The position numbers were made by a program, and so were the translations under genes. Shown one piece after another: positions 1 to 64,000 of a stretch of DNA of 64,000 bases. The notes beneath the pieces were generated by a model. The model ran no database searches. It was not told the DNA's origin and worked only from the letters and a program-made list of their open reading frames with translations. The DNA is from Acidobacteriota bacterium (GTDB taxonomy: Bacteria; Acidobacteriota; Thermoanaerobaculia; Multivoradales; Multivoraceae), in assembly GCA_003388555.1 (NCBI GenBank), contig QQVD01000056.1, forward strand, positions 124,001 to 188,000. Reading direction: 5' to 3'. Numbering within the stretch: the stretch's first letter is position 1; every line of letters begins with the position of its first letter.

Positions 1-2508
1 GACGTCGGCGGCGAAGTATTCGGGACCCGCTTGGAGCGTGGCGTCGAAGGCGTCTGAGGCCGCTTCGAGGGCGCCTCGAGCGTCTTCCCCGCGCGCCATC
101 GCGAGGTCGGCGTCGGTCCACAGCGCCATCGCCAGAGAATTCCGGATGGCTGCGCTGGAGGGTCTGAGCGCCAGCGCTCGTTCGCACTGGTGCACGGCCT
201 GCACGGCATGGTCTCCAGGGTCGCGTCCGAGATGGCGCGCGTGGTAGGCCCACTCAGCATGGGTCTGGCACGAGATGTGGTGCAGGTCGGCGATCGAGCC
301 GGAGGCCGTAGCGATCCCGGTGCGGGCGACCTGGATGGCGTTGGCGAGCGCCGCATCCCAGTCTCCCGACCAGTCGTAGTCCGCGAGCCGCATCCAAGCC
401 CGACCGAGGTTGACGTAGAGGTAAGGGTTCGTGGGCTCCTGGGTTGCGGCACTCTCGAAACGGGCGATCGCATCGCGGAGCAGCGCTCGAGCATCCTCCA
501 TTTCGCCCTGATCCCGTGCCCACTCGGCGCGCGTGAGTGCGATGTTTCCCAGATGCACCTCGGCCTCGGCCGGTAGGCGGCTGGCCAATGCCTCGATGCT
601 CGAGATCGCGGTCTGCAGCGCCGGCTCGGGGTCGCGCCCACGACCCAAGAGCCAGCGCCCGAAGCGCCAGGCTGTGAGCGTGCGTGCCGACAGCGTCGCT
701 GGATCGTCGGGCAGGATTCGCAGCGCCACGTCACACTTCTCGAGGGCGCGCTCATGGGCGTCCTCCGCCTGCTCGTTGCCCCAGCGCCGCCCCATCTCGG
801 ATCGCCACGCACGGCACTGCGCGAGGAACACCGCCGGATCGCTCGGCGCTCTCTGGCCAGCGCTGTCGAGCAGGTCGAGTGCACGCCGAATCGGCTCCTC
901 GGCCGCCTTCTCGTCGCCAGCCTCCAGCGCTTCGCCGGCGGTGCGTAGATCGGCCTCGGCAGCAACCAGCAGGCCATCGTAGAACCACGGGAGTCGCGCG
1001 GCGGAGCGCACCCCTGCGCTGCGGGCTTCGGCCCAATTTCCTTCCGCCAGCGCCAGTCGCGCCGCGAGCAACGTCTCCTCGGCGCTGGCCCGCGGGGAAA
1101 CGTCTTGGCTCGTGTCGAAGTCCGCGCTGCGTGCTCGCTCCATCGCCGCGCGAGCCAAGGCGCCATGCCGCGCGACGGCCGCCCGACGCGTCTCCTGGCG
1201 ACTCTCGACATCGAGGATGCGTTCGGCGTCGCGAATCGCCGCGTCGAGGGTGTCCAGCTGAGCGGCCGCGAACGCCAGCTGCACGGCGGGTCCGGAGAAG
1301 CCGGCATCGAGAGCACGCTGGAGATGGCGCACCGCGCTCTCCGGTCTGCTCAGCACGAGAGCCCCGCGACCCAGCGCATACGAGCCGGGGCCCACCGCCA
1401 CCTTGCCGATGTCTCGCATGGCGTCTTCGATGCGCGCCAGTTCCTGCTCCACCAGTCGACGCTCCTCGGTGATGTCGTGTTCCGGCGAGAGGTGCGCCAT
1501 GCGCAACAGGTTCTCGGCGCGCTCGACGGTGATGCCGAAACGCTGGGCGAGGCGCGCCCGCTGGGCCGCTTCTGCCTGCACGCGCAGCACCACGATCGCC
1601 GCGATCGCGATGAGGACGAGGGTGGCGGCGAACACCGCGGCGAGCAGCGGATTCCGCCGTATCCGACGCTCCGTACGATTGAACAGAGTGCTCGGGCGCG
1701 CGGTGACCGGCCGCCCGGCCAGATAGTTGCGCAGGTCTAACGCGAGGAGAGCCGCCGATTGGTACCTGCGTTCCGGACTCTTCTCGAGAGCTTTCTCGAT
1801 CACCGCAACGAGATCCTGGGGGAGCCTCGGAGCAATGCGACGCAGCAGCGGCGGATCGCGCCGGGTGATCCCCACCATCGTCTCGACGGTGCTCTTGGCA
1901 GCGAAGGGGTGGACCCCCGCGACGATTTCGTAGAGCAGGACCGCGAGGCTGAACACGTCGCTGCGTCGATCGAGCGCCTCGAGGTCTCCTCGCACCTGCT
2001 CTGGCGACATGTAAGCGGGCGTACCGAGCAGTTCGCCGGTCATCGTCATGCTCTCGGAATTCATCTCACGCGCGATGCCGAAGTCGACGACGATCGGCCG
2101 CAGCGCCCCGTCTCGCTCCTCGACCAAAATGTTGGCGGGCTTGAGATCACGGTGCACCAGGCCCACGGCGTGCGCCGCTTGGATCGCCTCGGCGACCGTC
2201 GCCATCAACTCGACCTTGCGATCGAGGGGGAGGCCGTCCACCGCCTCGTCGAGCGTCTGGCCCTCGACCAGCTGCATGACGATGTACGGCCGGCCGTCGC
2301 GTTCGCCGACTTCGTACACTTTGCAGACGTTGGGGTGATCGACCCGAGCCTGGGCGCGCGCCTCCCGCAACATGCGCCGGATCGACTCCGGATCACCATG
2401 ACGCAGAAGCTTGAGCGCCACCTTGCGCTGCAGTCTGGGGTCGTAGACCTGGTACACCTCGCCGCTGGCGCCGCGGGCGATCGGAATCGCGGTCGAGAGG
2501 AGATCCAT
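1..2508 (-). CDS. Serine/threonine protein kinase with TPR-type C-terminal region (3' end beyond window)
   Basis: Read by eye on the minus strand; the frame stays open from 2508 to the left edge (about 836 residues), so the C-terminus is missing. The N-terminal kinase domain (about 1-265) has a glycine-rich loop GASGEVY, the VALKLL lysine near residue 33, HRDLKPAN near 119, DFG near 142 and GTPAYMSPE. One membrane helix (about 288-308) follows, then an Ala/Arg-rich helical region that looks like TPR repeats. It is probably a membrane-anchored Hanks-type kinase with its catalytic domain in the cytoplasm. I chose the ATG at 2508 because it sits just before the kinase fold, but the frame is open well upstream and no strong ribosome site is visible, so the true start may be earlier. 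Substrate unknown. Confidence 0.85.
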   Translation of the reverse strand, partial: MDLLSTAIPIARGASGEVYQVYDPRLQRKVALKLLRHGDPESIRRMLREARAQARVDHPNVCKVYEVGERDGRPYIVMQLVEGQTLDEAVDGLPLDRKVELMATVAEAIQAAHAVGLVHRDLKPANILVEERDGALRPIVVDFGIAREMNSESMTMTGELLGTPAYMSPEQVRGDLEALDRRSDVFSLAVLLYEIVAGVHPFAAKSTVETMVGITRRDPPLLRRIAPRLPQDLVAVIEKALEKSPERRYQSAALLALDLRNYLAGRPVTARPSTLFNRTERRIRRNPLLAAVFAATLVLIAIAAIVVLRVQAEAAQRARLAQRFGITVERAENLLRMAHLSPEHDITEERRLVEQELARIEDAMRDIGKVAVGPGSYALGRGALVLSRPESAVRHLQRALDAGFSGPAVQLAFAAAQLDTLDAAIRDAERILDVESRQETRRAAVARHGALARAAMERARSADFDTSQDVSPRASAEETLLAARLALAEGNWAEARSAGVRSAARLPWFYDGLLVAAEADLRTAGEALEAGDEKAAEEPIRRALDLLDSAGQRAPSDPAVFLAQCRAWRSEMGRRWGNEQAEDAHERALEKCDVALRILPDDPATLSARTLTAWRFGRWLLGRGRDPEPALQTAISSIEALASRLPAEAEVHLGNIALTRAEWARDQGEMEDARALLRDAIARFESAATQEPTNPYLYVNLGRAWMRLADYDWSGDWDAALANAIQVARTGIATASGSIADLHHISCQTHAEWAYHARHLGRDPGDHAVQAVHQCERALALRPSSAAIRNSLAMALWTDADLAMARGEDARGALEAASDAFDATLQAGPEYFAADV

Positions 2509-2878
2509 GCACCAGGAGCCTATCCTCCCTACGAACGCCTCCCGCTCCTGAGGCGCACGGGAGATGCCGAAGCACGGGAGAGCTCGCTGATGGTCGAGAA
2601 GTCGGTGGTCGAGAAGGTGTACGTTGCATCGTGTCGGGGTTGCCGAGTGTGATCTGGACCAAGGTGACGAGGTTCCTCGAGACCCCGGAGCCCGGGCCTC
2701 CCGGACGGGGACTCGCTGCGAGGCGTGGGAGTCGTGCCGGTGCACGCCCTGCCGTTGAAGTAACCGCAGGTTGCAGGCACCGCGCCTTCGTCGTCGTGTC
2801 GCCACGCGCGACCGTCTCGTCGACGGGAAACCACCGCGGCGAGGTGCCGCGGTGGTCCTCTCCGACCAAGCGGTCCGC
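2509..2878. other. Intergenic spacer, no gene recognised
   Basis: This is the leader of the kinase gene, lying after the stop of the beta-helix gene. The kinase frame has no stop through most of it, so it may include an N-terminal extension. I see no RNA gene or clear terminator. Confidence 0.4.
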
Positions 2879-5761
2879 CTACGGAGTGAACGAAGTCCAG
2901 GCGGAGAAGTCGCCCGATTCGAACCCGTCGAGGAAGATGAGATTCGGATCCGGACCAGCGGGCTTCTCCCAGGCGCCCTTGTCGCAGGCGGCCGTACCGT
3001 CGCCGTCGCCGTCCGACGGTCGGGGGAAACCACGCTGGTCGACGAGCAGCGGATCTCCACCTGGGTGGTCCAGACAGACTGGATCGCCTGCGTCGACCTC
3101 GTTGCCGTCGGCGGTGAGTGCGTGCAGAGGTGTCGAACCGTCGTAGGCGAGCGGCGCCAGCGAGACGAACGTGTCGAGGTGATCGCCGGTATTGGCGACG
3201 AACCCGCACTGGTTATCCGTGGTCACCGCGGTCACGCTGTTGTAGCCCTCCGAGTCGATGGTGCCGAAGCAGTTGCCACCGTCGGGGAAGAAGACGGGTG
3301 GAGAACCGCGTCGTCCGCCTACGTTGTAAGCGAGGATGCTGTTGTACAGCTCCACGGTGCTGTTGGGACCCTGGTAGATGCCGCCGCCGACGCCTTCGTC
3401 CGGGTCGTCTGGCACCGCACGGTTGTAGGCGATCGTCGAGTTGGAGATCAACAGTTCGCTGGTTCCGCCCTGCACCGCCGCGACCATGATGCCGCCGCCA
3501 CCGATGAGCGTTGCGTCGTTGGTGGAGATGGTGCTGTTTTCGATCGACGAGCCGGGCGCCTCCGAGAGGTACATACCGCCTCCGTAGAGCTGCGCGACGT
3601 TGGTATGAAAGGAGGAGCTGCGTATCGTCAACAGCGCCAGGTTGCCGTTCACCCACAGGCCGCCGCCGTTGGCCGCGGAGTTGCCGGCGATCTCGGAGTC
3701 GATCATGGTGAGCGTCGCGAACCCTCCCGGGTCGAAGCCGATGCCGCCGCCGGCGCCCGAATCGGCCGATGAGTCGAACACCTGTACCCGCTCCAGGGTC
3801 AGGTCGCCGAGGATGCCGGCGTCGCTGTAGAGAGCGCCACCGTGACCGTCGGTCGCGCCGTTGCGCATCACGACGTCGCGGAGAACCAGCTCGCCGCTGC
3901 CATGGTGGACGAGACCACCGTGCCCGCCGGTAGCGTCGCCGGTGGGTGGCGCTACTCCCTGGCCCACCAGTTCGACTCCTTCGATGCGTACGAAGGAACC
4001 GTCCTCGATGTGGAAGATGCGGTCTTCGGCACCCGCCGGGAAGGCGGCGACGATGCGCGGTGGCGGATCACTCGTTCCGCGTGCACCCGGCTCGGCCTCG
4101 ATCACCACCCGACGATCGATCAGCAGGGAGCCGTACTCCGACGGGGAGGAGCCGGTGGTGGCGTCCAGGAGGTAGTTCTGCACCGAGCGCGGCACCAGTA
4201 CCTTGCGATTACCGTCGAGAGCCATTGCTTCCATGACCGCGGCGCGCAGCGTGCAACGGTTCGAAGAGTCTCGGCATAGACCGTCACCAGGATTCGCATC
4301 CACCGTGTCGACGCTGGGTGCGGTGGGTCGGAGCAGCACAGAGACGGTTCGATAGCGATTCTCGTCGTTGGAGGGGCGATAGTCGCCGTTCGAGGAGCTG
4401 GCGGCGATGGCCCACGCTTCGAACGTTCCGCCGCCAGCGACGCTCAGCTCCAGCTCGCAGGACACCGTCTGGCCCGGATTGAGCAGAAAGTCGCCCTCCG
4501 CGAAGAGTCGGCGATTCTGGGCATCCGTCGGGCCGTCGCTGGCGCCGAGTCCGAAACAATCGGTCGCTTCGAGCTGCAGGTCCTGAAACTTGCTGCGGAG
4601 TTCGAGCCGGCCCACGGTGAGCTGGTTGCCGTGGTTCGTGAAGTGCACGGTACCGGCGAAGGTCTCGTGCTGGTTGGGCAGGTCGTCGAGCACGATCTCG
4701 GTAGCCAGGTCCGGGTCGGTGGTGACCGTCAGCGTCACTTCCTCCTCGTTGTTCGAGGGGTCGTGGTCGGCGGCACATTCCGCACAGTCGACCGTCGCTC
4801 GCAGCGGCGCCGACCCCGACGAACCCACCAACGCGCGCGCGGTGATCGTGCAGGACGCACCGTACGGTGAGTAGGAGCCCGTATACCCGCTCCACAGGAA
4901 GTAGTGCTCTCCACCCGAAGACACGTCGGAGACCGTGCCACCCGCCGGGCAGCTCGCGCTCACCAACGCGAGACGGCCACCGTGGTCGATCCGGATGGTC
5001 GGTTGTTCCCCGTTGTACAGCGAGTTCGTGCCGACCTCGATGTCGAATTCCTGGAGCTGGGCGACCGCGGAGTCGGGAATGGTGAACTCCGTCAACCGGA
5101 GATCCGGCGCATAGCGGCTGACCACGATGCGGTCGGCGAGCACGTGCTGGTCTTCGAAGCCGCTGCCGAACTCCTCCACGAACATGTGCATACCCACGAA
5201 GAGCTGGTTGGTGCCCGGTTGCACGGTGAACGTGCGCGTGACCTGCGTCCAGTCGTCGTGGCGCAGGCTGCCGGAGGCGAGTGCATTCGGTGAGCCGAGG
5301 TTGGTCGAGGGCACTGCCAGGGAACAGCTTTGGCCCGTCCAGTCGACTGCCTGCAGGTGTGCGCGCCGCTCTGCGTCCCCGAGTTCATTGTCGGGATGGA
5401 ACTTGCCGTGCACCGAGAAATAGTGGACGCCGGGAGTCACCGCGAAACACTGACCGATCACCCAGCCGTTGGTGTCGACACCGAAGGGCTGCTCCTTGGC
5501 GCCGCCCCAAGCCGAACCCGAGAGCGGGCTGCCGTTGGCATCGGACCGATACCAGTTGGAGGTCAGATGTTCGTCGTCTTCTTCGAGCCAGCCGTTGAGA
5601 TCGCTGCGGAAGGTGCCATTCACCACCAGGTTGCCCTGAGTTGGCTGCGACCGGCCGGGCCGTGGGATCAGGACCACCGAGGCCACCAGGAGAGCACAGA
5701 GCAGGGGCCGGTTCGAACGAGCCGGAGCGAAAGGTCGGGAGAGCGAGAGCGACTGAGACAT
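2879..5761 (-). CDS. Secreted CSLREA/right-handed beta-helix protein with DGFESG C-terminal tail
   Basis: The product is 960 residues. The ATG at 5761 is preceded by CGGAG and followed by a signal peptide (Arg, then LLCALLVASVVLI); the much longer open frame upstream is ignored. Domains in order: a carbohydrate-binding-like N-terminal module (NLVVNGTF...GWLEED), two beta-sandwich CARDB-like regions, then a CSLREA-type motif (NPGDGLCRDSSNRCTLRAAV) leading into a right-handed beta-helix with repeated GGG/NST turns (choice-of-anchor Q type). The protein ends IFLDGFESGDFSAWTSFTP, a tail shared with two other genes in the window. It is likely exported and surface-associated, perhaps binding polysaccharide. 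No catalytic residues can be assigned. Confidence 0.85.
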   Translation of the reverse strand: MSQSLSLSRPFAPARSNRPLLCALLVASVVLIPRPGRSQPTQGNLVVNGTFRSDLNGWLEEDDEHLTSNWYRSDANGSPLSGSAWGGAKEQPFGVDTNGWVIGQCFAVTPGVHYFSVHGKFHPDNELGDAERRAHLQAVDWTGQSCSLAVPSTNLGSPNALASGSLRHDDWTQVTRTFTVQPGTNQLFVGMHMFVEEFGSGFEDQHVLADRIVVSRYAPDLRLTEFTIPDSAVAQLQEFDIEVGTNSLYNGEQPTIRIDHGGRLALVSASCPAGGTVSDVSSGGEHYFLWSGYTGSYSPYGASCTITARALVGSSGSAPLRATVDCAECAADHDPSNNEEEVTLTVTTDPDLATEIVLDDLPNQHETFAGTVHFTNHGNQLTVGRLELRSKFQDLQLEATDCFGLGASDGPTDAQNRRLFAEGDFLLNPGQTVSCELELSVAGGGTFEAWAIAASSSNGDYRPSNDENRYRTVSVLLRPTAPSVDTVDANPGDGLCRDSSNRCTLRAAVMEAMALDGNRKVLVPRSVQNYLLDATTGSSPSEYGSLLIDRRVVIEAEPGARGTSDPPPRIVAAFPAGAEDRIFHIEDGSFVRIEGVELVGQGVAPPTGDATGGHGGLVHHGSGELVLRDVVMRNGATDGHGGALYSDAGILGDLTLERVQVFDSSADSGAGGGIGFDPGGFATLTMIDSEIAGNSAANGGGLWVNGNLALLTIRSSSFHTNVAQLYGGGMYLSEAPGSSIENSTISTNDATLIGGGGIMVAAVQGGTSELLISNSTIAYNRAVPDDPDEGVGGGIYQGPNSTVELYNSILAYNVGGRRGSPPVFFPDGGNCFGTIDSEGYNSVTAVTTDNQCGFVANTGDHLDTFVSLAPLAYDGSTPLHALTADGNEVDAGDPVCLDHPGGDPLLVDQRGFPRPSDGDGDGTAACDKGAWEKPAGPDPNLIFLDGFESGDFSAWTSFTP

Positions 5762-6207
5762 GGAAGACACTCCGAAGGATCGAGAAGCGAAAAGAAGGGG
5801 CCAGCGGTGCCACGTGGGACCACCGATCAGCGGCGTGTGCCCGCTCTCGAGAGCAACCACCGTTCCAACCCGCGGCTCGCCTCCTGGATCTGCCGGAGTC
5901 GCCCGCGTGGCGGCACTTCTCTCAGCAACCCGACGATGCGCCTTCCGACACTCGTGCGCGTCGACCTGTCGCGCGATGGACGGCCTGCGCACCCGGATCG
6001 CGCACGCTCGGTGCCTGGAGCCTCGAAGCCGCGCGGGGTTGACGCCACTGTCTCGACCTGGACAGCCACTGTCGCCTGATGGACAGGCAGGCGTGCAGTG
6101 CCCCACGCCGTCGTCGCGCCGGTCGAGCGGGCGATCCTCCGCGTTCAGGTCCCCGCCTTCGCGAATCGCGTTCGGTGTGGGCACTTGGTATTCCAGGTCC
6201 CTGACCC
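5762..6207. other. Intergenic spacer upstream of the beta-helix gene
   Basis: No supported gene; the open frames here are antisense or high-GC artefacts. It contains the leader of the 2879-5761 gene and, at its right end, an orphan copy of the transposon end signature (6188-6219). Confidence 0.4.
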
Positions 6208-6219
6208 CTACGGAGTTCC
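6188..6219 (+). repeat. Orphan copy of the RAYT-element 3' end signature
   Basis: The string CCAGGTCCCTGACCCCTA followed by GAGTTCC matches the end of both transposase elements (8981-9013 and 10461-10493). Here it has no transposase and overlaps the last codons of the FAD/Rieske gene. It probably marks an old insertion or a solo end. Confidence 0.55.
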
Positions 6220-7564
6220 TCGAGTTTCTGCCCCCTCGAGTTCACCCTCTGGCCCCTCGACTTCGACCGGTTCGACGGCCGGGCCCCACAGCACCCGGCC
6301 CTCGACATCGAAGCGAGAGCCGTGGCAGGGGCAGTCCCACGTGGCGTCGTCGCGGTTGAAAGAGAGGGCGCAGCCCATGTGGCTGCAGCGGGGCTTGCCG
6401 CGCACGAGGTGTTGGACTGCGGTGGCCGCCTGCTCCGCGGCCTGGCGCACGACGCCCCCCGACCGCCAGGGCGAATAGAGCTCGGCCCAGGGGTGCTCGC
6501 GATCGGCGATCAGGTCGGGAAGGATGCAGGAGGCCACCATTGCCGACGTGATCCCCCAGCCGCCGAACCCCGTGGCGGTGAATCGGTGGCTGGATCCGGG
6601 CCGAAAGGTACCGATGAAGGGCACGCCGTCGGGGGTCACCAGGTCGTGAGCCGACCAGCGCGCGACCTCGTCGCCGAGCACGAGCCGCTCACGCGCCTGA
6701 CGCTCGAGCTTCTCGTAGGCATTGTCGGCATGGCCCATCTCCTCGCTCTCCCCGACGACCACGAGGAGGTCGCCGTGGGAGCGGAACGAGGGACCGTTCG
6801 TGCCGATGAACATGCCCTCGAACTGGCCCCGGGGACCTTGGAAGGCCATGCCGAAGTGCTGCACGGGTTTGAGGCGCAGAGAGAAGAGGGAGCGATCGAA
6901 GAGCGGGAAGAGCGTCGCGAGCACCACGTTCTCCGCGTGGAACGAGCCGAGGCTCGTCTCCACCCGGCTCCGGCCGCCGTCCTGCTCGATCTCGGTGACT
7001 CGGGCATTCTCGACCAGCAGCCCTCCTGCCTCCACGAACTTCCCGGCCAGGCCCAGCAGAAACTCGCGCGGGTGGAACTGGGCCTGGTCGCGGAACGCGA
7101 GCGCCAGGTGGGAACTCGTCGGGACCGGCTCGAGGACGGCGGGCAGCCCCAGATCGAGGGCAGCATCGAGCTCGGCCTCCAGCGATTCCGGATCGTCGTC
7201 CGTGTAGACGTAGGCGGACCGCGTCTCCAGGCGGCAACGGAGATCGAGCTCCGCGACCAGCTCGCGGTAGGCGCCCACGGCCCACTGATTCGAGTCGGCG
7301 TAGACGCGCGCCCCGTCGACGCCGAGACGCTCGATCAGCCGGCGGTAGCAGAGCCCGTGCTGGCTGGTGATCTTGCCGGTGGTGTGCCCAGAAGTGCCGG
7401 TGCCGACCCGCCGCCTCCAGCACGAGGACGCGGTGACCTTCGGCCAGTATCCGCCAGGCGGTGAGCATTCCCGTGAGACCAGCCCCGACCACCACGACGT
7501 CCGCCTCCCGGATCTCGGACGTGTAACCGGGACTGCGGGTGTCCTGCAACCAGAGCGATTCCAT
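6208..7564 (-). pseudogene. FAD-dependent oxidoreductase with C-terminal Rieske domain, frameshifted
   Basis: It starts at the ATG at 7564 behind GGAGGG with MESLWLQDTRSPGY and a dinucleotide-binding VVVVGAGLTG (about 25-34), typical of DAO-family oxidoreductases. After LVLEAA the frame is lost: the continuation (GTGTSGHTTGKITSQHG) is in another frame and runs to the stop at 6208. The total length is 3n+1, fitting loss of two bases in the GC-rich run near 7408-7415. The downstream part is intact and ends in a Rieske [2Fe-2S] site, C-S-H...C-P-C-H. Restored length would be about 452 residues. The family is usually a cytoplasmic amine/alcohol-type oxidoreductase fused to Rieske; substrate unknown. 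It is either a true pseudogene beside transposons or an assembly error. Confidence 0.75.
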
Positions 7565-7816
7565 GGCGTCGACCCTCCGATCACCTGTTCGGGGAACTGG
7601 CCTCGCCGCGATGGCACGCAGTCCCCAGCCTTTCCGGGCAGCAAGGCGTATGCCACGGGTACGACGGACCGTCGCTGCGGCCGCTCCGGAAGGGGAGCGA
7701 GTCGGCCATGCGGTGGCGATGTGGGCTCTGGCGTCAGCCGGGCTCGCACTGCCTCGTTCTCTAGGGAGAGCCCCCGCACCGCCGCGTCAACCACACCGCA
7801 CCGCCGGAGGTCCGTC

Positions 7817-8800
7817 TTGCCCCGCCTGCCCCGCTTCGTCCCCCCAGGCAAGCCCATGGTCATCACCATGCGTTGCTTCCAGTCGCGTTTCCTGCTGCGG
7901 CCGAGCGACCGCGTCAACGCCCTGATCAAGGGCGTGATCGCCAGGGCGCAGCGGCTCTACGGCATGACGATCTATGACGTCGTCGTGATGAGCAACCACG
8001 TGCACCTCTACCTCTGCCCGCGGGACCACGAACAACTCGAGGCCTTCCAGCGCTTCGTCGGCAGCAACCTCTCCAAGGAGGTCGGGGCCGAGATCTCCTG
8101 GGAGGGCGGCATCTTCCGCGGCCGCTACAGCTCCGTGCCGGTGACCGACGAGGAGAAGGCCCAGGTCGAGCGGCTCACCTACCTGCTGGCCCACGGGGTC
8201 AAAGAAGGGCTCGTGCCCCGACCGCAGGACTGGCCCGGCGTCAGCGGCGTCAAGCAGCTGATGAACGGGAACATGCGGATCCGTGGCGGCAAGTGGATCG
8301 ACCGTTCCGGGCTCTATCGAGCTCGCCGCACCTGGGAGGCCAACCAGCGGTCGAAGAGACGTCGAGTGCGCCACAAAGAGCCGCGCAAGATCGACTACAC
8401 CCACTCCCTCGACATCGTGCTCAGCCCCATCCCCTGCTGGCAGGGCTTCACCCGGGAGCAGTTCCGGAAGTCGATCGAGGCCCTCCTCGAGTCCATCCAG
8501 GAGAAGTACGCCCACCTCATCGCCCAGGTCCCCGAGGACTGGAAGAAGAGGATCCTCCGCCGCGATCCCCACCCCAGACCCGAGAAGACCAAGCGCAGCC
8601 GCCGTCCTCTCTGCCACGCAGCCAGCCGCCAAGCCAGATTCGGGTTCTGGGAGCAGTACCACGCCTGGATCAGCTCCTACATGCAAGCGTCCGAGCGCCT
8701 GCGCTCCGGCATCCGCGAAGCGATCGACGAGTTCCCCGCCGGCTGCCACCTGCCGAGGCTCAACGCCGAGGTACGCAAAGCCCTCGAGGCGCCGAGCTGA
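7817..8800 (+). CDS. REP-associated tyrosine (Y1/IS200-like) transposase, copy 1
   Basis: The product is 327 residues. The start is a TTG at 7817 preceded by GGAGG at ideal distance (CCGGAGGTCCGTC), giving LPRLPRFVPPGKP; the same start is conserved in copy 2. The HUH motif is MSNHVHLYLCP, and the likely catalytic tyrosine lies in LTYLLAHGVKEGLV, at the position of the usual Y-x3-N-P-V motif. The C-terminal half (after WIDRSGLYRARR) is Arg/Lys-rich and longer than in typical RAYTs. The enzyme would nick and rejoin single-stranded DNA, probably at the nearby palindrome. It is about 94 per cent identical to the 9296-10279 protein by counting visible differences. Confidence 0.8.
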   Translation: MPRLPRFVPPGKPMVITMRCFQSRFLLRPSDRVNALIKGVIARAQRLYGMTIYDVVVMSNHVHLYLCPRDHEQLEAFQRFVGSNLSKEVGAEISWEGGIFRGRYSSVPVTDEEKAQVERLTYLLAHGVKEGLVPRPQDWPGVSGVKQLMNGNMRIRGGKWIDRSGLYRARRTWEANQRSKRRRVRHKEPRKIDYTHSLDIVLSPIPCWQGFTREQFRKSIEALLESIQEKYAHLIAQVPEDWKKRILRRDPHPRPEKTKRSRRPLCHAASRQARFGFWEQYHAWISSYMQASERLRSGIREAIDEFPAGCHLPRLNAEVRKALEAPS

Positions 8801-8938
8801 AGCCGGCGCCGGCTCTCGAGGCCGGCCAAGGTCCGTCGTCCACCGAGCACAGAGGGCGACCAACACAGCGCACGATGCCAACCGGATCGTGTCGGCATCG
8901 CTGTATCTGGCTGTCAGAGCCGGATCAGACCGGCCGAC

Positions 8939-8952
8939 GTTTCAGCTGAAAC
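8939..8952. repeat. REP-like perfect palindrome of element copy 1
   Basis: GTTTCAGCTGAAAC is a 14-bp perfect palindrome in the 3' flank of the transposase. It is repeated exactly at 10419-10432 and partly at about 10528-10540. It could fold into a hairpin in single-stranded DNA and is a candidate recognition site for the transposase. Confidence 0.6.
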
Positions 8953-9013
8953 GCGGACTCTCCGGCCAACAGCACGAGCCACTTTCTGCCAGGTCCCTGA
9001 CCCCTTAAGTTCC

Positions 9014-9179
9014 ATCGGCTGAGGCCGAGGAGGCCCGGATCGGTGGCGCGATCTACAACGGCCTCGTGGCGTTGACCGCGAAGCACGCGGGGGCCCTACT
9101 CGTCACCGCCGACTGCCGAGCCGTGTCGGTCTACGAGCTCGTCGGCGTCGACTACCGACTGCTCGCCGACCGGCGCTAG
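9014..9179 (+). pseudogene. Truncated VapC-like PIN-domain remnant
   Basis: Between the two elements a frame without a start reads AEEARIGGAIYNGLVALTAK, then HAGALLVTADCRAVSVYELV and stops at 9179. This closely resembles the C-terminal third of VapC toxins (GGAIYDALVA...A..LVT.D.RA...YE..G), including the acidic residue of LLVTAD. The N-terminal catalytic part is gone, replaced by the end of element copy 1. It is probably a toxin gene destroyed by insertion; no antitoxin is visible. Confidence 0.6.
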
Positions 9180-9197
9180 GACGGCCACGGCGGAGAC

Positions 9198-10493
9198 GGT
9201 GTCAGCCGAGCTCGCGCGGCATCGTTCTGATGGGCAGAGAGTCCGCGCAGCACAGCCCACACATACACGCGGACCTGCACCGCCGGAGGTCCGTCTTGCC
9301 CCGCCTGCCCCGCTTCGTCCCGCCAGGAAAGCCCATGGTCATCACCATGCGCTGCTTCCAGTCGCGTTTCCTGCTGAGGCCCAGCGACCGCGTCAACGCC
9401 CTGATCAAGGGCGTCATCGCCAGGGCGCAGTTGCTCTACGGCATGACGATCCATGACGTCGTCGTGATGAGCAACCATGTGCACCTCTACCTGTGCCCGC
9501 GGGACCACGAACAACTCGAGGCCTTCCAGCGCTTCGTCGGCAGCAACCTCTCCAAAGAGATCGGGGCCGAGATCTCCTGGGAGGGCGGCATCTTCCGCGG
9601 CCGCTACAGCTCCGTGCCGGTCACCGACGAGGAGAAGGCCCAGGTCGAGCGGCTCACCTACCTGCTGGCCCACGGCGTCAAGGAAGGGCTCGTGCCCCGA
9701 CCGCAGGACTGGCCCGGCGTCAGCGGCGTCAAGGAACTGATGAAGGCGAAGATGCGGATCCGCGGCGGCAAGTGGATCGACCGTTCCGGGCTGTATCGCG
9801 CCCGCCGCGCCTGGGAGGCCAACCAACGGTCGAAGAACCGTCGAGTGCGCCACCAAGAGCCGCAAAGGATCGACTACACCCACTCCCTCGACATCGTGCT
9901 CAGCCCTATCCCCTGCTGGCAGGGCTTCACCCGCGAGCAGTTCCGGAGGTCGATCGAGGCCCTGCTCGAGTCAATCCAGGAGCAGTACGCCCACCTCATC
10001 GCCCAGGTACCCGAGGACTGGAAGAAGAGGATCCTCCGCCGGGATCCACACCCCAGACCCGAGAAGACCAAGCGCAGCCGCCGTCCTCTCTGCCACGCAG
10101 CCAGCCGCCAAGCCAGATTCGAGTGCTGGGAGCAGTACCACGCCTGGGTCAGCTCCTACATCCAGGCCTCCGAGCGCCTACGCTCCGGCGTCCGCGAAGC
10201 CCTCAAGGAGTTCCCCGCCGGCTGCCACCTGCCGAGGCTCAACGCCGAGGTCCGCAAAGCCCTCGAGGCGCCGAGCTGACACCGGCGTCGGCCTTCACAG
10301 GCCGGCCAAGGTCCGTCGTCCACCGAGCACAGAGGGCGGCCAACACAGCGCACGATGCCAACCGGATCGTGTCGGCATCGCTGTAACTGGCGGTCAGCCC
10401 CAAGCCAGCCCACCAGGCGTTTCAGCTGAAACCCGGAGCCCCCGGCCATCAGTCCGAGCCACTTTCTGCCAGGTCCCTGACCCCTTACGTTCC
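9198..10493 (+). mobile_element. RAYT-like element, copy 2
   Basis: Second copy, about 1467 bp downstream of the first and in the same orientation. The coding part and roughly 200 bp of 3' flank are highly similar to copy 1. The 5' flank has diverged more, which argues against a very recent simple duplication. It ends CTGCCAGGTCCCTGACCCC followed by TTACGTTCC. Confidence 0.65.
9296..10279 (+). CDS. REP-associated tyrosine (Y1/IS200-like) transposase, copy 2
   Basis: The product is 327 residues, the same length as copy 1, with the same TTG start (9296) and GGAGG site. The HUH motif MSNHVHLYLCP and the tyrosine segment LTYLLAHGVKEGLV are conserved. About 18 substitutions against copy 1 are scattered (for example KQLMNGN versus KELMKAK, and WISSYMQ versus WVSSYIQ). 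No frameshift is present, so both copies look maintained and may be active. Confidence 0.8.
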   Translation: MPRLPRFVPPGKPMVITMRCFQSRFLLRPSDRVNALIKGVIARAQLLYGMTIHDVVVMSNHVHLYLCPRDHEQLEAFQRFVGSNLSKEIGAEISWEGGIFRGRYSSVPVTDEEKAQVERLTYLLAHGVKEGLVPRPQDWPGVSGVKELMKAKMRIRGGKWIDRSGLYRARRAWEANQRSKNRRVRHQEPQRIDYTHSLDIVLSPIPCWQGFTREQFRRSIEALLESIQEQYAHLIAQVPEDWKKRILRRDPHPRPEKTKRSRRPLCHAASRQARFECWEQYHAWVSSYIQASERLRSGVREALKEFPAGCHLPRLNAEVRKALEAPS

Positions 10494-10604
10494 CATCTTG
10501 TGGCAGGAGGAGCTAACCGACTACCCCCCTCAGCTGAAACGCGGAGCCGCCGGTCAACGGTCCCCAAGACCTTCTCTGCCAGCTCTCTGACCCCTTAAGT
10601 TCCC
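10494..10604 (+). repeat. Third, decayed copy of the element 3' end
   Basis: Downstream of copy 2 a shorter piece repeats the CTCAGCTGAAACGCGGAGCC segment (10529-10548) and the end signature CTGCCAGCTCTCTGACCCC followed by TTAAGTTCC. There is no transposase between them. It resembles a solo end, or a non-autonomous unit mobilised in trans. Confidence 0.55.
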
Positions 10605-10631
10605 CTTGAGTTTCGAACGTGCGCTTAAGTG

Positions 10632-11498
10632 TCACCTACCGGCATCCGCAATCTGGCCGCCCCGAACCTTGACAAGAACATCTTCGACGATGGAATAGCT
10701 CCACGTAGCGATACTCAGCGGTCCATCGCATTCCATCTCAAACAGCACCTCGGTTCCCCTTCTAACCCACTTGGTCTGATGACCGGGCTCACAGTCCCGA
10801 AGACGGGAAAGCTGCCGCCTGGAGGTTCCGCTGACATCGGCCATCCAAAGATTTGGTTCGCCGGTTCGAAAACTTGAAAGGAAGGCGATCTGCCCATCAC
10901 TCGCCCGCAGCGAGACTGCCCAAGCATCAGCCAAGACCATTTTGGCGTATCTGTCACCCGGAGTCGCGGCGAGAAGCCGTCCATAGGTCGCCGTAAACAA
11001 TCTATATTCATAGAATCCAACAGGCCAATAGTTGGTCCCGAAGGACACCGAACTGCCCTCCTCAACCAACGGCCTAGCCAGGAATCCGTCCGCCCGATCC
11101 GCCAGATAGACGAGACACAGAGCAGGATCGCCCGTGGCATCGAAGCCAGTACAGCGTCGAAAACCCATGAATCGAAAGTCCTCGGACCACAGCCAATGAT
11201 CATCACGAAATGTCAACCAGTCATACTCAGCGTGCCTCGACGGAAGACCACCGGGCAGAGGCTGAACCGATACTCCGACCTCTCCGACGCCAGGCCAGCT
11301 CACGAAAGTCCGCCCCCAAGATCCCCCCACAACTTCAGAAGCTGCAAAACGGCTTCCCCATTCAGCCCTCTCGAAGATCTGAAAGAGAGAGTAGTGTCCG
11401 GTCAAGAAGGAGTAGATTCCGACGAGTGAGGCGAGAAATCCGACAGCACCGACAAACATCGGCACTCTCCGAGTTAACCGCGCAGGCCGCTCACCCAT
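10632..11498 (-). CDS. Membrane-anchored protein with C-terminal WD40-like (PD40/TolB-type) repeat
   Basis: The product is 288 residues from the ATG at 11498 (a TTG eight codons upstream is also possible). One transmembrane helix lies near the N-terminus (PMFVGAVGFLASLVGIYSF), followed by an exported or soluble domain. A clear PD40-type blade is IAFLSSFRTGEPNLWMADVS followed by GTSRRQLS. The rest is unrecognised. The start codon overlaps the stop of the small upstream gene (ATGGGTGA), implying translational coupling. Base composition is noticeably more AT-rich than the surroundings, so the gene was probably acquired together with the next two upstream genes. Function unknown. Confidence 0.65.
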   Translation of the reverse strand: MGERPARLTRRVPMFVGAVGFLASLVGIYSFLTGHYSLFQIFERAEWGSRFAASEVVGGSWGRTFVSWPGVGEVGVSVQPLPGGLPSRHAEYDWLTFRDDHWLWSEDFRFMGFRRCTGFDATGDPALCLVYLADRADGFLARPLVEEGSSVSFGTNYWPVGFYEYRLFTATYGRLLAATPGDRYAKMVLADAWAVSLRASDGQIAFLSSFRTGEPNLWMADVSGTSRRQLSRLRDCEPGHQTKWVRRGTEVLFEMECDGPLSIATWSYSIVEDVLVKVRGGQIADAGR

Positions 11499-11667
11499 TG
11501 ATCGCCGGTTGACTTGCCGCAACGTCTTCTCGATCCCTCGGAACCGCAGGACCGCCGGACCAGTGTGCGAATCCTGAGCTCGTGGCCATGTGCCGCCGCT
11601 CCTGAATCTCTAGTCCATTCTCGAAGTCCGGCTTGGGGAGAGCTCTCGTAGTATTGGCACGAGCCAT
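11491..11667 (-). CDS. Small hypothetical protein (58 residues)
   Basis: The ATG at 11667 follows an excellent ribosome site (GGAGGAGGAAGCGTCC), and the stop overlaps the start of the 10632-11498 gene. The protein is hydrophilic with no recognisable domain. The strong ribosome site and the coupling overlap are the reasons for calling it; there is no homology support. Confidence 0.4.
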   Translation of the reverse strand: MARANTTRALPKPDFENGLEIQERRHMATSSGFAHWSGGPAVPRDREDVAASQPAING

Positions 11668-11748
11668 GGACGCTTCCTCCTCCACCGAGGGCAGGCGCTT
11701 CTTGGGCAGCAACTCCGAAGTCTCGCGGGAAGAACTACCAGGGTATGG

Positions 11749-12852
11749 TCAGCTCAAGGCTCGATCAAGCCGGCGCCTCCACTCAATTATCACCTCACTG
11801 ACCTCGAGAAAACGCTGCAGGTGTCCGCCAAGCCTAGAGTTGACTCGCCTCAGGCCCCGTGAGGCTGATCCGATCTCGTTCAGCGTTGCAATGAACGTTG
11901 CGATCCTCTCGTTACTCTTTTCTACAGTCTGCCCTAGGGTCCGAAGACCACCTACGAAGACCCCTGGAACCTTCTCCCCGCCAAACCCCTCCCCAATCTG
12001 ATCAAGGATAAAATCCAGCCCAGGCGCGACGCTATGGATCGTGGAAGAGAAGTCCTCTACGCCGTCTCGCAGCGCAGGCTCAATTCTCTCAAGGCGTCGA
12101 GCGGCCCGCTCTGCAGCCGCAAGGCGGCCACCCGCCCCGCCACCAGTCGCGTCCGACCTTCGAATTTCCTCAGTGGCCGTCTCCCACACTTGGTTTATTT
12201 CCTCAACGGCCCTGGTCATCGGTTCGACTTTTGAAGCCAATGATTCCAAACCTTGCTGTGAGCTGACCATTTTCTCAAGGTATCCGGGTTCATCGAGATC
12301 TACGAGCCCTTCGGCCTCTTCGAGCGGCAAGGAAGTCGCTTGCTTTTGCCTAGGCTCGCTGTCATCGGCGAAAGACAACCATACACGCGTCGCGGTAACC
12401 GGCAGACCTCTGCCTGCCAGAGCTGACTTGAGGGTCGAGACTAGTTCCTTTCTTGCAGCGATGTAGCCGTACTCTGTACGAATGAACATATTCGTGCGAA
12501 TTGCACTGACATCGAACGGCAGCCGCCCTCGTTCCCCGATCTGAACGGTCGGCAAACCGGTCGTATGGCGGAGTCCTAGTTCGTACATGACGTTCGCATT
12601 CCCGCTCGTCAGATCCGCGATCACCAGTTCCGCCGTTCGAAGAAGACGACACACTTGCTCCGGAATCTCTCCCGTCTCGTCGATGTGGTCAGCGCGCAAA
12701 GCCTCGATCCCCGCTTCCTGACAAGCTGGCTCTATGAGCCTTTCCCAGGTCTCTATGCTCCGCTCCCAGACCTCTCGTTCCGGCGTTCCAAGCTGGGCGT
12801 TCTTGTCACCGATTGGACAGATGACCAGGCACTCGCTCTTCTTTTTGGTCAT
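11749..12852 (-). CDS. Nucleoside 2-deoxyribosyltransferase/TIR-like protein with helical C-terminal half
   Basis: The product is 367 residues from the ATG at 12852. The N-terminal about 150 residues are a Rossmann-like fold with CLVICPIGDK, GTPEREVWERS and the diagnostic ADLTSGNANVMYELGLRH, seen in nucleoside deoxyribosyltransferase-like and TIR-related NAD/nucleotide-processing domains. The glutamate of YELG is the likely catalytic residue by analogy. The C-terminal half (about 190-367) is Glu/Arg/Leu-rich and probably coiled coil, perhaps for oligomerisation or sensing. Codon use and GC are lower than in the flanking chromosome, and two small genes follow on the same strand. A role in phage defence or stress NAD depletion is an inference; a plain nucleotide-salvage enzyme is less likely given the long helical tail. 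Confidence 0.7.
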   Translation of the reverse strand: MTKKKSECLVICPIGDKNAQLGTPEREVWERSIETWERLIEPACQEAGIEALRADHIDETGEIPEQVCRLLRTAELVIADLTSGNANVMYELGLRHTTGLPTVQIGERGRLPFDVSAIRTNMFIRTEYGYIAARKELVSTLKSALAGRGLPVTATRVWLSFADDSEPRQKQATSLPLEEAEGLVDLDEPGYLEKMVSSQQGLESLASKVEPMTRAVEEINQVWETATEEIRRSDATGGGAGGRLAAAERAARRLERIEPALRDGVEDFSSTIHSVAPGLDFILDQIGEGFGGEKVPGVFVGGLRTLGQTVEKSNERIATFIATLNEIGSASRGLRRVNSRLGGHLQRFLEVSEVIIEWRRRLDRALS

Positions 12853-12928
12853 AATAATTCTTCACTCGCCAGCGCCGCCGTTAGGCGCGCACCAAGTTGT
12901 CTTCCTTGGGGCCACCGCCCCTCCCCCC

Positions 12929-13627
12929 ATGCACACCACCTACATCCACCCCCAAATCCGCTCCTCCCAACTTCTCTTCTCCGCCCTCCTCGCCACCCGC
13001 CTCGCGACCACCCTCCTCGAGCACCTCACCGCCTTCGCCGACCGCCTGCACTCCGCCCACCAGGCCGGGAACGACGCCGTGGTGGCGCACCTCTCCTCCT
13101 GGTGCCCCGAGCGCATCTCCCTCTCTGCCTCCGACCAACTCGCTCTTCCCCTCTCCGTCTCCGAAGCCCGAGCCTCCACTGCGCGGGAGCACGGCTACCG
13201 CGACTGGATGGAGGTGGGTAACGAATCGGCCGGCAAACGTTTCGACCCTCTTTTCGAGAAGGCAGTCGACTGCGTGGTGACCGGGGAGGCGGACATGCTG
13301 CGAGCGCTGCTGACGCAGCGGCCGGAGCTGGCGACGGAGCACTCACCGTTCGGCCACGGCGCGACCCTGCTGCACTACGTGGGCGCCAACGGGGTGGAGA
13401 CTTGGCGGCAGACGGCGCCGAGCAACGGAGCCGAGATCGCTTCGATCCTGCTCGAGCGCGGCGCCGACCCTGCGGCCAGCGCCGGCATGTACGGCGGTTC
13501 GACGGCGCTCGAGCTGGTGGAGACGAGCGCGCACCCCGCCGCCGCTGGCACCACCGAGGCGATCGCGGCGGTGCTCCGCGAGGCGCTCGAAGGAGCCGCC
13601 GACGCTCCGGGCTCAGACGCTCCCTGA
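12929..13627 (+). CDS. Ankyrin-repeat protein
   Basis: The product is 232 residues. I start at the ATG at 12929 (MHTTYIHPQIRSSQLLFSAL) because upstream codons overlap the divergent gene's leader. The C-terminal half shows ankyrin-type helices: AVDCVVTGEADMLRALLTQR, then GHGATLLHYVGANGVE, then EIASILLERGADPAA. There is no signal peptide, so it is probably cytoplasmic. Ankyrin proteins mediate protein contacts; the partner is unknown. Composition returns to the high-GC norm here. Confidence 0.75.
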   Translation: MHTTYIHPQIRSSQLLFSALLATRLATTLLEHLTAFADRLHSAHQAGNDAVVAHLSSWCPERISLSASDQLALPLSVSEARASTAREHGYRDWMEVGNESAGKRFDPLFEKAVDCVVTGEADMLRALLTQRPELATEHSPFGHGATLLHYVGANGVETWRQTAPSNGAEIASILLERGADPAASAGMYGGSTALELVETSAHPAAAGTTEAIAAVLREALEGAADAPGSDAP

Positions 13628-13750
13628 CCTCTCGACTCTCTCGCTCGGTTTCGTTCGCTTCGCAGCCTCCCGTCGGCTCTCCAGGAGGTCCACTGGAACT
13701 CCTCTGGACATCCGGCGCGGCCTCGCACTACCCCAAACGACGCTTCCGCT

Positions 13751-14233
13751 TCACTCCTCCGGCATCCACTCCGGATTCCACACCACCTCCCAGAGATGCC
13801 CATCTGGATCCTGGAAGTAGCCCGAATAGCCACCCCAGAACGCGTCGTGCGCTGGCTTGACGATGCGGGCTCCGGCGCGGGCGGCGCGGTCCATCGCTGC
13901 GTCGACCTCCTCGCGGGAGCGCACGTTGTGGCCCAGGGTGAGCTCCAGCGCGCCGGCAGCACGACCCGCTCCTCCTCTGTCGCCTCTGTCGGCTCTGTCA
14001 CCTGCGTCGCCGCGCGGGTCAACACCGCCGAGCCCGGTGTCGTGCGCGATGCTGGTGCGCGGCCACAGGGCGAGGCGCAGGCCGGGCTGCAGATCGAAGA
14101 CGACGACGGCGCCGTACTCGAAGTTCTCGCCGAGGATGCCGTCGGTGGCGAAGCCGAGGCCGTCGCGGTAGAAGCGCAGTGAGGCTTCGAGGTCGTCGAC
14201 GCCGAGGGTGATAACGGAGAGTCGGGGTTTCAT
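13751..14233 (-). CDS. VOC (glyoxalase/bleomycin-resistance-type) family protein
   Basis: The product is 160 residues from the ATG at 14233 (MKPRLSVITLGVDDLEASL). Paired beta-alpha-beta-beta-beta modules show LRFYRDGLGFATDG, an internal Asp/Arg/Gly-rich insert (about 72-92), and GYSGYFQDPDGHLWEVVWNP, the usual metal-site glutamate region. The family covers metal-dependent lyases, dioxygenases and resistance proteins; the substrate cannot be read from sequence. The frame continues upstream without a stop to an ATG at 14584, adding a hydrophilic stretch (SEEERARLLRAIAEIR); I regard this as a separate or fused upstream ORF. Confidence 0.8.
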   Translation of the reverse strand: MKPRLSVITLGVDDLEASLRFYRDGLGFATDGILGENFEYGAVVVFDLQPGLRLALWPRTSIAHDTGLGGVDPRGDAGDRADRGDRGGAGRAAGALELTLGHNVRSREEVDAAMDRAARAGARIVKPAHDAFWGGYSGYFQDPDGHLWEVVWNPEWMPEE

Positions 14234-14770
14234 GGTCTCTTGATTCGTGCTTCCGGGAAGCCGCGGCCGTCGAGGGTGTTTGCTGCGAGGGTGTTTGCTG
14301 CTCCTGCGTTCCCTGGCTACGAAGTTCGCGTCTTCGCGCCGAACAGCCCGAATCTCCTCGATCTCCGCCATCCCGTCGCCATCGCTGGTCACGGGCGTAC
14401 GGCGGATCTCGGCGATCGCCCTGAGCAACCGGGCACGTTCCTCCTCGCTCAGGCGATCGCTGGGCCCCTGCCTCGGTCGGTCGTTCCTCGGCTCGACCTT
14501 CTTCAGCTCTTCCTCCTGCCCGGCTTCCTCCTGCCTGGCGTTCTGCTGGTCGCGCGTGTTCTCGTTGGCGGCGGACTCCTTCATCGAGTCATGGGTTGGG
14601 ATGATCTCGAGATCTTAGGCTCACTTCCGAAACCGTGGACCCGCCCAGCGTCTGCACCCACGAAACGACGCGAACGCCCCCGAATCCACCGACCCCACGA
14701 CATCCGTAAGGGTTTCGGCGGCCGACCGTCTGCTTGTCCGGCTGACGAACCCTCCGCTAAGGTGCTCACG
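14234..14770. other. Spacer with a possible minus-strand ORF in frame with the VOC gene
   Basis: Minus-strand codons from 14584 down to 14234 encode a Glu/Arg-rich sequence (DRLSEEERARLLRAIAEIRR) that looks protein-like. They run without a stop into the VOC gene and include a tandem SKHPR-SKHPR duplication. Either the VOC protein has a 117-residue extension, or a small gene has lost its stop. The remainder is the leader of the copper-island gene. Confidence 0.3.
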
Positions 14771-15286
14771 ATGTCTGCTCGACGACTCCCCATCCTCACC
14801 GCGCTACTCGCCCTCTGGGTGCTGGTCTCTCCGGCCCTGGCGGCGGCGTGTTGTTACGCACGGGGATGTGAGGCTCTCGCGGGTCTCATCGATCCGTCGA
14901 GCTCCGCCGAGCCGGCCGACGCCGCCGCTCCCGCCGATGCCGCCGACCACTCCGGCGACGCCGCGACCGCACACTGCGGCGCCGCGGCCGACGCCCAGGC
15001 CGCTGCGGCAGATTCCACGACCGATCCGGCCGACGCCGCGATCGCTTCGCTGGTGCTGTCGAGCACCGCCTGTGAGCGCGCACCGGCCTGGAACCTCGAT
15101 CTGCGCGCGCTGACCCCTTCGTGGCACACCGCATCGATCGACGCGCCTGAGCCCACGGCGGCCGCACCCGAAGCGGCGGTCCTGCCGACGCTCTCGCACC
15201 GTCTCCCCACGCTCGACGCCCGCTCTGCGGCTCCGCCTGGAGCTGTACCGGCGCTGTTCACGCTGCACGGCGCGCTGCTGATCTGA
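14771..15286 (+). CDS. Small secreted Cys-containing protein leading the copper-efflux cluster
   Basis: The product is 171 residues, with a signal peptide (MSARRLPILTALLALWVLVS, then PALAA) followed at once by CCYARGCEALAG. The middle is Ala/Asp-rich with scattered His and Cys. No domain is recognised. Its position 282 bp ahead of cusC on the same strand, and the thiol cluster after the cleavage site, suggest a periplasmic metal-binding or sensing accessory, but this is inference. The much longer open frame upstream is ignored because the signal peptide fixes the start. Confidence 0.6.
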   Translation: MSARRLPILTALLALWVLVSPALAAACCYARGCEALAGLIDPSSSAEPADAAAPADAADHSGDAATAHCGAAADAQAAAADSTTDPADAAIASLVLSSTACERAPAWNLDLRALTPSWHTASIDAPEPTAAAPEAAVLPTLSHRLPTLDARSAAPPGAVPALFTLHGALLI

Positions 15287-15568
15287 GATCTCCCGGCGCT
15301 CCGCAAGGAGACGCTGCGCATCCTCGGATCCCTCGAAACCCGACGCCCCGATGAGTCGGTAGAGCCCCAGCGGCCCGAGCCGCTCGCCGGACTCGAGGTG
15401 GGTGATCCGGGGACCTCAGAGACCGCGCAGCCACCCTTCCGCACGGAGCGCATCGCGACGCCATCCGCGTCGCGCCCTCCCTGAGCCATCGCCGCGCCTG
15501 CCGGCGCCCACGGCTCGGGAGATCCGAGGCGGCACTCCTGCCGTCTCCCGAATCCGGGAGATCTCTCC

Positions 15569-17050
15569 ATGCACGCTCTGCGACGGAGGCCACGCGCCTC
15601 CCAACCCCAACTCGACCGAAGCCCTGCTTCGACGGCGCCGCGCCTGGCGGCGGTCGCCGCGGCGCTCGCCCTGCTGGGGCTGGCCTTCGCGCCGGCGACC
15701 GCGGCACCGTCCCAAGCAATCGGCACGAACGGCACCGATTCCTCCGCCGCCGCACCCGGTCGCGCCGGGCTCGCGGCCGACGCGATCGGCGTTCTGATCG
15801 ACGAAGCATTGCAGCGCAACCCGTCGCTCGAGCGCGCTCGCCGCCAGGCGCTGGCGGCCGAAGCGCGCGCTCCGCAGGCCGCGGTGCGGCCGGATCCCGA
15901 GGTGAGCGTGACGCTCTTCGCGCTGCCGCCGGAGACCCGCGTCGGGCCGCAGCGGGTGGCCGCCGGGGTGCGCCAAGAGCTGCCGCTGTGGGGCAAGCTG
16001 GATCTGCGCGAACGGCGCGCGCTCGCCCTCGCCGAGGCGGCCTGGGCCGAGCTCGAGGCCCTGCGGCTCGACGTCGCCACCGCGGTGCGCACCACCGCCT
16101 ACGAGCTCGCCTTCCTCGATCGGCAGGAGGAGATCGTGCGCGGCGAGCGCGCCACCCTCGAGCGCTACGACGCCGCGGCGCAGGCGCGCTACTCGGCGGG
16201 CACCGGCATGCTGCAGGAGGCGGTGCGCATCCAGGCGCAGATCACCCGCATCGAGGCGCGGCTGCTCGACATCGCCGAGCGCCGCGCGGTGCTGCTGGCG
16301 CAGCTGAATGGGCTGCGCGACCGGCCGTCCGCCGAGCCGGCGCCGCCGCTCGCCCTGCCGGCGCTCGAAGCCGTCCCTGCCGAGGGCGCCGAGCTGATCG
16401 CCCGGGCGCTCGACCGCCGGCCCGAGCTGGCGGCCCTGGACGCCCGGATCGCCGCCCACCGCATCGGTGAGGAGCTGGCGCTGCGCCGCCGCAAGCCCGA
16501 CCTGATGCTCGGCCTGCAGTACACCGCGGTGGAGGCGCGCGAAGACCTCGCCGGGCGCACCAACCCGCCGCAGGGCAACGGCGACGACGTGCTGACGCTC
16601 ACCGGCTCGATCCGACTGCCGATCTGGAGCCGCGCCCTCGAGGCGGGCATCGAGGAGGCGCGCCACGAGACCTCGGGGCTCGAGGAGCAGCGCCGTGTGC
16701 TGGAGCGCTCGATCGAGAACCAAATCGGCGAGCTGACCACCCGCCTGCCGCTGCTGCGCGAGCACCACGACCTGCTCGAGGGGGTGCTGCTCACCCAGGC
16801 CCGCGAGTCGCTGCGCTCGGCCGAGACGGCTTACCGCACCGGCGGCATCGGCGCGGTCGACCTGCTCGACGCCGAGGTGGTGCTCTTCGAGGTGCGCATC
16901 GCCGCGGCGCGCACCCGCACCGATCACGCGGTGGCGCTGGCGCGGCTCGAGCGCGCGGTCGGCGCTGCGCTCGATTCTTCCCGCGGCGCGCAAGGCGCCG
17001 ACACACACCCGGAGGCCGAGGGCTCGGCCGCCGAGGAGGCTTCGCGATGA
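15569..17050 (+). CDS. cusC: CusC/TolC-family outer-membrane efflux protein
   Basis: The product is 493 residues with an N-terminal signal peptide (about 26-46). Two long coiled-coil outer-membrane-efflux repeats start at LIDEALQRNPSLERARRQ and ELIARALDRRPELAALDARI. It is the outer-membrane exit duct of a tripartite heavy-metal pump. The ATG is preceded by GGGAG. Its last codons overlap the CusB start by 4 bp (ATGA), showing an operon with translational coupling. Assignment to copper/silver rather than cobalt/zinc/cadmium rests on the neighbouring CusB, CopA and CopB genes. Confidence 0.85.
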   Translation: MHALRRRPRASQPQLDRSPASTAPRLAAVAAALALLGLAFAPATAAPSQAIGTNGTDSSAAAPGRAGLAADAIGVLIDEALQRNPSLERARRQALAAEARAPQAAVRPDPEVSVTLFALPPETRVGPQRVAAGVRQELPLWGKLDLRERRALALAEAAWAELEALRLDVATAVRTTAYELAFLDRQEEIVRGERATLERYDAAAQARYSAGTGMLQEAVRIQAQITRIEARLLDIAERRAVLLAQLNGLRDRPSAEPAPPLALPALEAVPAEGAELIARALDRRPELAALDARIAAHRIGEELALRRRKPDLMLGLQYTAVEAREDLAGRTNPPQGNGDDVLTLTGSIRLPIWSRALEAGIEEARHETSGLEEQRRVLERSIENQIGELTTRLPLLREHHDLLEGVLLTQARESLRSAETAYRTGGIGAVDLLDAEVVLFEVRIAAARTRTDHAVALARLERAVGAALDSSRGAQGADTHPEAEGSAAEEASR

Positions 17051-18687
17051 CCCACGAACCAGAGTCCCCTCAGGGCGTCAACGAAGGACGCGACTTCGGC
17101 GGTGTGGATTCACCCTCCCGCCGCATCGGCCTGCCCGCGGTGGTGGCGATCGCCGTCGCGGCGCTCTTCGCCGGCGTCTTCCTGGCCCGGGTGCTTCCGA
17201 TCGCCGAGCGGACGCAGTCTTCGATGGGGACCGCCGTCGGCCCCGGCGGCGCAGGCCACGACCACGGCGCGATGGGCGAAGACGGCGCCGCGCAGGAGCT
17301 CTGGACCTGCTCGATGCACCCCGAGGTGCTCGAGGAGCAGGCCGGACAGTGCCCGATCTGCGGCATGGATCTGGTGCCGGTCGAGGGCACCGCGCCACTC
17401 GAGATCGCCGAGATGCCGGGCGCCACCTCCTCCACGCAGGCCGAGCTGTGGACCTGCTCGATGCACCCCGAGGTGCTGCAGGACCACGCCGGCCCCTGCC
17501 CGATCTGCGGCATGGACCTGGTGCCGGTGAGCGCCGGCGGTGCGGCGTCGGGCGCCCCGGGCCAAGGCGCGGTGGTCGAGATCGACCCTTCGGTCACCCA
17601 GAACATGAACGTGCAGACGGTGGCGGTGCAGCGCCGCGACCTCACCCGGCCGATCCGCACCGTCGGCTATCTCGACTACGACCAGCAGCGCATGGTCACC
17701 GTGACCACCAAGTACCGCGGCTGGATCGAGAAGGTCAACGTCAACTACGTCGGCGAGCAGGTGCGGCGCGGTCAGCCGCTGTTCGAGATCTACTCGCCCG
17801 AGCTGGTGCAGACCGAGCAGGAGCTGCTCTCGGCGATCGACTTCGCGCGCCAGCTCGAGGGCGCCCCCGAGGACGCGCGCTCGAGGGCCGAGTCGCTGGT
17901 CGAGTCGGCGCGCCAGCGGCTCGCCTACTGGGACGTCTCGCCCGAGCGCATCGCAGAGCTCGAGCGCAGCGGCGTGGTGTTCCGCACCCTCGAGATCGGC
18001 TCGCCCGCCAGCGGCCTGGTGATGATGCGCCGCCCCGGCCTCGAGGGCATGGCGGTGACTCCGGGCATGGAGCTGTACCACATCGCCAACCTCTCCAGCC
18101 TGTGGCTCTCGGTGGAGCTGTTCGAGGAGCAGATCGCCTACGTGCGCCCCGGCACCCCGGCGCGCATCGAGCTCGCCTACTTCCCCGGTGAGACCTTCAC
18201 CGGCACGGTGCGCTTCCTCGAGCCGGCGCTCTCCGAGGAGACGCGCACGGTGAGCGCGCGCATCGAGGTGGAGAACCGCGGCGGCCGCCTGCGCAAGGGC
18301 ATGTACGCCACGGTGCACTTCGCGCCGGTGGTGGTGGAGGGCGCGCTGGCGGTGCCCACCGGCGCGGTGATCCGCACCGGCCGCCGCGAGGTGGCGGTGG
18401 TGGCCCTGGGCAACGGGCGTTTCGTGCCGCACGAGGTCGACCTCGGCATCGAGGCGGGCGGCTACGTGCAGGTGCTGCGCGGGCTCGCCGAGGGCGAGCG
18501 GGTGGTCACCTCGGCCCAGTTCCTCATCGACTCCGAATCGCGCCTGCGCTCGGCGGTGCAGCGAATGCTCGACGAGCGCGCCGCCGCCTCCGAAGCATCG
18601 TCCGGCGCATCGTCCGACGGATCCGGCGGGGCCGGCTCCTCGGGCGACACCGACGCCGACGACCCGCACGCCGGGCACCGGCACTGA
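17047..18687 (+). CDS. cusB: CusB-type periplasmic adaptor with two heavy-metal-binding domains
   Basis: The product is 546 residues. One N-terminal membrane anchor (about 28-50) is followed by two near-identical heavy-metal-binding domains at about 84-112 and 133-161, each W-T-C-S-M-H-P-E-V...C-P-I-C-G-M-D-L-V-P. The membrane-fusion-protein core then begins (YDQQRMVTVTTKYRGWIEKV, long coiled coil, beta-barrel). The C-terminus is His-containing (DDPHAGHRH). It links the RND pump to CusC and delivers metal. The duplicated metal domain is unusual (one is common). It is coupled to cusC by overlap and lies 11 bp from cusA. Confidence 0.9.
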   Translation: MTHEPESPQGVNEGRDFGGVDSPSRRIGLPAVVAIAVAALFAGVFLARVLPIAERTQSSMGTAVGPGGAGHDHGAMGEDGAAQELWTCSMHPEVLEEQAGQCPICGMDLVPVEGTAPLEIAEMPGATSSTQAELWTCSMHPEVLQDHAGPCPICGMDLVPVSAGGAASGAPGQGAVVEIDPSVTQNMNVQTVAVQRRDLTRPIRTVGYLDYDQQRMVTVTTKYRGWIEKVNVNYVGEQVRRGQPLFEIYSPELVQTEQELLSAIDFARQLEGAPEDARSRAESLVESARQRLAYWDVSPERIAELERSGVVFRTLEIGSPASGLVMMRRPGLEGMAVTPGMELYHIANLSSLWLSVELFEEQIAYVRPGTPARIELAYFPGETFTGTVRFLEPALSEETRTVSARIEVENRGGRLRKGMYATVHFAPVVVEGALAVPTGAVIRTGRREVAVVALGNGRFVPHEVDLGIEAGGYVQVLRGLAEGERVVTSAQFLIDSESRLRSAVQRMLDERAAASEASSGASSDGSGGAGSSGDTDADDPHAGHRH

Positions 18688-18698
18688 GGAGAGGGCCG

Positions 18699-21600
18699 AT
18701 GCTCGAACGGATCATCGACGCCTCGCTGCGCAACCAGTTCCTGGTGCTGGTGGCGACCGTGCTGTTGGTGCTGGTTGGAGTGGACTCGGTGCGCACCGCG
18801 CGGGTCGACGCCATCCCCGACCTCTCCGACGTGCAGGTCATCGTCTCCACCCGCTACGACGGCCAGGCGCCGCAGGTGGTGGAGGACCAGGTCACCTATC
18901 CGCTGACCTCGAAGATGCTCGCCGTGCCCCGCGCCAAGACGGTGCGCGGCTACTCGTTCTTCGGCGTCTCGTTCGTCTACGTGATCTTCGAGGACGGCAC
19001 CGATCTCTACTGGGCGCGCTCCCGGGTGCTCGAGACGCTGGCCGGCCTCGGCTCGTCGCTGCCGCCCGACGTGGCGCCGCAGCTCGGCCCCGACGCCACC
19101 GGCGTCGGCTGGGCGTTCCAGTACGTGCTCAACTCGCCGAGCCGCTCGCTGGCCGACCTGCGCTCGCTGCAGGACTTCTACCTCAAGTACGGGCTCGAGG
19201 CGGTCGACGGGGTCTCCGAGGTGGCGTCGATCGGCGGCTTCGTGCGCCAGTACCAGGTGGAGGTCGACCCGCTGCGTCTGCGCGCCTACGGGGTGTCGCT
19301 GGAGCGGGTGAAGAGCGCCATCCAGGCCTCCAACGTCGACGTCGGCGGACGCCTGGTGGAGCTCTCGGAGCGCGAGTACATGGTGCGCGGCCGCGGCTAC
19401 GTGCGCGGCGTCGAGGACCTCGAGAACGTGGTGCTGGCGACCGGCGCCGGCGGCACCCCGGTGCTGCTGCGCGAGGTGGCGCACGTCGGCGTCGGCCCCG
19501 AGCTGCGGCGCGGCCTGGCCGACTGGAACGGCGAAGGCGAGACGGTGGGCGGCGTGGTGGTGGTGCGCTCGGGCGCCGACGTGCGCAGCACCATCGAGCG
19601 GGTGAAGCAGCGCCTCGAGACGCTGCGCCAGGGTCTGCCGGAGGACGTCGAGATCGACGTCGCCTACGACCGCAGCGGGCTGATCGACCGCTCGATCGCC
19701 ACCCTGCGCACCACCCTCTTCGAGGAGATGGTGGTGGTGGCGCTGGTCTGTCTGGTGTTCCTCTTCCACGCCCGCTCGGCGCTGGTGGCGATCGTCTCGA
19801 TCCCGCTGTCGATCCTCGCCGCCTTCATCGTGATGCGCATGCAGGGCCTCGGCGCCAACATCATGTCGCTGGGCGGCATCGCGATCTCGATCGGTGTGCT
19901 GGTGGACGCGGCGATCATCATGGTCGAGAACGCCCACAAGCACCTCGAGGAGGCCGAGCACCTCCCTGCCGACGAGCGCCCGACGCACCTCGAGGTGATG
20001 CGCCGCTCGGCGCACGAGGTGGGGCCGACGCTGTTCTTCACCCTGCTGGTGATCACGGTGTCGTTCCTGCCGGTGTTCGCGCTGCGCGCCCAGGAGGGGC
20101 GGCTGTTCGCGCCGCTGGCGTTCACCAAGACCTACTCGATGGCGGCAGCCTCGCTGCTGGCGATCACCGTGGTGCCGGTGCTGATGTTCTGGTTCGTGCG
20201 CGGCCGGGTGCGCAGCGAAGAGCGTCATCCCGTGTCGCGCGCGCTGCGCTTCGTCTACCGGCCGGCGCTGCGGGCCTCGCTGCGCCGGCGCTGGCTGCTC
20301 ATCGTGCTCACCGTGGTGGCGCTGGTGCTCACCGTGATCCCGCTGCAGCAGATCGGCTCGGAGTTCATGCCGCCGCTGTGGGAGGGCGACCTGCTCTACA
20401 TGCCGACGACGCTGCCCGGCCTGTCGATCGCCAAGGCGCGCGAGATCCTGCAGCAGACCAACAAGATCATCCGCACCTTCCCCGAGGTCAAGAGCGTCTT
20501 CGGCAAGGTGGGCCGCGCCGAGACGGCGACCGATCCGGCGCCGCTGTCGATGATCGAGACCAACATCACCCTCAAGCCGCCGAGCGAGTGGCGCCAGGGG
20601 CTGACCCGCGACGAGCTGATCTCCGAGCTCGACCGGGCGGTGCGCATCCCGGGCCTGACCAACGCCTGGACGATGCCGATCCGCACCCGCCTCGACATGC
20701 TGTCGACCGGCATCAAGACGCCGGTGGGGATCAAGCTGGGCGGGCCCGATCTGCAGCAGCTCGAGGGGCTGGCGCGCGAGATCGAGGCGGTGGTGCGGCC
20801 GCTCCCCGGCACCGTGTCGGCGTACGCCGAGCGGGTGATGGGCGGCACCTACCTCGACATCGAGGTCGACCGGCAGGCGGCGGCGCGATTCGGCCTCAAC
20901 GTCGGCGCGGTGCAGGACGTGATCCGCTCGGCGGTCGGCGGCATGAACGTGTCGACCACCGTCGAGGGGCTCGAGCGCTACCCGATCAACGTGCGCTACC
21001 CGCGCGAGCTGCGCGACTCGCCGGCGGCGCTGCGCGAGATCCTCGTCGCCACTCCCGGTGGGGCGCAGGTGCCGCTCGGTCAGCTGGCGCGCATCGAGCT
21101 GCGCGAGGGACCGCCGATGATCAAGTCGGAGGACGCGCGCCCCAACGCCTGGATCTACGTCGACATCCGCGGCGTCGACCTCGGCAACTGGGTCGAGCAG
21201 GCGCAGCGGGCGGTCGCCGAGCAGGTGCAGATCCCGGCCGGCGTCACCGTGCTGTGGTCGGGCCAGTTCGAGGCGATGCAGCGGGCGCGCGCCCGGCTGC
21301 AGGTGATCGTGCCGGTGACGCTGTTGCTCATCGTGCTGATCCTCTACACCCACCTGCGCTCGCTGATCAAGACCGCGATCGTGCTCACCGCGGTGCCGAT
21401 CTCGCTGATCGGCTCGGTGTGGCTGCTGCACGCGCTCGACTACAACTGGTCGGTCGCGGTGATGGTCGGGATGATCGCGCTGGCCGGCCTCGCCGCCGAG
21501 ACCGGCGTGGTGATGCTGCTCTACCTCGACCTCGCCTACGAGCGCTGGAGCGCCGCCGGGCGGCTGCGCGGACTCGGCGACCTGGCGGCGTCGATCGAGG

Positions 21601-21908
21601 AGGGCGCGGTGCAGCGCATCAGGCCCAAGATGATGACGGTGAGCGCCACCTTCGTGTCGCTGGCGCCGATCCTCTGGGCCACCGGCACGGGATCGGACGT
21701 GATGCGCCGGATCGCCGCGCCGATGGTGGGCGGCGTCGTCACCTCGTTCCTGGCCGAGCTGGTGGTGTTCCCGGCGCTGTACTTCGTGTGGCGGGCGGGG
21801 CAGATGCGGAGGGGTCTCGGTGGCGGGGGCGGAGGCGGTGGCGGTGATCGCGAAGTGGAGGCGGATCGGTCTCACGAGACGCATGGATCCCAGCCTTCGC
21901 TGGGATGA
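18699..21908 (+). CDS. cusA: CusA/CzcA-family heavy-metal RND efflux pump
   Basis: The product is 1069 residues, usual for the family. It has the RND topology: TM1 at the N-terminus, a large porter domain, TM2-6 with the proton-relay segment GGIAISIGVLVDAAIIMVEN, a second porter domain and TM7-12. The segment RLDMLSTGIKTPVGIK matches the CusA region holding a substrate-path methionine. It pumps Cu(I)/Ag(I) from the periplasm or membrane through CusB and CusC using the proton gradient. The last about 35 codons (Gly-rich, then DREVEADRSHETHGSQPSLG) are encoded by the first unit of the downstream palindromic repeat array and are probably a recent C-terminal addition. Confidence 0.92.
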   Translation: MLERIIDASLRNQFLVLVATVLLVLVGVDSVRTARVDAIPDLSDVQVIVSTRYDGQAPQVVEDQVTYPLTSKMLAVPRAKTVRGYSFFGVSFVYVIFEDGTDLYWARSRVLETLAGLGSSLPPDVAPQLGPDATGVGWAFQYVLNSPSRSLADLRSLQDFYLKYGLEAVDGVSEVASIGGFVRQYQVEVDPLRLRAYGVSLERVKSAIQASNVDVGGRLVELSEREYMVRGRGYVRGVEDLENVVLATGAGGTPVLLREVAHVGVGPELRRGLADWNGEGETVGGVVVVRSGADVRSTIERVKQRLETLRQGLPEDVEIDVAYDRSGLIDRSIATLRTTLFEEMVVVALVCLVFLFHARSALVAIVSIPLSILAAFIVMRMQGLGANIMSLGGIAISIGVLVDAAIIMVENAHKHLEEAEHLPADERPTHLEVMRRSAHEVGPTLFFTLLVITVSFLPVFALRAQEGRLFAPLAFTKTYSMAAASLLAITVVPVLMFWFVRGRVRSEERHPVSRALRFVYRPALRASLRRRWLLIVLTVVALVLTVIPLQQIGSEFMPPLWEGDLLYMPTTLPGLSIAKAREILQQTNKIIRTFPEVKSVFGKVGRAETATDPAPLSMIETNITLKPPSEWRQGLTRDELISELDRAVRIPGLTNAWTMPIRTRLDMLSTGIKTPVGIKLGGPDLQQLEGLAREIEAVVRPLPGTVSAYAERVMGGTYLDIEVDRQAAARFGLNVGAVQDVIRSAVGGMNVSTTVEGLERYPINVRYPRELRDSPAALREILVATPGGAQVPLGQLARIELREGPPMIKSEDARPNAWIYVDIRGVDLGNWVEQAQRAVAEQVQIPAGVTVLWSGQFEAMQRARARLQVIVPVTLLLIVLILYTHLRSLIKTAIVLTAVPISLIGSVWLLHALDYNWSVAVMVGMIALAGLAAETGVVMLLYLDLAYERWSAAGRLRGLGDLAASIEEGAVQRIRPKMMTVSATFVSLAPILWATGTGSDVMRRIAAPMVGGVVTSFLAELVVFPALYFVWRAGQMRRGLGGGGGGGGGDREVEADRSHETHGSQPSLG

Positions 21909-22597
21909 CAGAGGAAGGGAGGGAAGCAGCGCGGCGGGGCGGAGGCGGCGGTGATCGCGAAGGGGAGGCGGATCAGCCTCACGAGACGCATGGATCCACT
22001 GCCTTCGCTGGGATGACGGAGGAAGAGAGGGAGGCAGCGCGGCGGGGCGGAGGCGGCGGTGATCGCGAAGGGGAGGCGGATCGGCCTCACGAGACGCATG
22101 GATCCACTGCCTTCGCTGGGATGACGGAGGAAAGAGGGAGGCAGGAAGAAGAAGGGATGGGACCCCAAGGCCTGGAAGGCGTTGAACGTGACACGAAAGA
22201 ACCGCTCGACAGGACGCATGGATCCCAGTTCCGGATCGAGTCCGTCGGGAGGCTCTTCGCTGGGATGACGGAGGAAGAGACAGATGTGGCGGCATCCAAG
22301 ACCGCATCGAGACGGCTCTTCTCGAGGAAACGCGTGGATCCCCGCCTTCGCGGGGATGACAGAAGAAGAAGCGGAGGCAACGCGGCGGAGCGGAGGCGGC
22401 GGTGAGCGCGAAGGGGAGGCGGATCGACCTCACGAGACGCGTGGATCCACTGCCTTCGCTGGGATGACAGAGAAACAGAACGAGCGGAGCGGAAGGAGCG
22501 GCAGCGGACTCGAAAGAGGAGCACACGGATGCCGGCAGGTGAGGGACTCGCGGCCACTCCCCCTCTGTCATCCCCGCGAAGGCGGGGATCCACGCGT
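21871..22597. repeat. Array of GGATCC...CTTCG...GGGATGAC palindromic repeats
   Basis: Seven units lie at about 21871, 21977, 22085, 22207, 22328, 22430 and (inverted) 22567. The core is GGATCCCAGCCTTCGCTGGG followed by ATGAC, a hairpin with a TTCG loop. The first three are tandem with a 106-108 bp period that includes a purine-rich GGAGGCGGCGGTGATCGCGA spacer. Variants carry CCCCGCC/GGCGGGG arms or an inserted second stem. Single copies recur at 30231, 30334, 33341, 48482 and 57381. The family resembles dispersed intergenic palindromes known from many bacteria. Confidence 0.7.
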
Positions 22598-22734
22598 TGC
22601 CTGCAGCGGGACTCGTCGCTGGCCCGAGGAGCCTCCGGTTCGCGCGCCACTACTCATTCGCTCTCACCGAGTCCCCTTCGAGACAACCGAAGTCCTCACG
22701 AGAACCCCCGAGCGAAAGACCAGTCGCACGACGC

Positions 22735-22994
22735 CACCTCTCCACGGCTCCACGCTCCACGGCTCCACGCTCCACGGCCCCACGACTCCACAACTCACGA
22801 CGCCACCTCTCCACGGCCCCCGCGGCCCCACGACCCACGACCCACGACTCACGACGCCACCTCTCCACTGCCCCACGACACCACGGCCCCCGCGGCCCCA
22901 CGACTCCCGACTCACGCCCCACGACGCCAAGACGACCCACGACTCACGACTCACGACTCACGACTCACGACTCACGACTCACGACTCACGACGA
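22735..22994. repeat. Low-complexity CCACG/ACGACTC tandem repeats
   Basis: A C/A-rich minisatellite begins with CTCCACGGCTCCACG-type units. It passes through CACGACCCACGACTC and ends in seven perfect copies of the heptamer ACGACTC (22939-22987). It sits 30-290 bp upstream of the DUF3347 gene, after the palindrome array. It reads through all frames, so there is no evidence of coding. Copy number is likely variable between strains. Confidence 0.7.
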
Positions 22995-23024
22995 CAACGA
23001 TCCGAAACCAAGGAGACGACCACA

Positions 23025-23615
23025 ATGAACCACCACATCCGTAGCTCTTCCACCTCTGCCACCTCCTCCGACCGCAACCGGCGACGGAGCGGGGCCTTCC
23101 CCCGCGTCACCCTCATCTTCCTCTGCGTGCTGGGGGCTCTGACCGCCATCGCCGGGCCGTTGGCGGCTTCGCCTGACGACGCGGCGAGTCTCGAGGGGCT
23201 GCTGAAGCCGTACGAGAGCGTGCGCCTGGCGCTGCTCGGCGACGAGCTGGCGCCGGTCGCCCCGGCGGCGAAGCGTCTGCTCGCGGTGCTCGAGGGCATC
23301 GAGTCCGGCTCCGCCGATGCCGACGCCCTCGGGGTGCCGGCCGATCACGCGGACGCCGTGCGCACGCTGCTGCCCGAGATGCGCACCGCGGCGAGCTCGC
23401 TGGCGGCGGCCGACTCGCTCGAGGCGGCGCGCGACGCCTTCTACGCCCTGTCCCAGCCGCTGGTGCGCTGGTTGCACCACACCGGAGAGGAGTCGGCCCT
23501 GGAGGTCGCCTACTGCCCGATGAAGAAGCGCTCCTGGGTGCAGCCGAAGGGGCCGATCGGTAATCCGTACGGCGGCCAGCAGATGCCTACCTGCGGCAGC
23601 GTGGTGTCGCGCTGA
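23025..23615 (+). CDS. DUF3347-type secreted copper-cluster protein
   Basis: The product is 196 residues from the ATG at 23025 with AAGGAG 10 bp upstream. A signal peptide or anchor (VTLIFLCVLGALTAIAGPLA) is followed by helical repeats (LLKPYESVRLALLGDELAPV) and a C-terminal YCPMKKRSWVQPKG...YGGQQMPTCG motif, typical of the DUF3347 domain often fused to or near CusB adaptors. The Cys and Met residues of this tail are probable Cu(I) ligands. It is likely periplasmic and assists metal transfer to the pump or oxidase; the exact role is unknown. Confidence 0.8.
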   Translation: MNHHIRSSSTSATSSDRNRRRSGAFPRVTLIFLCVLGALTAIAGPLAASPDDAASLEGLLKPYESVRLALLGDELAPVAPAAKRLLAVLEGIESGSADADALGVPADHADAVRTLLPEMRTAASSLAAADSLEAARDAFYALSQPLVRWLHHTGEESALEVAYCPMKKRSWVQPKGPIGNPYGGQQMPTCGSVVSR

Positions 23616-23699
23616 GCCGCTGAGGCTCTGCCCAGCACCAGACCGTCTTCTCAGCCTTCACTACTTCAGCTCGCTCGACGAGCCCGAGGCCAACAACCC

Positions 23700-26114
23700 A
23701 TGAACGATCAGACACCGTCTCGCTTCCCCGCCGCGCCGCGTCCCGAAGACCACGGGTCTCCAGGCGATCAGCGGCCCATCGAACGGTCAGTCGCTGCCCC
23801 GAACGCCTCGGCGAGCTCTAGAGTCGCCGCGGCGGCAGGGACCGCCGCACCCGCCAAGCCATCCGAGTCGATCTGGGAGGTCGGGGCCGCGACGGACGGC
23901 GAAACTCGGCGTCCCCGCGACCGCGACGCCGGGCGCCCCACGCCGGGCTTCGATCGCCGCCGCCTGCTCGCCTCCGCCGGTGCGCTCGGAGCGCTCGGCG
24001 CGCTCGACGCCCTGCTGCCGAGCTGGGCGCGGGCGGGCACGGGACTGGGCGACCTGGTGCCACTCGAAGGCAACACGTTCGACCTGGTGATCGACCGCAC
24101 TCCTTTCTCGGTGCACGGCCGTCGCGGCGAGGCGGTGACGATCAACGGCACGGTGCCGGGGCCGCTGCTGCGCTGGCGCGAGGGTGACGAGGTGACCCTG
24201 CGGGTGCACAACCGGCTGGACGAGGACACCTCGATCCACTGGCACGGCATCCTGCTGCCGCCGACGATGGACGGCGTGCCGGGGGTCAGCTTCCCGGGCA
24301 TCCGCCCTGGCGAGATCTTCACCTACCGCTTCCCGGTGCTGCAGGCGGGCACGTACTGGTACCACAGCCACTCCGGCCTGCAGGAGCAGCTCGGGCACTA
24401 CGGCCCGCTGGTGATCGATCCGCGCGGACCCGATCCGGTGGGCTACGACCGCGAGCACGTGCTGGTGCTCTCGGACTGGTCGTTCGAGAGCCCGCAGCGC
24501 ATCCTGTCGAAGCTCAAGAAGCACAGCGACACCTACAACTTCGGCCAGCGTACGGTGGGCGACTTCTTCCGCCGCGCCCGGCGCGACGGCCTCGGCGAGG
24601 CGATCTCGGATCGGGCGATGTGGGGCCGGATGCGGATGATGCCGACCGACATCGCCGACGTCAGCGGCGCCACCTACACCTTCCTGATCAACGGCCTGGG
24701 GCCGGACGACGCCTGGACGGCGCTCTACGAGCCCGGCGAGCGGGTGCGCCTGCGGATCATCAACGCCTCGGCGATGTCGATCTTCAACGTGCGCATCCCG
24801 GGGCTGCCGATGACCGTGGTGCAGGCGGACGGCCTCGACGTGCAGCCGGTGGAGACCGACGAGCTGCAGATCGGCACCGCCGAGACCTACGACGTGGTGG
24901 TGCAGATGCCTCTCGAGCACACTGAGCACACTGAGCACACTGAGCGTGCCTTCACCTTCGTCGCCGAGTCGATCGACCGCAGCGGACTCGGAGCCTGCTT
25001 CCTGGCGCCGCGGCCCGGGATGCGTGCCGAGATCCCGCCGCTGCGCGAGCGCCCGATGCTGACGATGAAGGACATGGGAATGGACCATGGCTCGATGGGT
25101 CACGGTTCGATGGATCACGGCTCGATGGATCACGAGTCGATGGACCACGAGTCGATGGACCACGAGTCGATGGATCACAGCGCGATGGATCACGGGTCCA
25201 TGGGGCACGGCTCCGACGACCACGGGACAGAGGATCACGCGGCGATGGGTCATGCACCCTCGAACCCTGGTTCGACGGGTGCCAAGAGCCACGGTGCGGT
25301 GGACCACGCCGCGATGGGCCATGGCGCGCCGTCGGAACGCGCGTCCTCGGGCCAGGAGCACGGCATGGGCCATGGCGCGGAGCACTCGACGGGCGACGCC
25401 GCCGTCGTCCATGACCACGCCAGGGGTCCCGGTGTCGCCGGCGTCGCCGAGATGCCGAGCGACCGCCTCGGCGAACGCGGCATCGGCCTCGAAGACGTGC
25501 CCCACCGGGTGCTGGTCTACACCGACCTGCGCTCGCTGACCCCGAACCCCGATCTGCGTCCACCGGAGCGCGAGATCGAGCTGCACCTGACCAGCAACAT
25601 GGAGCGCTACATGTGGTCGTTCGACGGCGTGAAGTTCTCCGAGGTGGACGGCCCGATCGTCTTCCACGAGGGAGAGCGTCTGCGCCTGACCATGGTGAAC
25701 GACACCATGATGCCGCACCCGATCCACCTGCACGGCATGTTCTTCGACCTGGTCAACGGCCAGGGGGCCAACAAGCCGCGCAAGCACACGATCCTGATCA
25801 AGCCGGCGGAGAGGCTCTCGGTCGACATCACCGCCGATGCGGTGGGCGACTGGGCCTTCCACTGCCACCTGCTGTACCACATGCACGCCGGCATGTTCCG
25901 AGTGGTGTCGGTGCTGCCGCGGGGCGCCGGCGACCGGATGGAGACGGAGAGCGAGCACCTGCACGCGCCGGACTCTGGAGGACACGGGGAGCACGAGCAC
26001 CACGGCGAGCACGAGCACCACGGCGGCCAGCAACGTGATCAGGAACACCCGGGCCACGACGCGACGGCGAAGAGCCACCGCGCCGAGACCTCCGAACCGA
26101 GGAACGGTCGATGA
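23700..26114 (+). CDS. copA: CopA-family multicopper oxidase (copper resistance)
   Basis: The product is 804 residues. A twin-arginine-type signal (FDRRRLLASAGALGALGALD) sits unusually far in (about residue 80), so the true start may lie downstream of the ATG at 23700. Cupredoxin copper sites: SIHWHGILLPPTMDG, YWYHSHSGLQEQ, HPIHLHGMFFDL and WAFHCHLLYHMHAGMF (T1 Cys-His). Between domains 2 and 3 lies an expanded Met/His-rich insert (about 456-580) of MDHGSM/MDHESM repeats, the classical Cu-binding region of CopA, plus an EHTEHTEHTE run. It would oxidise or sequester periplasmic Cu(I). Its stop overlaps the copB start (ATGA). Confidence 0.92.
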   Translation: MNDQTPSRFPAAPRPEDHGSPGDQRPIERSVAAPNASASSRVAAAAGTAAPAKPSESIWEVGAATDGETRRPRDRDAGRPTPGFDRRRLLASAGALGALGALDALLPSWARAGTGLGDLVPLEGNTFDLVIDRTPFSVHGRRGEAVTINGTVPGPLLRWREGDEVTLRVHNRLDEDTSIHWHGILLPPTMDGVPGVSFPGIRPGEIFTYRFPVLQAGTYWYHSHSGLQEQLGHYGPLVIDPRGPDPVGYDREHVLVLSDWSFESPQRILSKLKKHSDTYNFGQRTVGDFFRRARRDGLGEAISDRAMWGRMRMMPTDIADVSGATYTFLINGLGPDDAWTALYEPGERVRLRIINASAMSIFNVRIPGLPMTVVQADGLDVQPVETDELQIGTAETYDVVVQMPLEHTEHTEHTERAFTFVAESIDRSGLGACFLAPRPGMRAEIPPLRERPMLTMKDMGMDHGSMGHGSMDHGSMDHESMDHESMDHESMDHSAMDHGSMGHGSDDHGTEDHAAMGHAPSNPGSTGAKSHGAVDHAAMGHGAPSERASSGQEHGMGHGAEHSTGDAAVVHDHARGPGVAGVAEMPSDRLGERGIGLEDVPHRVLVYTDLRSLTPNPDLRPPEREIELHLTSNMERYMWSFDGVKFSEVDGPIVFHEGERLRLTMVNDTMMPHPIHLHGMFFDLVNGQGANKPRKHTILIKPAERLSVDITADAVGDWAFHCHLLYHMHAGMFRVVSVLPRGAGDRMETESEHLHAPDSGGHGEHEHHGEHEHHGGQQRDQEHPGHDATAKSHRAETSEPRNGR

Positions 26115-27757
26115 ACTCGCGCACCTCTTCGCGCACCCTCTTGTGCACCGCATCGCGCACCTTCTGGGGCTACGCCTCGACGATCGCTCTGGTCACCTGG
26201 CTCGGCGCCGCGGCGTCGGCGCAGGAGTCGTCGCCGCAGTCGGGCGAGCCACACCATCACGAGCACCACGCCAACGAGCCGACCCGCGAAACCGCGTCAC
26301 CCGAGCAGCCTGCCCCGGCGCAGCCGGCCCAGGACGGCGCCGCACACGAGGGACATGTGGGGCACGAGGGCCACGACGGGCATGAAGGTCACGCGTCTCA
26401 CGAAGGCCACGGCGATCCCTCGCAGCACGCGCAGGATCCCGAGCCTTCCGAACACTCGGAGCACTCCAACCATGCGGAGCACGCGGAGCACCGCGAACAC
26501 GCCTCCTGCCCGCACGCCCACCATTGCGAGCACCCTGCGCAGTCGGATCACTCAGACCACTCAGACCACGCGGCACATGACGGAGATGCTTCCTGCCCGC
26601 ACTCCGACCACTGCGAGCACCATGCGCAGTCACACCACTCGGAGCACTCAGAGCACTCCAGCCACTCAGGGCACTCAGAGCACGCCGACCACTCCGACCA
26701 TTCGGAGCACTCCGAACACTCCGAGCACTCCGGGCACTCCGGGCACTCCGGTGACGAGCAGGAGGACCAGGGCGCCCACTCCGGGCACTCCGGCCAGCAG
26801 CCCGAGAGACCATCGGACCACTCCGAGCACAGCGGACACTCGGGCCACGCCGAGCACTCGGACCACTCAGGGCACTCAGAGCACTCAGAGCACTCAGAGC
26901 ACTCGGAGCACTCGGAGCACTCAGAGCACTCGGAGCACTCGGGCCACTCAGGGCACTCCGACCACTCCGCCGGCCAGGAGCCGACGCAGGATCACTCGGA
27001 TCACTCGGACCACTCGGATCACGCCGGTCTCGCCAGCCCTTCGACGTCCACCGGAGTCGTCCTACCCCCGGACACTCCCGAGATGCGCGCCGCGCGTCAT
27101 GAGCTGAAGCACCACCACGGCGGCCAGGCCGACTTCCTGATCCTCGGAGACCGGCTCGAGCTGTCGCGTGGCGACGGCGAGGAGGCGGCCACCTGGGAGT
27201 TGCAGGGCTGGTACGGCACCGACGAGCGGCGGCTGTGGATCGAGTCGGACGGTGAGTACTCCTTCGATCACGACGAGGTCGAGGAAGCCGAGCTCCAGGT
27301 GCTGTTCGGGAAGCCGATCTCGCCCTACTTCGATCTGCGCGCCGGACTGCGTCACGACTTCGAGCCCGGCAGCGGCCGCAGCCACGCGGTGCTCGGGGTG
27401 CAGGGCCTGGCGCCGTACTGGTTCGAGGTCGACGCGTCGCTCTTCCTCAGCGAGGACGGGGACCTGTCGTCACGGCTCGAGGCCGAGTACGAGGTGCTGT
27501 TCACTCAGCGACTGATCGCCCAGATGAGCGCCGAGCTCGACCTCGAGGCCAGCGACGTCCCGGAGCTGGCGCTCGCCTCGGGACCGACGGCGGTCGAGCT
27601 GGGCCTGCGGCTGCGCTACGAGATCCGACGTGAGCTCGCGCCGTACGTCGGCGTCGAATGGAGCCGCCTGCTCTCCGGCACCGCCGACCTGGCGCGCGAC
27701 GCGGGGGCCGAGGTGGAGGCGACGCGGCTCGTGGCGGGATTGCGGTTCTGGTACTGA
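26111..27757 (+). CDS. copB: CopB outer-membrane copper-resistance protein with giant His-rich N-terminus
   Basis: The product is 548 residues. The signal peptide is at about 20-37. Residues about 48-304 hold roughly 70 histidines, mostly as HSE/HSD/HSG triplets, with two C-P-H-x2-H-C-E-H motifs (Cys at 133 and 162). The C-terminal about 230 residues are the conventional CopB beta-barrel (LILGDRLELSRGDGEEA ... APYVGVEWSRLLSGTADLAR ... LRFWY). Usual CopB proteins have a much shorter Met/His-rich leader. It probably binds large amounts of Cu or other soft metal at the outer membrane. It is coupled to copA by a 4-bp overlap. A decayed copy of its 3' end lies at 29958-30124. Confidence 0.9.
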   Translation: MNSRTSSRTLLCTASRTFWGYASTIALVTWLGAAASAQESSPQSGEPHHHEHHANEPTRETASPEQPAPAQPAQDGAAHEGHVGHEGHDGHEGHASHEGHGDPSQHAQDPEPSEHSEHSNHAEHAEHREHASCPHAHHCEHPAQSDHSDHSDHAAHDGDASCPHSDHCEHHAQSHHSEHSEHSSHSGHSEHADHSDHSEHSEHSEHSGHSGHSGDEQEDQGAHSGHSGQQPERPSDHSEHSGHSGHAEHSDHSGHSEHSEHSEHSEHSEHSEHSEHSGHSGHSDHSAGQEPTQDHSDHSDHSDHAGLASPSTSTGVVLPPDTPEMRAARHELKHHHGGQADFLILGDRLELSRGDGEEAATWELQGWYGTDERRLWIESDGEYSFDHDEVEEAELQVLFGKPISPYFDLRAGLRHDFEPGSGRSHAVLGVQGLAPYWFEVDASLFLSEDGDLSSRLEAEYEVLFTQRLIAQMSAELDLEASDVPELALASGPTAVELGLRLRYEIRRELAPYVGVEWSRLLSGTADLARDAGAEVEATRLVAGLRFWY

Positions 27758-27779
27758 CCGACTGGAGACAACAACCATC

Positions 27780-28964
27780 ATGTTCGAAGTCCTTCTCTCC
27801 TGGACCCAACTGCCGAATCTCCACCCGGCGGTGGTGCATTTCCCGATCGCGATCCTGCCGGTCGCGCTGCTGTTCGACTTCGCCGGTCTCGTCTGGACCA
27901 GACAGCAGTGGCTGCAACGCGGCGCAGTGACTCTCTACGTGCTCGCCGCCACCAGTGCCTATATCGCCAAGAAGGCCGGCGAACGCGCGGCGGACTCACT
28001 CGTCGACGTAGCGCCCGCCGTGCAGCCGCACATCGGCGACCACAGCGACTGGGCGCACTACGCGACATGGGCCATCCTGACCACAGCGGTCCTGCGTCTG
28101 CTGGTCGAGTACCTGGCACACCGGCGCGAGCCCAGCCGCCTGATCAACGCCGGGGCCACCACCGTGGGGCTCGTCGCCTTCGGGCTCCTCGTCTACGCCG
28201 CCGACCTGGGCGGCGGTCTCGTCTACCGTCACGGACTCGGTGTCGCGATCTCGTCCTCCGGCCAGGCCGGGGCGGATGGGGAAGGCGCGGAACCCGGGAG
28301 GCACGACGCAGCCCACCCTGGGGAGGACGGGGCTCCCGGCGAAGTCGCCGCAACGCGTCTGGAGGTCGACGCCGGCGGGGTGTTGACCTGGCGTCCCGTG
28401 GCCACGCCTGGCGCGAGTTCCGCCGCGGACGCGGTGCTCGGTTCGGTTCTCCAGGCGCCGACCGGTGCGACTCTCGGAGCCCTGTCCGTGGTCCCGGCGA
28501 CCGAGGGACCGACGCCGCCTGGGCGCGGTGTTCGACTGGCGGTGGAGGGACGAGCCGTCGGCCTGTTCGAGACCGAATTCGACGACGTCCAGATCGACGC
28601 CACTCTGCGCGTCGCCGACTTCCGAGGCACCGTTGCCCTCCTGCACCACTTCCAGCAGGAGGCCGACATGCGCCTACTCGAGCTGGTCGGGAGCTCAGCC
28701 GACGGCTGGCAGTTGCGCCTGTCGCGGCAGCGCGGCGGCGAGATCGAAGTCCTCGACGAGTCGCCGCTCGAGATCGGCGCCGACGGCGCGCCCGTGAGGA
28801 TCGCGCTTTCGGCGAGCGGTTCGCACCTCAAGGGAATGCTCTCCGGCCGAACCTTGGTGCACGGACACGAGGAAGCCGGCTCTCCCGGACGGGTCGGCCT
28901 CGTATTCGACGGGCGCGGAGAGCTCACCATCGAGGAGATCGTCGTCACCCCGATCGGCAGATGA
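27780..28964 (+). CDS. DUF2231-type membrane protein with extra C-terminal beta domain
   Basis: The product is 394 residues from the ATG at 27780. The N-terminal about 170 residues form four membrane helices starting LPNLHPAVVHFPIAILPVAL, the hallmark of DUF2231 (conserved His in HPAVVHFP). The second half (about 180-394) is soluble, ending in a laminin-G/concanavalin-like beta-sandwich (VALLHHFQQEADMRLLELVG ... GRGELTIEEIVVTP). It lies 22 bp behind copB, so it is probably in the same operon. DUF2231 proteins recur in copper clusters; the function is unproven. The last codon overlaps an ATG (28961) that is in frame with the next gene. Confidence 0.75.
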   Translation: MFEVLLSWTQLPNLHPAVVHFPIAILPVALLFDFAGLVWTRQQWLQRGAVTLYVLAATSAYIAKKAGERAADSLVDVAPAVQPHIGDHSDWAHYATWAILTTAVLRLLVEYLAHRREPSRLINAGATTVGLVAFGLLVYAADLGGGLVYRHGLGVAISSSGQAGADGEGAEPGRHDAAHPGEDGAPGEVAATRLEVDAGGVLTWRPVATPGASSAADAVLGSVLQAPTGATLGALSVVPATEGPTPPGRGVRLAVEGRAVGLFETEFDDVQIDATLRVADFRGTVALLHHFQQEADMRLLELVGSSADGWQLRLSRQRGGEIEVLDESPLEIGADGAPVRIALSASGSHLKGMLSGRTLVHGHEEAGSPGRVGLVFDGRGELTIEEIVVTPIGR

Positions 28965-29245
28965 AACCGACACTGCCGGAGCGCACGGAGCCACCTTCCC
29001 TGCGATCCCCGTCCGACGGCTTCTCCAGAGCTTCCGAGCTCCGGATCGGAGGTTACGGCCACGGTGGAAACCTTCACCCTCCGAGACGCCCAAACCCTTT
29101 AGAACCGCCTGTGAAGCCCGATCCACCCACCGTCCCTTACCAACGCCGCAGCTCGTGGCGCGGGCGCCATCCGTGGGGCTCGACCTCGAAACGACAGTTC
29201 GAAGCCCCTCGCAACCACCAACGTTTCCTCGACAGGAGGCTCATC

Positions 29246-29824
29246 GTGCACCCGACATCTCGTAGACCATCCGCTCTCCGTTCCGTCCTCCCTTCCAGGA
29301 CCCAGGCACAGCGCCGCCCGGGGCCGGCATTGGTCAGCCTGATCGTGGTCGCGGTGCTCGGCGCCGCGGCCGGAGCCACCGCACAGGAGGGTCGTCACGC
29401 GGGGCGCCAGGGGCCCGAGCACGGGCATCACGAACACCATGCGTCGACGGCCGGGGACGCGGGTCCCGCGCTCGAGGTCGTCGAAGCGTTCCACGCTGCC
29501 CTGGCGGCGCAGGACTCCGACGCGGTTCTCGACCTGCTCACCGAAGACGTGAGGATCTTCGAGTCGGGAGGTGTCGAGAGCTCGCGTGAGGAGTACGCCT
29601 CTCACCACCTCGGCGCCGACATGAAGTTCTCCGCGGCCACCACGCGCGAGATCGTCGACCGGCGCGGAGCGGTGCACGGAGAGATCGCCTGGGTGCTCGC
29701 CACCAGTCGTACGCGGGGCCAGTACGGCGATCGTGAGATCGACGCGAAAGGCACCGAGACGATCCTCTTGCGGCAGACTCCCGCGGGATGGCGGATCTTC
29801 CACATCCACTGGTCGTCGCGGTAG
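29246..29824 (+). CDS. Secreted NTF2-like (DUF4440/SnoaL-type) protein
   Basis: The product is 192 residues. I choose the GTG at 29246 because AGGAGG stands 6 bp before it and a signal peptide (LVSLIVVAVLGAAAGATAQE) follows. The same frame is open from an ATG at 28961 overlapping the DUF2231 stop, giving a 95-residue longer alternative. The mature N-terminus is His-rich (GPEHGHHEHHAST), like CopB. It then has an NTF2-like cone fold: ALEVVEAFHAALAAQDSDAV ... GTETILLRQTPAGWRIFHIH. Likely a periplasmic metal-binding or small-ligand protein of the copper island. Confidence 0.75.
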   Translation: MHPTSRRPSALRSVLPSRTQAQRRPGPALVSLIVVAVLGAAAGATAQEGRHAGRQGPEHGHHEHHASTAGDAGPALEVVEAFHAALAAQDSDAVLDLLTEDVRIFESGGVESSREEYASHHLGADMKFSAATTREIVDRRGAVHGEIAWVLATSRTRGQYGDREIDAKGTETILLRQTPAGWRIFHIHWSSR

Positions 29825-29914
29825 GCCGTCGAACCTTCACCGCTCCCACCGCTGCCGTCCCGTCGGCCTGAGCATCTCCTGATCCAAGGACGCTGGCTCG
29901 ATCACCATCCTCTT

Positions 29915-30124
29915 CGCTTCTCCTCAGCGAGAACGGCGACCTGAGGCCGCACTTCGGCCGTCGAGCTGGGCCTGCGGCTGCGCCACGAGATCCGCCGCGA
30001 GCTCGCGCCGTACGTCGGCGTCGAATGGAGCCGCCTGCTCTCCGGCACCGCCGACCTGGCGCGGGACGCGGGAGCCGAGGTGGAGGCGACGCGGGTGGTG
30101 GCGGGGTTGCGGTTCTGGTACTGA
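29915..30124 (+). pseudogene. Degenerate duplicate of the copB 3' end
   Basis: Bases 29958-30124 match 27591-27757 almost base for base and at equal length, ending in the same LRFWY-stop. Just before, 29915-29943 resembles 27438-27466 (SLFLSENGDL), with the intervening 124 bp missing. The start and His-rich region are absent. This is the relic of a second copB, indicating a past tandem duplication of the copper genes or a recombination remnant. Confidence 0.8.
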
Positions 30125-30932
30125 GGCGCGACGCGGTCGTTCCGGCTCCGGTGCCGCGGATAACGGCAAGGCGGCGAACGGCAGGCACTCGACGGATGGC
30201 GTCAGCCAGGGGCTGATCGGCCTCCCGTCAGGCGTGGATTCGCAGCCTGCGCGGGAATGACAGCCAAAGAGGCAGATGAGACGGCATGGAAGCGGCAGCG
30301 ACGGCGGGACTGCGGTCGATCGGCCTCACGCAACGCATGGATCCCAGCCCCGGATCCAAGTCCGGGGCACTGGCTCTTCGCTGGGATGACGTACGGAAAG
30401 GCCCCCGAGTGAGTGGAAGCGCTCCGGCTGCTGTGTCGATGGCAGCAGCACTTCCGGCCTCCTCCCCCTGAAGGGGGAGGATCGAGGTGGGGGTGTCGCA
30501 GTTCGCGAACACGCTCCGACACGCGTCCGTCGGCGAGCCCGAGAATCGGGCATCGCGAACGACAGGCTCTCCTCTCAGTTCACGGCCCAAGAGAAGCGCT
30601 CGTTCCTGAGAGGACCTCGAGGCCGCGGCGAGCCTCAGGTGCGGACGGCGAAATCGGTCGAGGCGCCCGCGCCCGATAGCACCGCGAGCACGTTAGAGCA
30701 CGCGTGGACTGGCGGTCTACCTTCAGTCCTCCCCCTGCGGAACGGAACTGGTTGCTGGGAAACCCCCACCTCTTTCCTCCCCCTGCAGGGGGAGGAGGTC
30801 GGAGGTTCACCGCGCCCCATCACATCGTCGACGGGTCGCGAATCCCCCTGCACTCCTGAGCCCCTGAACCCTTCCGCTCCCCAACCCTTGACCCCTTCTG
30901 CCTCCCCTAACCCCTTCTGCCTCCCCTAACCC
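30125..30932. other. Intergenic region with dispersed palindromes
   Basis: No gene is supported. It contains two units of the GGGATGAC palindrome family (30231-30265 and 30334-30390, the second with an inserted CCCCGGATCCAAGTCCGGGG stem) and two CCTCCCCCTG(A/C)AGGGGGAGG palindromes (30462-30481, 30776-30795). Just before the MFS stop there is a run of CCCCTTCTGCCTCCCCTAAC-type repeats (about 30890-30935). It separates the convergent copper island and MFS gene. Confidence 0.6.
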
Positions 30933-32309
30933 CTACTCCGCCTCCGACTCCTCCCTGCGCGACCCACGGGCCTCGCTGGTCATCCAGCGCACGGGGCGCA
31001 GGGCGATGCCGCCGTTGGCGCGGAAGCCGATGGCGCGTAGGACGATGCGGTGGGCTCGGGCGTCGGGGTGGTGGCGGTGGGGCTCTTTGGGGAGCAGCGG
31101 CAGCATGCCGGCGGCGGCGGCGAGGCGCAGCGCGGTGCTGACGCCGAAGATGACGCGCAGAGAGAGGCCGAGCGGGCCGGTGAGGGCGGCGCCGATCAGG
31201 GCGCCGAGGATCTGGCCGGTGCCGTTGAAGATGTTCTGGGCGGCGAAGACGTAGGGCCGGGTGCGGCGGTAGGTGGCGTCGACGAGCACGGTGAAGAAGG
31301 CGAGCTCGTAGCAGGCCCAGGCGGCGCCGGACATGGCCTGCGCCAGCGCCACCTGCCACAGGTCGTTGATCACCAGCCAGGGCAGCGGCACGAGGGCGAC
31401 CATCAGCACCGCGGCGCGGTAGACGGCGGCGGCGCCGAAGCGGTCGATCTGCTTGCCCCAGGCGGGCAGGAACCAGAGCTTGGCGGCGACGACGGCGGCG
31501 GTGGCGATGGTGAACTCGATGTAGTCGAAGCTCAGGTCGTCGAGCATGAAGGGGATGAAGAACGGCGAGGCGACGTAGGTGGTCAGCTGCATCAGGCCGC
31601 CGAGCGCCAGCACGCGGCGCGCCCGCCGGCCACGACCGCCACGGAAGTAGCGGGTGCCCTGGCGCACCGTCGCCAGGCCGACGAAGCGCGGCTCGGGGGA
31701 CGCCGCGAGCAGACCCGCGGAGCCGAGCCGGAACAGGCCCGCAGCGCAGAAGATCGCCGCGAAACCGAGCTGCACCGCCGGATTCGCCGCGTCGACCCCC
31801 TGGCCGCCGCTGATCCAGTCGAGCCACACCCCCGACAGCGCCAGGCCGAGGAAGAGCGCCGTCTGGGTGGCGCGGTTGCGCTGCGCGAAGTAGCGGCCGC
31901 GCAACCGCATCGGCACCAGGTCGCCGTACCACGAGCTCCAGGCGGTGTTGGCGAACATGCCGAACACCTGGTGCAGGCAGGCCGAGGCGATCAGCCATGC
32001 CGGTTCGGCGTCGCCGCTCAGTGCCAGGACGGCCAGTGCGACGAGGTTGAGGCCCTGCAGCACCGCGGCCCCGACCACCAGCGGCCGGCGGGTGGTGAAG
32101 CGGCCGAGGGCACCGAGCGCAAGCATCGGCCCGAGCGAGCCGAGGAAGAGCGGCAGGCTGACCACCAGCGCCACCTCGAGGGCGCTGGCGCGCAGCGCGA
32201 CCGCGGCGGCGAGGAAGTACGACTCGCCACAGCCGACCATGGCGCCGAAGAGCGCCGCGTCGCCGACCGACCGGCGCAGGGCCAGGCGCAGCTGCGTCTT
32301 CTCGAGCAC
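30933..32309 (-). CDS. Major facilitator superfamily transporter
   Basis: The product is 458 residues with about 12 predicted membrane helices and the MFS loop motifs LGRFTTRRPLVVGAAVL (loop 2-3) and GDLVPMRLRGRYFAQRNRA (loop 4-5). The start is a GTG at 32309; no strong ribosome site is visible, so it could differ slightly. The C-terminus is charged and cytoplasmic (GSRREESEAE). The substrate cannot be deduced; the VPMRLRGRYFAQRNR signature occurs in permeases often annotated as generic sugar or drug transporters. Confidence 0.8.
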   Translation of the reverse strand: MLEKTQLRLALRRSVGDAALFGAMVGCGESYFLAAAVALRASALEVALVVSLPLFLGSLGPMLALGALGRFTTRRPLVVGAAVLQGLNLVALAVLALSGDAEPAWLIASACLHQVFGMFANTAWSSWYGDLVPMRLRGRYFAQRNRATQTALFLGLALSGVWLDWISGGQGVDAANPAVQLGFAAIFCAAGLFRLGSAGLLAASPEPRFVGLATVRQGTRYFRGGRGRRARRVLALGGLMQLTTYVASPFFIPFMLDDLSFDYIEFTIATAAVVAAKLWFLPAWGKQIDRFGAAAVYRAAVLMVALVPLPWLVINDLWQVALAQAMSGAAWACYELAFFTVLVDATYRRTRPYVFAAQNIFNGTGQILGALIGAALTGPLGLSLRVIFGVSTALRLAAAAGMLPLLPKEPHRHHPDARAHRIVLRAIGFRANGGIALRPVRWMTSEARGSRREESEAE

Positions 32310-32397
32310 GAACGATGGAGTCTTCGGGTCGTTGGGCCCCTGGGGCGCTGTTCGCTGTCGCGCGCTCAGCCGGGCCGCGGGCTGGGCGGCAGTGGCC

Positions 32398-32886
32398 TCA
32401 GTTCACCAGGCCGGTCTCTTCGCGCGGCACGATCTCGAGCTGCAGGTACTCGTCCTCGGAGCTGCCCGCCATGCCGATGCCGCCGATCGGCAGGCACAGC
32501 GTCGCTTCGCTCTCGTCTTCCAGGGTGACGGTGTCCGAGAGCACCAGGTCGTACTCGGGATGCATCTCGAGGATCTGCTCGATGTCGGCGACCAGCTCGC
32601 GGAAGGTGAGCGGCGCCGCGCCGACCGGGTTGTCGGCCAGCATGCCGGTGGCCACCAGGCGGATCTCGTCGACCGGCGCCTCGACCCGGGTCACCGGCAC
32701 GTCCTCCTGCACCCGGCACGACGTCGTGCGCCCGCTCGCCGCCCGCCCGATCAGGCCGTCGACATCGACCGGCGTCGCCAGGCAGGCATAGACCGCCCAG
32801 TCGCCGAGGGTGTCGATCTCCGACTTCCACATCTCGATCAGGGCATGCCAGCTGTCGATGCGTAGCTCCTGGGGGCGATTGGCCAA
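32398..32886 (-). CDS. Hypothetical protein, 162 residues
   Basis: I place the start at the TTG at 32886 (LANRPQELRIDSWHALIEMW), with AGGAG 8 bp upstream; no ATG is near. The protein is acidic and soluble, with no signal peptide or membrane helix. Segments such as PLTFRELVADIEQILEMHPE and DTVTLEDESEATLCLPIGGI look well folded, but I recognise no family. It lies 88 bp upstream of the MFS gene on the same strand and may share its transcript. Confidence 0.6.
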   Translation of the reverse strand: MANRPQELRIDSWHALIEMWKSEIDTLGDWAVYACLATPVDVDGLIGRAASGRTTSCRVQEDVPVTRVEAPVDEIRLVATGMLADNPVGAAPLTFRELVADIEQILEMHPEYDLVLSDTVTLEDESEATLCLPIGGIGMAGSSEDEYLQLEIVPREETGLVN

Positions 32887-33545
32887 TGCGGGTTCTCCTG
32901 GGTTCGGTCTTCGGTCGTGCCAGGCGCGGCGGCTGGCGGGGTGGGCCTCGCGAGAGTGTCGACGGTGCTCCGCGCGGCCGATGTCGACGGCGCTGAGGGG
33001 CCGTGAGCAGAGTGTAAGGGCATTCGCCGCGGCGGGTGCGACGGTGGTGCGGGCCGCCGGCGTCCCTGCGGCGCGGATCGCTGGCTCTCGGCTTGCGCCA
33101 CAGGGTTCTGAGAGGGCTCGGGTGTGGGTCACGGGTGTGGGTTGTGCGTAGCGAGCTCGTGAACAGCGTCGCCGTTCGGCTTGTCGAAAGGCGTGTCCGA
33201 CGGGTCGAGCCCCCTGGGGATGACGAAGGGGCAGCGCGCGAAGGCGGTCGTTGTGGCACCGGGGGTTCGGGTCCGCGGGGTGCGGGTGTGGGGTTGCGAG
33301 CTCGTCGCACGGCGCGGCCGGTCGGCTTCACGAAAAGGTGTGGATCCGAGGGTCGAGCCCGGGATGACGGAGGGGGAGAGGAAAGGACGCCCGGGATGAC
33401 GGGGGGAGAGAGGACGGGGAGTCTGGACGAGGAAGGGGTGTGGGGACGGCGGCGCGCCAGGCACCCGACTCATGGCCCGCATGCGATAGTTCGACCCGAG
33501 TCTCTTCGTATCGCCAGACGCACCCCCTGAGACAGGAGGTCCGCC
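32887..33545. other. Intergenic region between divergent genes
   Basis: No supported gene. It holds divergent promoters for the 162-residue gene and the PQQ-like propeller, and one GGATCCGAGG...CCCGGGATGACGG palindrome-family unit (33341-33370) followed by G/A-rich sequence. The propeller's ribosome site CAGGAGGTCC is at the right edge. Confidence 0.5.
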
Positions 33546-35150
33546 TTGTCCACGTCCGCAACCGACCGCCCCACCGTCCCTCGCTGGCTGCTGATCGGCT
33601 GGGCGATCGTGGCCGCCGCGTTCCTGGTTCTGCGGCGGGTCGACGTCGCCGGCGATCCGGGCGTCAGCAACATCATCAGCCTCTTCGTGGTGCTCAGCGC
33701 GCTGCTCGGCACCTTTGCCTGGTTCCTGCTCAGCAAGCGCTTCTCGGTGCGCCGCAAGCTCGCCGGCCTGGTGTGCGTAGCGGTGGCGCTCGGCGTGATG
33801 CTGGCGCTCTTCCGGATCGGGCTCGGCGGCGACCTGGGCCTGCGCTTCGAGCCGCGCTTCGGGGGCCCCGACACCGATCCGGCGGTGCCGATCGCCGAGG
33901 CTTCGGGCGCCGTCCGCCTGCCGCGGGCCGCGGCGACCGACTTCCCCGGCTTCCTCGGCGCCAGCCGCGACAACCGGGTGGTCGGCGTCGCGCTGGAGAC
34001 GGACCTCGAGGCGAACCCGCCGCAGCTCCTGTGGCGCCAGGGCATCGGCGCGGGCCTGGCCGGCTTCGCGGTGGTCGGCGGCTACGCCGCCACCCTCGAG
34101 CACCGCGGCGAAGAGGAGCTGGCGACGCTCTACGACGCGCGCACCGGGGCGCTGCTGTGGGCGACGGTGCTCGATCGCGGCCCGCTGTTCGGAGGCGGCG
34201 TCATCGGCTCGGGCCCACGCACCACGCCGCTGATCGACGACGGCCGCGTCTTCGCGCACAGCGTGCAGGGCAAGATCTTCGCGCTCGACGGCTCCGACGG
34301 CAGCGTGCTGTGGAGCCGCGACCTGCTCAGCGACTACCCGGTCGGCGAGGAGGAGCTGGCGACGACCTACCCCTACGGCCGCTCGAACTCGCCGGTGGTG
34401 GTGGGCGACGTGCTGCTGGTGGCTCCCGGCGGCCTTCCCGGGCGCAGCCTCTCGTCGATCGCCGCACTCGACAAGGCGACCGGCGCGACGCTGTGGGAGG
34501 CCGGCAGCCATCAGATCAGCATGGCGACGCCGCAGGTCGCCACCCTCGCCGGCCTCGACCAGGTGCTGGTGGTCAACGAGGACTTCGCCACCGGTCACGA
34601 TCTGAGCGACGGCCGCCTGCTCTGGCAGCTCGAGCTGCCAGGCAAGACGAGCTCGAACGCCAACGTCTCCAACGCGGTCGCGGTGCCGCCCGACCGCGTC
34701 TTCGTGTCGAAGGGTTACGGCATCGGCTCGGCGCTGTGGCTCATCGAGGCGCGCCCGTCACCCGAGGGCCTGCCCTACACCGCGACCCCGTTGTGGCAGT
34801 CGCAGCGGGTGATGCGCACCAAGTTCACCAACGTCGCGGTCGACGGCGAGCACGTCTACGGCCTCTCCGAGGGGGTGCTCGAATGCATCGAGCTCGCCAC
34901 CGGCGAGCGGGTGTGGAAGGGCGGCCGCTACGGCCACGGCCACGTGCTGCTGGTGGGCGGCGTGCTGGTGGTCTCGACCGAGGACGGCGAGATCGTCTAC
35001 GTCGAGGCGACGCCGCAAGACGGCCCCAACGAGCTGGCGCGCTTCGAGGCGGTCAGCGGCCAGACGTGGAACCCGCACGCCATCGCCGGCGATCTGCTGC
35101 TGGTGCGCAACAGCCAGGAGGCCGCGGCCTTCCGCCTGCCGACGCGGTAG
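33546..35150 (+). CDS. Membrane-anchored PQQ-binding-like beta-propeller protein
   Basis: The product is 534 residues from a TTG start at 33546 directly behind AGGAGG. Three N-terminal membrane helices (WLLIGWAIVAAAFLVL, IISLFVVLSALLGTFAW, LAGLVCVAVALGVMLALF) precede an eight-bladed propeller with PQQ-type blade motifs such as FALDGSDGSVLWSRDL, ALDKATGATLWEAG and ELATGERVWKGGRYGHGHVL. BamB/quinoprotein-like folds are often non-catalytic; no Cys-Cys or calcium site specific to dehydrogenases is seen. Role unknown. The HEAT gene follows 42 bp downstream. Confidence 0.8.
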   Translation: MSTSATDRPTVPRWLLIGWAIVAAAFLVLRRVDVAGDPGVSNIISLFVVLSALLGTFAWFLLSKRFSVRRKLAGLVCVAVALGVMLALFRIGLGGDLGLRFEPRFGGPDTDPAVPIAEASGAVRLPRAAATDFPGFLGASRDNRVVGVALETDLEANPPQLLWRQGIGAGLAGFAVVGGYAATLEHRGEEELATLYDARTGALLWATVLDRGPLFGGGVIGSGPRTTPLIDDGRVFAHSVQGKIFALDGSDGSVLWSRDLLSDYPVGEEELATTYPYGRSNSPVVVGDVLLVAPGGLPGRSLSSIAALDKATGATLWEAGSHQISMATPQVATLAGLDQVLVVNEDFATGHDLSDGRLLWQLELPGKTSSNANVSNAVAVPPDRVFVSKGYGIGSALWLIEARPSPEGLPYTATPLWQSQRVMRTKFTNVAVDGEHVYGLSEGVLECIELATGERVWKGGRYGHGHVLLVGGVLVVSTEDGEIVYVEATPQDGPNELARFEAVSGQTWNPHAIAGDLLLVRNSQEAAAFRLPTR

Positions 35151-35192
35151 GCGCGCGGCGGAGACGGGCCGGCGAGAAGGAGGCACTAGCCC

Positions 35193-35750
35193 ATGAACAC
35201 CGAATCGACCGTCAGCGGATCGCACGCACGGCCCCCCGAGGACGCGACCACGCTCGTGCGCCGCTTCGCCGCGGCCGGCGCGTCGCGCTACGACGCGCTG
35301 GTGGCGCTCGGAGAGCTGTCCCCCGACACGGCGTTGCCGGCGCTGCGCCGCGGTCTGCGCGACGACGACTGGCACGTGCGCCACTGGTGCGCGATCGCCC
35401 TCGATCAGCTCGCCGACGCCGACGCGCTGGCAGACCTGATCGACCTGCTCGACGATCCGCACTACAAGGTGCGGCTGTGGGCGGTGCACTCTCTGGCGTG
35501 CGATCACTGCAAGCCCGGGGTCGAGGCGCCGTGCGACATCGTGCCGCTGCTGATCGAGCGCGCCGAGCGCGACGAGCATCCGCGGGTGCGCAAGATGGCG
35601 ACCGTGATGCTCGCGCACCAGCTGATCGACGAGCGCGCGCTGTCGCTGCTGCGGCGCAAGGCCTCGCGCACCGATCCCGGCGACGACCCGAAGCTGCGGA
35701 TGCACGCCCGCCAGGGTCTCGAGCGCTACCGCGAAGCGGGCCTCGGATAG
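35193..35750 (+). CDS. HEAT-repeat protein
   Basis: The product is 185 residues with at least three HEAT units: ALPALRRGLRDDDWHVRHWC, ADLIDLLDDPHYKVRLWAVH, and LIERAERDEHPRVRKMATVM. Cytoplasmic scaffold or lyase-type HEAT proteins share this pattern. The cysteines in LACDHCKPG...PC are unusual and might bind metal. The ATG at 35193 has GGAGG upstream, and it is probably co-transcribed with the propeller gene. Its last 25 bp overlap the convergent DUF4269 gene. Confidence 0.8.
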   Translation: MNTESTVSGSHARPPEDATTLVRRFAAAGASRYDALVALGELSPDTALPALRRGLRDDDWHVRHWCAIALDQLADADALADLIDLLDDPHYKVRLWAVHSLACDHCKPGVEAPCDIVPLLIERAERDEHPRVRKMATVMLAHQLIDERALSLLRRKASRTDPGDDPKLRMHARQGLERYREAGLG

Positions 35751-36409
35751 AGGGATCTCGGACAGAGCGGTTTCTGATCGGAGGGTCGCGCACAGAGACC
35801 CGCGTCATCAGAGCGCTCGAGCCGCGCCCGGCGGATCAGCGGCAGCAGGGCGGCGTCGGAGTGGTGCTCGAGCGCCAGAATGGCGGCGAACGGATCGCCG
35901 CCCAGGCCGAGGGCGTCGGCGAACGCCGCCTCGGTGGAAGCGCCCCGCGCCTTGCGCCGCACCACTTCGCGGTGCAGGGCCGGCCCGGCCAGCTCGAGCA
36001 GCCGCTGCTCGACCACCAGGTGGCGGAAGGCGATCTGCCGGTGCGCCGGAGCCGGTTGGGCGAAGAGCTCGACCGGGAAGCCGTCGATCGAGAAGCGCAC
36101 GACGTGGGTCGGCGAGCGGTGCATCCAGCCACGCCACTGCTCGAACCCCACGCAGCGCCGGTTCTCGCCGAAGGCCCGCCGCGCGACGGCGGCGAAGTCG
36201 TCGAGGCGCGGCGCGCAGCAGGCGAGATCGATGTCGCTGCTCGCGACCTCCACCCCGATCGGCAGCGAGCCGACGAAGAGCGGCGCGAAGCGCCTTAGCG
36301 GCGGCAGCAGGTCGCGCTGCAGGATCGGCAGGGCGCGACGCTGGCGCTCGGTGCCGCCGGCCAGCCGGTCGAGCTCCGTCCAGCGCCGATCGACGGGCGG
36401 TGGCCGCAC
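35726..36409 (-). CDS. DUF4269 (nucleotidyltransferase-like) protein
   Basis: The product is 227 residues from a GTG at 36409. The core FVGSLPIGVEVASSDIDLAC is the G-S...D-x-D pattern of nucleotidyltransferase folds as found in DUF4269. It is followed by FSIDGFPVELFAQPAPAHRQ and FRHLVVEQRLLELAG, also family-typical. The C-terminal about 30 residues extend beyond the normal length and overlap the HEAT gene. It starts 12 bp after the NTF2-like gene, so it closes the glpF operon. Function uncharacterised. Confidence 0.75.
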   Translation of the reverse strand: MRPPPVDRRWTELDRLAGGTERQRRALPILQRDLLPPLRRFAPLFVGSLPIGVEVASSDIDLACCAPRLDDFAAVARRAFGENRRCVGFEQWRGWMHRSPTHVVRFSIDGFPVELFAQPAPAHRQIAFRHLVVEQRLLELAGPALHREVVRRKARGASTEAAFADALGLGGDPFAAILALEHHSDAALLPLIRRARLERSDDAGLCARPSDQKPLCPRSLYPRPASR

Positions 36410-36421
36410 GCCGGGAAGACC

Positions 36422-36847
36422 CTACCCCGCGGCGTTCTGCAGCTGGCCGGCCATCATCTGGTGCAGCAGATTGACCGCCTTGAGCGGCCGCACCATCACC
36501 TTGAAGCGCGTGATGCGCTGCTCGTCGTTCCACCAGATCATGTCGACGCCGTTGATCTGGATGCCGTCGATCTCGGCCTCGAACTCGAGCACCGCGGAGC
36601 GCTCGGCGTACCACTCGCCGGCGTAGCGGAACTGGCTGCGGGCGAACACCTTCGTCGCCGCGGACAGGTAGGCGAAGGTGAGCTGCCGCCCCTGTTGCGG
36701 GGTATGCACCACCGGCGACAGGAACACCGCGTCCTCGTCCAGCAGATCGAACAGCAACGAGTCGTCGCCGCCCTGCCGCATGGCGTCGACCACCCGGTGC
36801 CAGCGCCGGATCGCTTCCGGTCTCTGCGCCTCCTCAGCGTTCGCCAC
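36422..36847 (-). CDS. NTF2-like (SnoaL-type) protein
   Basis: The product is 141 residues from the GTG at 36847 with CGGAG upstream. It has the NTF2 fold pattern: helix AIRRWHRVVDAMRQGGDDSL, LLDEDAVFLSPVVHTPQQGR, and terminal strands INGVDMIWWNDEQRITRFKV. It is cytoplasmic. The family includes small-molecule isomerases and non-enzymatic binding proteins. It sits 20 bp downstream of glpF and 12 bp upstream of the DUF4269 gene, a tight three-gene unit; a link to glycerol metabolism is only positional. Confidence 0.8.
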   Translation of the reverse strand: MANAEEAQRPEAIRRWHRVVDAMRQGGDDSLLFDLLDEDAVFLSPVVHTPQQGRQLTFAYLSAATKVFARSQFRYAGEWYAERSAVLEFEAEIDGIQINGVDMIWWNDEQRITRFKVMVRPLKAVNLLHQMMAGQLQNAAG

Positions 36848-36867
36848 GACTCCGTCTCCGCGCCGGG

Positions 36868-37614
36868 TCAGCCGAAGATCTGGTCGAAGAGCACCGCGCC
36901 GAGCACGCCGCCGATGAGCGGACCGACGATCGGGATCCAGGCGTAGCCCCAGTCCGACTTGCCCTTGCCGGGGATCGGCAGCAGCGCGTGGGCGATGCGC
37001 GGACCGAGATCGCGCGCCGGGTTGATCGCGTAACCGGTGGGGCCGCCGAGGCTCATGCCGATGGCGAAGACGAGGATGCCGACCAGCATCGGGTTGATCG
37101 CGGTGCTGAACACCGCGGTGAGGTCGAAGTCGCCGCTGACCATCTCGCCGGCGTTCTCGCCGATTCCGAGCACGCCGAAGACGAGCATCGCCGTGCCGAT
37201 GATCTCGCACACCAGGTTGGCGCCGGGCGAGCGGATCGCCGGGCCGGTGGCGAAGACACCCAGCTTGGCGGCGTGGTCGCGGGTCTCGGACCAGTGGGAG
37301 AGGTAGGCGAGCCAGACCAGCACCGCGCCCAGGATGGCGCCGAGCATCTGGCCGCCGAGGTAGTACGGGAGCTGGTTGGTCTCGACCTGACCGATCGAGA
37401 AGAGGCCGATGGTCACCGCGGGATTGATGTGGGCGCCGCTGATGCGTCCCACCGTGTAGACCGCCAACGCCACCGCGAAGCCCCACCCGGCGTTGATCAT
37501 CAGCCAGCCGGTGCCGTGGCCCTTGGTGCGACCGAGCAGGTCGTTGGCGACCACACCGCAGCCGAGCAGGATCAGGATCGTGGTTCCGACGGTCTCGGCG
37601 ACGAAGATCTCCAT
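36868..37614 (-). CDS. glpF: MIP-family channel, glycerol facilitator-like
   Basis: The product is 248 residues with six membrane helices and the two pore NPA boxes, SGAHINPAVT and YAINPARDLGPR. The aspartate right after the second NPA-Arg is characteristic of aquaglyceroporins rather than pure water channels. The ATG at 37614 has AGAAGG upstream. It lies divergent to glpK 539 bp away, which supports glycerol as the substrate: facilitated entry, then trapping by phosphorylation. Confidence 0.88.
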   Translation of the reverse strand: MEIFVAETVGTTILILLGCGVVANDLLGRTKGHGTGWLMINAGWGFAVALAVYTVGRISGAHINPAVTIGLFSIGQVETNQLPYYLGGQMLGAILGAVLVWLAYLSHWSETRDHAAKLGVFATGPAIRSPGANLVCEIIGTAMLVFGVLGIGENAGEMVSGDFDLTAVFSTAINPMLVGILVFAIGMSLGGPTGYAINPARDLGPRIAHALLPIPGKGKSDWGYAWIPIVGPLIGGVLGAVLFDQIFG

Positions 37615-38152
37615 GGCCTTCTTCTCCCTCCGAAGGTGGGTGGGTGCTCGTGCTGGGCGCCAGGAAGGCAGGCGGCGCTACGAGCCCCCGCGATGCCGCG
37701 GCCCGCAGCATCCTGGCGACAGCTGGTGCAGTCGTGTCGACGCGGCGTCTGTCTGTTGTCTGTCGAGAGCGCGGTGATCGTAGCGCAGAAGGTCAGGGGG
37801 CTTAGGCTGGTGAGTGGGATGGAGCATCGCGATGAGGATGCGAGCTCGCGTTCGGTTCAGTTGGCCGGTGGCGGATGGCTGGGACGACCCCACCCCAACC
37901 CTCCCCCTGAAGGGGGAGGGAGTCTGGTGTTCGCGTCACCCTAACCCTGAAGGTGAAAGGAGTCTGGTGTTCGCGTCGCCGAAACCGATCTGAAGGCTGG
38001 CCGACGACGATGGTCGGCCAAAGCCACTGGGACGACACCTGCCGATAGAGTCGCCTCACCCACCGAATCCGCGAAGTCCACCGAACCGACGCGGTTCCGG
38101 CGCAGATCCGCAGATCCATCTTCCACGTCGCCACCGCAGGGAGCATCCCCCC
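37615..38152. other. Divergent glpF-glpK intergenic region
   Basis: No gene supported. It contains promoters for both directions and a CCTCCCCCTGAAGGGGGAGG palindrome at 37900-37919, followed by a second, imperfect CCCTGAAGGTGAAAGGAGTC copy near 37945. No clear operator repeat for a glycerol regulator was identified. Confidence 0.5.
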
Positions 38153-39643
<1,491 letters not shown>

Positions 39644-39678
39644 CCGTGCCGCGGACCGCCCCACCTGAAATCCCCGCG

Positions 39679-39732
39679 GCGCATCGGGCGCATCGGGCGC
39701 ATCGGGCGCATCGGGCGCATCGGGCGCATCGT
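39679..39732. repeat. Six tandem copies of GCGCATCGG
   Basis: A perfect 9-bp tandem repeat (the last unit ends in T) fills most of the 100-bp gap between glpK and the metallohydrolase gene, ending 14 bp before its start codon, just upstream of its GGAGG site. It may vary in length by slippage. Confidence 0.8.
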
Positions 39733-39746
39733 CCGGAGGCACCACG

Positions 39747-41183
39747 ATGAGTCGCAAGGACGCACCGATCACCCTCGGCTTCCACGGCGCAGCCCGCACC
39801 GTCACCGGCTCGCGCTACCAGCTCATCGCCGGCGGCCGCCGCACGGTGATCGACTGTGGCCTCTTCCAGGGCCTCAAGCAGCTGCGCGAGCTCAACTGGC
39901 GCGAGCCGCCCTTCCCCGCCCACGAGGTCGATCGGGTGCTGCTGACCCACGCCCACATCGACCACATCGGCATGGTGCCGCGGCTGGTGCGCAACGGCTT
40001 CCGCGGCCCGATCCACTGCACCCGCTCGACCCTCGAGCTGGCCCGCCTGCTGCTGCTCGACTCGGCGGAGATCCACGAAGAGGACGCCCGCTACGCCAAC
40101 AAGAAGGGCTACAGCAAGCACAAGCCGGCCAAGCCGCTGTACACCGTCGAGGACGCCAAGCGCGCCATCAAGCAGCTCGAGAAGGTCGACTTCGGCCAGT
40201 GGCTCGACGTCGGTGGCGGGGTGCAGGCACGCTGGCACGGCGCCGGCCACATCCTCGGCGCGGCCAGCATCGAGCTCGAGATCGAGGACCCGAGGAGCGC
40301 CGGCCGCACCGGCACCCTGCTGATGAGCGGCGACATCGGCCGCTACGGCATGCCGCTGCACCTCGATCCGGCGCCGAGGCCTGCGGCGCAGGTGATCGTC
40401 TGCGAGTCGACCTACGGCGACCGTGACCACGACCACGAGCTGCCGGTCGAGGAGCAGCTGCGGCAGCCGATCGCCCGCTGCATCGAGCGCGGCGGCACAG
40501 TGCTCATCCCGGCGTTCGCGGTCGGGCGCTCGCAGCAGCTCACCCTGGTACTGCGCCGGCTGATGACCGGCGGCCAGCTGCCGCAGGTGCCGATCCACAT
40601 CGACAGTCCGATGGCGGTCGACGCGACCGAGATCTACTCCCGGCATCTCGACGAGCACCACGTCGACGCCGACGTCTTCGCCGACGGGCGCGGGGTCCTC
40701 TTCCCCGACAACGTCGAGCTGTGCCGCAGCGTCTCGCAGTCGAAGGCGCTCAACGACCTGCCCGGGCCGCGCATCATCATCTCGGCCTCCGGCATGCTGA
40801 CCGCCGGCCGCGTCGTGCATCATCTGCGTCGCCTGGTCGGCGATCGCAAGAACCTGATCTTCCTCGCCGGCTACCAGGCACCCGGCACCCGCGGACGCGA
40901 TCTGCTCGAGGGCGCGCCGACGGTGCGCATGTTCGGGCAGGACGTCGCGGTGAGGGCGGAGTGTCAGTCGGTGCGCGGCCTCTCGGCCCACGGCGACCGC
41001 GGTGAGTTGATGCGCTGGCTGCGCAGCCACGACCAGGCCCCGCGTCAGGTCTACCTCACCCACGGCGAGCCCGACGCGGCGTTCCAGCTGGCGCAGCGCA
41101 TCGAGCGTGACCTCGACTGGCGGGTCGCGGTGCCCGAGCTCGACGAGGTGGTGGCGCTCGAGGGGATGTTGTTCCAGCAGTGA
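39747..41183 (+). CDS. Beta-CASP metallo-beta-lactamase RNA hydrolase
   Basis: The product is 478 residues. The metal motif THAHIDHIG is at about 67-75 (His-x-His-x-Asp-His), with further ligands in ARWHGAGHILGAA and LLMSGDIGRYG. The beta-CASP and RMMBL parts follow: CESTYGDRDH, GGTVLIPAFAVGRSQQ, IIISASGMLTAGRVVHHL and a C-terminal GLSAHGDRGELMRWL. Relatives of CPSF-73/YSH1 type cleave RNA. Start ATG with GGAGG upstream. Its stop overlaps the next gene (GTGA), so the two are coupled. Confidence 0.88.
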   Translation: MSRKDAPITLGFHGAARTVTGSRYQLIAGGRRTVIDCGLFQGLKQLRELNWREPPFPAHEVDRVLLTHAHIDHIGMVPRLVRNGFRGPIHCTRSTLELARLLLLDSAEIHEEDARYANKKGYSKHKPAKPLYTVEDAKRAIKQLEKVDFGQWLDVGGGVQARWHGAGHILGAASIELEIEDPRSAGRTGTLLMSGDIGRYGMPLHLDPAPRPAAQVIVCESTYGDRDHDHELPVEEQLRQPIARCIERGGTVLIPAFAVGRSQQLTLVLRRLMTGGQLPQVPIHIDSPMAVDATEIYSRHLDEHHVDADVFADGRGVLFPDNVELCRSVSQSKALNDLPGPRIIISASGMLTAGRVVHHLRRLVGDRKNLIFLAGYQAPGTRGRDLLEGAPTVRMFGQDVAVRAECQSVRGLSAHGDRGELMRWLRSHDQAPRQVYLTHGEPDAAFQLAQRIERDLDWRVAVPELDEVVALEGMLFQQ

Positions 41184-42922
41184 GCACCCACCGCAACGAA
41201 ACAGCGGCCGTGGATCGGCCGCGGCGAGCCGCAACGCCGGCCATCCTGGTGCCGATGGCCCTGGTGGCGCTGGTGGTCGCCTGTCAGGGAAGAGAAGAGG
41301 AGGAACCCGGCGTGAGCCCCGAGCAGACAACCGAGTCGGTCGACCTGCTGGTGCGCGGGGCGCGGATCTGGACCGGCGACGAGAACGACCCTTGGGCTGA
41401 GGCGGTCGCCGTCGCCGGCGATCGCATCGTCGCGGTCGGCAGCGACGACGAGCTGGCGCCTCTGGCGGATCGCGCCGGGCGGGTGATCGACGCCGCCGGC
41501 GCCACCGTCGCGCCAGGCTTCATCGACACCCACGTGCACTTCCTCGACGGCGGCTTCCGGCTGTCGTCGGTGCAGCTGCGCGACGCCGCCACGCCCGAGG
41601 AGTTCGCGCAGCGCATCGCCGAGTTCGCCGCCACCGTGCCGACAGGGACCTGGATCCTCGGCGGCGACTGGGACCACGAGAACTGGGGCGGCGAGCTGCC
41701 GCACCGCGACTGGATCGACGACTTGGTTCCCGAGCATCCGGTGTGGGTCAACCGCCTCGACGGCCACATGGCGCTGGCCAGCTCCCTGGCCCTCGAACGC
41801 GCCGGCGTCGACGCGGCGACCGCGGTGCCGGAGGGCGGCGAGATCGAACGTGACGAGACGGGCCGCATCACCGGCATCCTGCGCGACAACGCCATGCCGC
41901 TGGTGGACCGGGTGGTGCCCGAGCCCAGCGACGCACAGGAGGACACTGCGCTCGACGCGGCGATGCGCTACGTCGCCTCGCACGGGGTCACCTCGGTGCA
42001 CAACATGGGCACCTGGGAGCAGCTCGAGGTCTTCCGCCGCGCCCACGCCGCCGGTCGCCTGCAGACCCGCATCTACGCGGCGGTGCCACTGGCGACCTGG
42101 GAGCGGCTCGCCGAGACCGTGCAGCGCGAGGGCCGCGGCGACGAGTGGCTGCGCACCGGCCTGCTCAAGGGCTTCGTCGACGGGTCGCTGGGCTCGCACA
42201 CCGCCGCCTTCCTCGCCGACTACAGCGACGAGCCCGGCGAGCGCGGCCTCTTCGTCACCTCCGAGGAGGACCTGCGCCAGCGCATCGGCGGCGCCGACGC
42301 CGAGGGCCTGCACGTCACCGTGCACGCGATCGGCGACCACGCCGTGCGCACCCTGCTCGACCTGTTCGAGGAGGCCGCCGCGGCCAACGGGCCGCGCGAT
42401 CGTCGTTTCCGCATGGAGCACGCACAGCACGTGCACCCAGACGACCTCGACCGCTTCGCCGAGCTGGAAGTGATTCCGAGCATGCAGCCCTACCACGCCA
42501 TCGACGACGGGCGCTGGGCGGAGCGCGTCATCGGCGCCGAGCGCTCGGCGACGACCTACCCCTTCGGCTCACTGCTCGAGCGGGGGGCGCGGCTGGCCTT
42601 CGGCAGCGACTGGTTCGTGGCACCGCCGATCCCGCTGCTCGGTCTCGACGCGGCGGTCAACCGGCGCACCCTCGACGGCGCCAACCCCGACGGCTGGTAT
42701 CCCGAGCAGCGCATCGGGCTGGAGCCCGCGCTGCGCGCCTACACCCGCGACGCGGCGTACTCCTCGTTCGAGGAACGACTCAAGGGCACGATCGAAGTCG
42801 GCAAGCTGGCCGATCTCGTGGTGCTCGATCGCGACCTCTTCGCCGACGACGGTGCCAGCCTGGCCGAGGCCGCGGTGCGCTACACGGTGGTCGGCGGTGA
42901 GGTGGTGTACGAGGCGGAGTGA
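41180..42922 (+). CDS. YtcJ-like amidohydrolase, probable lipoprotein
   Basis: The product is 580 residues from a GTG overlapping the upstream stop. The lipobox-like LVALVVACQG (Cys about 35) suggests membrane attachment after export. The amidohydrolase-3 barrel has GFIDTHVHFLDGG (metal HxH), GVTSVHNMGTW, GLHVTVHAIGDHAV, RFRMEHAQHVHPDDL and AFGSDWFVAPPIPLL. It probably hydrolyses an amide, formamide or cyclic imide; the substrate is unknown. Translational coupling to a cytoplasmic nuclease is odd but may only reflect compact gene spacing. Confidence 0.85.
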   Translation: MSTHRNETAAVDRPRRAATPAILVPMALVALVVACQGREEEEPGVSPEQTTESVDLLVRGARIWTGDENDPWAEAVAVAGDRIVAVGSDDELAPLADRAGRVIDAAGATVAPGFIDTHVHFLDGGFRLSSVQLRDAATPEEFAQRIAEFAATVPTGTWILGGDWDHENWGGELPHRDWIDDLVPEHPVWVNRLDGHMALASSLALERAGVDAATAVPEGGEIERDETGRITGILRDNAMPLVDRVVPEPSDAQEDTALDAAMRYVASHGVTSVHNMGTWEQLEVFRRAHAAGRLQTRIYAAVPLATWERLAETVQREGRGDEWLRTGLLKGFVDGSLGSHTAAFLADYSDEPGERGLFVTSEEDLRQRIGGADAEGLHVTVHAIGDHAVRTLLDLFEEAAAANGPRDRRFRMEHAQHVHPDDLDRFAELEVIPSMQPYHAIDDGRWAERVIGAERSATTYPFGSLLERGARLAFGSDWFVAPPIPLLGLDAAVNRRTLDGANPDGWYPEQRIGLEPALRAYTRDAAYSSFEERLKGTIEVGKLADLVVLDRDLFADDGASLAEAAVRYTVVGGEVVYEAE

Positions 42923-42944
42923 GTGGCAGGGCGGCTGGGTGGCC

Positions 42945-43000
42945 GGGGTCAGGGGTCAGGGGTCAGGGGTCAGGGGTCAGGGGTCAGGGGTCAGGGGTCA
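42945..43000. repeat. Eight tandem copies of GGGGTCA
   Basis: A perfect 7-bp tandem repeat (56 bp) lies 22 bp after the amidohydrolase stop. It is a simple minisatellite, probably length-variable. It has the same heptad period as the array at 22939-22987 but a different sequence. Confidence 0.85.
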
Positions 43001-43069
43001 GGATGTTTACGCTACGGCGAGCACCATGCTCCCTCCCCCTTCAGGGGGAGGGTTGGGGTGGGGACTCCC

Positions 43070-43458
43070 GGCCAAGCGGGGCCTGACACCTGAGCGCTCT
43101 GCGGGGCGGTCGCGCGTCGCGGGGCGGTCGCTCCTCGTGACACCCCCACCTCTATCCTCCCCCTGAAGGGGGAGGAGTCAGAGCTGTGGTCTCCCGGCCA
43201 ACCGGGGCCTGACACCTGAGCGCTCTGCGGGGCGGTCGCGCGTCGCGAGGCGGTCGCTCCTCGTGACACCCCCACCTCTATCCTCCCCCTGAAGGGGCAG
43301 GAGTCGGAGCTGCGGTCTCTCGGCCGACCGGGGCCTGACACCTGAGCGCTCTGCGGGGCGGTCGCGCGTCGCGAGGCGGTCGCTCCTCGTGACACCCCCC
43401 ACCTTTATCCTCCCCCTGACGGGGCAGGAGTCGGAGCTGCGGTCTCTCGGCCGACCGG
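43070..43458. repeat. Three direct copies of a 126-bp unit
   Basis: Units are anchored at GCCTGACACCTGAGCGCTCT (43081, 43207, 43333), an exact 126-bp spacing; a fragment of a fourth follows. Each unit includes GGGGCGGTCGCGCGTCGC, CTCCTCGTGACACCCCC and a CCTCCCCCTGAAGGGG palindrome. The minus strand is open through all copies with a 42-residue period, but this is a by-product of 126 being divisible by three. Confidence 0.8.
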
Positions 43459-43526
43459 CACCTTGGATCTGAGAGCCGACCTGTCGTTCTCCTGCCGCTC
43501 CAGACTCACAGAAGAACCATCCCCTC

Positions 43527-43937
43527 CTACCCTCCGGTCCAACCGCCGAAGTCGGCGCCCTGGGCGATCCAGGCGCGGATCGTCTCGATCTCCTGGGGAG
43601 AGAGCGGATCGCCCTCGGCAGGCATCAGGTCGAGGTCGTCGGCGGGCAGGTTGACGCGGGTGTAGAAGGTCGACTGCTCGGGCTGGCCGGGCACCAGGAT
43701 CTTGCCGCCGCGGCCGCCGGCGAGGATCGCCTGGGCGGTGTCCATGCGCAGGTCGTTGAACTGGTCGACCGGTCCATGACAGGAGACGCAGCGCGACTCG
43801 ACGATGGGCCAGACGTCGCGGGCGAAGCTCACCTGCTGCGCCGCCGAGGCAGGCTGCGAGGTGCTCGTCGTCAGCGCCAGGGCCGCGATCGCGGCCGCGC
43901 CGGCGAGAAGGGTCGTGGTGCGGGTCCAGTGGTTCAA
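43527..43937 (-). CDS. Secreted single-haem cytochrome c-type protein
   Basis: The product is 136 residues. I choose the TTG at 43937 because GAGGAG lies 8-9 bp upstream and a signal peptide follows directly (TLLAGAAAIAALALTTSTS). The haem site is ESRCVSCHGP (Cys50, Cys53, His54), with distal features LRMDTAQAILAGGRGGKILV and LMPAEGDPLSPQEIETIRAW, typical of planctomycete-type/c-type domains with a distal Met in LMPAEG. It is a periplasmic electron carrier; the partner is unknown and no oxidase is adjacent. Confidence 0.82.
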   Translation of the reverse strand: MNHWTRTTTLLAGAAAIAALALTTSTSQPASAAQQVSFARDVWPIVESRCVSCHGPVDQFNDLRMDTAQAILAGGRGGKILVPGQPEQSTFYTRVNLPADDLDLMPAEGDPLSPQEIETIRAWIAQGADFGGWTGG

Positions 43938-44521
43938 GGTCAGCTCTCCTCGAGAATCCAGGTCATCGGCTCGGGTCGCCGCGGTAGCGCCTTCGACTGC
44001 GATCCGCAATCCTAGCGTCGACGGTGGGGCGATCGGTGAGCGGCCTGCGGTCGGCATGCACCGTGCACCGCATGCAGCCGGACACCGGCCGGTCACCCGG
44101 CTGCGCCCGTCGCCAGGGCTTGCAGGCTCTGGCCGCTGCTCCTCTGTCAACAGGAGTCGACCGGGAGGGCTTCCCGAGCTCTCGCGGCACGCGGCGGCCA
44201 GGCTGCAGCAGGCGCCGGCCCGGCACTGGTTCCCGGAGGCCCCACCCGGGCATCCGATGCGGGCCGGAGCGCCGAAGTAAACGGAAGGACCTCTCAGGAT
44301 GGCTGGTCGCTGGGCGTAGTGTGGCGTCCCAGCTGTTCGCCGCTGTTCGCCGCTGTTTCGCCGCTGTTTCGCAGCAGAGCTCGCGGCGCACCTGCCGAGC
44401 GGTCGCCCCGGACCGGCGGCGGGACCGGGAAGACGCTCGACCGCCGGGGCTCGACCGACCGGGCCTCTGGACGAGTCCGACGACGCTGAAACGAAGACCG
44501 ATACGACGGAAGGAGATCCGG
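43938..44521. other. Intergenic region between divergent genes
   Basis: No gene supported. A short direct repeat (TTCGCCGCTG, four near copies at about 44335-44375) is the only structure seen, besides the ribosome site GGAAGGAGAT before the next gene. Confidence 0.5.
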
Positions 44522-45526
44522 ATGGGACTGCTGGTGAAGGGCGAGTGGAAGGACGAGTGGTACGACACCGACGAGACGGACGGCGCCTTCGAGCGCGACG
44601 AGGCGAGCGTCCGCTCGTGGGTGGAGGCCGATCCCGAGGCGGAGCACCCGGCCGAGCCGGGGCGCTACCACCTCTACGTCAGCTACGCCTGCCCCTGGGC
44701 CCATCGCACGCTGATCTTCCGCAAGCTCAAGCGACTCGACGAGGCGATAGGCCTCTCGGTGGTCGATCCGTACATGGGCAGCAACGGCTGGGAGTTCGCC
44801 AGCGCCCGCGGCGACGAGGCGGCGGACGGCGCCACCGACGACGATCTGCTCGGCAAGGACTTCCTGCACCAGGTGTACGCCGAGGCCAAGCCCGACTTCA
44901 CCGGCCGCGTCACCGTGCCGGTGCTCTGGGACCGCGAAGCGCAGACGATCGTCAGCAACGAGTCGTCGGAGATCATCCGCATGCTGAACAGCGCCTTCGA
45001 CCGCTTCGGCGACGCCTCGGTCGACTTCGCTCCCGAGGAGCTGCTCGGCGAGATCGACGCGGTCAACGAGCGCGTCTACCACAGCGTCAACAACGGCGTG
45101 TACAAGTGCGGTTTCGCCACCGAGCAGGCGCCCTACGAGAAGGCTTTCGGTGAGCTCTTCGCGACCCTCGACTGGCTGGAGGAGCGGCTGGCGGACCGGC
45201 GCTATCTGGTCGGCGATCGGCTCACCGAGGCGGACTGGCGCCTGTTCACCACCCTGGTGCGCTTCGACGCCGTCTACCACGGCCACTTCAAGTGCAACCT
45301 GCGGCGCATCGTCGACTACCCGAACCTGTCGAACTACCTGCGCGAGCTCTACCAGATCCCGGGCGTCGCCGACACGGTGCGCTTCGATCACATCAAGCCG
45401 CACTACTACCGCTCCCACCCGATGGTGAACCCGACCCGCATCGTCCCGGTCGGTCCGCAGCTCGATCTCGATCGGCCGCACGACCGCGAGCGACTGCCCG
45501 GCGCGCCCTGGCGCGTGGCCGCCTGA
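44522..45526 (+). CDS. Glutathionyl-hydroquinone reductase-like glutathione transferase
   Basis: The product is 334 residues from the ATG at 44522 with AAGGAG upstream. The catalytic motif SYACPWAHR (Cys about 57) is that of the omega-like/YqjG family, as are GRVTVPVLWDREAQTIVSNE, SSEIIRMLN, and the C-terminal domain signature RYLVGDRLTEADWRLFTTLV. It reduces glutathionyl-hydroquinones or other glutathione adducts in the cytoplasm. The family length (about 320-330) matches. No neighbouring quinone-metabolism gene is apparent. Confidence 0.88.
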   Translation: MGLLVKGEWKDEWYDTDETDGAFERDEASVRSWVEADPEAEHPAEPGRYHLYVSYACPWAHRTLIFRKLKRLDEAIGLSVVDPYMGSNGWEFASARGDEAADGATDDDLLGKDFLHQVYAEAKPDFTGRVTVPVLWDREAQTIVSNESSEIIRMLNSAFDRFGDASVDFAPEELLGEIDAVNERVYHSVNNGVYKCGFATEQAPYEKAFGELFATLDWLEERLADRRYLVGDRLTEADWRLFTTLVRFDAVYHGHFKCNLRRIVDYPNLSNYLRELYQIPGVADTVRFDHIKPHYYRSHPMVNPTRIVPVGPQLDLDRPHDRERLPGAPWRVAA

Positions 45527-45659
45527 CACCATCGAATCCGAGCGCCGGGTGCCGGGCGCCGATCCGGCCGCGGGCCCAGCTCACACCGCGGCGTCCGGTG
45601 CTGCTACGCTCCTCTCGATCGTTGTCGAGGCCCGACGTCCGAGGCCTCCTCCACTCCTC

Positions 45660-46241
45660 ATGTCCCGACCACGAACGCTCCTCGCCCTCCGCCAGAGCAC
45701 GGCGGATTCCGTCGCTCGAAGAGCGTCCGGTGCGGCCCACCGCATGGCGGCGATCGCCCTGGTGTGCGGCTCGTGGCTGCTCGCCGCTCCTTACGCGACC
45801 GTCCTCGGCCAGGATGGATCGCAGGAGCAGGCGACCGGGGCGAGCAGCGAATCCGGCGAGACCGAGGAGTACAAGAACACCATTCGCTGGGCGACCGCCA
45901 GCGAGGTCGACAACTTCGGTTTCGACGTCTTCCGCGGCGAGGCCGAGGACGGGCCGTTCGCCAAGATCAACGACGACCCGATCGAAGGCGGCGGCACCAC
46001 CGACTCCCCGCGCCACTACAGCTACGTCGACGACACCATCGATCCGCACCAGGTCTACTTCTACTACGTCGAGAGCATCGCCCTCGACGGCACCCGCGAG
46101 CAGTTCACGCCGATCGCCAAGGTGGGACCGAAGATCAAGCCCGGCAGCGAAGCCAGCGATGCCGACCGCGACGCCGGGGACTCCGATGACGCGGCGTCGG
46201 GCGATGCGGCTGAATCGGGTGAGTCGGAGCCACCGATCTGA
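45660..46241 (+). CDS. Secreted fibronectin-III-like protein
   Basis: The product is 193 residues from the ATG at 45660; an ATG at about 45744 directly before the signal segment AAIALVCGSWLLAAPYATVL is an alternative. One FN3-like domain (about 75-150) has TIRWATASEVDNFGFDVFRG ... YYVESIALDGTREQFTP, a pattern common in secreted proteins. The C-terminus is Asp/Ser/Ala-rich. No enzymatic motif; probably a cell-surface or periplasmic binding module. Confidence 0.7.
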   Translation: MSRPRTLLALRQSTADSVARRASGAAHRMAAIALVCGSWLLAAPYATVLGQDGSQEQATGASSESGETEEYKNTIRWATASEVDNFGFDVFRGEAEDGPFAKINDDPIEGGGTTDSPRHYSYVDDTIDPHQVYFYYVESIALDGTREQFTPIAKVGPKIKPGSEASDADRDAGDSDDAASGDAAESGESEPPI

Positions 46242-46291
46242 CGGGAGGCCCTCCGAGAGCGCCAGCACTCAGGATCCGATCTGATACCACC

Positions 46292-47311
46292 ATGCCCGAC
46301 CAACCCCAGCTCCGCGATCACCAGCTTCCGTCGGTCCGGCTGCGGGTGGCCGAGGCGGGTGACCCTTCGGACCCCCTCGTCGTGCTGGTGCACGGTTGGC
46401 CGGAGTCCTGGTACTCGTGGCGGCACCAGATCCCCGCCCTCGCCGAGGCCGGCTACCGCGTGCTGGCTCCCGACATGCGCGGCTACGGCGGCAGCGAGGC
46501 CCCCGAGGAGGTCGGGCAGTACGACATCTTCCACCTCTGCGACGACCTCGCGGCGCTGATCCAGAGCGCTGGCGCCGAGCACGCCGCGATCGTCGGCCAC
46601 GACTGGGGCGCCATCGTCGGCTGGCACTTCGCCCTGCTGCACCCCGAGAAGGTCAACGCCGTCGCCGGGCTCAGCGTGCCGTACGGCGGCAGGGCTCGCG
46701 TCTCGCCGCTGGAGACCTGGCGCACCAAGCACGGCGACGACTTCTACTACATCCTCTACTTCCAGGAGCTCGACGACGAGGGCCGCGGCGTCGCCGAGCA
46801 GGAGTTCGACGCCGCGCCGCGTGAGCTGCTGTCGCGACTGCTGGTGTCGCCCGACACGCCGTGCGCCGAGCCGGAGCTGAGCGATCCGGCGCGGGCCGCG
46901 GGCGGCATGATCCCGCGCCTCGGCAGGCCGCTGGAGCGCCCCGACTGGCTCACCGACGCCGACCTCGACTACTACAGTCAGGAGTTCGCGCGCGCTGGCT
47001 TCCGCGGCGGCATCAACTACTACCGCAACTTCCACCGCAACTGGGAGCAGACGCCGCACCTCGAGGGTGCCCGGGTGCCGCAGCCGGCGCTCTTCGTCAG
47101 CGGCGCCGAGGACGCGGTGATCCGCGGCGCCAACATCGACCAGCTCGCGGCGCTGCTGGCGCACGGAGTCGCCGACCTGCGCGGCCTGCACCTGCTGCCC
47201 GGCATCGGTCACTGGGTGCAGCAGGAGGCACCGGAGCTGACCAACGAGATCCTGCTCAACTACCTGAGCACCGCGGTCGGCAGTCAGCGCGTCATGACCA
47301 CGGCTCCCTGA
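46292..47311 (+). CDS. Alpha/beta hydrolase, epoxide hydrolase-like
   Basis: The product is 339 residues. Oxyanion motif HGWPESW (34-40), nucleophile elbow GHDWGA (Asp about 104), late acid in FVSGAEDAVI and catalytic His in LLPGIGHWVQQEAPE. The aspartate nucleophile and HGWPESWYSW match soluble epoxide hydrolases and haloalkane dehalogenases; tyrosines in the cap (DLDYYSQEFARAGFRGGINY) favour epoxide hydrolase. Cytoplasmic; converts an epoxide to a diol. Followed closely by the DinB gene. Confidence 0.87.
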   Translation: MPDQPQLRDHQLPSVRLRVAEAGDPSDPLVVLVHGWPESWYSWRHQIPALAEAGYRVLAPDMRGYGGSEAPEEVGQYDIFHLCDDLAALIQSAGAEHAAIVGHDWGAIVGWHFALLHPEKVNAVAGLSVPYGGRARVSPLETWRTKHGDDFYYILYFQELDDEGRGVAEQEFDAAPRELLSRLLVSPDTPCAEPELSDPARAAGGMIPRLGRPLERPDWLTDADLDYYSQEFARAGFRGGINYYRNFHRNWEQTPHLEGARVPQPALFVSGAEDAVIRGANIDQLAALLAHGVADLRGLHLLPGIGHWVQQEAPELTNEILLNYLSTAVGSQRVMTTAP

Positions 47312-47370
47312 AGCCGACGTCACCGCGCGACACTCGCGATCGCATCGTCGACAGCAACCAGGAGTCCGCC

Positions 47371-48066
47371 ATGAACGTCACGTTGCGACCGTGCCTCCGC
47401 CGGCCGCTCTTCGCCGTCTGCGCCTTCGCCCTGGCAGTCGCCCTCGCATCGCCTCTCTCCGCGGCGGGCAAGGCGACTTCCGACGACGGCGCCGAGGCGC
47501 AGCAGCCCTCCCTCAGCGACGAGGAGCGCGCCGAGATCCTCACCATGCTCGACGAGACCGAGGCGCGACTGCGCGAGCTCACCGAGGGCCTCAGTGAGGA
47601 GCAGTGGACCTGGAAGAGCGCCCCCGACCGCTGGTCGGTCGGCGAGTGCGCCGAGCACATCCTGCTCTCCGAGGCGGCGCTGCTCGACACCGCGCGTCAG
47701 GCGCTCGCCTCGCCGGCGGTGGAGGACTGGGCCGAGCGCACCGCCGGCAAGGAGCAGATGCTGCGTCAGGTGATGCCCAACCGGCGGCCCGGCGGCGGTG
47801 GAGCCACCGCGCCGCAGGAGATCGCCCCCTCCGGCGAGCTCTCGCGCGACGAGACACTCGAGCGCTTCGCCGCCCAGCGCAAGGAGGTGCGTGAGTTCGT
47901 CGAGCAGCTCTCGGCCCCGGTGCGGGCCCACCTCGCGCCGCACCCCTTCCCGATCTTCGGCGAGCTCAGCGCCTACGAGTGGGTGCTGTACATCCCCCTG
48001 CACACCGTCCGCCACACCCGTCAGCTGATCGAGGTGCAGGAGAGCGAGGGCTACCCGGAGGGTTAG
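47371..48066 (+). CDS. Secreted DinB-family protein
   Basis: The product is 231 residues from the ATG at 47371 with CAGGAG upstream. It has a signal peptide (LFAVCAFALAVALASPLSAA), then a four-helix DinB bundle: LDETEARLRELTEGLSEEQW, WSVGECAEHILLSEAALL (first metal His), and IPLHTVRHTRQLIEVQ (HxxxH). DinB-like proteins bind a divalent metal and include thiol transferases. An exported version is less usual but common in acidobacteria-like genomes. It lies 59 bp from the epoxide hydrolase stop. Confidence 0.85.
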   Translation: MNVTLRPCLRRPLFAVCAFALAVALASPLSAAGKATSDDGAEAQQPSLSDEERAEILTMLDETEARLRELTEGLSEEQWTWKSAPDRWSVGECAEHILLSEAALLDTARQALASPAVEDWAERTAGKEQMLRQVMPNRRPGGGGATAPQEIAPSGELSRDETLERFAAQRKEVREFVEQLSAPVRAHLAPHPFPIFGELSAYEWVLYIPLHTVRHTRQLIEVQESEGYPEG

Positions 48067-48575
48067 GTCGGGCGAGCCGCAACCGGAACGTCACTGCCGC
48101 GGGGCGTCGCGTTGCCCGGATCGGCGCTGTCGCGGATTCGGCGCGAGGCGACCGTCATTCCGACCCCTCCCCTTCAGGGGCAAGGCTGGGTGGGGGTGTC
48201 CCGGTGGCCAGGACGTCCCACCGCTGCGGAGCGCGTCAGGGGAGCGTCGAGACGAGAGACGAGCCGGATGACTCAGAAACCCCCTCCTCTATCGTCCCCC
48301 TGAAGGGTTTCGCTTGACGAGACACCCTCACGCCGAAGCGAGCGACAGCGAGCTGAGCCGCACGTAGCGGCAGGGTGAGCCTGCGAACCCCGACGCTCGT
48401 TCCTCTATCCTCCCCCTGAAGGGGGAGGAGGCAGATGGTCGCGGTGTCGGTGCCCGCTCGAGGCCGCACTCCACCGCCATACTCATCCCAGCGAAGAGCG
48501 CTGCCCCGGACTCGATCCGGGGCCGGGATCCATGCGCTTGGCTGGAACGGTGCCGACCGGTCTGCGCCAGCAGCC
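48067..48575. other. Intergenic region with repeat palindromes
   Basis: No gene. It contains CCCTCCCC-TTCAGGGG (about 48163), a half copy at about 48292, a full CCTCCCCCTGAAGGGGGAGG at about 48411-48430, and a long inverted GGGATGAC-family unit at 48482-48534 with an internal CCCCGGA...TCCGGGG stem. It lies between convergent genes, so the hairpins could serve as terminators. Confidence 0.55.
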
Positions 48576-49709
48576 TCAGTCGTCCGAGGCCGTCTCCTTT
48601 GCCGCCATCGCGTCCTGCTCGAGGATGCGGGCGCCGCGCAGGATGCCGCCGAGGGCGTAGTTGCCTTCGTGGCAGGCGTACTCGAAGACCTTGTCCTCGG
48701 TCTGCGGCCACGGGTACTCACCGGTCCAGGGCTTCGTCCAGGTGGGATCGTCGACGGTGAACCGGTAGAGCAGGGTGTCGTCGTCGAGGCGCGAGAAGCG
48801 CTCGGTGACGACCATGTCGCGGCTGCCCATCGAGAAGCCGGTCTCGTCGCGGAAGTTCTTCGTCTTCACCACCAGGGTGTCGCCCTCCCAGTGGCCCACC
48901 GAGTCGCCGAGCCAGTGGCGCACGTCGTCGGAGGCGGGCGAGCCGCCGATGCGGATCTCGCGCACGTCGTGGTTCATCTCGTTGAGGATCATCAGGCGGT
49001 CGTCGGTCTGCACGATGCGCTTGAGGTTGTTGTACATCACCGGCAGCACCGGCGGCCCCGCCGTGGAGCCGAAGCCGAGGAGACAGCGCTCCCCGAGCGG
49101 GCGCAGCTCGGGGTCGTCGTAGGGCCCCTGCTCCATGTCGATCCACCAGGCCTCGCCGGTGTTCTCGTGGCGCGATCCCGCGTCCTCCTTCATGCGCTCC
49201 ATGCCGGCCTCGCTGAGCGGCGGGAAGCGACCGTCCGGCGGATCGACCAGGATCGACGTACGGTACTTGCCGTCGATCTTGAAGGTGTTCTCGCCCAGAT
49301 CCACGAAGCCGGCGTTGTAACCGCCGACGCCGCCGGCGGCGCCGCTGAACTCCTTGGCGTAGATCTCGACCCCGCCCTTCGGAGGCGCCTTGCGGTTCGG
49401 ATCGCTCGGCTCGTAGTCCTTGGCCAGAGTGCTCCGCCAGTAGTCCTCGATCTCCCTCGCCTCCTCCTCGGTGAGGGTGAGCTTGTCGCCGTACTTGCGC
49501 GGCCGGACCAGCGGCGTGAGGGTGGCGATGTCGTAGGTGCCGGACAGGTCGGGCTTGCCGTCGGCGCGGCGCGGGATGTCGTCACCGGACGCGGCGGCCG
49601 GTGCCACCATGAGCGGTAGCAGGAGGAGGGCGACGAGCACGGCGAGAAGCGGCGCGCGCCAGAGGTGGAGCTCTCGGCGGGAAACTCGGTGGGCGGTTCG
49701 CAGGGTCAT
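48576..49709 (-). CDS. Uncharacterised secreted protein of an acidobacteria-rich family
   Basis: The product is 377 residues. ATG at 49709 with AGGAGG, then a signal peptide (LLAVLVALLLLPLMVAPAAA). It has the pattern PDLSGTYDIATL ... VMYNNLKRIVQTDDRLMILN ... VGHWEGDTLVVKTKNFRDET ... SRLDDDTLLYRFTVDDPTWT. I recognise this layout from many acidobacterial secreted proteins of unknown function. Mostly beta strands; no membrane helix after the signal. It is likely periplasmic. No operon partner. Confidence 0.78.
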   Translation of the reverse strand: MTLRTAHRVSRRELHLWRAPLLAVLVALLLLPLMVAPAAASGDDIPRRADGKPDLSGTYDIATLTPLVRPRKYGDKLTLTEEEAREIEDYWRSTLAKDYEPSDPNRKAPPKGGVEIYAKEFSGAAGGVGGYNAGFVDLGENTFKIDGKYRTSILVDPPDGRFPPLSEAGMERMKEDAGSRHENTGEAWWIDMEQGPYDDPELRPLGERCLLGFGSTAGPPVLPVMYNNLKRIVQTDDRLMILNEMNHDVREIRIGGSPASDDVRHWLGDSVGHWEGDTLVVKTKNFRDETGFSMGSRDMVVTERFSRLDDDTLLYRFTVDDPTWTKPWTGEYPWPQTEDKVFEYACHEGNYALGGILRGARILEQDAMAAKETASDD

Positions 49710-50148
49710 CGCTGTGTTCCTCCTCTGCGGTTGCGAGGTCGCTGGCAGTCTCTGGCTACGGGCGCGTCGGTTGCTCAGCAGGCGCCAGGAGACGCCACGG
49801 GCAGCTCACCTGAGGCATCCCTGCCTCTGGGGCGGGAGCGCCCGACGGGTTTTCGCCCTCCAAGCGTATCGGAGGAACTGGTACCCGCGGGGTACGTCGA
49901 AGAGCACACCATCTGTCAGACGGATGCGCGTTGGGCTCTGTTCCACTGCCCGCGCCAGGGCTGCCGTCCCTCTCCCCCTGCCTCGGCTCCGTCTGCCCCA
50001 CTCCTCCAAGGTCCACGGCTCGAGGCGCGAGACGAGGTCAGCTGGGATCCGTGGTCAGGTTCGCCGGTGACCGAAGCCGCAGTGACCGAAGTGAAGGGCG
50101 AGGCCCAGCCCGCCGTCGCGGACCCGACCTCGCCTTCCGCCGGTAGCG
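49710..50148. other. Spacer between two minus-strand genes
   Basis: No gene or repeat of note. The open frames are high-GC artefacts. It holds the leader of the 48576-49709 gene. Confidence 0.4.
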
Positions 50149-53100
50149 TCAGGGAGTGGTCGAGGACCACGCCGACGACGAGCCCGTCTCGAAGCCGTCG
50201 ACGAACAGGGCGTCGGGATCGTCCTGCAACGTCAGCTCGAAGGAGTCGGAGGCCGACGCCCCGCCGCTCTCGGTGGCGGTGACGGTCACGGTGTACGGCG
50301 AGCCGGCGAGGTCGACTGTGGCCGGCACTCCCACCAACGTACCGTCCTCCTCGAGGCGCAGGGACGGAGGCAGTCCGGTCGCGGTGAAGGTCAGCACGTC
50401 ACCGTTGGGATCGCTGAAGGAACCGGAGAGATCGATGGAGGTCGGAGCGCCCTCCGCCAAGGAACGATCGTCGAGGGGCGAGACCACGACCGGGAATCCG
50501 TTGACCGTCAACGAGAAGACGTCGATCGCCGTCAGGCCGAAGCCGTCGGTCGCCTCCACCGTGATCACGTAAGGCGATGCGCCGGCTTCGCTCGCCAGAG
50601 GAGTTCCCGTGAGCACGCCGGCAGACGACATGCTGAGCGAGTCCGGCAGACCGCTGGCCAGGAAGCTCACCGGATCGCCGTCCGGATCCTGGAAGTTGCC
50701 CGACACATCGAGGCTCACCGGTGAGTCCTGGTCGAACACCTGATCCGCGATCGGCGCCACCAGGTCGGGAACACCGTTGATCGAGAGCTCGAAGATGTCG
50801 TCGACGTCGAGTGCGCCCGGGTCGGTCGCCGTGACGGTGACGATGTAGGGCGAGCCGGCATAGTCGAGCGCCGTGGCGATGCCGGAGATCTCCCCGCCGG
50901 AGGAGATCGAGAAGCTCTCCGGCAGGCCGCTGGCGGTGAACTCCAGAACCTCTCCGTTGGGATCGTCGAAGGCGGGCGCGATGTCGAACACGAACGGTAC
51001 TCCCTCGAGCGCGATCTGGTCACCGATAGCCGTCGCCACGAACGGTGAGAGGCTGATCTCGAGCAAGGTCGAGCTGACGTCGTCCTGTCCCTCCAAGACG
51101 AGCGGGATGTCGGTCGATGTCATCTCGCCGGTCGATGAAGCGGAGGTGACGTGCGTGACCTGCAACGTGTCGAGCGCGGCGACCGTCGACCCGGTGGCCA
51201 GGTCTGCGCTCAGCCACCAGGTGACATCGCCGCCGAGCGCGAGCTGCACGTTCGGATCCCCGTCGACCATGGTCAGGGTGAGCACACCGTCGGTGACGGT
51301 GTACGGCGGCGCCAAGGCGAAGAACTCGCTGTCGAGCAGGGTGTCGAAGGTCTCGTCGCCGTCGTCGAGCCACAGGCGCAACGCGGCGACCAGCCCGTCG
51401 AGCTCCGCGTCGCTCAGCGGATCGCCGCTCTCCTCTTCGAGCAGCAGCTCGAGGGTCGCCAGCTCGGCATCGCCGTCGCCGGCTCGGCCGCGGTGCGTGC
51501 CGTCGATCCGTAGCAGCACGACGTCGCCCTCGCCCTCTTCGACTCCTGCCTCGACCACCGCGTCGCTGGTCGGCAGCGCGAACTGGCCGCCGACGTTCCG
51601 CCACCAGCGCGTCGTGCCCGAAGCGAACGACGACGCCATCACGTCGAGACGGCCGTCGCGGTCGACGTCGACGAAGCGGGCGCCGACGGGCTCGGGGAAC
51701 TCGGCACTGAGCTGCTGGCGCACCCAGCCACCGTCGTGCGGAGTGCCGTCGCTCAGCCACAGGTCGACAGAGTAGTCGTCGAAGGCCACGCCGGCGACGT
51801 CGACGTCTCCGTCCGCGTCGAGGTCGGCGCAATCGGGGCTGTACGGGCGCAGGTAGTCGATCTGGATATCGCGGGCCGCCCAGCCGGTCACGAGCGCCCC
51901 GCCCGGGTTCTCCAACCAGCTCAACCGCTCGCCGAGCAGCTGAGAGGTCAGGATATCGAGATCGCCGTCGACGTCGAGGTCGCACAGGCGCGACTCGAAG
52001 GCGACGAAGAGCCCTTCCACCACCACCACCTCGGTCCAGCCGCCGTCCACCGGCGAGCCGTCGTTGCCGTAGACCACGACGTCGCCGTCTGCCCCGCCGA
52101 TCACGAGGTCGACGTCACCGTCGCCATCGATGTCGCCAGGAGCGACCGCAGCGAGCAACGCGAAGCCAGAATCGACCGTGTGCTCCGTCCAGGTGCCGGT
52201 GTAGGGGTCGCCGTCGTTCTCGAACCAGCTGACCGTTCCGGTGACCGTGTTGGTCGAGGCGACGTCGAGATCGCCGTCGCCGTCGATGTCCGCGAAGCGC
52301 TTCCAACCCCCGCCGCCGGTCATCGTGGCGATGGTCCATTCCGTCCAGGTGCCTCGCGACGCGCCAGCATTCTCGAGCCAGACGATCTCCTCGTCGTTCT
52401 CGAAGCCGACCAGGATGTCGTCGTCTCCGTCGCCGTCGATATCGCCCGCGTCGAGACCGATCGGCAGATCGCCCCCGCCGATCACGTGGTCGGTCCAGCC
52501 GAAGCCAGTGCCGTCGTTCTCGGTCCAGACCACGGTGTCGGCGTTCTCGCCGAGGCGCACGTGGTCGAGGTCGCCGTCGCGGTCCAGATCGACAGAGACG
52601 AGGAAGGTGTTGCCATCGACCGCCCCGCCGACGTCGAGGCCGGCACCGACCGCGGCACTGCGGTGCAGCGTCTGGTTCTCGACCCAGGCGAGGTGATCGA
52701 CCGAGAAGGAGACGCCGGCGATGTCGTCGTCACCGTCGCCGTCGAGGTCTCCGGCCACCAGCACGGCGCGGTCGCCGAAGCCGGGCAGGCTGCGCTGCGT
52801 CCAGGCCGAGGCGTCGCCGGCGGTGTTCTCCAGCCACAGCGTCGACGGACCGCCGGCGAGGACGTCGAGGTCGCCGTCCGCGTCGAGATCGGCCACCGTC
52901 AGCTTGCGGGTCCGGGAGGCGGTGATCGGCTGCTCGACGAAGGCCGACGCGTCGCCGGCCGTGTTCTCCCACCAGGCGAGGCCGCTGCTCTCGCTGCGCA
53001 GCAGGTCGAGGTCGCCGTCGTGGTCGAGATCGGCGATCGCCAGCCCCTCGCCGACGCCTGTGTCGAGCGGCGTCGTGCACCAAGCGGTCAGGCACGGCCC

Positions 53101-53874
53101 GGCGCCATCGACGTTGTTCTCGATCCAAGCGAAGGACCCGCCGTTCTCCTGCCCCTCGACCAAGACGTCGAGGTCACCGTCACCGTCCAGGTCTCCCAGC
53201 CGGACGACTGCGGCCCCGTCGATGAAGCCCTCCACGACGTGTCGAGTCCAGGCCGATGCATCGCCCAACGTGCTATGCAACCAGACCACGTCGTCGTCGG
53301 CTCGCACCGTCGCGACGATGTCGAGATCACCGTCACCGTCGATGTCTCCTATGTCCACCTTGTTCGTTCCGTCCCCGGTTCCCACCAGCGACGGGCAGAA
53401 GGGAGTGCCGCAGACCGCCAGCGTCGGATCGTTCTCGTACCAGCGCACCTCGTCCTGGTTGAACGCCGCAGCCACCAGGTCCACGTCTCCGTCGCCATCG
53501 AGGTCGGCGGCCTCGATGCCGCGGGCGTCGTCGAACGAGAGGTCGATGTCGTGGCGGATCCAGGCGCTCGCGTCACCCGCGGTGTTCTCCCACCACGACA
53601 CGAGATCTCCATTCGACGACGTGGCCGCCAGATCGAGGTCGCCGTCGCCGTCGATGTCCGCGAACGTCATGTCGCGCGGGTTCTGCCACGTGTCGTCGAT
53701 CTCTTCGAGCGGAGCGAACGGCACCTGGGAGGCGGTGAGCGATCCGGCCCCCAGTGAGACCATCACGACCACCGTCGCGCCGACGACGGCTGTTGCTCGG
53801 GCTCTGCGCCTCGGCGCCGCTCCCGTTGTGGTGTGCGATGGGCACGAGGTGCGTGCTGCTTCTTCGGTTCTCAT
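50149..53874 (-). CDS. Large secreted FG-GAP/VCBS-repeat protein with putative Ig domains and DGFETG tail
   Basis: The product is 1241 residues. ATG at 53874 behind GGAGG; signal region ATAVVGATVVVMVSLGAGSL. The first about 750 residues are many FG-GAP-type repeats containing DIDGDGDLD calcium-loop motifs and W-W/W-L-E-N strands (integrin-like propeller). The C-terminal third has three putative Ig/cadherin-like domains (for example PVSLDVSGNFQDPDGDPVSF). It ends LFVDGFETGSSSAWSSTTP, the shared tail. Probably a calcium-binding cell-surface adhesin. Length and repeats are typical of such proteins; ligand unknown. Confidence 0.88.
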   Translation of the reverse strand: MRTEEAARTSCPSHTTTGAAPRRRARATAVVGATVVVMVSLGAGSLTASQVPFAPLEEIDDTWQNPRDMTFADIDGDGDLDLAATSSNGDLVSWWENTAGDASAWIRHDIDLSFDDARGIEAADLDGDGDVDLVAAAFNQDEVRWYENDPTLAVCGTPFCPSLVGTGDGTNKVDIGDIDGDGDLDIVATVRADDDVVWLHSTLGDASAWTRHVVEGFIDGAAVVRLGDLDGDGDLDVLVEGQENGGSFAWIENNVDGAGPCLTAWCTTPLDTGVGEGLAIADLDHDGDLDLLRSESSGLAWWENTAGDASAFVEQPITASRTRKLTVADLDADGDLDVLAGGPSTLWLENTAGDASAWTQRSLPGFGDRAVLVAGDLDGDGDDDIAGVSFSVDHLAWVENQTLHRSAAVGAGLDVGGAVDGNTFLVSVDLDRDGDLDHVRLGENADTVVWTENDGTGFGWTDHVIGGGDLPIGLDAGDIDGDGDDDILVGFENDEEIVWLENAGASRGTWTEWTIATMTGGGGWKRFADIDGDGDLDVASTNTVTGTVSWFENDGDPYTGTWTEHTVDSGFALLAAVAPGDIDGDGDVDLVIGGADGDVVVYGNDGSPVDGGWTEVVVVEGLFVAFESRLCDLDVDGDLDILTSQLLGERLSWLENPGGALVTGWAARDIQIDYLRPYSPDCADLDADGDVDVAGVAFDDYSVDLWLSDGTPHDGGWVRQQLSAEFPEPVGARFVDVDRDGRLDVMASSFASGTTRWWRNVGGQFALPTSDAVVEAGVEEGEGDVVLLRIDGTHRGRAGDGDAELATLELLLEEESGDPLSDAELDGLVAALRLWLDDGDETFDTLLDSEFFALAPPYTVTDGVLTLTMVDGDPNVQLALGGDVTWWLSADLATGSTVAALDTLQVTHVTSASSTGEMTSTDIPLVLEGQDDVSSTLLEISLSPFVATAIGDQIALEGVPFVFDIAPAFDDPNGEVLEFTASGLPESFSISSGGEISGIATALDYAGSPYIVTVTATDPGALDVDDIFELSINGVPDLVAPIADQVFDQDSPVSLDVSGNFQDPDGDPVSFLASGLPDSLSMSSAGVLTGTPLASEAGASPYVITVEATDGFGLTAIDVFSLTVNGFPVVVSPLDDRSLAEGAPTSIDLSGSFSDPNGDVLTFTATGLPPSLRLEEDGTLVGVPATVDLAGSPYTVTVTATESGGASASDSFELTLQDDPDALFVDGFETGSSSAWSSTTP

Positions 53875-54176
53875 GTCGGATCCTCCGAGTGGGCCAAGAG
53901 ATGGGGCCAAGAGAGTGGGACGAGAGTGGGACCAGGAAGAGAATCGAGAGGGGTCGATTGGCGTTCTGCTGTCGAGCTCTCGGCCGCCAGCTCTCAGCCC
54001 TCCCCGCCCCCGCGCGCGACGTGCTCGGCGAAACTCGGGATGGTGGTGACGGCCGGCGGAAGTCCCGGTGTTGCTCATAGGGCGCAGGATGCGCGATCCG
54101 TGCGTCATCGGAGGCAAAAAAACCCTCGGGGGCCTCGCCGCCGAGACCGTTCCTCTCCGCAGCTAGACTCCAGCCG
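53875..54176. other. Divergent promoter region of FG-GAP and sigma-factor genes
   Basis: No gene. It includes an A7 run followed by CCCTCGGGGGCCTCGCCG about 60 bp before the sigma-factor GTG. This may be part of a promoter or leader, but I cannot assign boxes confidently. Confidence 0.35.
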
Positions 54177-54851
54177 GTGAGTCGCGAAGACGATCAGGAC
54201 CAGGCGCTCTCGTCCTCCCGAGCGAAAGCCGCGGACACCCCCGATGCAGCGGAGGTGACGCGGCTGCTGCAGCGCTGGCGCACCGGTGACGAGGCCGCGC
54301 AGGAGGAGGTGTTCGAGGCGGTCTACGGCGACCTGAGGCGCCTGGCCGGCGCCGCCATGCGCAACGAACGCGCCGGGCACACGCTGCCACCGACGGCCCT
54401 CGTGAACGAGGCGTTCCTGCGCATGGAGCGCGAAGGCTCGGCACGCCTGGTGGCCGAGAACCGTCGCCAGTTCCTGTCGATCGCGGCGCGAGCGATGCGC
54501 CGCATCCTGGTGGAGCACGCCCGTTACCACGCCGCCGCGCGCCGCCCGTCTCCGCACGATGCGAAGCCGCTCGAGGATCTCGACAGCGGCCAGCAGCCGC
54601 GCCTCCGAGAGCCCCTCGAGCCCATCGAGGTGCTGGCGGTCGACCAGGCGATGGGACGACTGGGGGCCACCAACGAGCGCGCCGCGCGGGTGGTCGAGCT
54701 GCGCTACTTCGCCGGTCTCGAGGAGTCGGAGGTCGCCGAGGTGCTGGGCGTCTCACGCGCCACGGTGACCCGCGAATGGCGGCTGGCGCGCCTGCTGCTG
54801 CGCTCGTTCATCGACTCGTCCACGGCGGCGGAGAGCGGCGCCGATGGCTGA
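54177..54851 (+). CDS. ECF-type RNA polymerase sigma factor
   Basis: The product is 224 residues from the GTG at 54177. Sigma region 2: VTRLLQRWRTGDEAAQEEVF through LRRLAGAAMRNE, with the TALVNEAFLRM segment typical of the ECF subgroup found beside Ser/Thr kinases. Region 4 helix-turn-helix: VVELRYFAGLEESEVAEVLG, then VSRATVTREWRLARLLL. It redirects RNA polymerase in response to a signal. The kinase gene starts 12 bp downstream; no anti-sigma factor is present, so phosphorylation by the kinase is the plausible control (inference from the known ECF-kinase pairs). Confidence 0.9.
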   Translation: MSREDDQDQALSSSRAKAADTPDAAEVTRLLQRWRTGDEAAQEEVFEAVYGDLRRLAGAAMRNERAGHTLPPTALVNEAFLRMEREGSARLVAENRRQFLSIAARAMRRILVEHARYHAAARRPSPHDAKPLEDLDSGQQPRLREPLEPIEVLAVDQAMGRLGATNERAARVVELRYFAGLEESEVAEVLGVSRATVTREWRLARLLLRSFIDSSTAAESGADG

Positions 54852-54863
54852 GGGCGATGCCCG

Positions 54864-57317
54864 GTGAGCGGTGAGCGCGACCGGCGCCTGCAGGAGCTGC
54901 TCGCGGCCCTGCTCGACGTGCCGGAGGAGGACCGCGAACGTGAGCTCCAGCGGATCGAGACCGATCCCGAGCTCGCCGCGGAGGCGGCGCGGCTGCTCGC
55001 CAGCGAGCAGCTGTCGTTCCTCGGTGCGCCGGCCGTCGGGGCACTCGCCCGGGATGCGGCCGCGACGCAGGAGGGCTACCGGGCGTCGTCGACCGACGAC
55101 CACGAGCTGCTCGAATTCCCCGACTACACCGTCGAGAGGCTGCTCGGCGAAGGCGGTATGGGCCGCGTTTTTCTGGCCCGGCAGAAGAGCGCCGGCGGCC
55201 GGGCCGTGGCGCTCAAGATCATCCGCGGCACGCTGCTCTCGCGCGATCTCGAGCGACGCTTCACCGTCGAGCAGCAGGCGCTGGCGCGGCTGAACCACCC
55301 GGCGATCGCCCAGCTCTATGCCTCCGGTACCACCACCGACGGCAGGCCCTTTGTGGCCATGGAGTTCGTCGACGGCGTGCCGATCACGCGCTGGTGCGAC
55401 GAGCGGGGGCTCGGAGTGCGCCAGCGCATCGAGCTGTTCGTCGCCATCTGCCGCGGCGTCGAGCACGCCCACCGCAGGCAGCTCCTGCACCGCGACCTCA
55501 AGCCGTCGAACCTGCTGATCACCGAACGCGACGGTGCCGCGACGCCGAAGATCATCGACTTCGGTATCGCCCGCACGCTCGAGGCCGCCGAGGGCGCCAC
55601 CGCGCTCACCGGCACCGAGCTGCTGGGCACTCCCGCCTACATGAGCCCGGAGGCGATCCGACCGAGCGAAGGCCCCCGCGATCTCGACACGCGGACCGAC
55701 GTCTACTCGCTCGGCGTGGTGCTCTACGAGTTGCTGCTCGGCGTGCGCCCCTTCGACGGCGACACCCAGACCGACGCGCTCAGCCTGATCCAACGCATCG
55801 CCTCGGAGGACGCTCCGACCCTGCAGCGTCGCTGGAAGGATCTCGACGAGATCCGCCGCACGGACCGCGCCAGCACCCTGGGCCTGCAGCCTGCAGAGGT
55901 CCACCGGGCCTTCTCCGGTGAGCTCTCCTGGATCCTCGAGCGGGCGATCTCCTCCGAGCGGGAGGCTCGCTACGGCTCGGTGGCGGCACTCGCCGACGAT
56001 CTGGAGCGCCACCTGGCCGACGAGCCGATCGCCGCCGGACCTCCGAGCTTGCGCTACCGCACGGGCAAGTTCGTGCGTCGCCACCGTCTGCCGGTGGCCG
56101 CCGCGGCGGTGGCGGTGCTGTCGCTGGTGGCAGCGGTCGTCGCCTCGACGTTGGCGCTGCAGCAGGCCCGCAGCGCGGCGCGCGAGGAGGCCGAGGCGCG
56201 ACGTGACGCGGAGACCGCGCTCGGATTCCTGTCACGCATCTTCCAGTCGTCGGCGGTCAACCAGCAGGGGGTGCGGCGCAACCCGGAGGAGGTCACGGCG
56301 CGCGACCTCCTCGACCAGGGTGCCGCGAGGATCGAGCAGGAGCTCGGCGACCGGCCGCTGCAGGCCGCCGATCTACGCCGCACGCTGGCCGCCTCCTACC
56401 GCAACCTCGATGTCCGCGACGCAGCACGCGAGCTGCTGCTCGACTCGCAGGCCGCGCTCGAGGCCGAACCCCCGAGCCCGGCGGTGAAGCAGCGCCTCGC
56501 CAGGGTCCACATCGAGCTCTCCCAGCTCGCCGACTCGGAATCGCGCAACGACGAGGCGCTGGACCATCTCTACCGGGCCGAGGAGCTGCTGGCCGGGTCG
56601 GACGTCACGAAGACCGAGCGCACCCTGCTCACTGCGCAGATCCTCGATCGCCGCGCCACCGCCAAGATGCGGCAGGCCCGGTACGACGAAGCCGAGCGCC
56701 TGGCACGCGAGGCCATCCGACTCTGTGAGTCGGACCCCGCCATTCCTCTGGACCAGACCCTGGGCAGGATCAGCAATCTGGGCACCATCTTCTTCCAGCA
56801 GGAGCGTTGGCAGGAGGCCGAGCAGCACCAGCGTCGCGCCGCCGAAATGGCTCGTCGGGTCCTCGGCAGCGAGCACACCCGCACCGCGCGCATCGTCGAC
56901 AGCCTCGCCGCGGCGATCGCTTCCCAGGGCCGCCTCGACGAGGCCGCACCGCTGTTCGCCGAGTCGTTCGAGATCCGCCAGGCGATCCTGCCCGAGGACC
57001 ACCCAGACCTCGCCATCAGCCTGAACAACCAGGGCCAGCTCGCCACCGACCGCGGACGCTACGCGGAGGCCGAGGACTTTCACCGCCGAGCCCTCGCCAT
57101 CCGCACACAGTCTTTCGGCCCCGTGCACCCGACCACCGCCTGGAGCTGGCAGGCCCTGGCGGGCGCGCTCGAGAAGCAGGGGCGGGGCGGCGAAGCCGTC
57201 GCGGCGCTGCGCAGCGCGGTGGAGATCCTGCGCCAGCGCCTGCGCCCCGACCACCCCCGACTGCTCGGGACTCAGAAGCTGCTGGACGAGATGGAGACGC
57301 GTGTCGGCCGCGAGTGA
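54864..57317 (+). CDS. Serine/threonine protein kinase with TPR domain, sigma-factor partner
   Basis: The product is 817 residues from a GTG. The N-terminal about 85 residues are helical (DRRLQELLAALLDVPEEDRE). The kinase domain is about 88-380: GEGGMG (95-100), lysine of VALKII (118), HRDLKPSN (209-216), DFG (232-234). A membrane helix follows (about 410-432), then coiled coil and tandem TPRs of the kinesin-light-chain type (AEQHQRRAAEMARRVLGSEH, AEDFHRRALAIRTQSFGPVH). It is probably the sensor/effector of the adjacent ECF sigma factor. Confidence 0.93.
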   Translation: MSGERDRRLQELLAALLDVPEEDRERELQRIETDPELAAEAARLLASEQLSFLGAPAVGALARDAAATQEGYRASSTDDHELLEFPDYTVERLLGEGGMGRVFLARQKSAGGRAVALKIIRGTLLSRDLERRFTVEQQALARLNHPAIAQLYASGTTTDGRPFVAMEFVDGVPITRWCDERGLGVRQRIELFVAICRGVEHAHRRQLLHRDLKPSNLLITERDGAATPKIIDFGIARTLEAAEGATALTGTELLGTPAYMSPEAIRPSEGPRDLDTRTDVYSLGVVLYELLLGVRPFDGDTQTDALSLIQRIASEDAPTLQRRWKDLDEIRRTDRASTLGLQPAEVHRAFSGELSWILERAISSEREARYGSVAALADDLERHLADEPIAAGPPSLRYRTGKFVRRHRLPVAAAAVAVLSLVAAVVASTLALQQARSAAREEAEARRDAETALGFLSRIFQSSAVNQQGVRRNPEEVTARDLLDQGAARIEQELGDRPLQAADLRRTLAASYRNLDVRDAARELLLDSQAALEAEPPSPAVKQRLARVHIELSQLADSESRNDEALDHLYRAEELLAGSDVTKTERTLLTAQILDRRATAKMRQARYDEAERLAREAIRLCESDPAIPLDQTLGRISNLGTIFFQQERWQEAEQHQRRAAEMARRVLGSEHTRTARIVDSLAAAIASQGRLDEAAPLFAESFEIRQAILPEDHPDLAISLNNQGQLATDRGRYAEAEDFHRRALAIRTQSFGPVHPTTAWSWQALAGALEKQGRGGEAVAALRSAVEILRQRLRPDHPRLLGTQKLLDEMETRVGRE

Positions 57318-57631
57318 AGGCCCCCTCGGACCGCTCCGGAAGCCGCTGGCCCGTCTACGCACACGGTCTTTCTCTCCTCCGTCATCCCAGCGAAGGCTGG
57401 GTTCCAGTCGTTTCGTCAGAGATCCTGCAGGTACTCGGGCCAGGTGTGCGGCAAAGGTGAGGTCGGCCGAAGCCTTCGGAGGGCGGGTCGCTCAGTGACC
57501 GCCCGACGAACCAGCACCATCGCGGCGCCCGGAAGGGCGCGGCAGTCCCTCCAGTCCACGACGGGCGCCACGGCGTGCCGACGTCGACCTCACAACGCCG
57601 CCTGCTCACGAACACCGGCCCAGCTCGCGAC
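57318..57631. other. Convergent spacer with a GGGATGAC-family palindrome
   Basis: Between the kinase and methyltransferase stops. GTCATCCCAGCGAAGGCTGG followed by GTTCCAG (57381-57407) is an inverted single copy of the repeat family seen at 21871-22597, possibly acting as a terminator. No gene. Confidence 0.5.
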
Positions 57632-58090
57632 CTACAGCCAGCGCCTGACCCGGCGCCGGTATTCGCGGTAGGTCTCACCGAAACGCTCTTCCAGCAGCCT
57701 CTCCTCCGGCTCGATCTGGAGCTTCTGCAGCACCAGCGCGAAGACCACCGCCAGCAGCACCGCCAGCAGCTGGTCGAGCCAGACGGCGACCGCCAGGAGG
57801 GTGCCGACGAAGCCGAGGTACATCGGGTTGCGGCTCCAGGCGAAGATGCCCCAGGTGACCAGCATCGAGGCCCGGTCGGGGTGCAGCGGATCCACCGTGG
57901 TGCGTTCGCGCTGGAACTGCAGGATCGCGGCGACGGCCACCCAGGTGCTCGCAGTGGCCAGGACCACCGCCACCGCTCCACGCAGGACCGGCCCCAGGCC
58001 CATCCTCCATCCCGGGAGGAGCTGCGCCAGCGCCACCATGGCGAGCAGGAAGACGAGACCGAGGATGGCGGGAGGGATCTTCAGGCGCAT
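57632..58090 (-). CDS. Isoprenylcysteine carboxyl methyltransferase-like membrane protein
   Basis: The product is 152 residues from the ATG at 58090, with AGGAG 7 bp upstream (a TTG two codons earlier is too close to that site). There are four to five membrane helices. The C-terminal motif of the ICMT/PEMT family is WSRNPMYLGFVGTLLAVAVW, then EERLLEERFGETYREYRRRV. It probably methylates a lipid or small molecule using SAM; bacterial members rarely have a known substrate. Confidence 0.85.
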   Translation of the reverse strand: MRLKIPPAILGLVFLLAMVALAQLLPGWRMGLGPVLRGAVAVVLATASTWVAVAAILQFQRERTTVDPLHPDRASMLVTWGIFAWSRNPMYLGFVGTLLAVAVWLDQLLAVLLAVVFALVLQKLQIEPEERLLEERFGETYREYRRRVRRWL

Positions 58091-58496
58091 CGCCAACTCC
58101 TACGCACACGACGAAACCGCACGCCTTCGGCGCCGGAACGGACGCACAGCCAGGCACGGGCAACCCGCGAGCAGTCCGCGGATGCCGCGAGGAGGGGATG
58201 GCGCATCGGTGGCGCGCTCGGAGTGCAGCGAGCGGCTCCGATCCGCTCGACGGTCGGCTGCGACTGAAGCTGGGACAGCACCTGGGCGCGAACTCCTGGC
58301 ATCACGGAAGTCCTCGCATCCGGAGCACGGACAGAGAGCGAACTCCTCGTTACCCGGGGAGCCTTCGGACTCCGCTCGCTCGGGCTCAGTGGGTAGACGA
58401 CGGGTAGACTGTAACTCGTCACCGCCGAACGCCGGGAGCGGCGCCCCGGCGCTCTTGCGACACGTTCTCGAACACCCTGTGAGAGGAGAGTGGCCC
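58091..58496. other. Divergent intergenic region upstream of the selenoprotein gene
   Basis: No gene supported. A short direct repeat (GGGTAGAC at about 58390 and 58401) lies about 100 bp upstream of the selenoprotein start and could be a regulatory site. The ribosome site GAGAGGAGA is at 58481-58489. Confidence 0.4.
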
Positions 58497-58838
58497 ATGG
58501 CCAAGAAGATCGACTGGTACTACCACCGCAACGGCTGAACCAGCTGCACCAGAGCGTCCAAGTTCCTGGACGCACGCGGCATCGAAGCTCGTGAGACGAT
58601 TCCCGCGAGCCGCAAGCTGGGACGTGACGAAGCCCAGCAGCTCGCCGAGGCGGCGAGCCGGCTGGTCGTCGCCAAGGGCAAGAAGATCTCCGAGTGGAAG
58701 GGCAAGGAGACGGCCACCCCCGAGGCGGTCGACGCGATGCTCGGCCCCACGGGCAACCTGCGGGCGCCGACCCTGCGCGCCGGCAAGACGGTGCTCGTCG
58801 GCTTCAGCGAAGAGGTCTTCGAGGACGCGCTGGGCTGA
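58497..58838 (+). CDS. ArsC/Spx-like thioredoxin-fold selenoprotein (Sec encoded by TGA at 58536)
   Basis: The product is 113 residues if the in-frame TGA at 58536-58538 is read as selenocysteine (residue 14). The sequence before it is MAKKIDWYYHRNG. After it the same frame continues TSCTRASKFLDARGIEARET and runs to the TGA at 58836. The motif is G-U-T-S-C, a U-x-x-C redox site at the place where ArsC/Spx/thioredoxin-like proteins carry CxxC after the first beta strand. Later parts (KKISEWKGKETATPEAVDAM, LRAGKTVLVGFSEEVFEDAL) fit an ArsC-like alpha/beta fold of normal length. Strong ribosome site (GAGGAGA), ATG at 58497. ArsC-like selenoproteins are a known class. It probably acts as a cytoplasmic thiol/selenol reductase; substrate unknown. 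The alternative is a nonsense-mutated pseudogene. Confidence 0.85.
58554..58573 (+). promoter_or_regulatory. Candidate bacterial SECIS hairpin
   Basis: GCGTCCA (58554-58560) pairs perfectly with TGGACGC (58567-58573) around a six-base loop AGTTCC. The stem begins 16 nt after the UGA, and the loop G-U lies about 24 nt after it, within the distance range for SelB-recognised elements, whose loop carries a conserved G/U. It overlaps codons 20-26 of the selenoprotein gene. Confidence 0.65.
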
Positions 58839-58929
58839 GCCCGGTGCCGGGAGCTCGCGACACCTCGAGCCGAGGGTCGCGAGCCCATCCCGACTCCCCA
58901 GCCGAGTCTCGTCCCAGAGACGAATCGGG

Positions 58930-60453
58930 TCACCCCTCGGTCGGCCTCCGCGTCGCCCGAAGCAGCACTTCGATCTCGTCGTCGCGGTCGTTGACGAAGT
59001 CGAGGCGGGTGCGGCCCTCGTCGGGCGTCGACACGACGCCGGGGATCGAGCTGGTCACCAGGCGCCAGCCGTGTGGCAGCACGACGGCGTTGCGCGGCCT
59101 GCCGAAAGAGCGGTCCCAGAGCAGGGTGTCGCGATCGCCCGGCATCAGGCCGTAGCGCGAGGCGTCGGTGTAGGTCTCCTCGATGCGCAGGCGCTTCGTC
59201 GCGCCTTCCGCGACGGCGCCGAACCAGATCACCACCACCTCGGTGCCGGGCTCGGGCCTGAAGCCGAGGTCGATGCCGCGACGGGAGATCTCGATGCCTC
59301 GCAGCTGCTCCACCTTCAGTCGCGAGCCCGTATCGAGGTCCCAGGCCTCCGGGTCGGAGGCGCGGCTACCGGGGCGCACGATGTTGAGATAGCGGTCGAC
59401 GCCGACGCGGCGCTCGGTGTAGTCGTGGTAGAGGCGGAAGGAGTGCGTCTCCGGCGCCTGGAGCTCGTAGACGATCTCGCGATCCTGCGCCGCGCGCGGC
59501 TCGAGCGCGTAGTCGATCCGGGCGCCGCTCGCGACTGTGCTCTGCTGCGATCCGCCGGGGCGGATCGTGCCGGGAGTCGGCAGGTTCTGGCCGGGCACCC
59601 CGACGCCACGCACGGTGGCGTCGTCGCGGCGGCGAGCGGTGGCGCTCTCGGCGCCGCCGGCCACCGCAGCCGTGCTCCGAGTGGTCGTGGTGGCCGGGGA
59701 GTTGGCGCTCGGGTCGCTCGGGTCAGCCGCCTCACCGGCGAGCTCCGCCACGGGTCTGGCCTCGAGCTCGAGCTGCGTCGCTCCCGGCCAGGCGCTGTGG
59801 AACGACAGCCGCAGGCGGCCATCCTGCTCGGTGTCGATCTGTGCCGGCACGTTGCAGCGCACCAGCTCCCAGCCATGCGGCAGCACCACCGCGTTGCGGC
59901 GGATGCCCAGACTGCGCGCGAAGACGATGTTGGCCGCCGTCGGCTCCGGCTGCTCCTCCAGCCGGTAGCTCTCGGGGTCGCGGTAGGTCTTGTCGATGCG
60001 CAGCCGCACCTCGCCGGCGAGCGGGCTGATCGACCCGTCGCCGAGCTCCAGCTTCGGCACCGCACGCGGCAGCTCGACCCGGATGTACCGCATCGCAGGA
60101 TCGGCACCGCTCCAGCCGTCCTGCGCCGCGCGCTCGCCGTCGACGAGACTCCAGCGCAACGCGCGGCCGGTGGCCAGATCGGTGACGCCGTGCACCTCGG
60201 GCTCACTGCCGGGGCGGATCGGGTTGAAGAACAGCTCGGCTCCCGGCGTCGTCGCGGTGACGTCGTAGAGGATGCGGAAGCTCCGGGTGTCGGGTGCGAG
60301 GAGCTCGTAGCGGGTGAAGTCGTCGGCCTGGGTCTGACGCCAGCCGGTCTCACTGCCCGCCGCCGCAGCCGGTGCGGCGAGCACCGTGATCAGACACGCC
60401 ACGGCCAGCCTGCTGCACGACCGCCAGTTCACGTCTTGGCCACCGATCCGCAT
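58930..60453 (-). CDS. Secreted protein with internally duplicated domain, unknown function
   Basis: The product is 507 residues. ATG at 60453 with GGAGGG and a signal peptide (LAVACLITVLAAPAAAAG). Two homologous halves (about 44-240 and 320-505) share YELLAPDTRSFRILYDVT/YELQAPETHSFRLYHDYT, L-x-I-x-[KE]-[TE]-Y-x-[DA], and RNAVVLPHGWELV/RNAVVLPHGWRLV. A low-complexity Ser/Thr/Ala linker (about 250-300) joins them. Probably periplasmic beta-sandwich domains; I recognise no named family. Confidence 0.78.
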   Translation of the reverse strand: MRIGGQDVNWRSCSRLAVACLITVLAAPAAAAGSETGWRQTQADDFTRYELLAPDTRSFRILYDVTATTPGAELFFNPIRPGSEPEVHGVTDLATGRALRWSLVDGERAAQDGWSGADPAMRYIRVELPRAVPKLELGDGSISPLAGEVRLRIDKTYRDPESYRLEEQPEPTAANIVFARSLGIRRNAVVLPHGWELVRCNVPAQIDTEQDGRLRLSFHSAWPGATQLELEARPVAELAGEAADPSDPSANSPATTTTRSTAAVAGGAESATARRRDDATVRGVGVPGQNLPTPGTIRPGGSQQSTVASGARIDYALEPRAAQDREIVYELQAPETHSFRLYHDYTERRVGVDRYLNIVRPGSRASDPEAWDLDTGSRLKVEQLRGIEISRRGIDLGFRPEPGTEVVVIWFGAVAEGATKRLRIEETYTDASRYGLMPGDRDTLLWDRSFGRPRNAVVLPHGWRLVTSSIPGVVSTPDEGRTRLDFVNDRDDEIEVLLRATRRPTEG

Positions 60454-60468
60454 GCGATCCCTCCGGCC

Positions 60469-61320
60469 TCAGGCGCCGTCGACACACCGGTTACGCATCA
60501 GCCCGACCCCGTCGATCTCCGACTCGATCACGTCGCCCGGCTTCAGATAGCGCTTGCTCGCCGAGCCGACACCGCTGGGAGTGCCGGTGAAGATCAGATC
60601 GCCCGGCAAGAGGCGGGTGACACGCGACAGGTAGGCGATGAGCTCGGGCACCGGACGGATCAGCTCGGCGGTGGTCGAGCCCTGCCGCTCCTCGCCGTTG
60701 ATGGCGCAGCGCAGAGCGAGCGCATCGGGGTCTGCCAGCCCGTCGACCGAGACCAGGACCGGACCGATCGGCCCGTAGCCGTCGAACGACTTGGCCAGCC
60801 CGAACTGTGGCGGCTTGGCGGCGAACTGCAGGCGCCGGTCCGAGACGTCCTGGCCGCAGGTCACACCCGCGACGACGCCCCAGGCCGACTCCTCGCTCAG
60901 GTCCTTGCACTCGTCGCCGATCACGACCACCAGCTCGACCTCGTAGTCGACGGCGTCGCCGCGCAGCGGCACGTCGTCGTAGGGACCGGCGATGCAGCTC
61001 GGGTACTTGGCGAACACCACCGGCACCTCGGGCAGCTCCATGCCCGACTCGGCCGCGTGGTCGCGGTAGTTGAGGCCGATGCCGAACGCCTTGCCGGGCC
61101 GCGGCACCGGCGGGCCCAGCCGTCCCGCCCCGATCGCCTCGTCGACGGTGGCCTCCGGCGCCGCCGAGTCGAGATCGACCGCGGCCAGCTCCCGCCAGCG
61201 ACCGATCGCCGACATCGGATCGGCGGGCAGCCGGCCGCCCGAAACGGATTCGAGGTCCCAGTAGACACCGCCGCGCCGCAGCGCGGCGCGACCGGCGACG
61301 TTGAGGAGACGGAAGGGCAT
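60469..61320 (-). CDS. Fumarylacetoacetate hydrolase (FAH) family protein
   Basis: The product is 283 residues. The FAH fold metal site is visible: GIGLNYRDHAAESG, VDYEVELVVVIG (E-x-E), GVTCGQDVSDRRLQ, LAKSFDGYGPIGP, LLPGDLIFTGTPSGVG and LKPGDVIESEIDGVG. These enzymes hydrolyse or decarboxylate beta-diketo acids in aromatic or amino-acid catabolism, with a divalent metal, in the cytoplasm. The exact substrate is not deducible; the neighbours do not belong to one pathway. Its start is 15 bp from the secreted duplicated-domain gene on the same strand, so the two are probably co-transcribed. Confidence 0.88.
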   Translation of the reverse strand: MPFRLLNVAGRAALRRGGVYWDLESVSGGRLPADPMSAIGRWRELAAVDLDSAAPEATVDEAIGAGRLGPPVPRPGKAFGIGLNYRDHAAESGMELPEVPVVFAKYPSCIAGPYDDVPLRGDAVDYEVELVVVIGDECKDLSEESAWGVVAGVTCGQDVSDRRLQFAAKPPQFGLAKSFDGYGPIGPVLVSVDGLADPDALALRCAINGEERQGSTTAELIRPVPELIAYLSRVTRLLPGDLIFTGTPSGVGSASKRYLKPGDVIESEIDGVGLMRNRCVDGA

Positions 61321-61493
61321 CGGGAGCCCCGGAGACTACCGCGTCCTCGGTGCGAGTCGACGCGGCGGTGCCGGACGCCTTCGATGGTCGAGGGGGATCG
61401 CGCTCGGATTCCGGGTTCTTGACCCAGGTCAATGAATCAGCACCGGGATGGTCCGAAACTCCTCCGACCACGGACGACCACTGGAGTCCCTCG

Positions 61494-63842
61494 ATGCCCG
61501 CTGCCATCCGCTTCCGCCTGCCCGAGACCCGCCTTCCCCACCGCCGACGCTCCACAGCCGCGACCTCCTGCGCCATCGCCCTGCTCTGCTGCACGCTGTC
61601 GGCCGGCAGCGCTGCCGCCAACGAGGCGCCCCCAGCGTCGTCTGTCGAGCTGCCCCGGCTGCCGGTCGCCATCTCCAGCTTCGGCGCCGCCTGGTCCGAG
61701 GGAGCGCTCTACGTCTTCGGTGGCCACACCGGCCGGGCGCATCAGCACTCGTTCGACAACCTGAGCCAGCTCTTCCTACGCCTCGACACCGACGCGCCGG
61801 AGCGTGGCTGGCAGGCGCTGCCGCCTGGGCCGGCGCTCCAGGGCACCGACCTGGTGGCACACCAGGGCAAGCTCTACCGGGTCGGCGGGCTGCGAGCCAT
61901 CAATCCCCAGGGCACTCTCGAAGACCTCCACTCGGTCGCCTCGGCGGCACGCTTCGATCCCGCCGTCGGAGGCTGGCAGGCGCTGCCCGAGCTGCCGGCG
62001 GGGCGCTCCTCGCACGGCATCGCCGTGCTCGACGAACGCCTGGTCGTCGCCGGCGGCTGGCAGATGCACGGCGCCGGTGAGGAGTCTCGGTGGACCCGCG
62101 AGGTGCTGGCGCTGGATCTCGCCGGGCTGGAGACGGCCGACGTCAGCGACGCCGACCGCGCGGTGCCTGGGTGGACAGTGCTCACCGAGGCGCCCGTGGC
62201 GGTGCGCGCCAACGCGGTCGCCGCTGTCGGCGACGAGCTCTGGATCCTCGGCGGCCTCGACGCCGAGGGCGAGACCACCAGCCGGGTCGACGTCTACGAC
62301 GCGGCGCGCGACGCCTGGCGACGCGGCCCCGACCTGCCCGACGCCGGACGCCTGCGCGGCTTCGGCTCGGCCGCCGTGGTGGTCGGCGGACACCTGCTGG
62401 TGAGCCAGAACGACGGAGTCGTGTACGTGCTCGAGCGCTCGGCTGCCGGCGAAGAGAGCTGGCGCGAGGTCGCCTCGCTCGAGCACCGGCGCTTCTTCCA
62501 CCGCCTCGCCAGCGACGGCGCGAACCTCTACGCACTCGGCGGCGCCGGCCGCGGCGGCCACTTCGACTCGGTGGAGGCGCACCGCCTGCCGAACCTCGCT
62601 AAGGCGCCGGAGACTTCGGCAGCGAAGCCGAGCCCCTCGTCAGCGCCGAGCGACGTCGACGTCGCCTCCGCGGCGCCCCCGGCGTCCAACGACTCCGGGC
62701 GCCGCTGGACCAGCTTCCGCAATGGCGGCAGCGACCGCGCGGACGGATCTCTGCCCATCCAGTGGGACAACGCGTCGCTCACCTGGCAGGCGGCACTGCC
62801 GGGCTTCGGGCATTCGAGCCCGGTGGCCTGGGACGGCACCGTCTATGTCACCTCGGTGACCGGCGCGAACCTCGAAACGCTGTGGCTCACCGCCCTCGAC
62901 CTGGCGACCGGTGAGGAGCAGTGGCGGCGCAGCTGGTCCGCGTCCGAGGAGATGGAATCCAGCGAGATGATGGCCCGCGCCGCGCCGACGCCCGCGGTCT
63001 CGGAGGATGGCCTCGTGCTGTTTTTCGGCAGCGGCGACCTCTTCGCCGTCGACCACGACGGCGAGCGCCTCTGGCACCGCGATCTGGTCGCCGAGTACGG
63101 CACCTTCACCGGCAACCACGGGGTCGGCAACTCGGTGCTGCTCAACGACGATCTCGCCGTCGTGCTGCTGGCGCGCAAGACCTACTCCTACCTGCTGGCG
63201 GTCGACCGGGAGACCGGCGCGACGCGGTGGAAGACCGACCGGGCCGCGGGGGTGTCGTGGAGCACGCCGATGCTGTCGCCGGACGGCCGGGAGATCGTGG
63301 TCAGCGCCAACGGCAGCGTCGACGGCTTCGACCCTGTCACCGGCAAGCGTCTCTGGCAGGTGCCGGAGATCACCTCCAACACCACCCAGTCGCCGACCTT
63401 CGCCGGCGATCTGGTCCTCGTCGCCGGCGGCGAGCGCGGCGCCAACTTCGCCTTGCGTCTCGGCCTGCGCGGGACCCTCGGTGACGAAGCGATCGCATGG
63501 CGCTCACCGTCGACGTCCCACTTCGCTTCCCCGGTCGTCACAGCGCACTGCATCGTGTGGTCGAACAAGGCCGGCGTCGTGCAGTGCGTCGACCCCTCCA
63601 GCGGCGAAGAACGCTGGACCCACCGCGGCGCCGAGCCCCAGTGGGCGACCCCGATCGTGGCGGACGGCCGGATCTACCTCTTCGGCGAGAACGGCACCGT
63701 CGAGGTGCTACGCGACTCGGCCGAGGCGCCCGAAGTGCTGGCCACCAACCGCCTCGAGCTGCCCAGCACGCTCACCGGCGTCGCGGCGGCCGCCGGCACC
63801 CTGCTGCTGCGTGCCGGCGAACAGCTGATCGCGGTGCGCTGA
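61494..63842 (+). CDS. Secreted Kelch plus PQQ-like double beta-propeller protein
   Basis: The product is 782 residues from the ATG at 61494 with TGGAG upstream. Signal peptide (TSCAIALLCCTLSAGSAAA). The N-terminal half (about 50-370) is a Kelch propeller (GGHTG, VGGLRAINPQ, VVAGGWQMHG, WILGGLDAEG). The C-terminal half (about 400-780) is a PQQ/BamB-type propeller (TALDLATGEEQWRRSW, LAVDRETGATRWKTD, VDPSSGEERWTHRG). The fusion of two propellers suggests a large extracytoplasmic binding protein. No catalytic residues identified. Confidence 0.82.
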   Translation: MPAAIRFRLPETRLPHRRRSTAATSCAIALLCCTLSAGSAAANEAPPASSVELPRLPVAISSFGAAWSEGALYVFGGHTGRAHQHSFDNLSQLFLRLDTDAPERGWQALPPGPALQGTDLVAHQGKLYRVGGLRAINPQGTLEDLHSVASAARFDPAVGGWQALPELPAGRSSHGIAVLDERLVVAGGWQMHGAGEESRWTREVLALDLAGLETADVSDADRAVPGWTVLTEAPVAVRANAVAAVGDELWILGGLDAEGETTSRVDVYDAARDAWRRGPDLPDAGRLRGFGSAAVVVGGHLLVSQNDGVVYVLERSAAGEESWREVASLEHRRFFHRLASDGANLYALGGAGRGGHFDSVEAHRLPNLAKAPETSAAKPSPSSAPSDVDVASAAPPASNDSGRRWTSFRNGGSDRADGSLPIQWDNASLTWQAALPGFGHSSPVAWDGTVYVTSVTGANLETLWLTALDLATGEEQWRRSWSASEEMESSEMMARAAPTPAVSEDGLVLFFGSGDLFAVDHDGERLWHRDLVAEYGTFTGNHGVGNSVLLNDDLAVVLLARKTYSYLLAVDRETGATRWKTDRAAGVSWSTPMLSPDGREIVVSANGSVDGFDPVTGKRLWQVPEITSNTTQSPTFAGDLVLVAGGERGANFALRLGLRGTLGDEAIAWRSPSTSHFASPVVTAHCIVWSNKAGVVQCVDPSSGEERWTHRGAEPQWATPIVADGRIYLFGENGTVEVLRDSAEAPEVLATNRLELPSTLTGVAAAAGTLLLRAGEQLIAVR

Positions 63843-63909
63843 CTCCGGACGGTGCCGAACCGCCCGCTCGCAGCGGCGAGGCCCCGATCGGACGAGAGGA
63901 CGCGACGAA

Positions 63910-64000
63910 CTACGGGGAGCTCGCGCTCCACGAAGCCAGGTCTCCCGACTCGAAACCGTCGGTGAAGATCAGCGACACCGCGGTGACCAGGCAGACCCGT
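63910..64000 (-). CDS. C-terminus of a secreted protein with DGFESG tail (5' part beyond window)
   Basis: Only 29 codons plus stop are in the window, reading VSLIFTDGFESGDLASWSAS, then SP and a stop at 63910-63912. The tail is the same motif as at the ends of the 2879-5761 and 50149-53874 genes, so this is almost certainly another large exported protein. The rest is unseen. Confidence 0.6.
   Translation of the reverse strand, partial: RVCLVTAVSLIFTDGFESGDLASWSASSP

What the first reader, a model, noticed from the sequence alone, without database searches (positions are those of the whole stretch)
10632..12852. AT-rich three-gene block with NDT/TIR-like protein: candidate defence cassette
An ADLTSGNANVMYELGLRH-type nucleotide-processing domain joined to a coiled-coil half, a tiny coupled ORF and a membrane PD40 protein form one operon of foreign composition beside transposons. 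This combination is not one I can name.
Basis: inference. Interest (0 to 1): 0.55.

Follow-up and report, generated by a model that had tools for sequence, protein, structure and literature searches.

The report
TIR-like enzyme with shared helical tail
A probably horizontally acquired bacterial gene encodes a likely NAD- or nucleotide-cutting immune enzyme, and its helical tail is shared by relatives that carry different immune-type heads, which hints at a swappable anti-phage trigger module.

Summary
A block of 57% GC (64-kb mean 70%) at about 10,606-12,868 carries, on the minus strand, a 367-aa protein, a doubtful 58-73 aa ORF and a 288-296 aa protein with one hydrophobic segment, beside two similar Y1/RAYT-like transposase genes. 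The 367-aa protein is the real finding. Its first ~150 residues model as the TIR/NDT Rossmann fold (best matches DNPH1, MilB, TIR-STING, SARM1), keep the YELG glutamate (E91), and their family profile finds Rcl/DNPH1 by sequence. Its last ~180 residues model as a four-helix bundle that reaches no Pfam cut-off. In relatives the bundle carries other heads: canonical TIR (strong evidence), DUF4062, the Swarozyc NADase domain (moderate), and Schlafen AlbA_2 (one case). The likeliest reading is a one-protein, abortive-infection-type effector: helical sensor/oligomeriser plus NAD(P)+- or nucleotide-cleaving head. Activity, trigger and defence are untested. No conserved link to the membrane protein or small ORF was found, so the "three-gene cassette" is unproven. 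In actinobacteria a branch sits in a fixed cassette, and one clade there lost the glutamate, so not all family members are enzymes. Verdict: new variant of a known kind.

The parts
11749..12852 (-). 367-aa protein: NDT/TIR-superfamily head (about residues 3-150, probable catalytic Glu91 in YELG) + linker (about 155-190, low confidence) + four-helix bundle (about 191-366)
   Evidence: ORF; AlphaFold model, pLDDT 73.9, pTM 0.46; VIA Z 12.5 DNPH1, 12.4 MilB, 12.2 TIR-STING, 11.8 SARM1, ties; bundle alone pLDDT 86.5, pTM 0.79; seven near full-length relatives at 31-36% identity
12394..12852 (-). head domain; G15, R53, G61, D80, N85, N87, Y90, E91, R95 and F113 invariant in the 18 rows of A8 (rows chosen by me; the glutamate-lacking clade L043-L055 is not among them)
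   Evidence: alignment A8; profile finds Rcl/DNPH1 at 3.1e-6 with YELG on YELG; PADLOC TIR effector PDLC00733 at 4.3e-6
11749..12303 (-). helical tail module (residues 184-367), shared with TIR-, DUF4062- and SLFN_AlbA_2-headed proteins elsewhere
   Evidence: profile-profile 99.6% / 8.3e-24 with TIR-headed tails and 96.5% / 7.4e-10 with DUF4062-headed tails, with shuffles and coiled-coil controls
Reality doubtful
   Evidence: no convincing match in the loci searched
10632..11498 (-). 288-aa protein (296 aa from TTG 11522), one N-terminal hydrophobic segment, perhaps a TolB/PD40-like C-terminal half; ATG 11498 overlaps the small ORF's stop by 8 bases
   Evidence: hydropathy peak 2.02; marginal TolB-type matches only; no Pfam match at E<=1
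10606..12868 (.). low-GC block (0.572) that holds the three ORFs; best two-boundary fit within 9,000-14,500 is 10,460-12,870
9230..10279 (+). Y1/RAYT-like transposase gene (93% identical twin ending at about 8800), with repeats to 10,603; neighbour, not part of the effector

Best explanation
The 367-aa protein is a horizontally acquired immune effector that works as a single polypeptide. The head is an NDT/DNPH1-branch member of the TIR-DrHyd superfamily, and its Glu91 would attack the N-glycosidic bond of NAD(P)+ or another nucleotide. The tail is a four-helix bundle that keeps the head off, then clusters or re-aligns it when a phage-derived cue binds, so that NAD+ loss stops infected cells. 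Shown here: the fold of both halves by model, conservation of the glutamate in the closest relatives, the tail shared with other immune-type heads, and unusual composition. Inferred: enzymatic activity, substrate, trigger, horizontal transfer, and that the outcome is anti-phage defence. The adjoining membrane protein may be cargo of the same transfer rather than a partner.
For: Fold: DNPH1, NDT and TIR chains are among the top rows. Family profile to Rcl/DNPH1 3.1e-6 with YELG aligned. The glutamate is kept in 17 of 30 distinct NDT-headed sequences including the window and in the 18 chosen rows of A8. Tail swap: five TIR-headed relatives (L057-L059, L103, L113; Pfam TIR_2 above the curated cut-off in 4 of 5, L103 27.6 against 28), one of them (L113) in the window's own phylum. 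NDT-headed and TIR-headed tails agree at 99.6% / 8e-24, score 147, against a shuffle maximum of 20.5. The reverse search with TIR-headed tails in 245 genomes at 1e-8 returned 11 places: 2 TIR-headed, 9 at known NDT-headed genes. DUF4062-headed tails: 96.5%, 7e-10; L086 is found by the NDT-headed tail profile at 1.1e-11. In the tail tree an NDT-headed protein (L004) groups with three TIR-headed rows at 96/91, and the window joins them at 83/79. A TIR_2 gene lies beside the DUF4062-tail gene in 3 of 4 loci inspected. GC3 of seven TIR- or DUF4062-headed genes is 0.53-0.63. Literature: DUF4062 proteins are NADases, one of them shown to be triggered by a phage portal and to need its auxiliary domain (PMC13174449, Results part 1 read); SpbK is a portal-triggered TIR NADase (PMC12847820, abstract read); DrHyd domains are named as NADase effectors (PMC9503650, passages read).
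Against: No activity or phage data. The window head reaches no Pfam cut-off (Nuc_deoxyrib_tr 12.1 bits against 28.8). Pfam names no defence gene among the seven neighbouring ORFs scanned. In 13 of 30 distinct NDT-headed sequences the glutamate is gone, so a non-enzymatic role exists in this family. Helical profiles attract unrelated coiled coils: A3 finds designed coiled coils at 6e-9 in the PDB, close to or better than its matches to L063 (1.1e-7) and L064 (8e-7). So the DUF4062 link is only moderate; alone, L063 is borderline (36.4 against a control maximum of 35.6), L087 fails (28.9), and TIR-headed against DUF4062-headed tails gives only 79.5%. Not every relative is compositionally odd: the TIR-headed gene in L115 has GC3 0.73 among neighbours of about 0.70-0.85.
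Confidence: 0.5

Rival explanations
1. Regulatory or signalling protein, not defence: the head binds or cuts a nucleotide to control gene expression, as the actinobacterial branch suggests, where the gene sits behind a conserved ~250-aa gene and an HTH_17 gene.
For: 27 of 29 distinct NDT-headed loci outside the window carry both upstream genes; GC3 of five of these genes is 0.75-0.945; a clade of 13 lost the glutamate, 100/99 support.
Against: The window, L003 and L004 lack the cassette and the window gene is AT-rich for its host; the window protein keeps the ten residues invariant in A8; its tail groups with TIR-headed tails, not with the cassette branch, at moderate support (83/79).
Confidence: 0.22
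2. Two-part system: the head makes a nucleotide signal (such as a cyclic ADP-ribose) and the co-transcribed membrane protein is the effector that disrupts the envelope.
For: Same strand, close spacing and the same low GC; one likely transmembrane segment; ATG 11498 overlaps the small ORF's stop by 8 bases (read); the DUF4062-tail locus L081 also has an unnamed downstream gene with a hydrophobic stretch (read by eye).
Against: The membrane protein was not found beside head or tail relatives in L001-L029 nor in plasmids; its positively charged N-terminus suggests that the PD40-like part lies outside the cytosol, away from a cytosolic signal (inference).
Confidence: 0.15
3. Ordinary nucleotide-pool enzyme (DNPH1- or NDT-like hygiene or salvage) that happens to have a coiled-coil tail.
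For: Closest solved relatives by sequence are Rcl/DNPH1 nucleotide N-hydrolases.
Against: Unusual GC; no other genome of the 196 relatives searched has a match covering both halves; the tail is shared with TIR, DUF4062 and SLFN heads, which a salvage enzyme does not explain (inference).
Confidence: 0.08

Closest known systems
Swarozyc (DUF4062 TIR-like NADase; PMC13174449)
   Same: TIR-like head with a catalytic Glu plus a C-terminal auxiliary part; DUF4062 heads occur on the same helical tail in relatives (L062, L064, L086 above the Pfam cut-off, L063 below it)
   Different: The window head is not DUF4062 by Pfam; the KpSwz auxiliary domain is described as HTH/winged, whereas this tail models as four long helices
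SpbK and other single-gene TIR NADases (PMC12847820, abstract)
   Same: Modular protein with an NAD-cutting head that answers a phage protein; clustering of the heads switches SpbK on
   Different: The head here is NDT-branch, no trigger is known, and the tail was not compared with SpbK
Retron-Eco1 NDT-like effector (title on NAD+-hydrolysing filaments seen only in the reference list of PMC12548924; that its effector is NDT-like is recalled)
   Same: NDT-like domain used as an NAD+-hydrolysing effector
   Different: No reverse transcriptase among the seven neighbouring ORFs scanned and no Rfam match at 7000-14000; a helical tail instead
DNPH1/Rcl, MilB and NDT enzymes
   Same: Head fold and, for Rcl/DNPH1, the YELG glutamate in the sequence alignment
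   Different: These are stand-alone nucleotide enzymes without the helical tail (recalled; chain lengths of about 125-165)
PADLOC PDLC00733 'TIR' effector
   Same: Match to residues 40-136 (4.3e-6); 7.7e-10 for the Kitasatospora relative
   Different: The match covers only positions 267-365 of that 388-position profile; the tail is not covered

Membership tests
NDT / DNPH1 (Nuc_deoxyrib_tr, PF05014) | Sequence match above the Pfam cut-off | tested here: not met
   12.1 bits against 28.8 for the window head; 7 of 18 rows of A8 match at E<=0.5, best 3e-4
NDT / DNPH1 (Nuc_deoxyrib_tr, PF05014) | NDT/DNPH1 fold with the YELG-type glutamate | tested here: met
   Z 12.5, rmsd 2.6, 122 residues to 8rpt; Rcl 3.1e-6 with Glu aligned; E91 present
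TIR domain (PF01582/PF13676) | Sequence match to a TIR profile | tested here: not met
   No TIR family at E<=1 in Pfam; the PADLOC TIR effector match is weak, 4.3e-6
TIR domain (PF01582/PF13676) | TIR-like fold | tested here: met
   TIR-STING Z 12.2, SARM1 Z 11.8, tied within 1 with DNPH1, so TIR and NDT cannot be told apart by fold
Swarozyc / DUF4062 | DUF4062 head | tested here: not met
   No PF13271 match for the window protein at E<=1; present on the same tail in relatives
Swarozyc / DUF4062 | HTH/winged auxiliary domain that binds the phage portal | tested here: inconclusive
   The tail models as four long helices; it was not aligned with KpSwz and portal binding was not tested
Thoeris / CBASS TIR systems | ThsA, CD-NTase, SAVED or STING partner next door | tested here: not met
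   None among the seven neighbouring ORFs scanned with Pfam between 6,208 and 18,687; PADLOC was run only on the three ORFs of the block; the remainder of the window was not scanned
Retron with NDT effector | Reverse transcriptase and msr-msd RNA adjacent | tested here: not met
   No RT among the seven ORFs scanned, no Rfam match at 7000-14000; uncatalogued retron RNAs are not excluded
Any NADase defence effector | NAD+ hydrolysis and phage protection | not testable with these tools
   needs bench work

The most novel reading that the evidence does not exclude
The four-helix tail is a new general-purpose immune trigger module: one sensor/oligomeriser on which bacteria have exchanged NDT-like, TIR, DUF4062 and Schlafen-type heads, giving an undescribed family of single-gene abortive-infection effectors; in actinobacteria one branch was domesticated and in part turned into a pseudo-enzyme.
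Probability: 0.35. Interest if true: 0.7.

Novelty: new variant of a known kind. Interest (0 to 1): 0.5.

Why it matters
If the tail is a shared trigger, it gives a handle on a general question: what do TIR-like NADases sense? One tail with several heads makes that testable, because heads can be exchanged while the trigger is held constant. It also links NDT-branch heads to TIR and, less firmly, DUF4062 heads by domain exchange rather than by fold alone.

Tried and rejected
The window head as canonical TIR or DUF4062 by sequence: no Pfam match. Conserved operon: the membrane protein found only two marginal TolB-like matches besides itself in 196 genomes and nothing in plasmids; the small ORF found nothing convincing in the loci then held, L001-L029. 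Relatives in viral contigs: the single-protein scan found none; the profile scan found one (L060), whose profile match runs to position 219, that is the head and little more. The tail against known folds: best VIA Z 11.8 (STAT coiled coil), MukF 11.7; for helical bundles Z under about 13 may be only a common arrangement, so no relative is claimed; BFVD gave nothing at E<=0.001. Deeper modelling with A2 was not sent, because it holds loci from a source that the predictor does not list. Weak tail matches L065, L066 and L071-L078 (kinase, PhoU-like, chemoreceptor-type and other frames, judged by eye) were treated as coiled-coil background. L070 (a fragment, 1.3e-8) was not followed. L057 as a TIR-headed case is incomplete: its frame lacks the start of the TIR domain (Pfam match from profile position 37). 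Promoter/terminator scan of 10,280-13,000: no promoter-like site; 2 terminator-like sites against 2.0 expected.

Literature: 9 paper searches. No title or abstract start in their listings describes this tail or a head exchange on it; that covers only the open-licence library held and the rows shown.
Full report
What is there. On the minus strand lie a 367-aa ORF (12852-11749), a 73-aa ORF (11712-11491) and a 296-aa ORF (11522-10632). The block is AT-rich for its setting: GC 0.572, against a mean of 0.700 (sd 0.018) and a minimum of 0.656 over 57,024 other overlapping windows of equal length in the 64 kb; the best-fitting boundaries are 10,460 and 12,870. GC3 is 0.61, 0.65 and 0.58 in the three ORFs against 0.87 and 0.90 in the genes on either side. 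To the left stand two Y1/RAYT-like transposase ORFs (matches below the curated cut-offs), 93% identical by protein, with 29-base repeats reaching 10,603. The own genome has 11 places that match this transposase.

How sound each ORF is. In 2,000 simulated sequences of the same composition, 6 had a stop-free run of 367 codons or more and 36 one of 296 or more, both strands counted; relatives make the 367-aa ORF certain. The 73-aa ORF is of chance length (3.6 expected on that strand, 500 simulations). An inner ATG at 11667 has a GGAGGAGG upstream; 27 of 991 ATGs in the window have a GGAGG there. The membrane protein starts at TTG 11522 or ATG 11498, the latter overlapping the small ORF's stop by 8 bases (read); it has one hydrophobic segment (mean 2.02 over 19 residues). 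Its only matches at E<=0.001 in 196 genomes, besides itself, are two PD40/TolB-type proteins at 5.6e-4 and 9.5e-4 (type judged from the sequences).

The head. AlphaFold with eight sequences gives a Rossmann-type domain at residues 3-147 (mean pLDDT 73.9, pTM 0.46, so the domain arrangement is not to be trusted, and residues 86-88 and 90-96, around the glutamate, have pLDDT under 50). Foldseek lists NDT, RPP1 and SARM1 TIR and DNPH1 chains among its top rows, mixed with some helical bundles and with no E-value under 0.001. VIA-align gives Z 12.5 to DNPH1, 12.4 to MilB, 12.2 to TIR-STING and 11.8 to SARM1, which are ties. A family profile (A8, 18 chosen rows) finds Rcl/DNPH1 at 3.1e-6 by sequence with YELG on YELG, and CAP12 only at 0.69. 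Ten residues including E91 are invariant in those 18 rows. That this glutamate is the nucleophile in DNPH1, NDT and TIR enzymes is recalled knowledge, in line with the E88 and E103 mutants in the titles. Pfam does not name the window head.

The tail. Modelled alone, residues 179-367 form four long helices with pLDDT 86.5 and pTM 0.79. No specific relative is claimed: the best Z of 11.8 lies below the level that helical bundles reach by common arrangement.

The tail carries other heads. In 391 genomes of the order of the Kitasatospora relative, 27 held a match at 1e-25 or better; three of these (L057-L059) match only in the tail and one (L056) only in the head. L057-L059 carry Pfam TIR_2 above the cut-off, though the L057 frame lacks the start of the domain. 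A fourth (L103; TIR_2 27.6 bits against a cut-off of 28) and a fifth (L113; TIR_2 53.6 bits), the latter in the window's own phylum, followed. In 72 genomes of the window's order the tail profile matched 6 at 1e-3: the window, three proteins with DUF4062-type heads (L062, L064 above the Pfam cut-off; L063 17.3 against 24.7) and two frames judged to be coiled-coil background. Searching 247 genomes of the phylum with those three as a full-length profile matched 10 genomes at 1e-10; of the 12 places, L086 and L087 also carry the tail by the DUF4062-headed tail profile, and L086 also by the NDT-headed one (1.1e-11). In 346 genomes of the phylum of L005's genome, 12 matched the tail at 1e-3: two known NDT-headed, L069, which carries SLFN_AlbA_2, and nine weaker ones not accepted. 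In 287 genomes of the window's phylum, 3 matched at 1e-6: the window, L113 and the L086 gene.

Is the shared tail real or just coiled-coil bias? NDT-headed tails against TIR-headed tails: probability 99.6%, score 147. Against DUF4062-headed tails: 96.5%, score 65.6. 240 column and heptad-preserving shuffles never passed 20.5, reversed alignments gave 14.6 and 24.6, and seven unrelated coiled-coil frames gave at most 35.6. Single sequences: L069 60.4, L086 51.2, L064 45.9 and L062 44.5 stand above the controls; L063 (36.4) is borderline and L087 (28.9) fails. TIR-headed against DUF4062-headed tails directly gives only 79.5%. The tail profile also finds designed coiled coils at 6e-9 in the PDB. 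I therefore call the TIR link strong, the DUF4062 link moderate and the SLFN link a single case. The reverse search (TIR-headed tails in 245 genomes, E<=1e-8) gave 11 places, two TIR-headed and nine at NDT-headed genes already found.

Two ways of life. Among 29 distinct NDT-headed loci with the tail outside the window, 27 carry an HTH_17-type gene and a conserved ~250-aa gene upstream (L033 duplicates L007 and is not counted); GC3 of five of these genes is 0.75-0.945. Thirteen of 30 distinct NDT-headed sequences, window included, have lost the glutamate, and the thirteen form one clade at 100/99. The window, L003 and L004 lack the cassette; GC3 of L003 is 0.65 and of L004 0.73. Seven TIR- and DUF4062-headed genes measured have GC3 0.53-0.63, most of them clearly below their neighbours; but L086 lies in a region of GC 0.54 where this says little, and the TIR-headed gene of L115 (0.73) is not low. 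In the tail tree L004 joins the TIR-headed rows at 96/91 and the window joins them at 83/79; the window's end branch is long (1.6), so that place is unsure.

Neighbours. They differ from locus to locus. One pattern stands out: of four DUF4062-tail loci inspected (of five), three have a TIR_2 gene directly next door (L080, L081, L116); the fourth (L079) has none recognisable by eye in its list. In L080 the set sits between prohead protease and major capsid genes (Pfam). The head domain was matched in 40 phage records and 68 plasmid records, none covering 80% of the query. In the three phage records inspected of the 40, the gene is transcribed against most of the genes around it, in one of them on the strand of the annotated integrase and repressor, a usual place for genes that a prophage expresses for its host's protection (inference). 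The window itself has no TIR gene among the seven neighbouring ORFs scanned, between 6,208 and 18,687.

How it most likely works. A NAD(P)+- or nucleotide-cleaving head is held off by the helical bundle; a phage-derived cue clusters or re-aligns the bundle and the head depletes its substrate, stopping the infected cell. This copies the logic shown for Swarozyc, where a phage portal triggers a TIR-like NADase through its auxiliary domain (PMC13174449, Results part 1 and passages read), and for SpbK, whose TIR heads cluster on a phage portal (PMC12847820, abstract). DrHyd-type domains are listed among NADase effectors in PMC9503650 (passages). Shown: folds by model, glutamate conservation in the near relatives, tail sharing, composition. 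Not shown: activity, substrate, trigger, protection.

Verdict. The finding is a new variant of a known kind, lifted by the head exchange on one tail.

Noticed in passing
L080:5373-8854, L081:2877-4464, L116:6189-9579: In three of four inspected loci the DUF4062-tail gene has a TIR_2 gene directly beside it (once a pentapeptide-TIR_2 protein, with a weakly DUF5677-like gene on the other side), which suggests a TIR plus TIR-like pair.
   Followed up: partly
L080:4379-10673: A low-GC3 set of a weakly 8xMP-like gene, a TIR_2 gene and a DUF4062-tail gene sits between a prohead protease and a major capsid gene.
   Followed up: partly
L043-L055: A clade of 13 NDT-headed proteins has replaced the YELG glutamate with Gly or Ala but keeps the HTH_17 cassette: probable pseudo-enzymes.
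   Followed up: yes
L001:26-1551, L005:3314-7872: Upstream of some actinobacterial genes are a ~250-aa protein with a GDG motif that looks like a class III cyclase by eye (no Pfam match) and a Crp-like cNMP-binding regulator (Pfam for L005): a possible cyclic-nucleotide link.
   Followed up: partly
window 7798-10603: Tandem pair of RAYT-like transposase genes (300-nt core 96% identical) with 195-nt and 29-nt repeats; the genome has 11 places matching this protein.
   Followed up: partly
L098, L100, L101: The NDT-like head occurs as a short gene in temperate Streptococcus and Staphylococcus phages, transcribed against most of its neighbours; annotated only as hypothetical protein or gp11.
   Followed up: partly
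L069:958-2088: The same helical tail joined to a Schlafen AlbA_2 domain, in a low-GC contig.
   Followed up: partly
window 12932-13627: The divergent neighbour looks like an ankyrin-repeat protein by eye, but Pfam gave no match at E<=1 for the longer ORF 12734-13627.
   Followed up: no

Follow-up and report, generated by a model that had tools for sequence, protein, structure and literature searches.

ArsC-like selenoproteins were found in Deltaproteobacteria in the 2006 survey of Zhang et al. (PMC1794560), and two types were described from the ocean metagenomes of the GOS survey, one of which, "Arsenate reductase 2", carries a U-x-x-C motif and was assigned to cd03032 (PMC2398784). A 2026 selenoproteome review includes "Arsenate reductase-like protein, NF041106, UxxC" in its catalogue of known families (PMC13188914), the same selenoprotein type having been entered under COG1393 in a 2022 review (PMC9312934). 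Here we describe a gene at positions 58497–58838 on the forward strand of a 64,000-nucleotide stretch of a contig (QQVD01000056.1) from an uncultured member of the Acidobacteriota; we call this stretch the window. An earlier note on this DNA had pointed out that ArsC-like selenoproteins are known, which is right, and the exact family is NCBIfam NF041106. The window protein resembles the reviewed NF041106 type in family score, in size and in having a U-x-x-C motif with selenocysteine (Sec) first; we found no difference between them and regard the gene as one more member, contributed by an acidobacterial lineage. With the Deltaproteobacteria proteins and "Arsenate reductase 2" it has in common the ArsC/Spx fold class and the use of Sec, and with the latter also the U-x-x-C motif. 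The family is already catalogued, and the window gene is a well-supported but unsurprising addition to it.

The gene consists of 113 codons followed by a TGA stop codon (58836–58838), and its translation reads MAKKIDWYYHRNG-U-TSCTRASKFLDARGIEARETIPASRKLGRDEAQQLAEAASRLVVAKGKKISEWKGKETATPEAVDAMLGPTGNLRAPTLRAGKTVLVGFSEEVFEDALG-stop, where U is encoded by an in-frame TGA at codon 14 (58536–58538). The motif around Sec14 is U-T-S-C, the Cys codon, which specifies the predicted resolving residue Cys17, lying at 58545–58547. A Shine-Dalgarno-like AGGAG (58484–58488), read from the sequence, is located 8 nt 5′ of the ATG, and the relatives have purine-rich stretches at the equivalent place. The protein matches NF041106 (ArsC_rel_Se_1, "ArsC family (seleno)protein") over profile positions 1–107 of 107, scoring 112.5 bits where the cut-off is 85, and the U-x-x-C with a TGA-encoded first residue by which this family is recognised is present in the form of the codon 14 TGA and Cys17. 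When the gene family was searched in the genome itself, the gene was recovered with 104.9 bits and one TGA inside the match. We conclude with high confidence that the window protein is a thioredoxin-fold selenoprotein of the NF041106 family.

The same frame is also open upstream, where a 245-residue ORF starting with GTG terminates at the codon 14 TGA, and a 137-residue antisense ORF overlaps the selenoprotein frame. A gene caller could output either of these spurious ORFs, and the locus is a clean case in which routine gene calling goes wrong. Because open frames are cheap in GC-rich DNA, the case for the gene rests on comparisons. Homology to either side of the TGA, conservation of the TGA in its alignment column, a third-position bias and a conserved hairpin together place the frame beyond chance.

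Relatives were drawn from a sample of 396 genomes of the phylum, from named species genomes and by coordinates. Among the 77 aligned sequences that cover the codon 14 column, 69 have TGA, a count that takes in the window and L021 (the same gene) as well as a few other duplicate rows such as L034/L127, and eight have a Cys codon (TGC or TGT). Within the NF041106 family and its sister family TGA is found in 67 of the 67 other rows covering the column; the eight sequences with Cys codons are more distant ArsC/Spx-like homologues. The relatives that are 46–73% identical to the window protein were found in records bearing the labels Acidobacteria, Thermoanaerobaculia, Gammaproteobacteria, Deltaproteobacteria, Myxococcota, Planctomycetota and others. 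The Cys17 position is occupied by Cys in 76 of the 77 sequences and by Ser in one. The exception, L032 (G223:C156:5855-6175), reads U-T-S-S and retains the hairpin; this is either an error in the assembly or a natural variant with a single selenol.

Constraint continues past the TGA. Compared with its relative L051, the window gene differs 3′ of the TGA at 21, 20 and 36 first, second and third codon positions, respectively, and within genus g2 of the same family the pooled differences in this stretch are 455, 250 and 1707 (pS 0.302, pN 0.037). This excess of third-position changes indicates that the stretch beyond the TGA is kept as protein. Thus, the frame that had been proposed from the letters, which runs through a TGA at codon 14, is confirmed, and both homology and constraint extend past the TGA. 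These data also bear on whether an ordinary Cys protein is encoded here, its Cys codon appearing as TGA through sequencing error or decay, as the distant homologues with Cys at this column might suggest. An identical TGA is present in dozens of independent assemblies from several phyla, and the constraint 3′ of the TGA, the hairpin and a full set of Sec machinery also stand against such an error or pseudogene; since the TGA is shared across relatives, we reject this explanation as hardly conceivable.

The hairpin is a predicted bacterial SECIS element, GCGUCC-AAGUUCCU-GGACGC (58554–58573, forward strand), with a GU (58562–58563) in its loop. It spans nucleotides 16–35 3′ of the UGA and places the loop GU at nucleotides 24–25, in agreement with the hairpin soon after the UGA and the G or GU in the loop that characterise bacterial selenoprotein genes. 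The 24-nt hairpin has a folding energy of −12.4 kcal/mol (z −4.25), and none of 200 shuffled sequences was equally stable. The register of the window hairpin is kept in 31 sequences, in a group of 20 sequences the register is shorter by one nucleotide and the GU lies about as far away, and a third group of relatives forms a GCACC-loop-GGUGC hairpin; the hairpin of some relatives, L060, L073 and L075 among them, is weak or shifted in register. For covariation we used 23 distinct sequences of the first register, 22 selected by protein similarity plus L068, leaving out the other registers and L073, a choice of register that somewhat favours structure. In this set 92.8% of the cells pair and changes on both sides occur in two of the six pairs; the covariation score was reached by none of 500 shuffles and by no slid register. 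RNAalifold independently recovers the same helix. A scan of the locus against Rfam gave chance matches only and no family fitting the hairpin.

The assembly, which amounts to 6.8 Mb at 98.8% completeness and 1.1% contamination, encodes the machinery for Sec incorporation. In particular, selB is found on contig C30 (315 bits, cut-off 242), selA on C46 (422 bits, cut-off 268), selD on C5 (G000:C5:13767-14720, L018; 228 bits, cut-off 125) and the tRNA-Sec gene, selC, on C14 (70 bits, cut-off 47), which ARAGORN reads as tRNA-SeC with the anticodon TCA (UCA). Other, weaker matches to tRNA-Sec in the genome fall below the cut-off and were disregarded. C5 is the contig that contains the window, selD being located approximately 168 kb away; selD lies within an open frame of 871 residues, much longer than SelD alone, and may be fused to a further domain. 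The selenoprotein reading of 58497–58838 in the earlier note, which would have been undone by a lack of homologues with Cys or Sec at codon 14 or by a genome without selB and selC, is supported on both counts, as the 69 TGA and eight Cys sequences provide the homologues and all four genes named for the genome check (selA, selB, selC and selD) score over their cut-offs.

Across the 396-genome phylum sample, 46 of 46 TGA-bearing genomes have a SelA match, compared to 276 of 396 overall, and no genome of family f35, which carries Cys forms, is among the SelA matches in this sample. The co-occurrence of TGA and SelA points in the expected direction, although it is inflated by shared ancestry. SelA scores over the cut-off in 250 of the 396 genomes. 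The genes of the Sec system that the note took the selenoprotein to imply for this lineage are indeed present, but since such a system is common in the phylum this is no surprising implication. The RpoB encoded in this assembly shares 85% identity with that of the metagenome-assembled genome Thermoanaerobaculia bacterium IP29b_bin.170, 70% over a partial stretch with that of an "Acidobacteria bacterium" and 49–57% with RpoB of records from Myxococcota, Gammaproteobacteria and Planctomycetota, and on these identities the genome is most likely that of an acidobacterium near Thermoanaerobaculia. Sec use appears to be widespread in Thermoanaerobaculia-like Acidobacteriota, the lineage of the window gene.

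A confident AlphaFold2 model of the protein (pLDDT 88, pTM 0.77) is closest among solved structures to Spx, followed by YffB, SACOL0876 and glutaredoxins, with TM scores of approximately 0.5–0.58 and approximately 20% identity, and a profile search agrees in matching the Spx, SACOL0876 and YffB structures. In its predicted fold and in where the redox pair sits, the protein is like Spx, YffB and SACOL0876 (PDB 7f75, 1rw1 and 2m46), which at approximately 20% identity have Cys where the window protein has Sec. Residues invariant in 25 relatives are W7, Y9, R11, U14, C17, F23, A37, G61, G83, G86, R89, A90, P91, G96 and G102. These residues would fit a redox enzyme in which Sec attacks and Cys resolves near a cis-proline-type motif (R-A-P). 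Within the Spx/ArsC/glutaredoxin superfamily, the protein is most likely a selenol/thiol oxidoreductase. We infer that the hairpin immediately 3′ of the codon 14 UGA directs SelB and Sec-tRNA(Sec) to read this codon, and that the product would have an Spx/ArsC/glutaredoxin-like fold whose first helix begins with a redox-active Sec14-x-x-Cys17 pair. Sec14 would then attack the substrate and Cys17 would resolve the resulting bond, as in a selenol/thiol-disulfide oxidoreductase.

The family name and the Pfam search, in which PF03960 (ArsC) is the best match, raise the possibility of a true ArsC-type arsenate reductase that detoxifies arsenate and has its catalytic Cys replaced by Sec. The PF03960 score is 18 bits, however, below the cut-off of 24, and none of the solved relatives found, Spx, YffB and SACOL0876, is a proven ArsC. 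Arg107, the third arginine in the active site of the ArsC encoded on plasmid R773, maps through an alignment with Spx to Gly102; glycine occupies this site in the window protein and throughout the 25 aligned sequences, and also in Spx. The sub-threshold Pfam score and this glycine make arsenate reduction very unlikely, and ars genes are absent beside the locus. The label "ArsC-like" holds as a description of the fold, but the residues give no support to arsenate reductase activity.

Spx provides the best structural and profile matches, and the U-x-x-C occupies the site of the Spx C-x-x-C switch, as would befit a transcription regulator of the Spx kind, sensing redox state through a selenenylsulfide switch and binding the C-terminal domain of the RNA polymerase alpha subunit. 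The Spx-specific model TIGR01617 (Spx/MgsR) nevertheless gives the window protein only 27.6 bits, far under the cut-off of 75.05, the YffB and glutaredoxin structures match comparably, and Spx is known from Firmicutes. We consider such a regulator quite unlikely here, and the broader proposal that the whole family controls transcription in Sec-using bacteria as an Spx-like redox switch based on selenium, and is not an enzyme, more doubtful still. An oxidoreductase rather than a regulator is the probable function.

The neighbouring genes encode a PEMT/ICMT-type methyltransferase, an unknown protein, an FAA hydrolase and a kelch/PQQ protein; none at the locus is obviously linked to the selenoprotein or hints at its substrate. 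In a search for conserved neighbours across the relatives, the large clusters contained nothing but the gene and frames antisense to it, which indicates that there is no shared operon. Elsewhere in the window, positions 54177–57317 contain an ECF sigma factor gene followed by a gene for a Ser/Thr protein kinase with TPR repeats. Four acidobacterial genomes (G230, G275, G229 and G042; L123–L126) encode a second Spx/ArsC-like Sec protein with a U-x-x-C motif. These are only distant homologues of the window protein (16–25 bits in phmmer) and look like the "Arsenate reductase 2" of the ocean metagenomes (PMC2398784).
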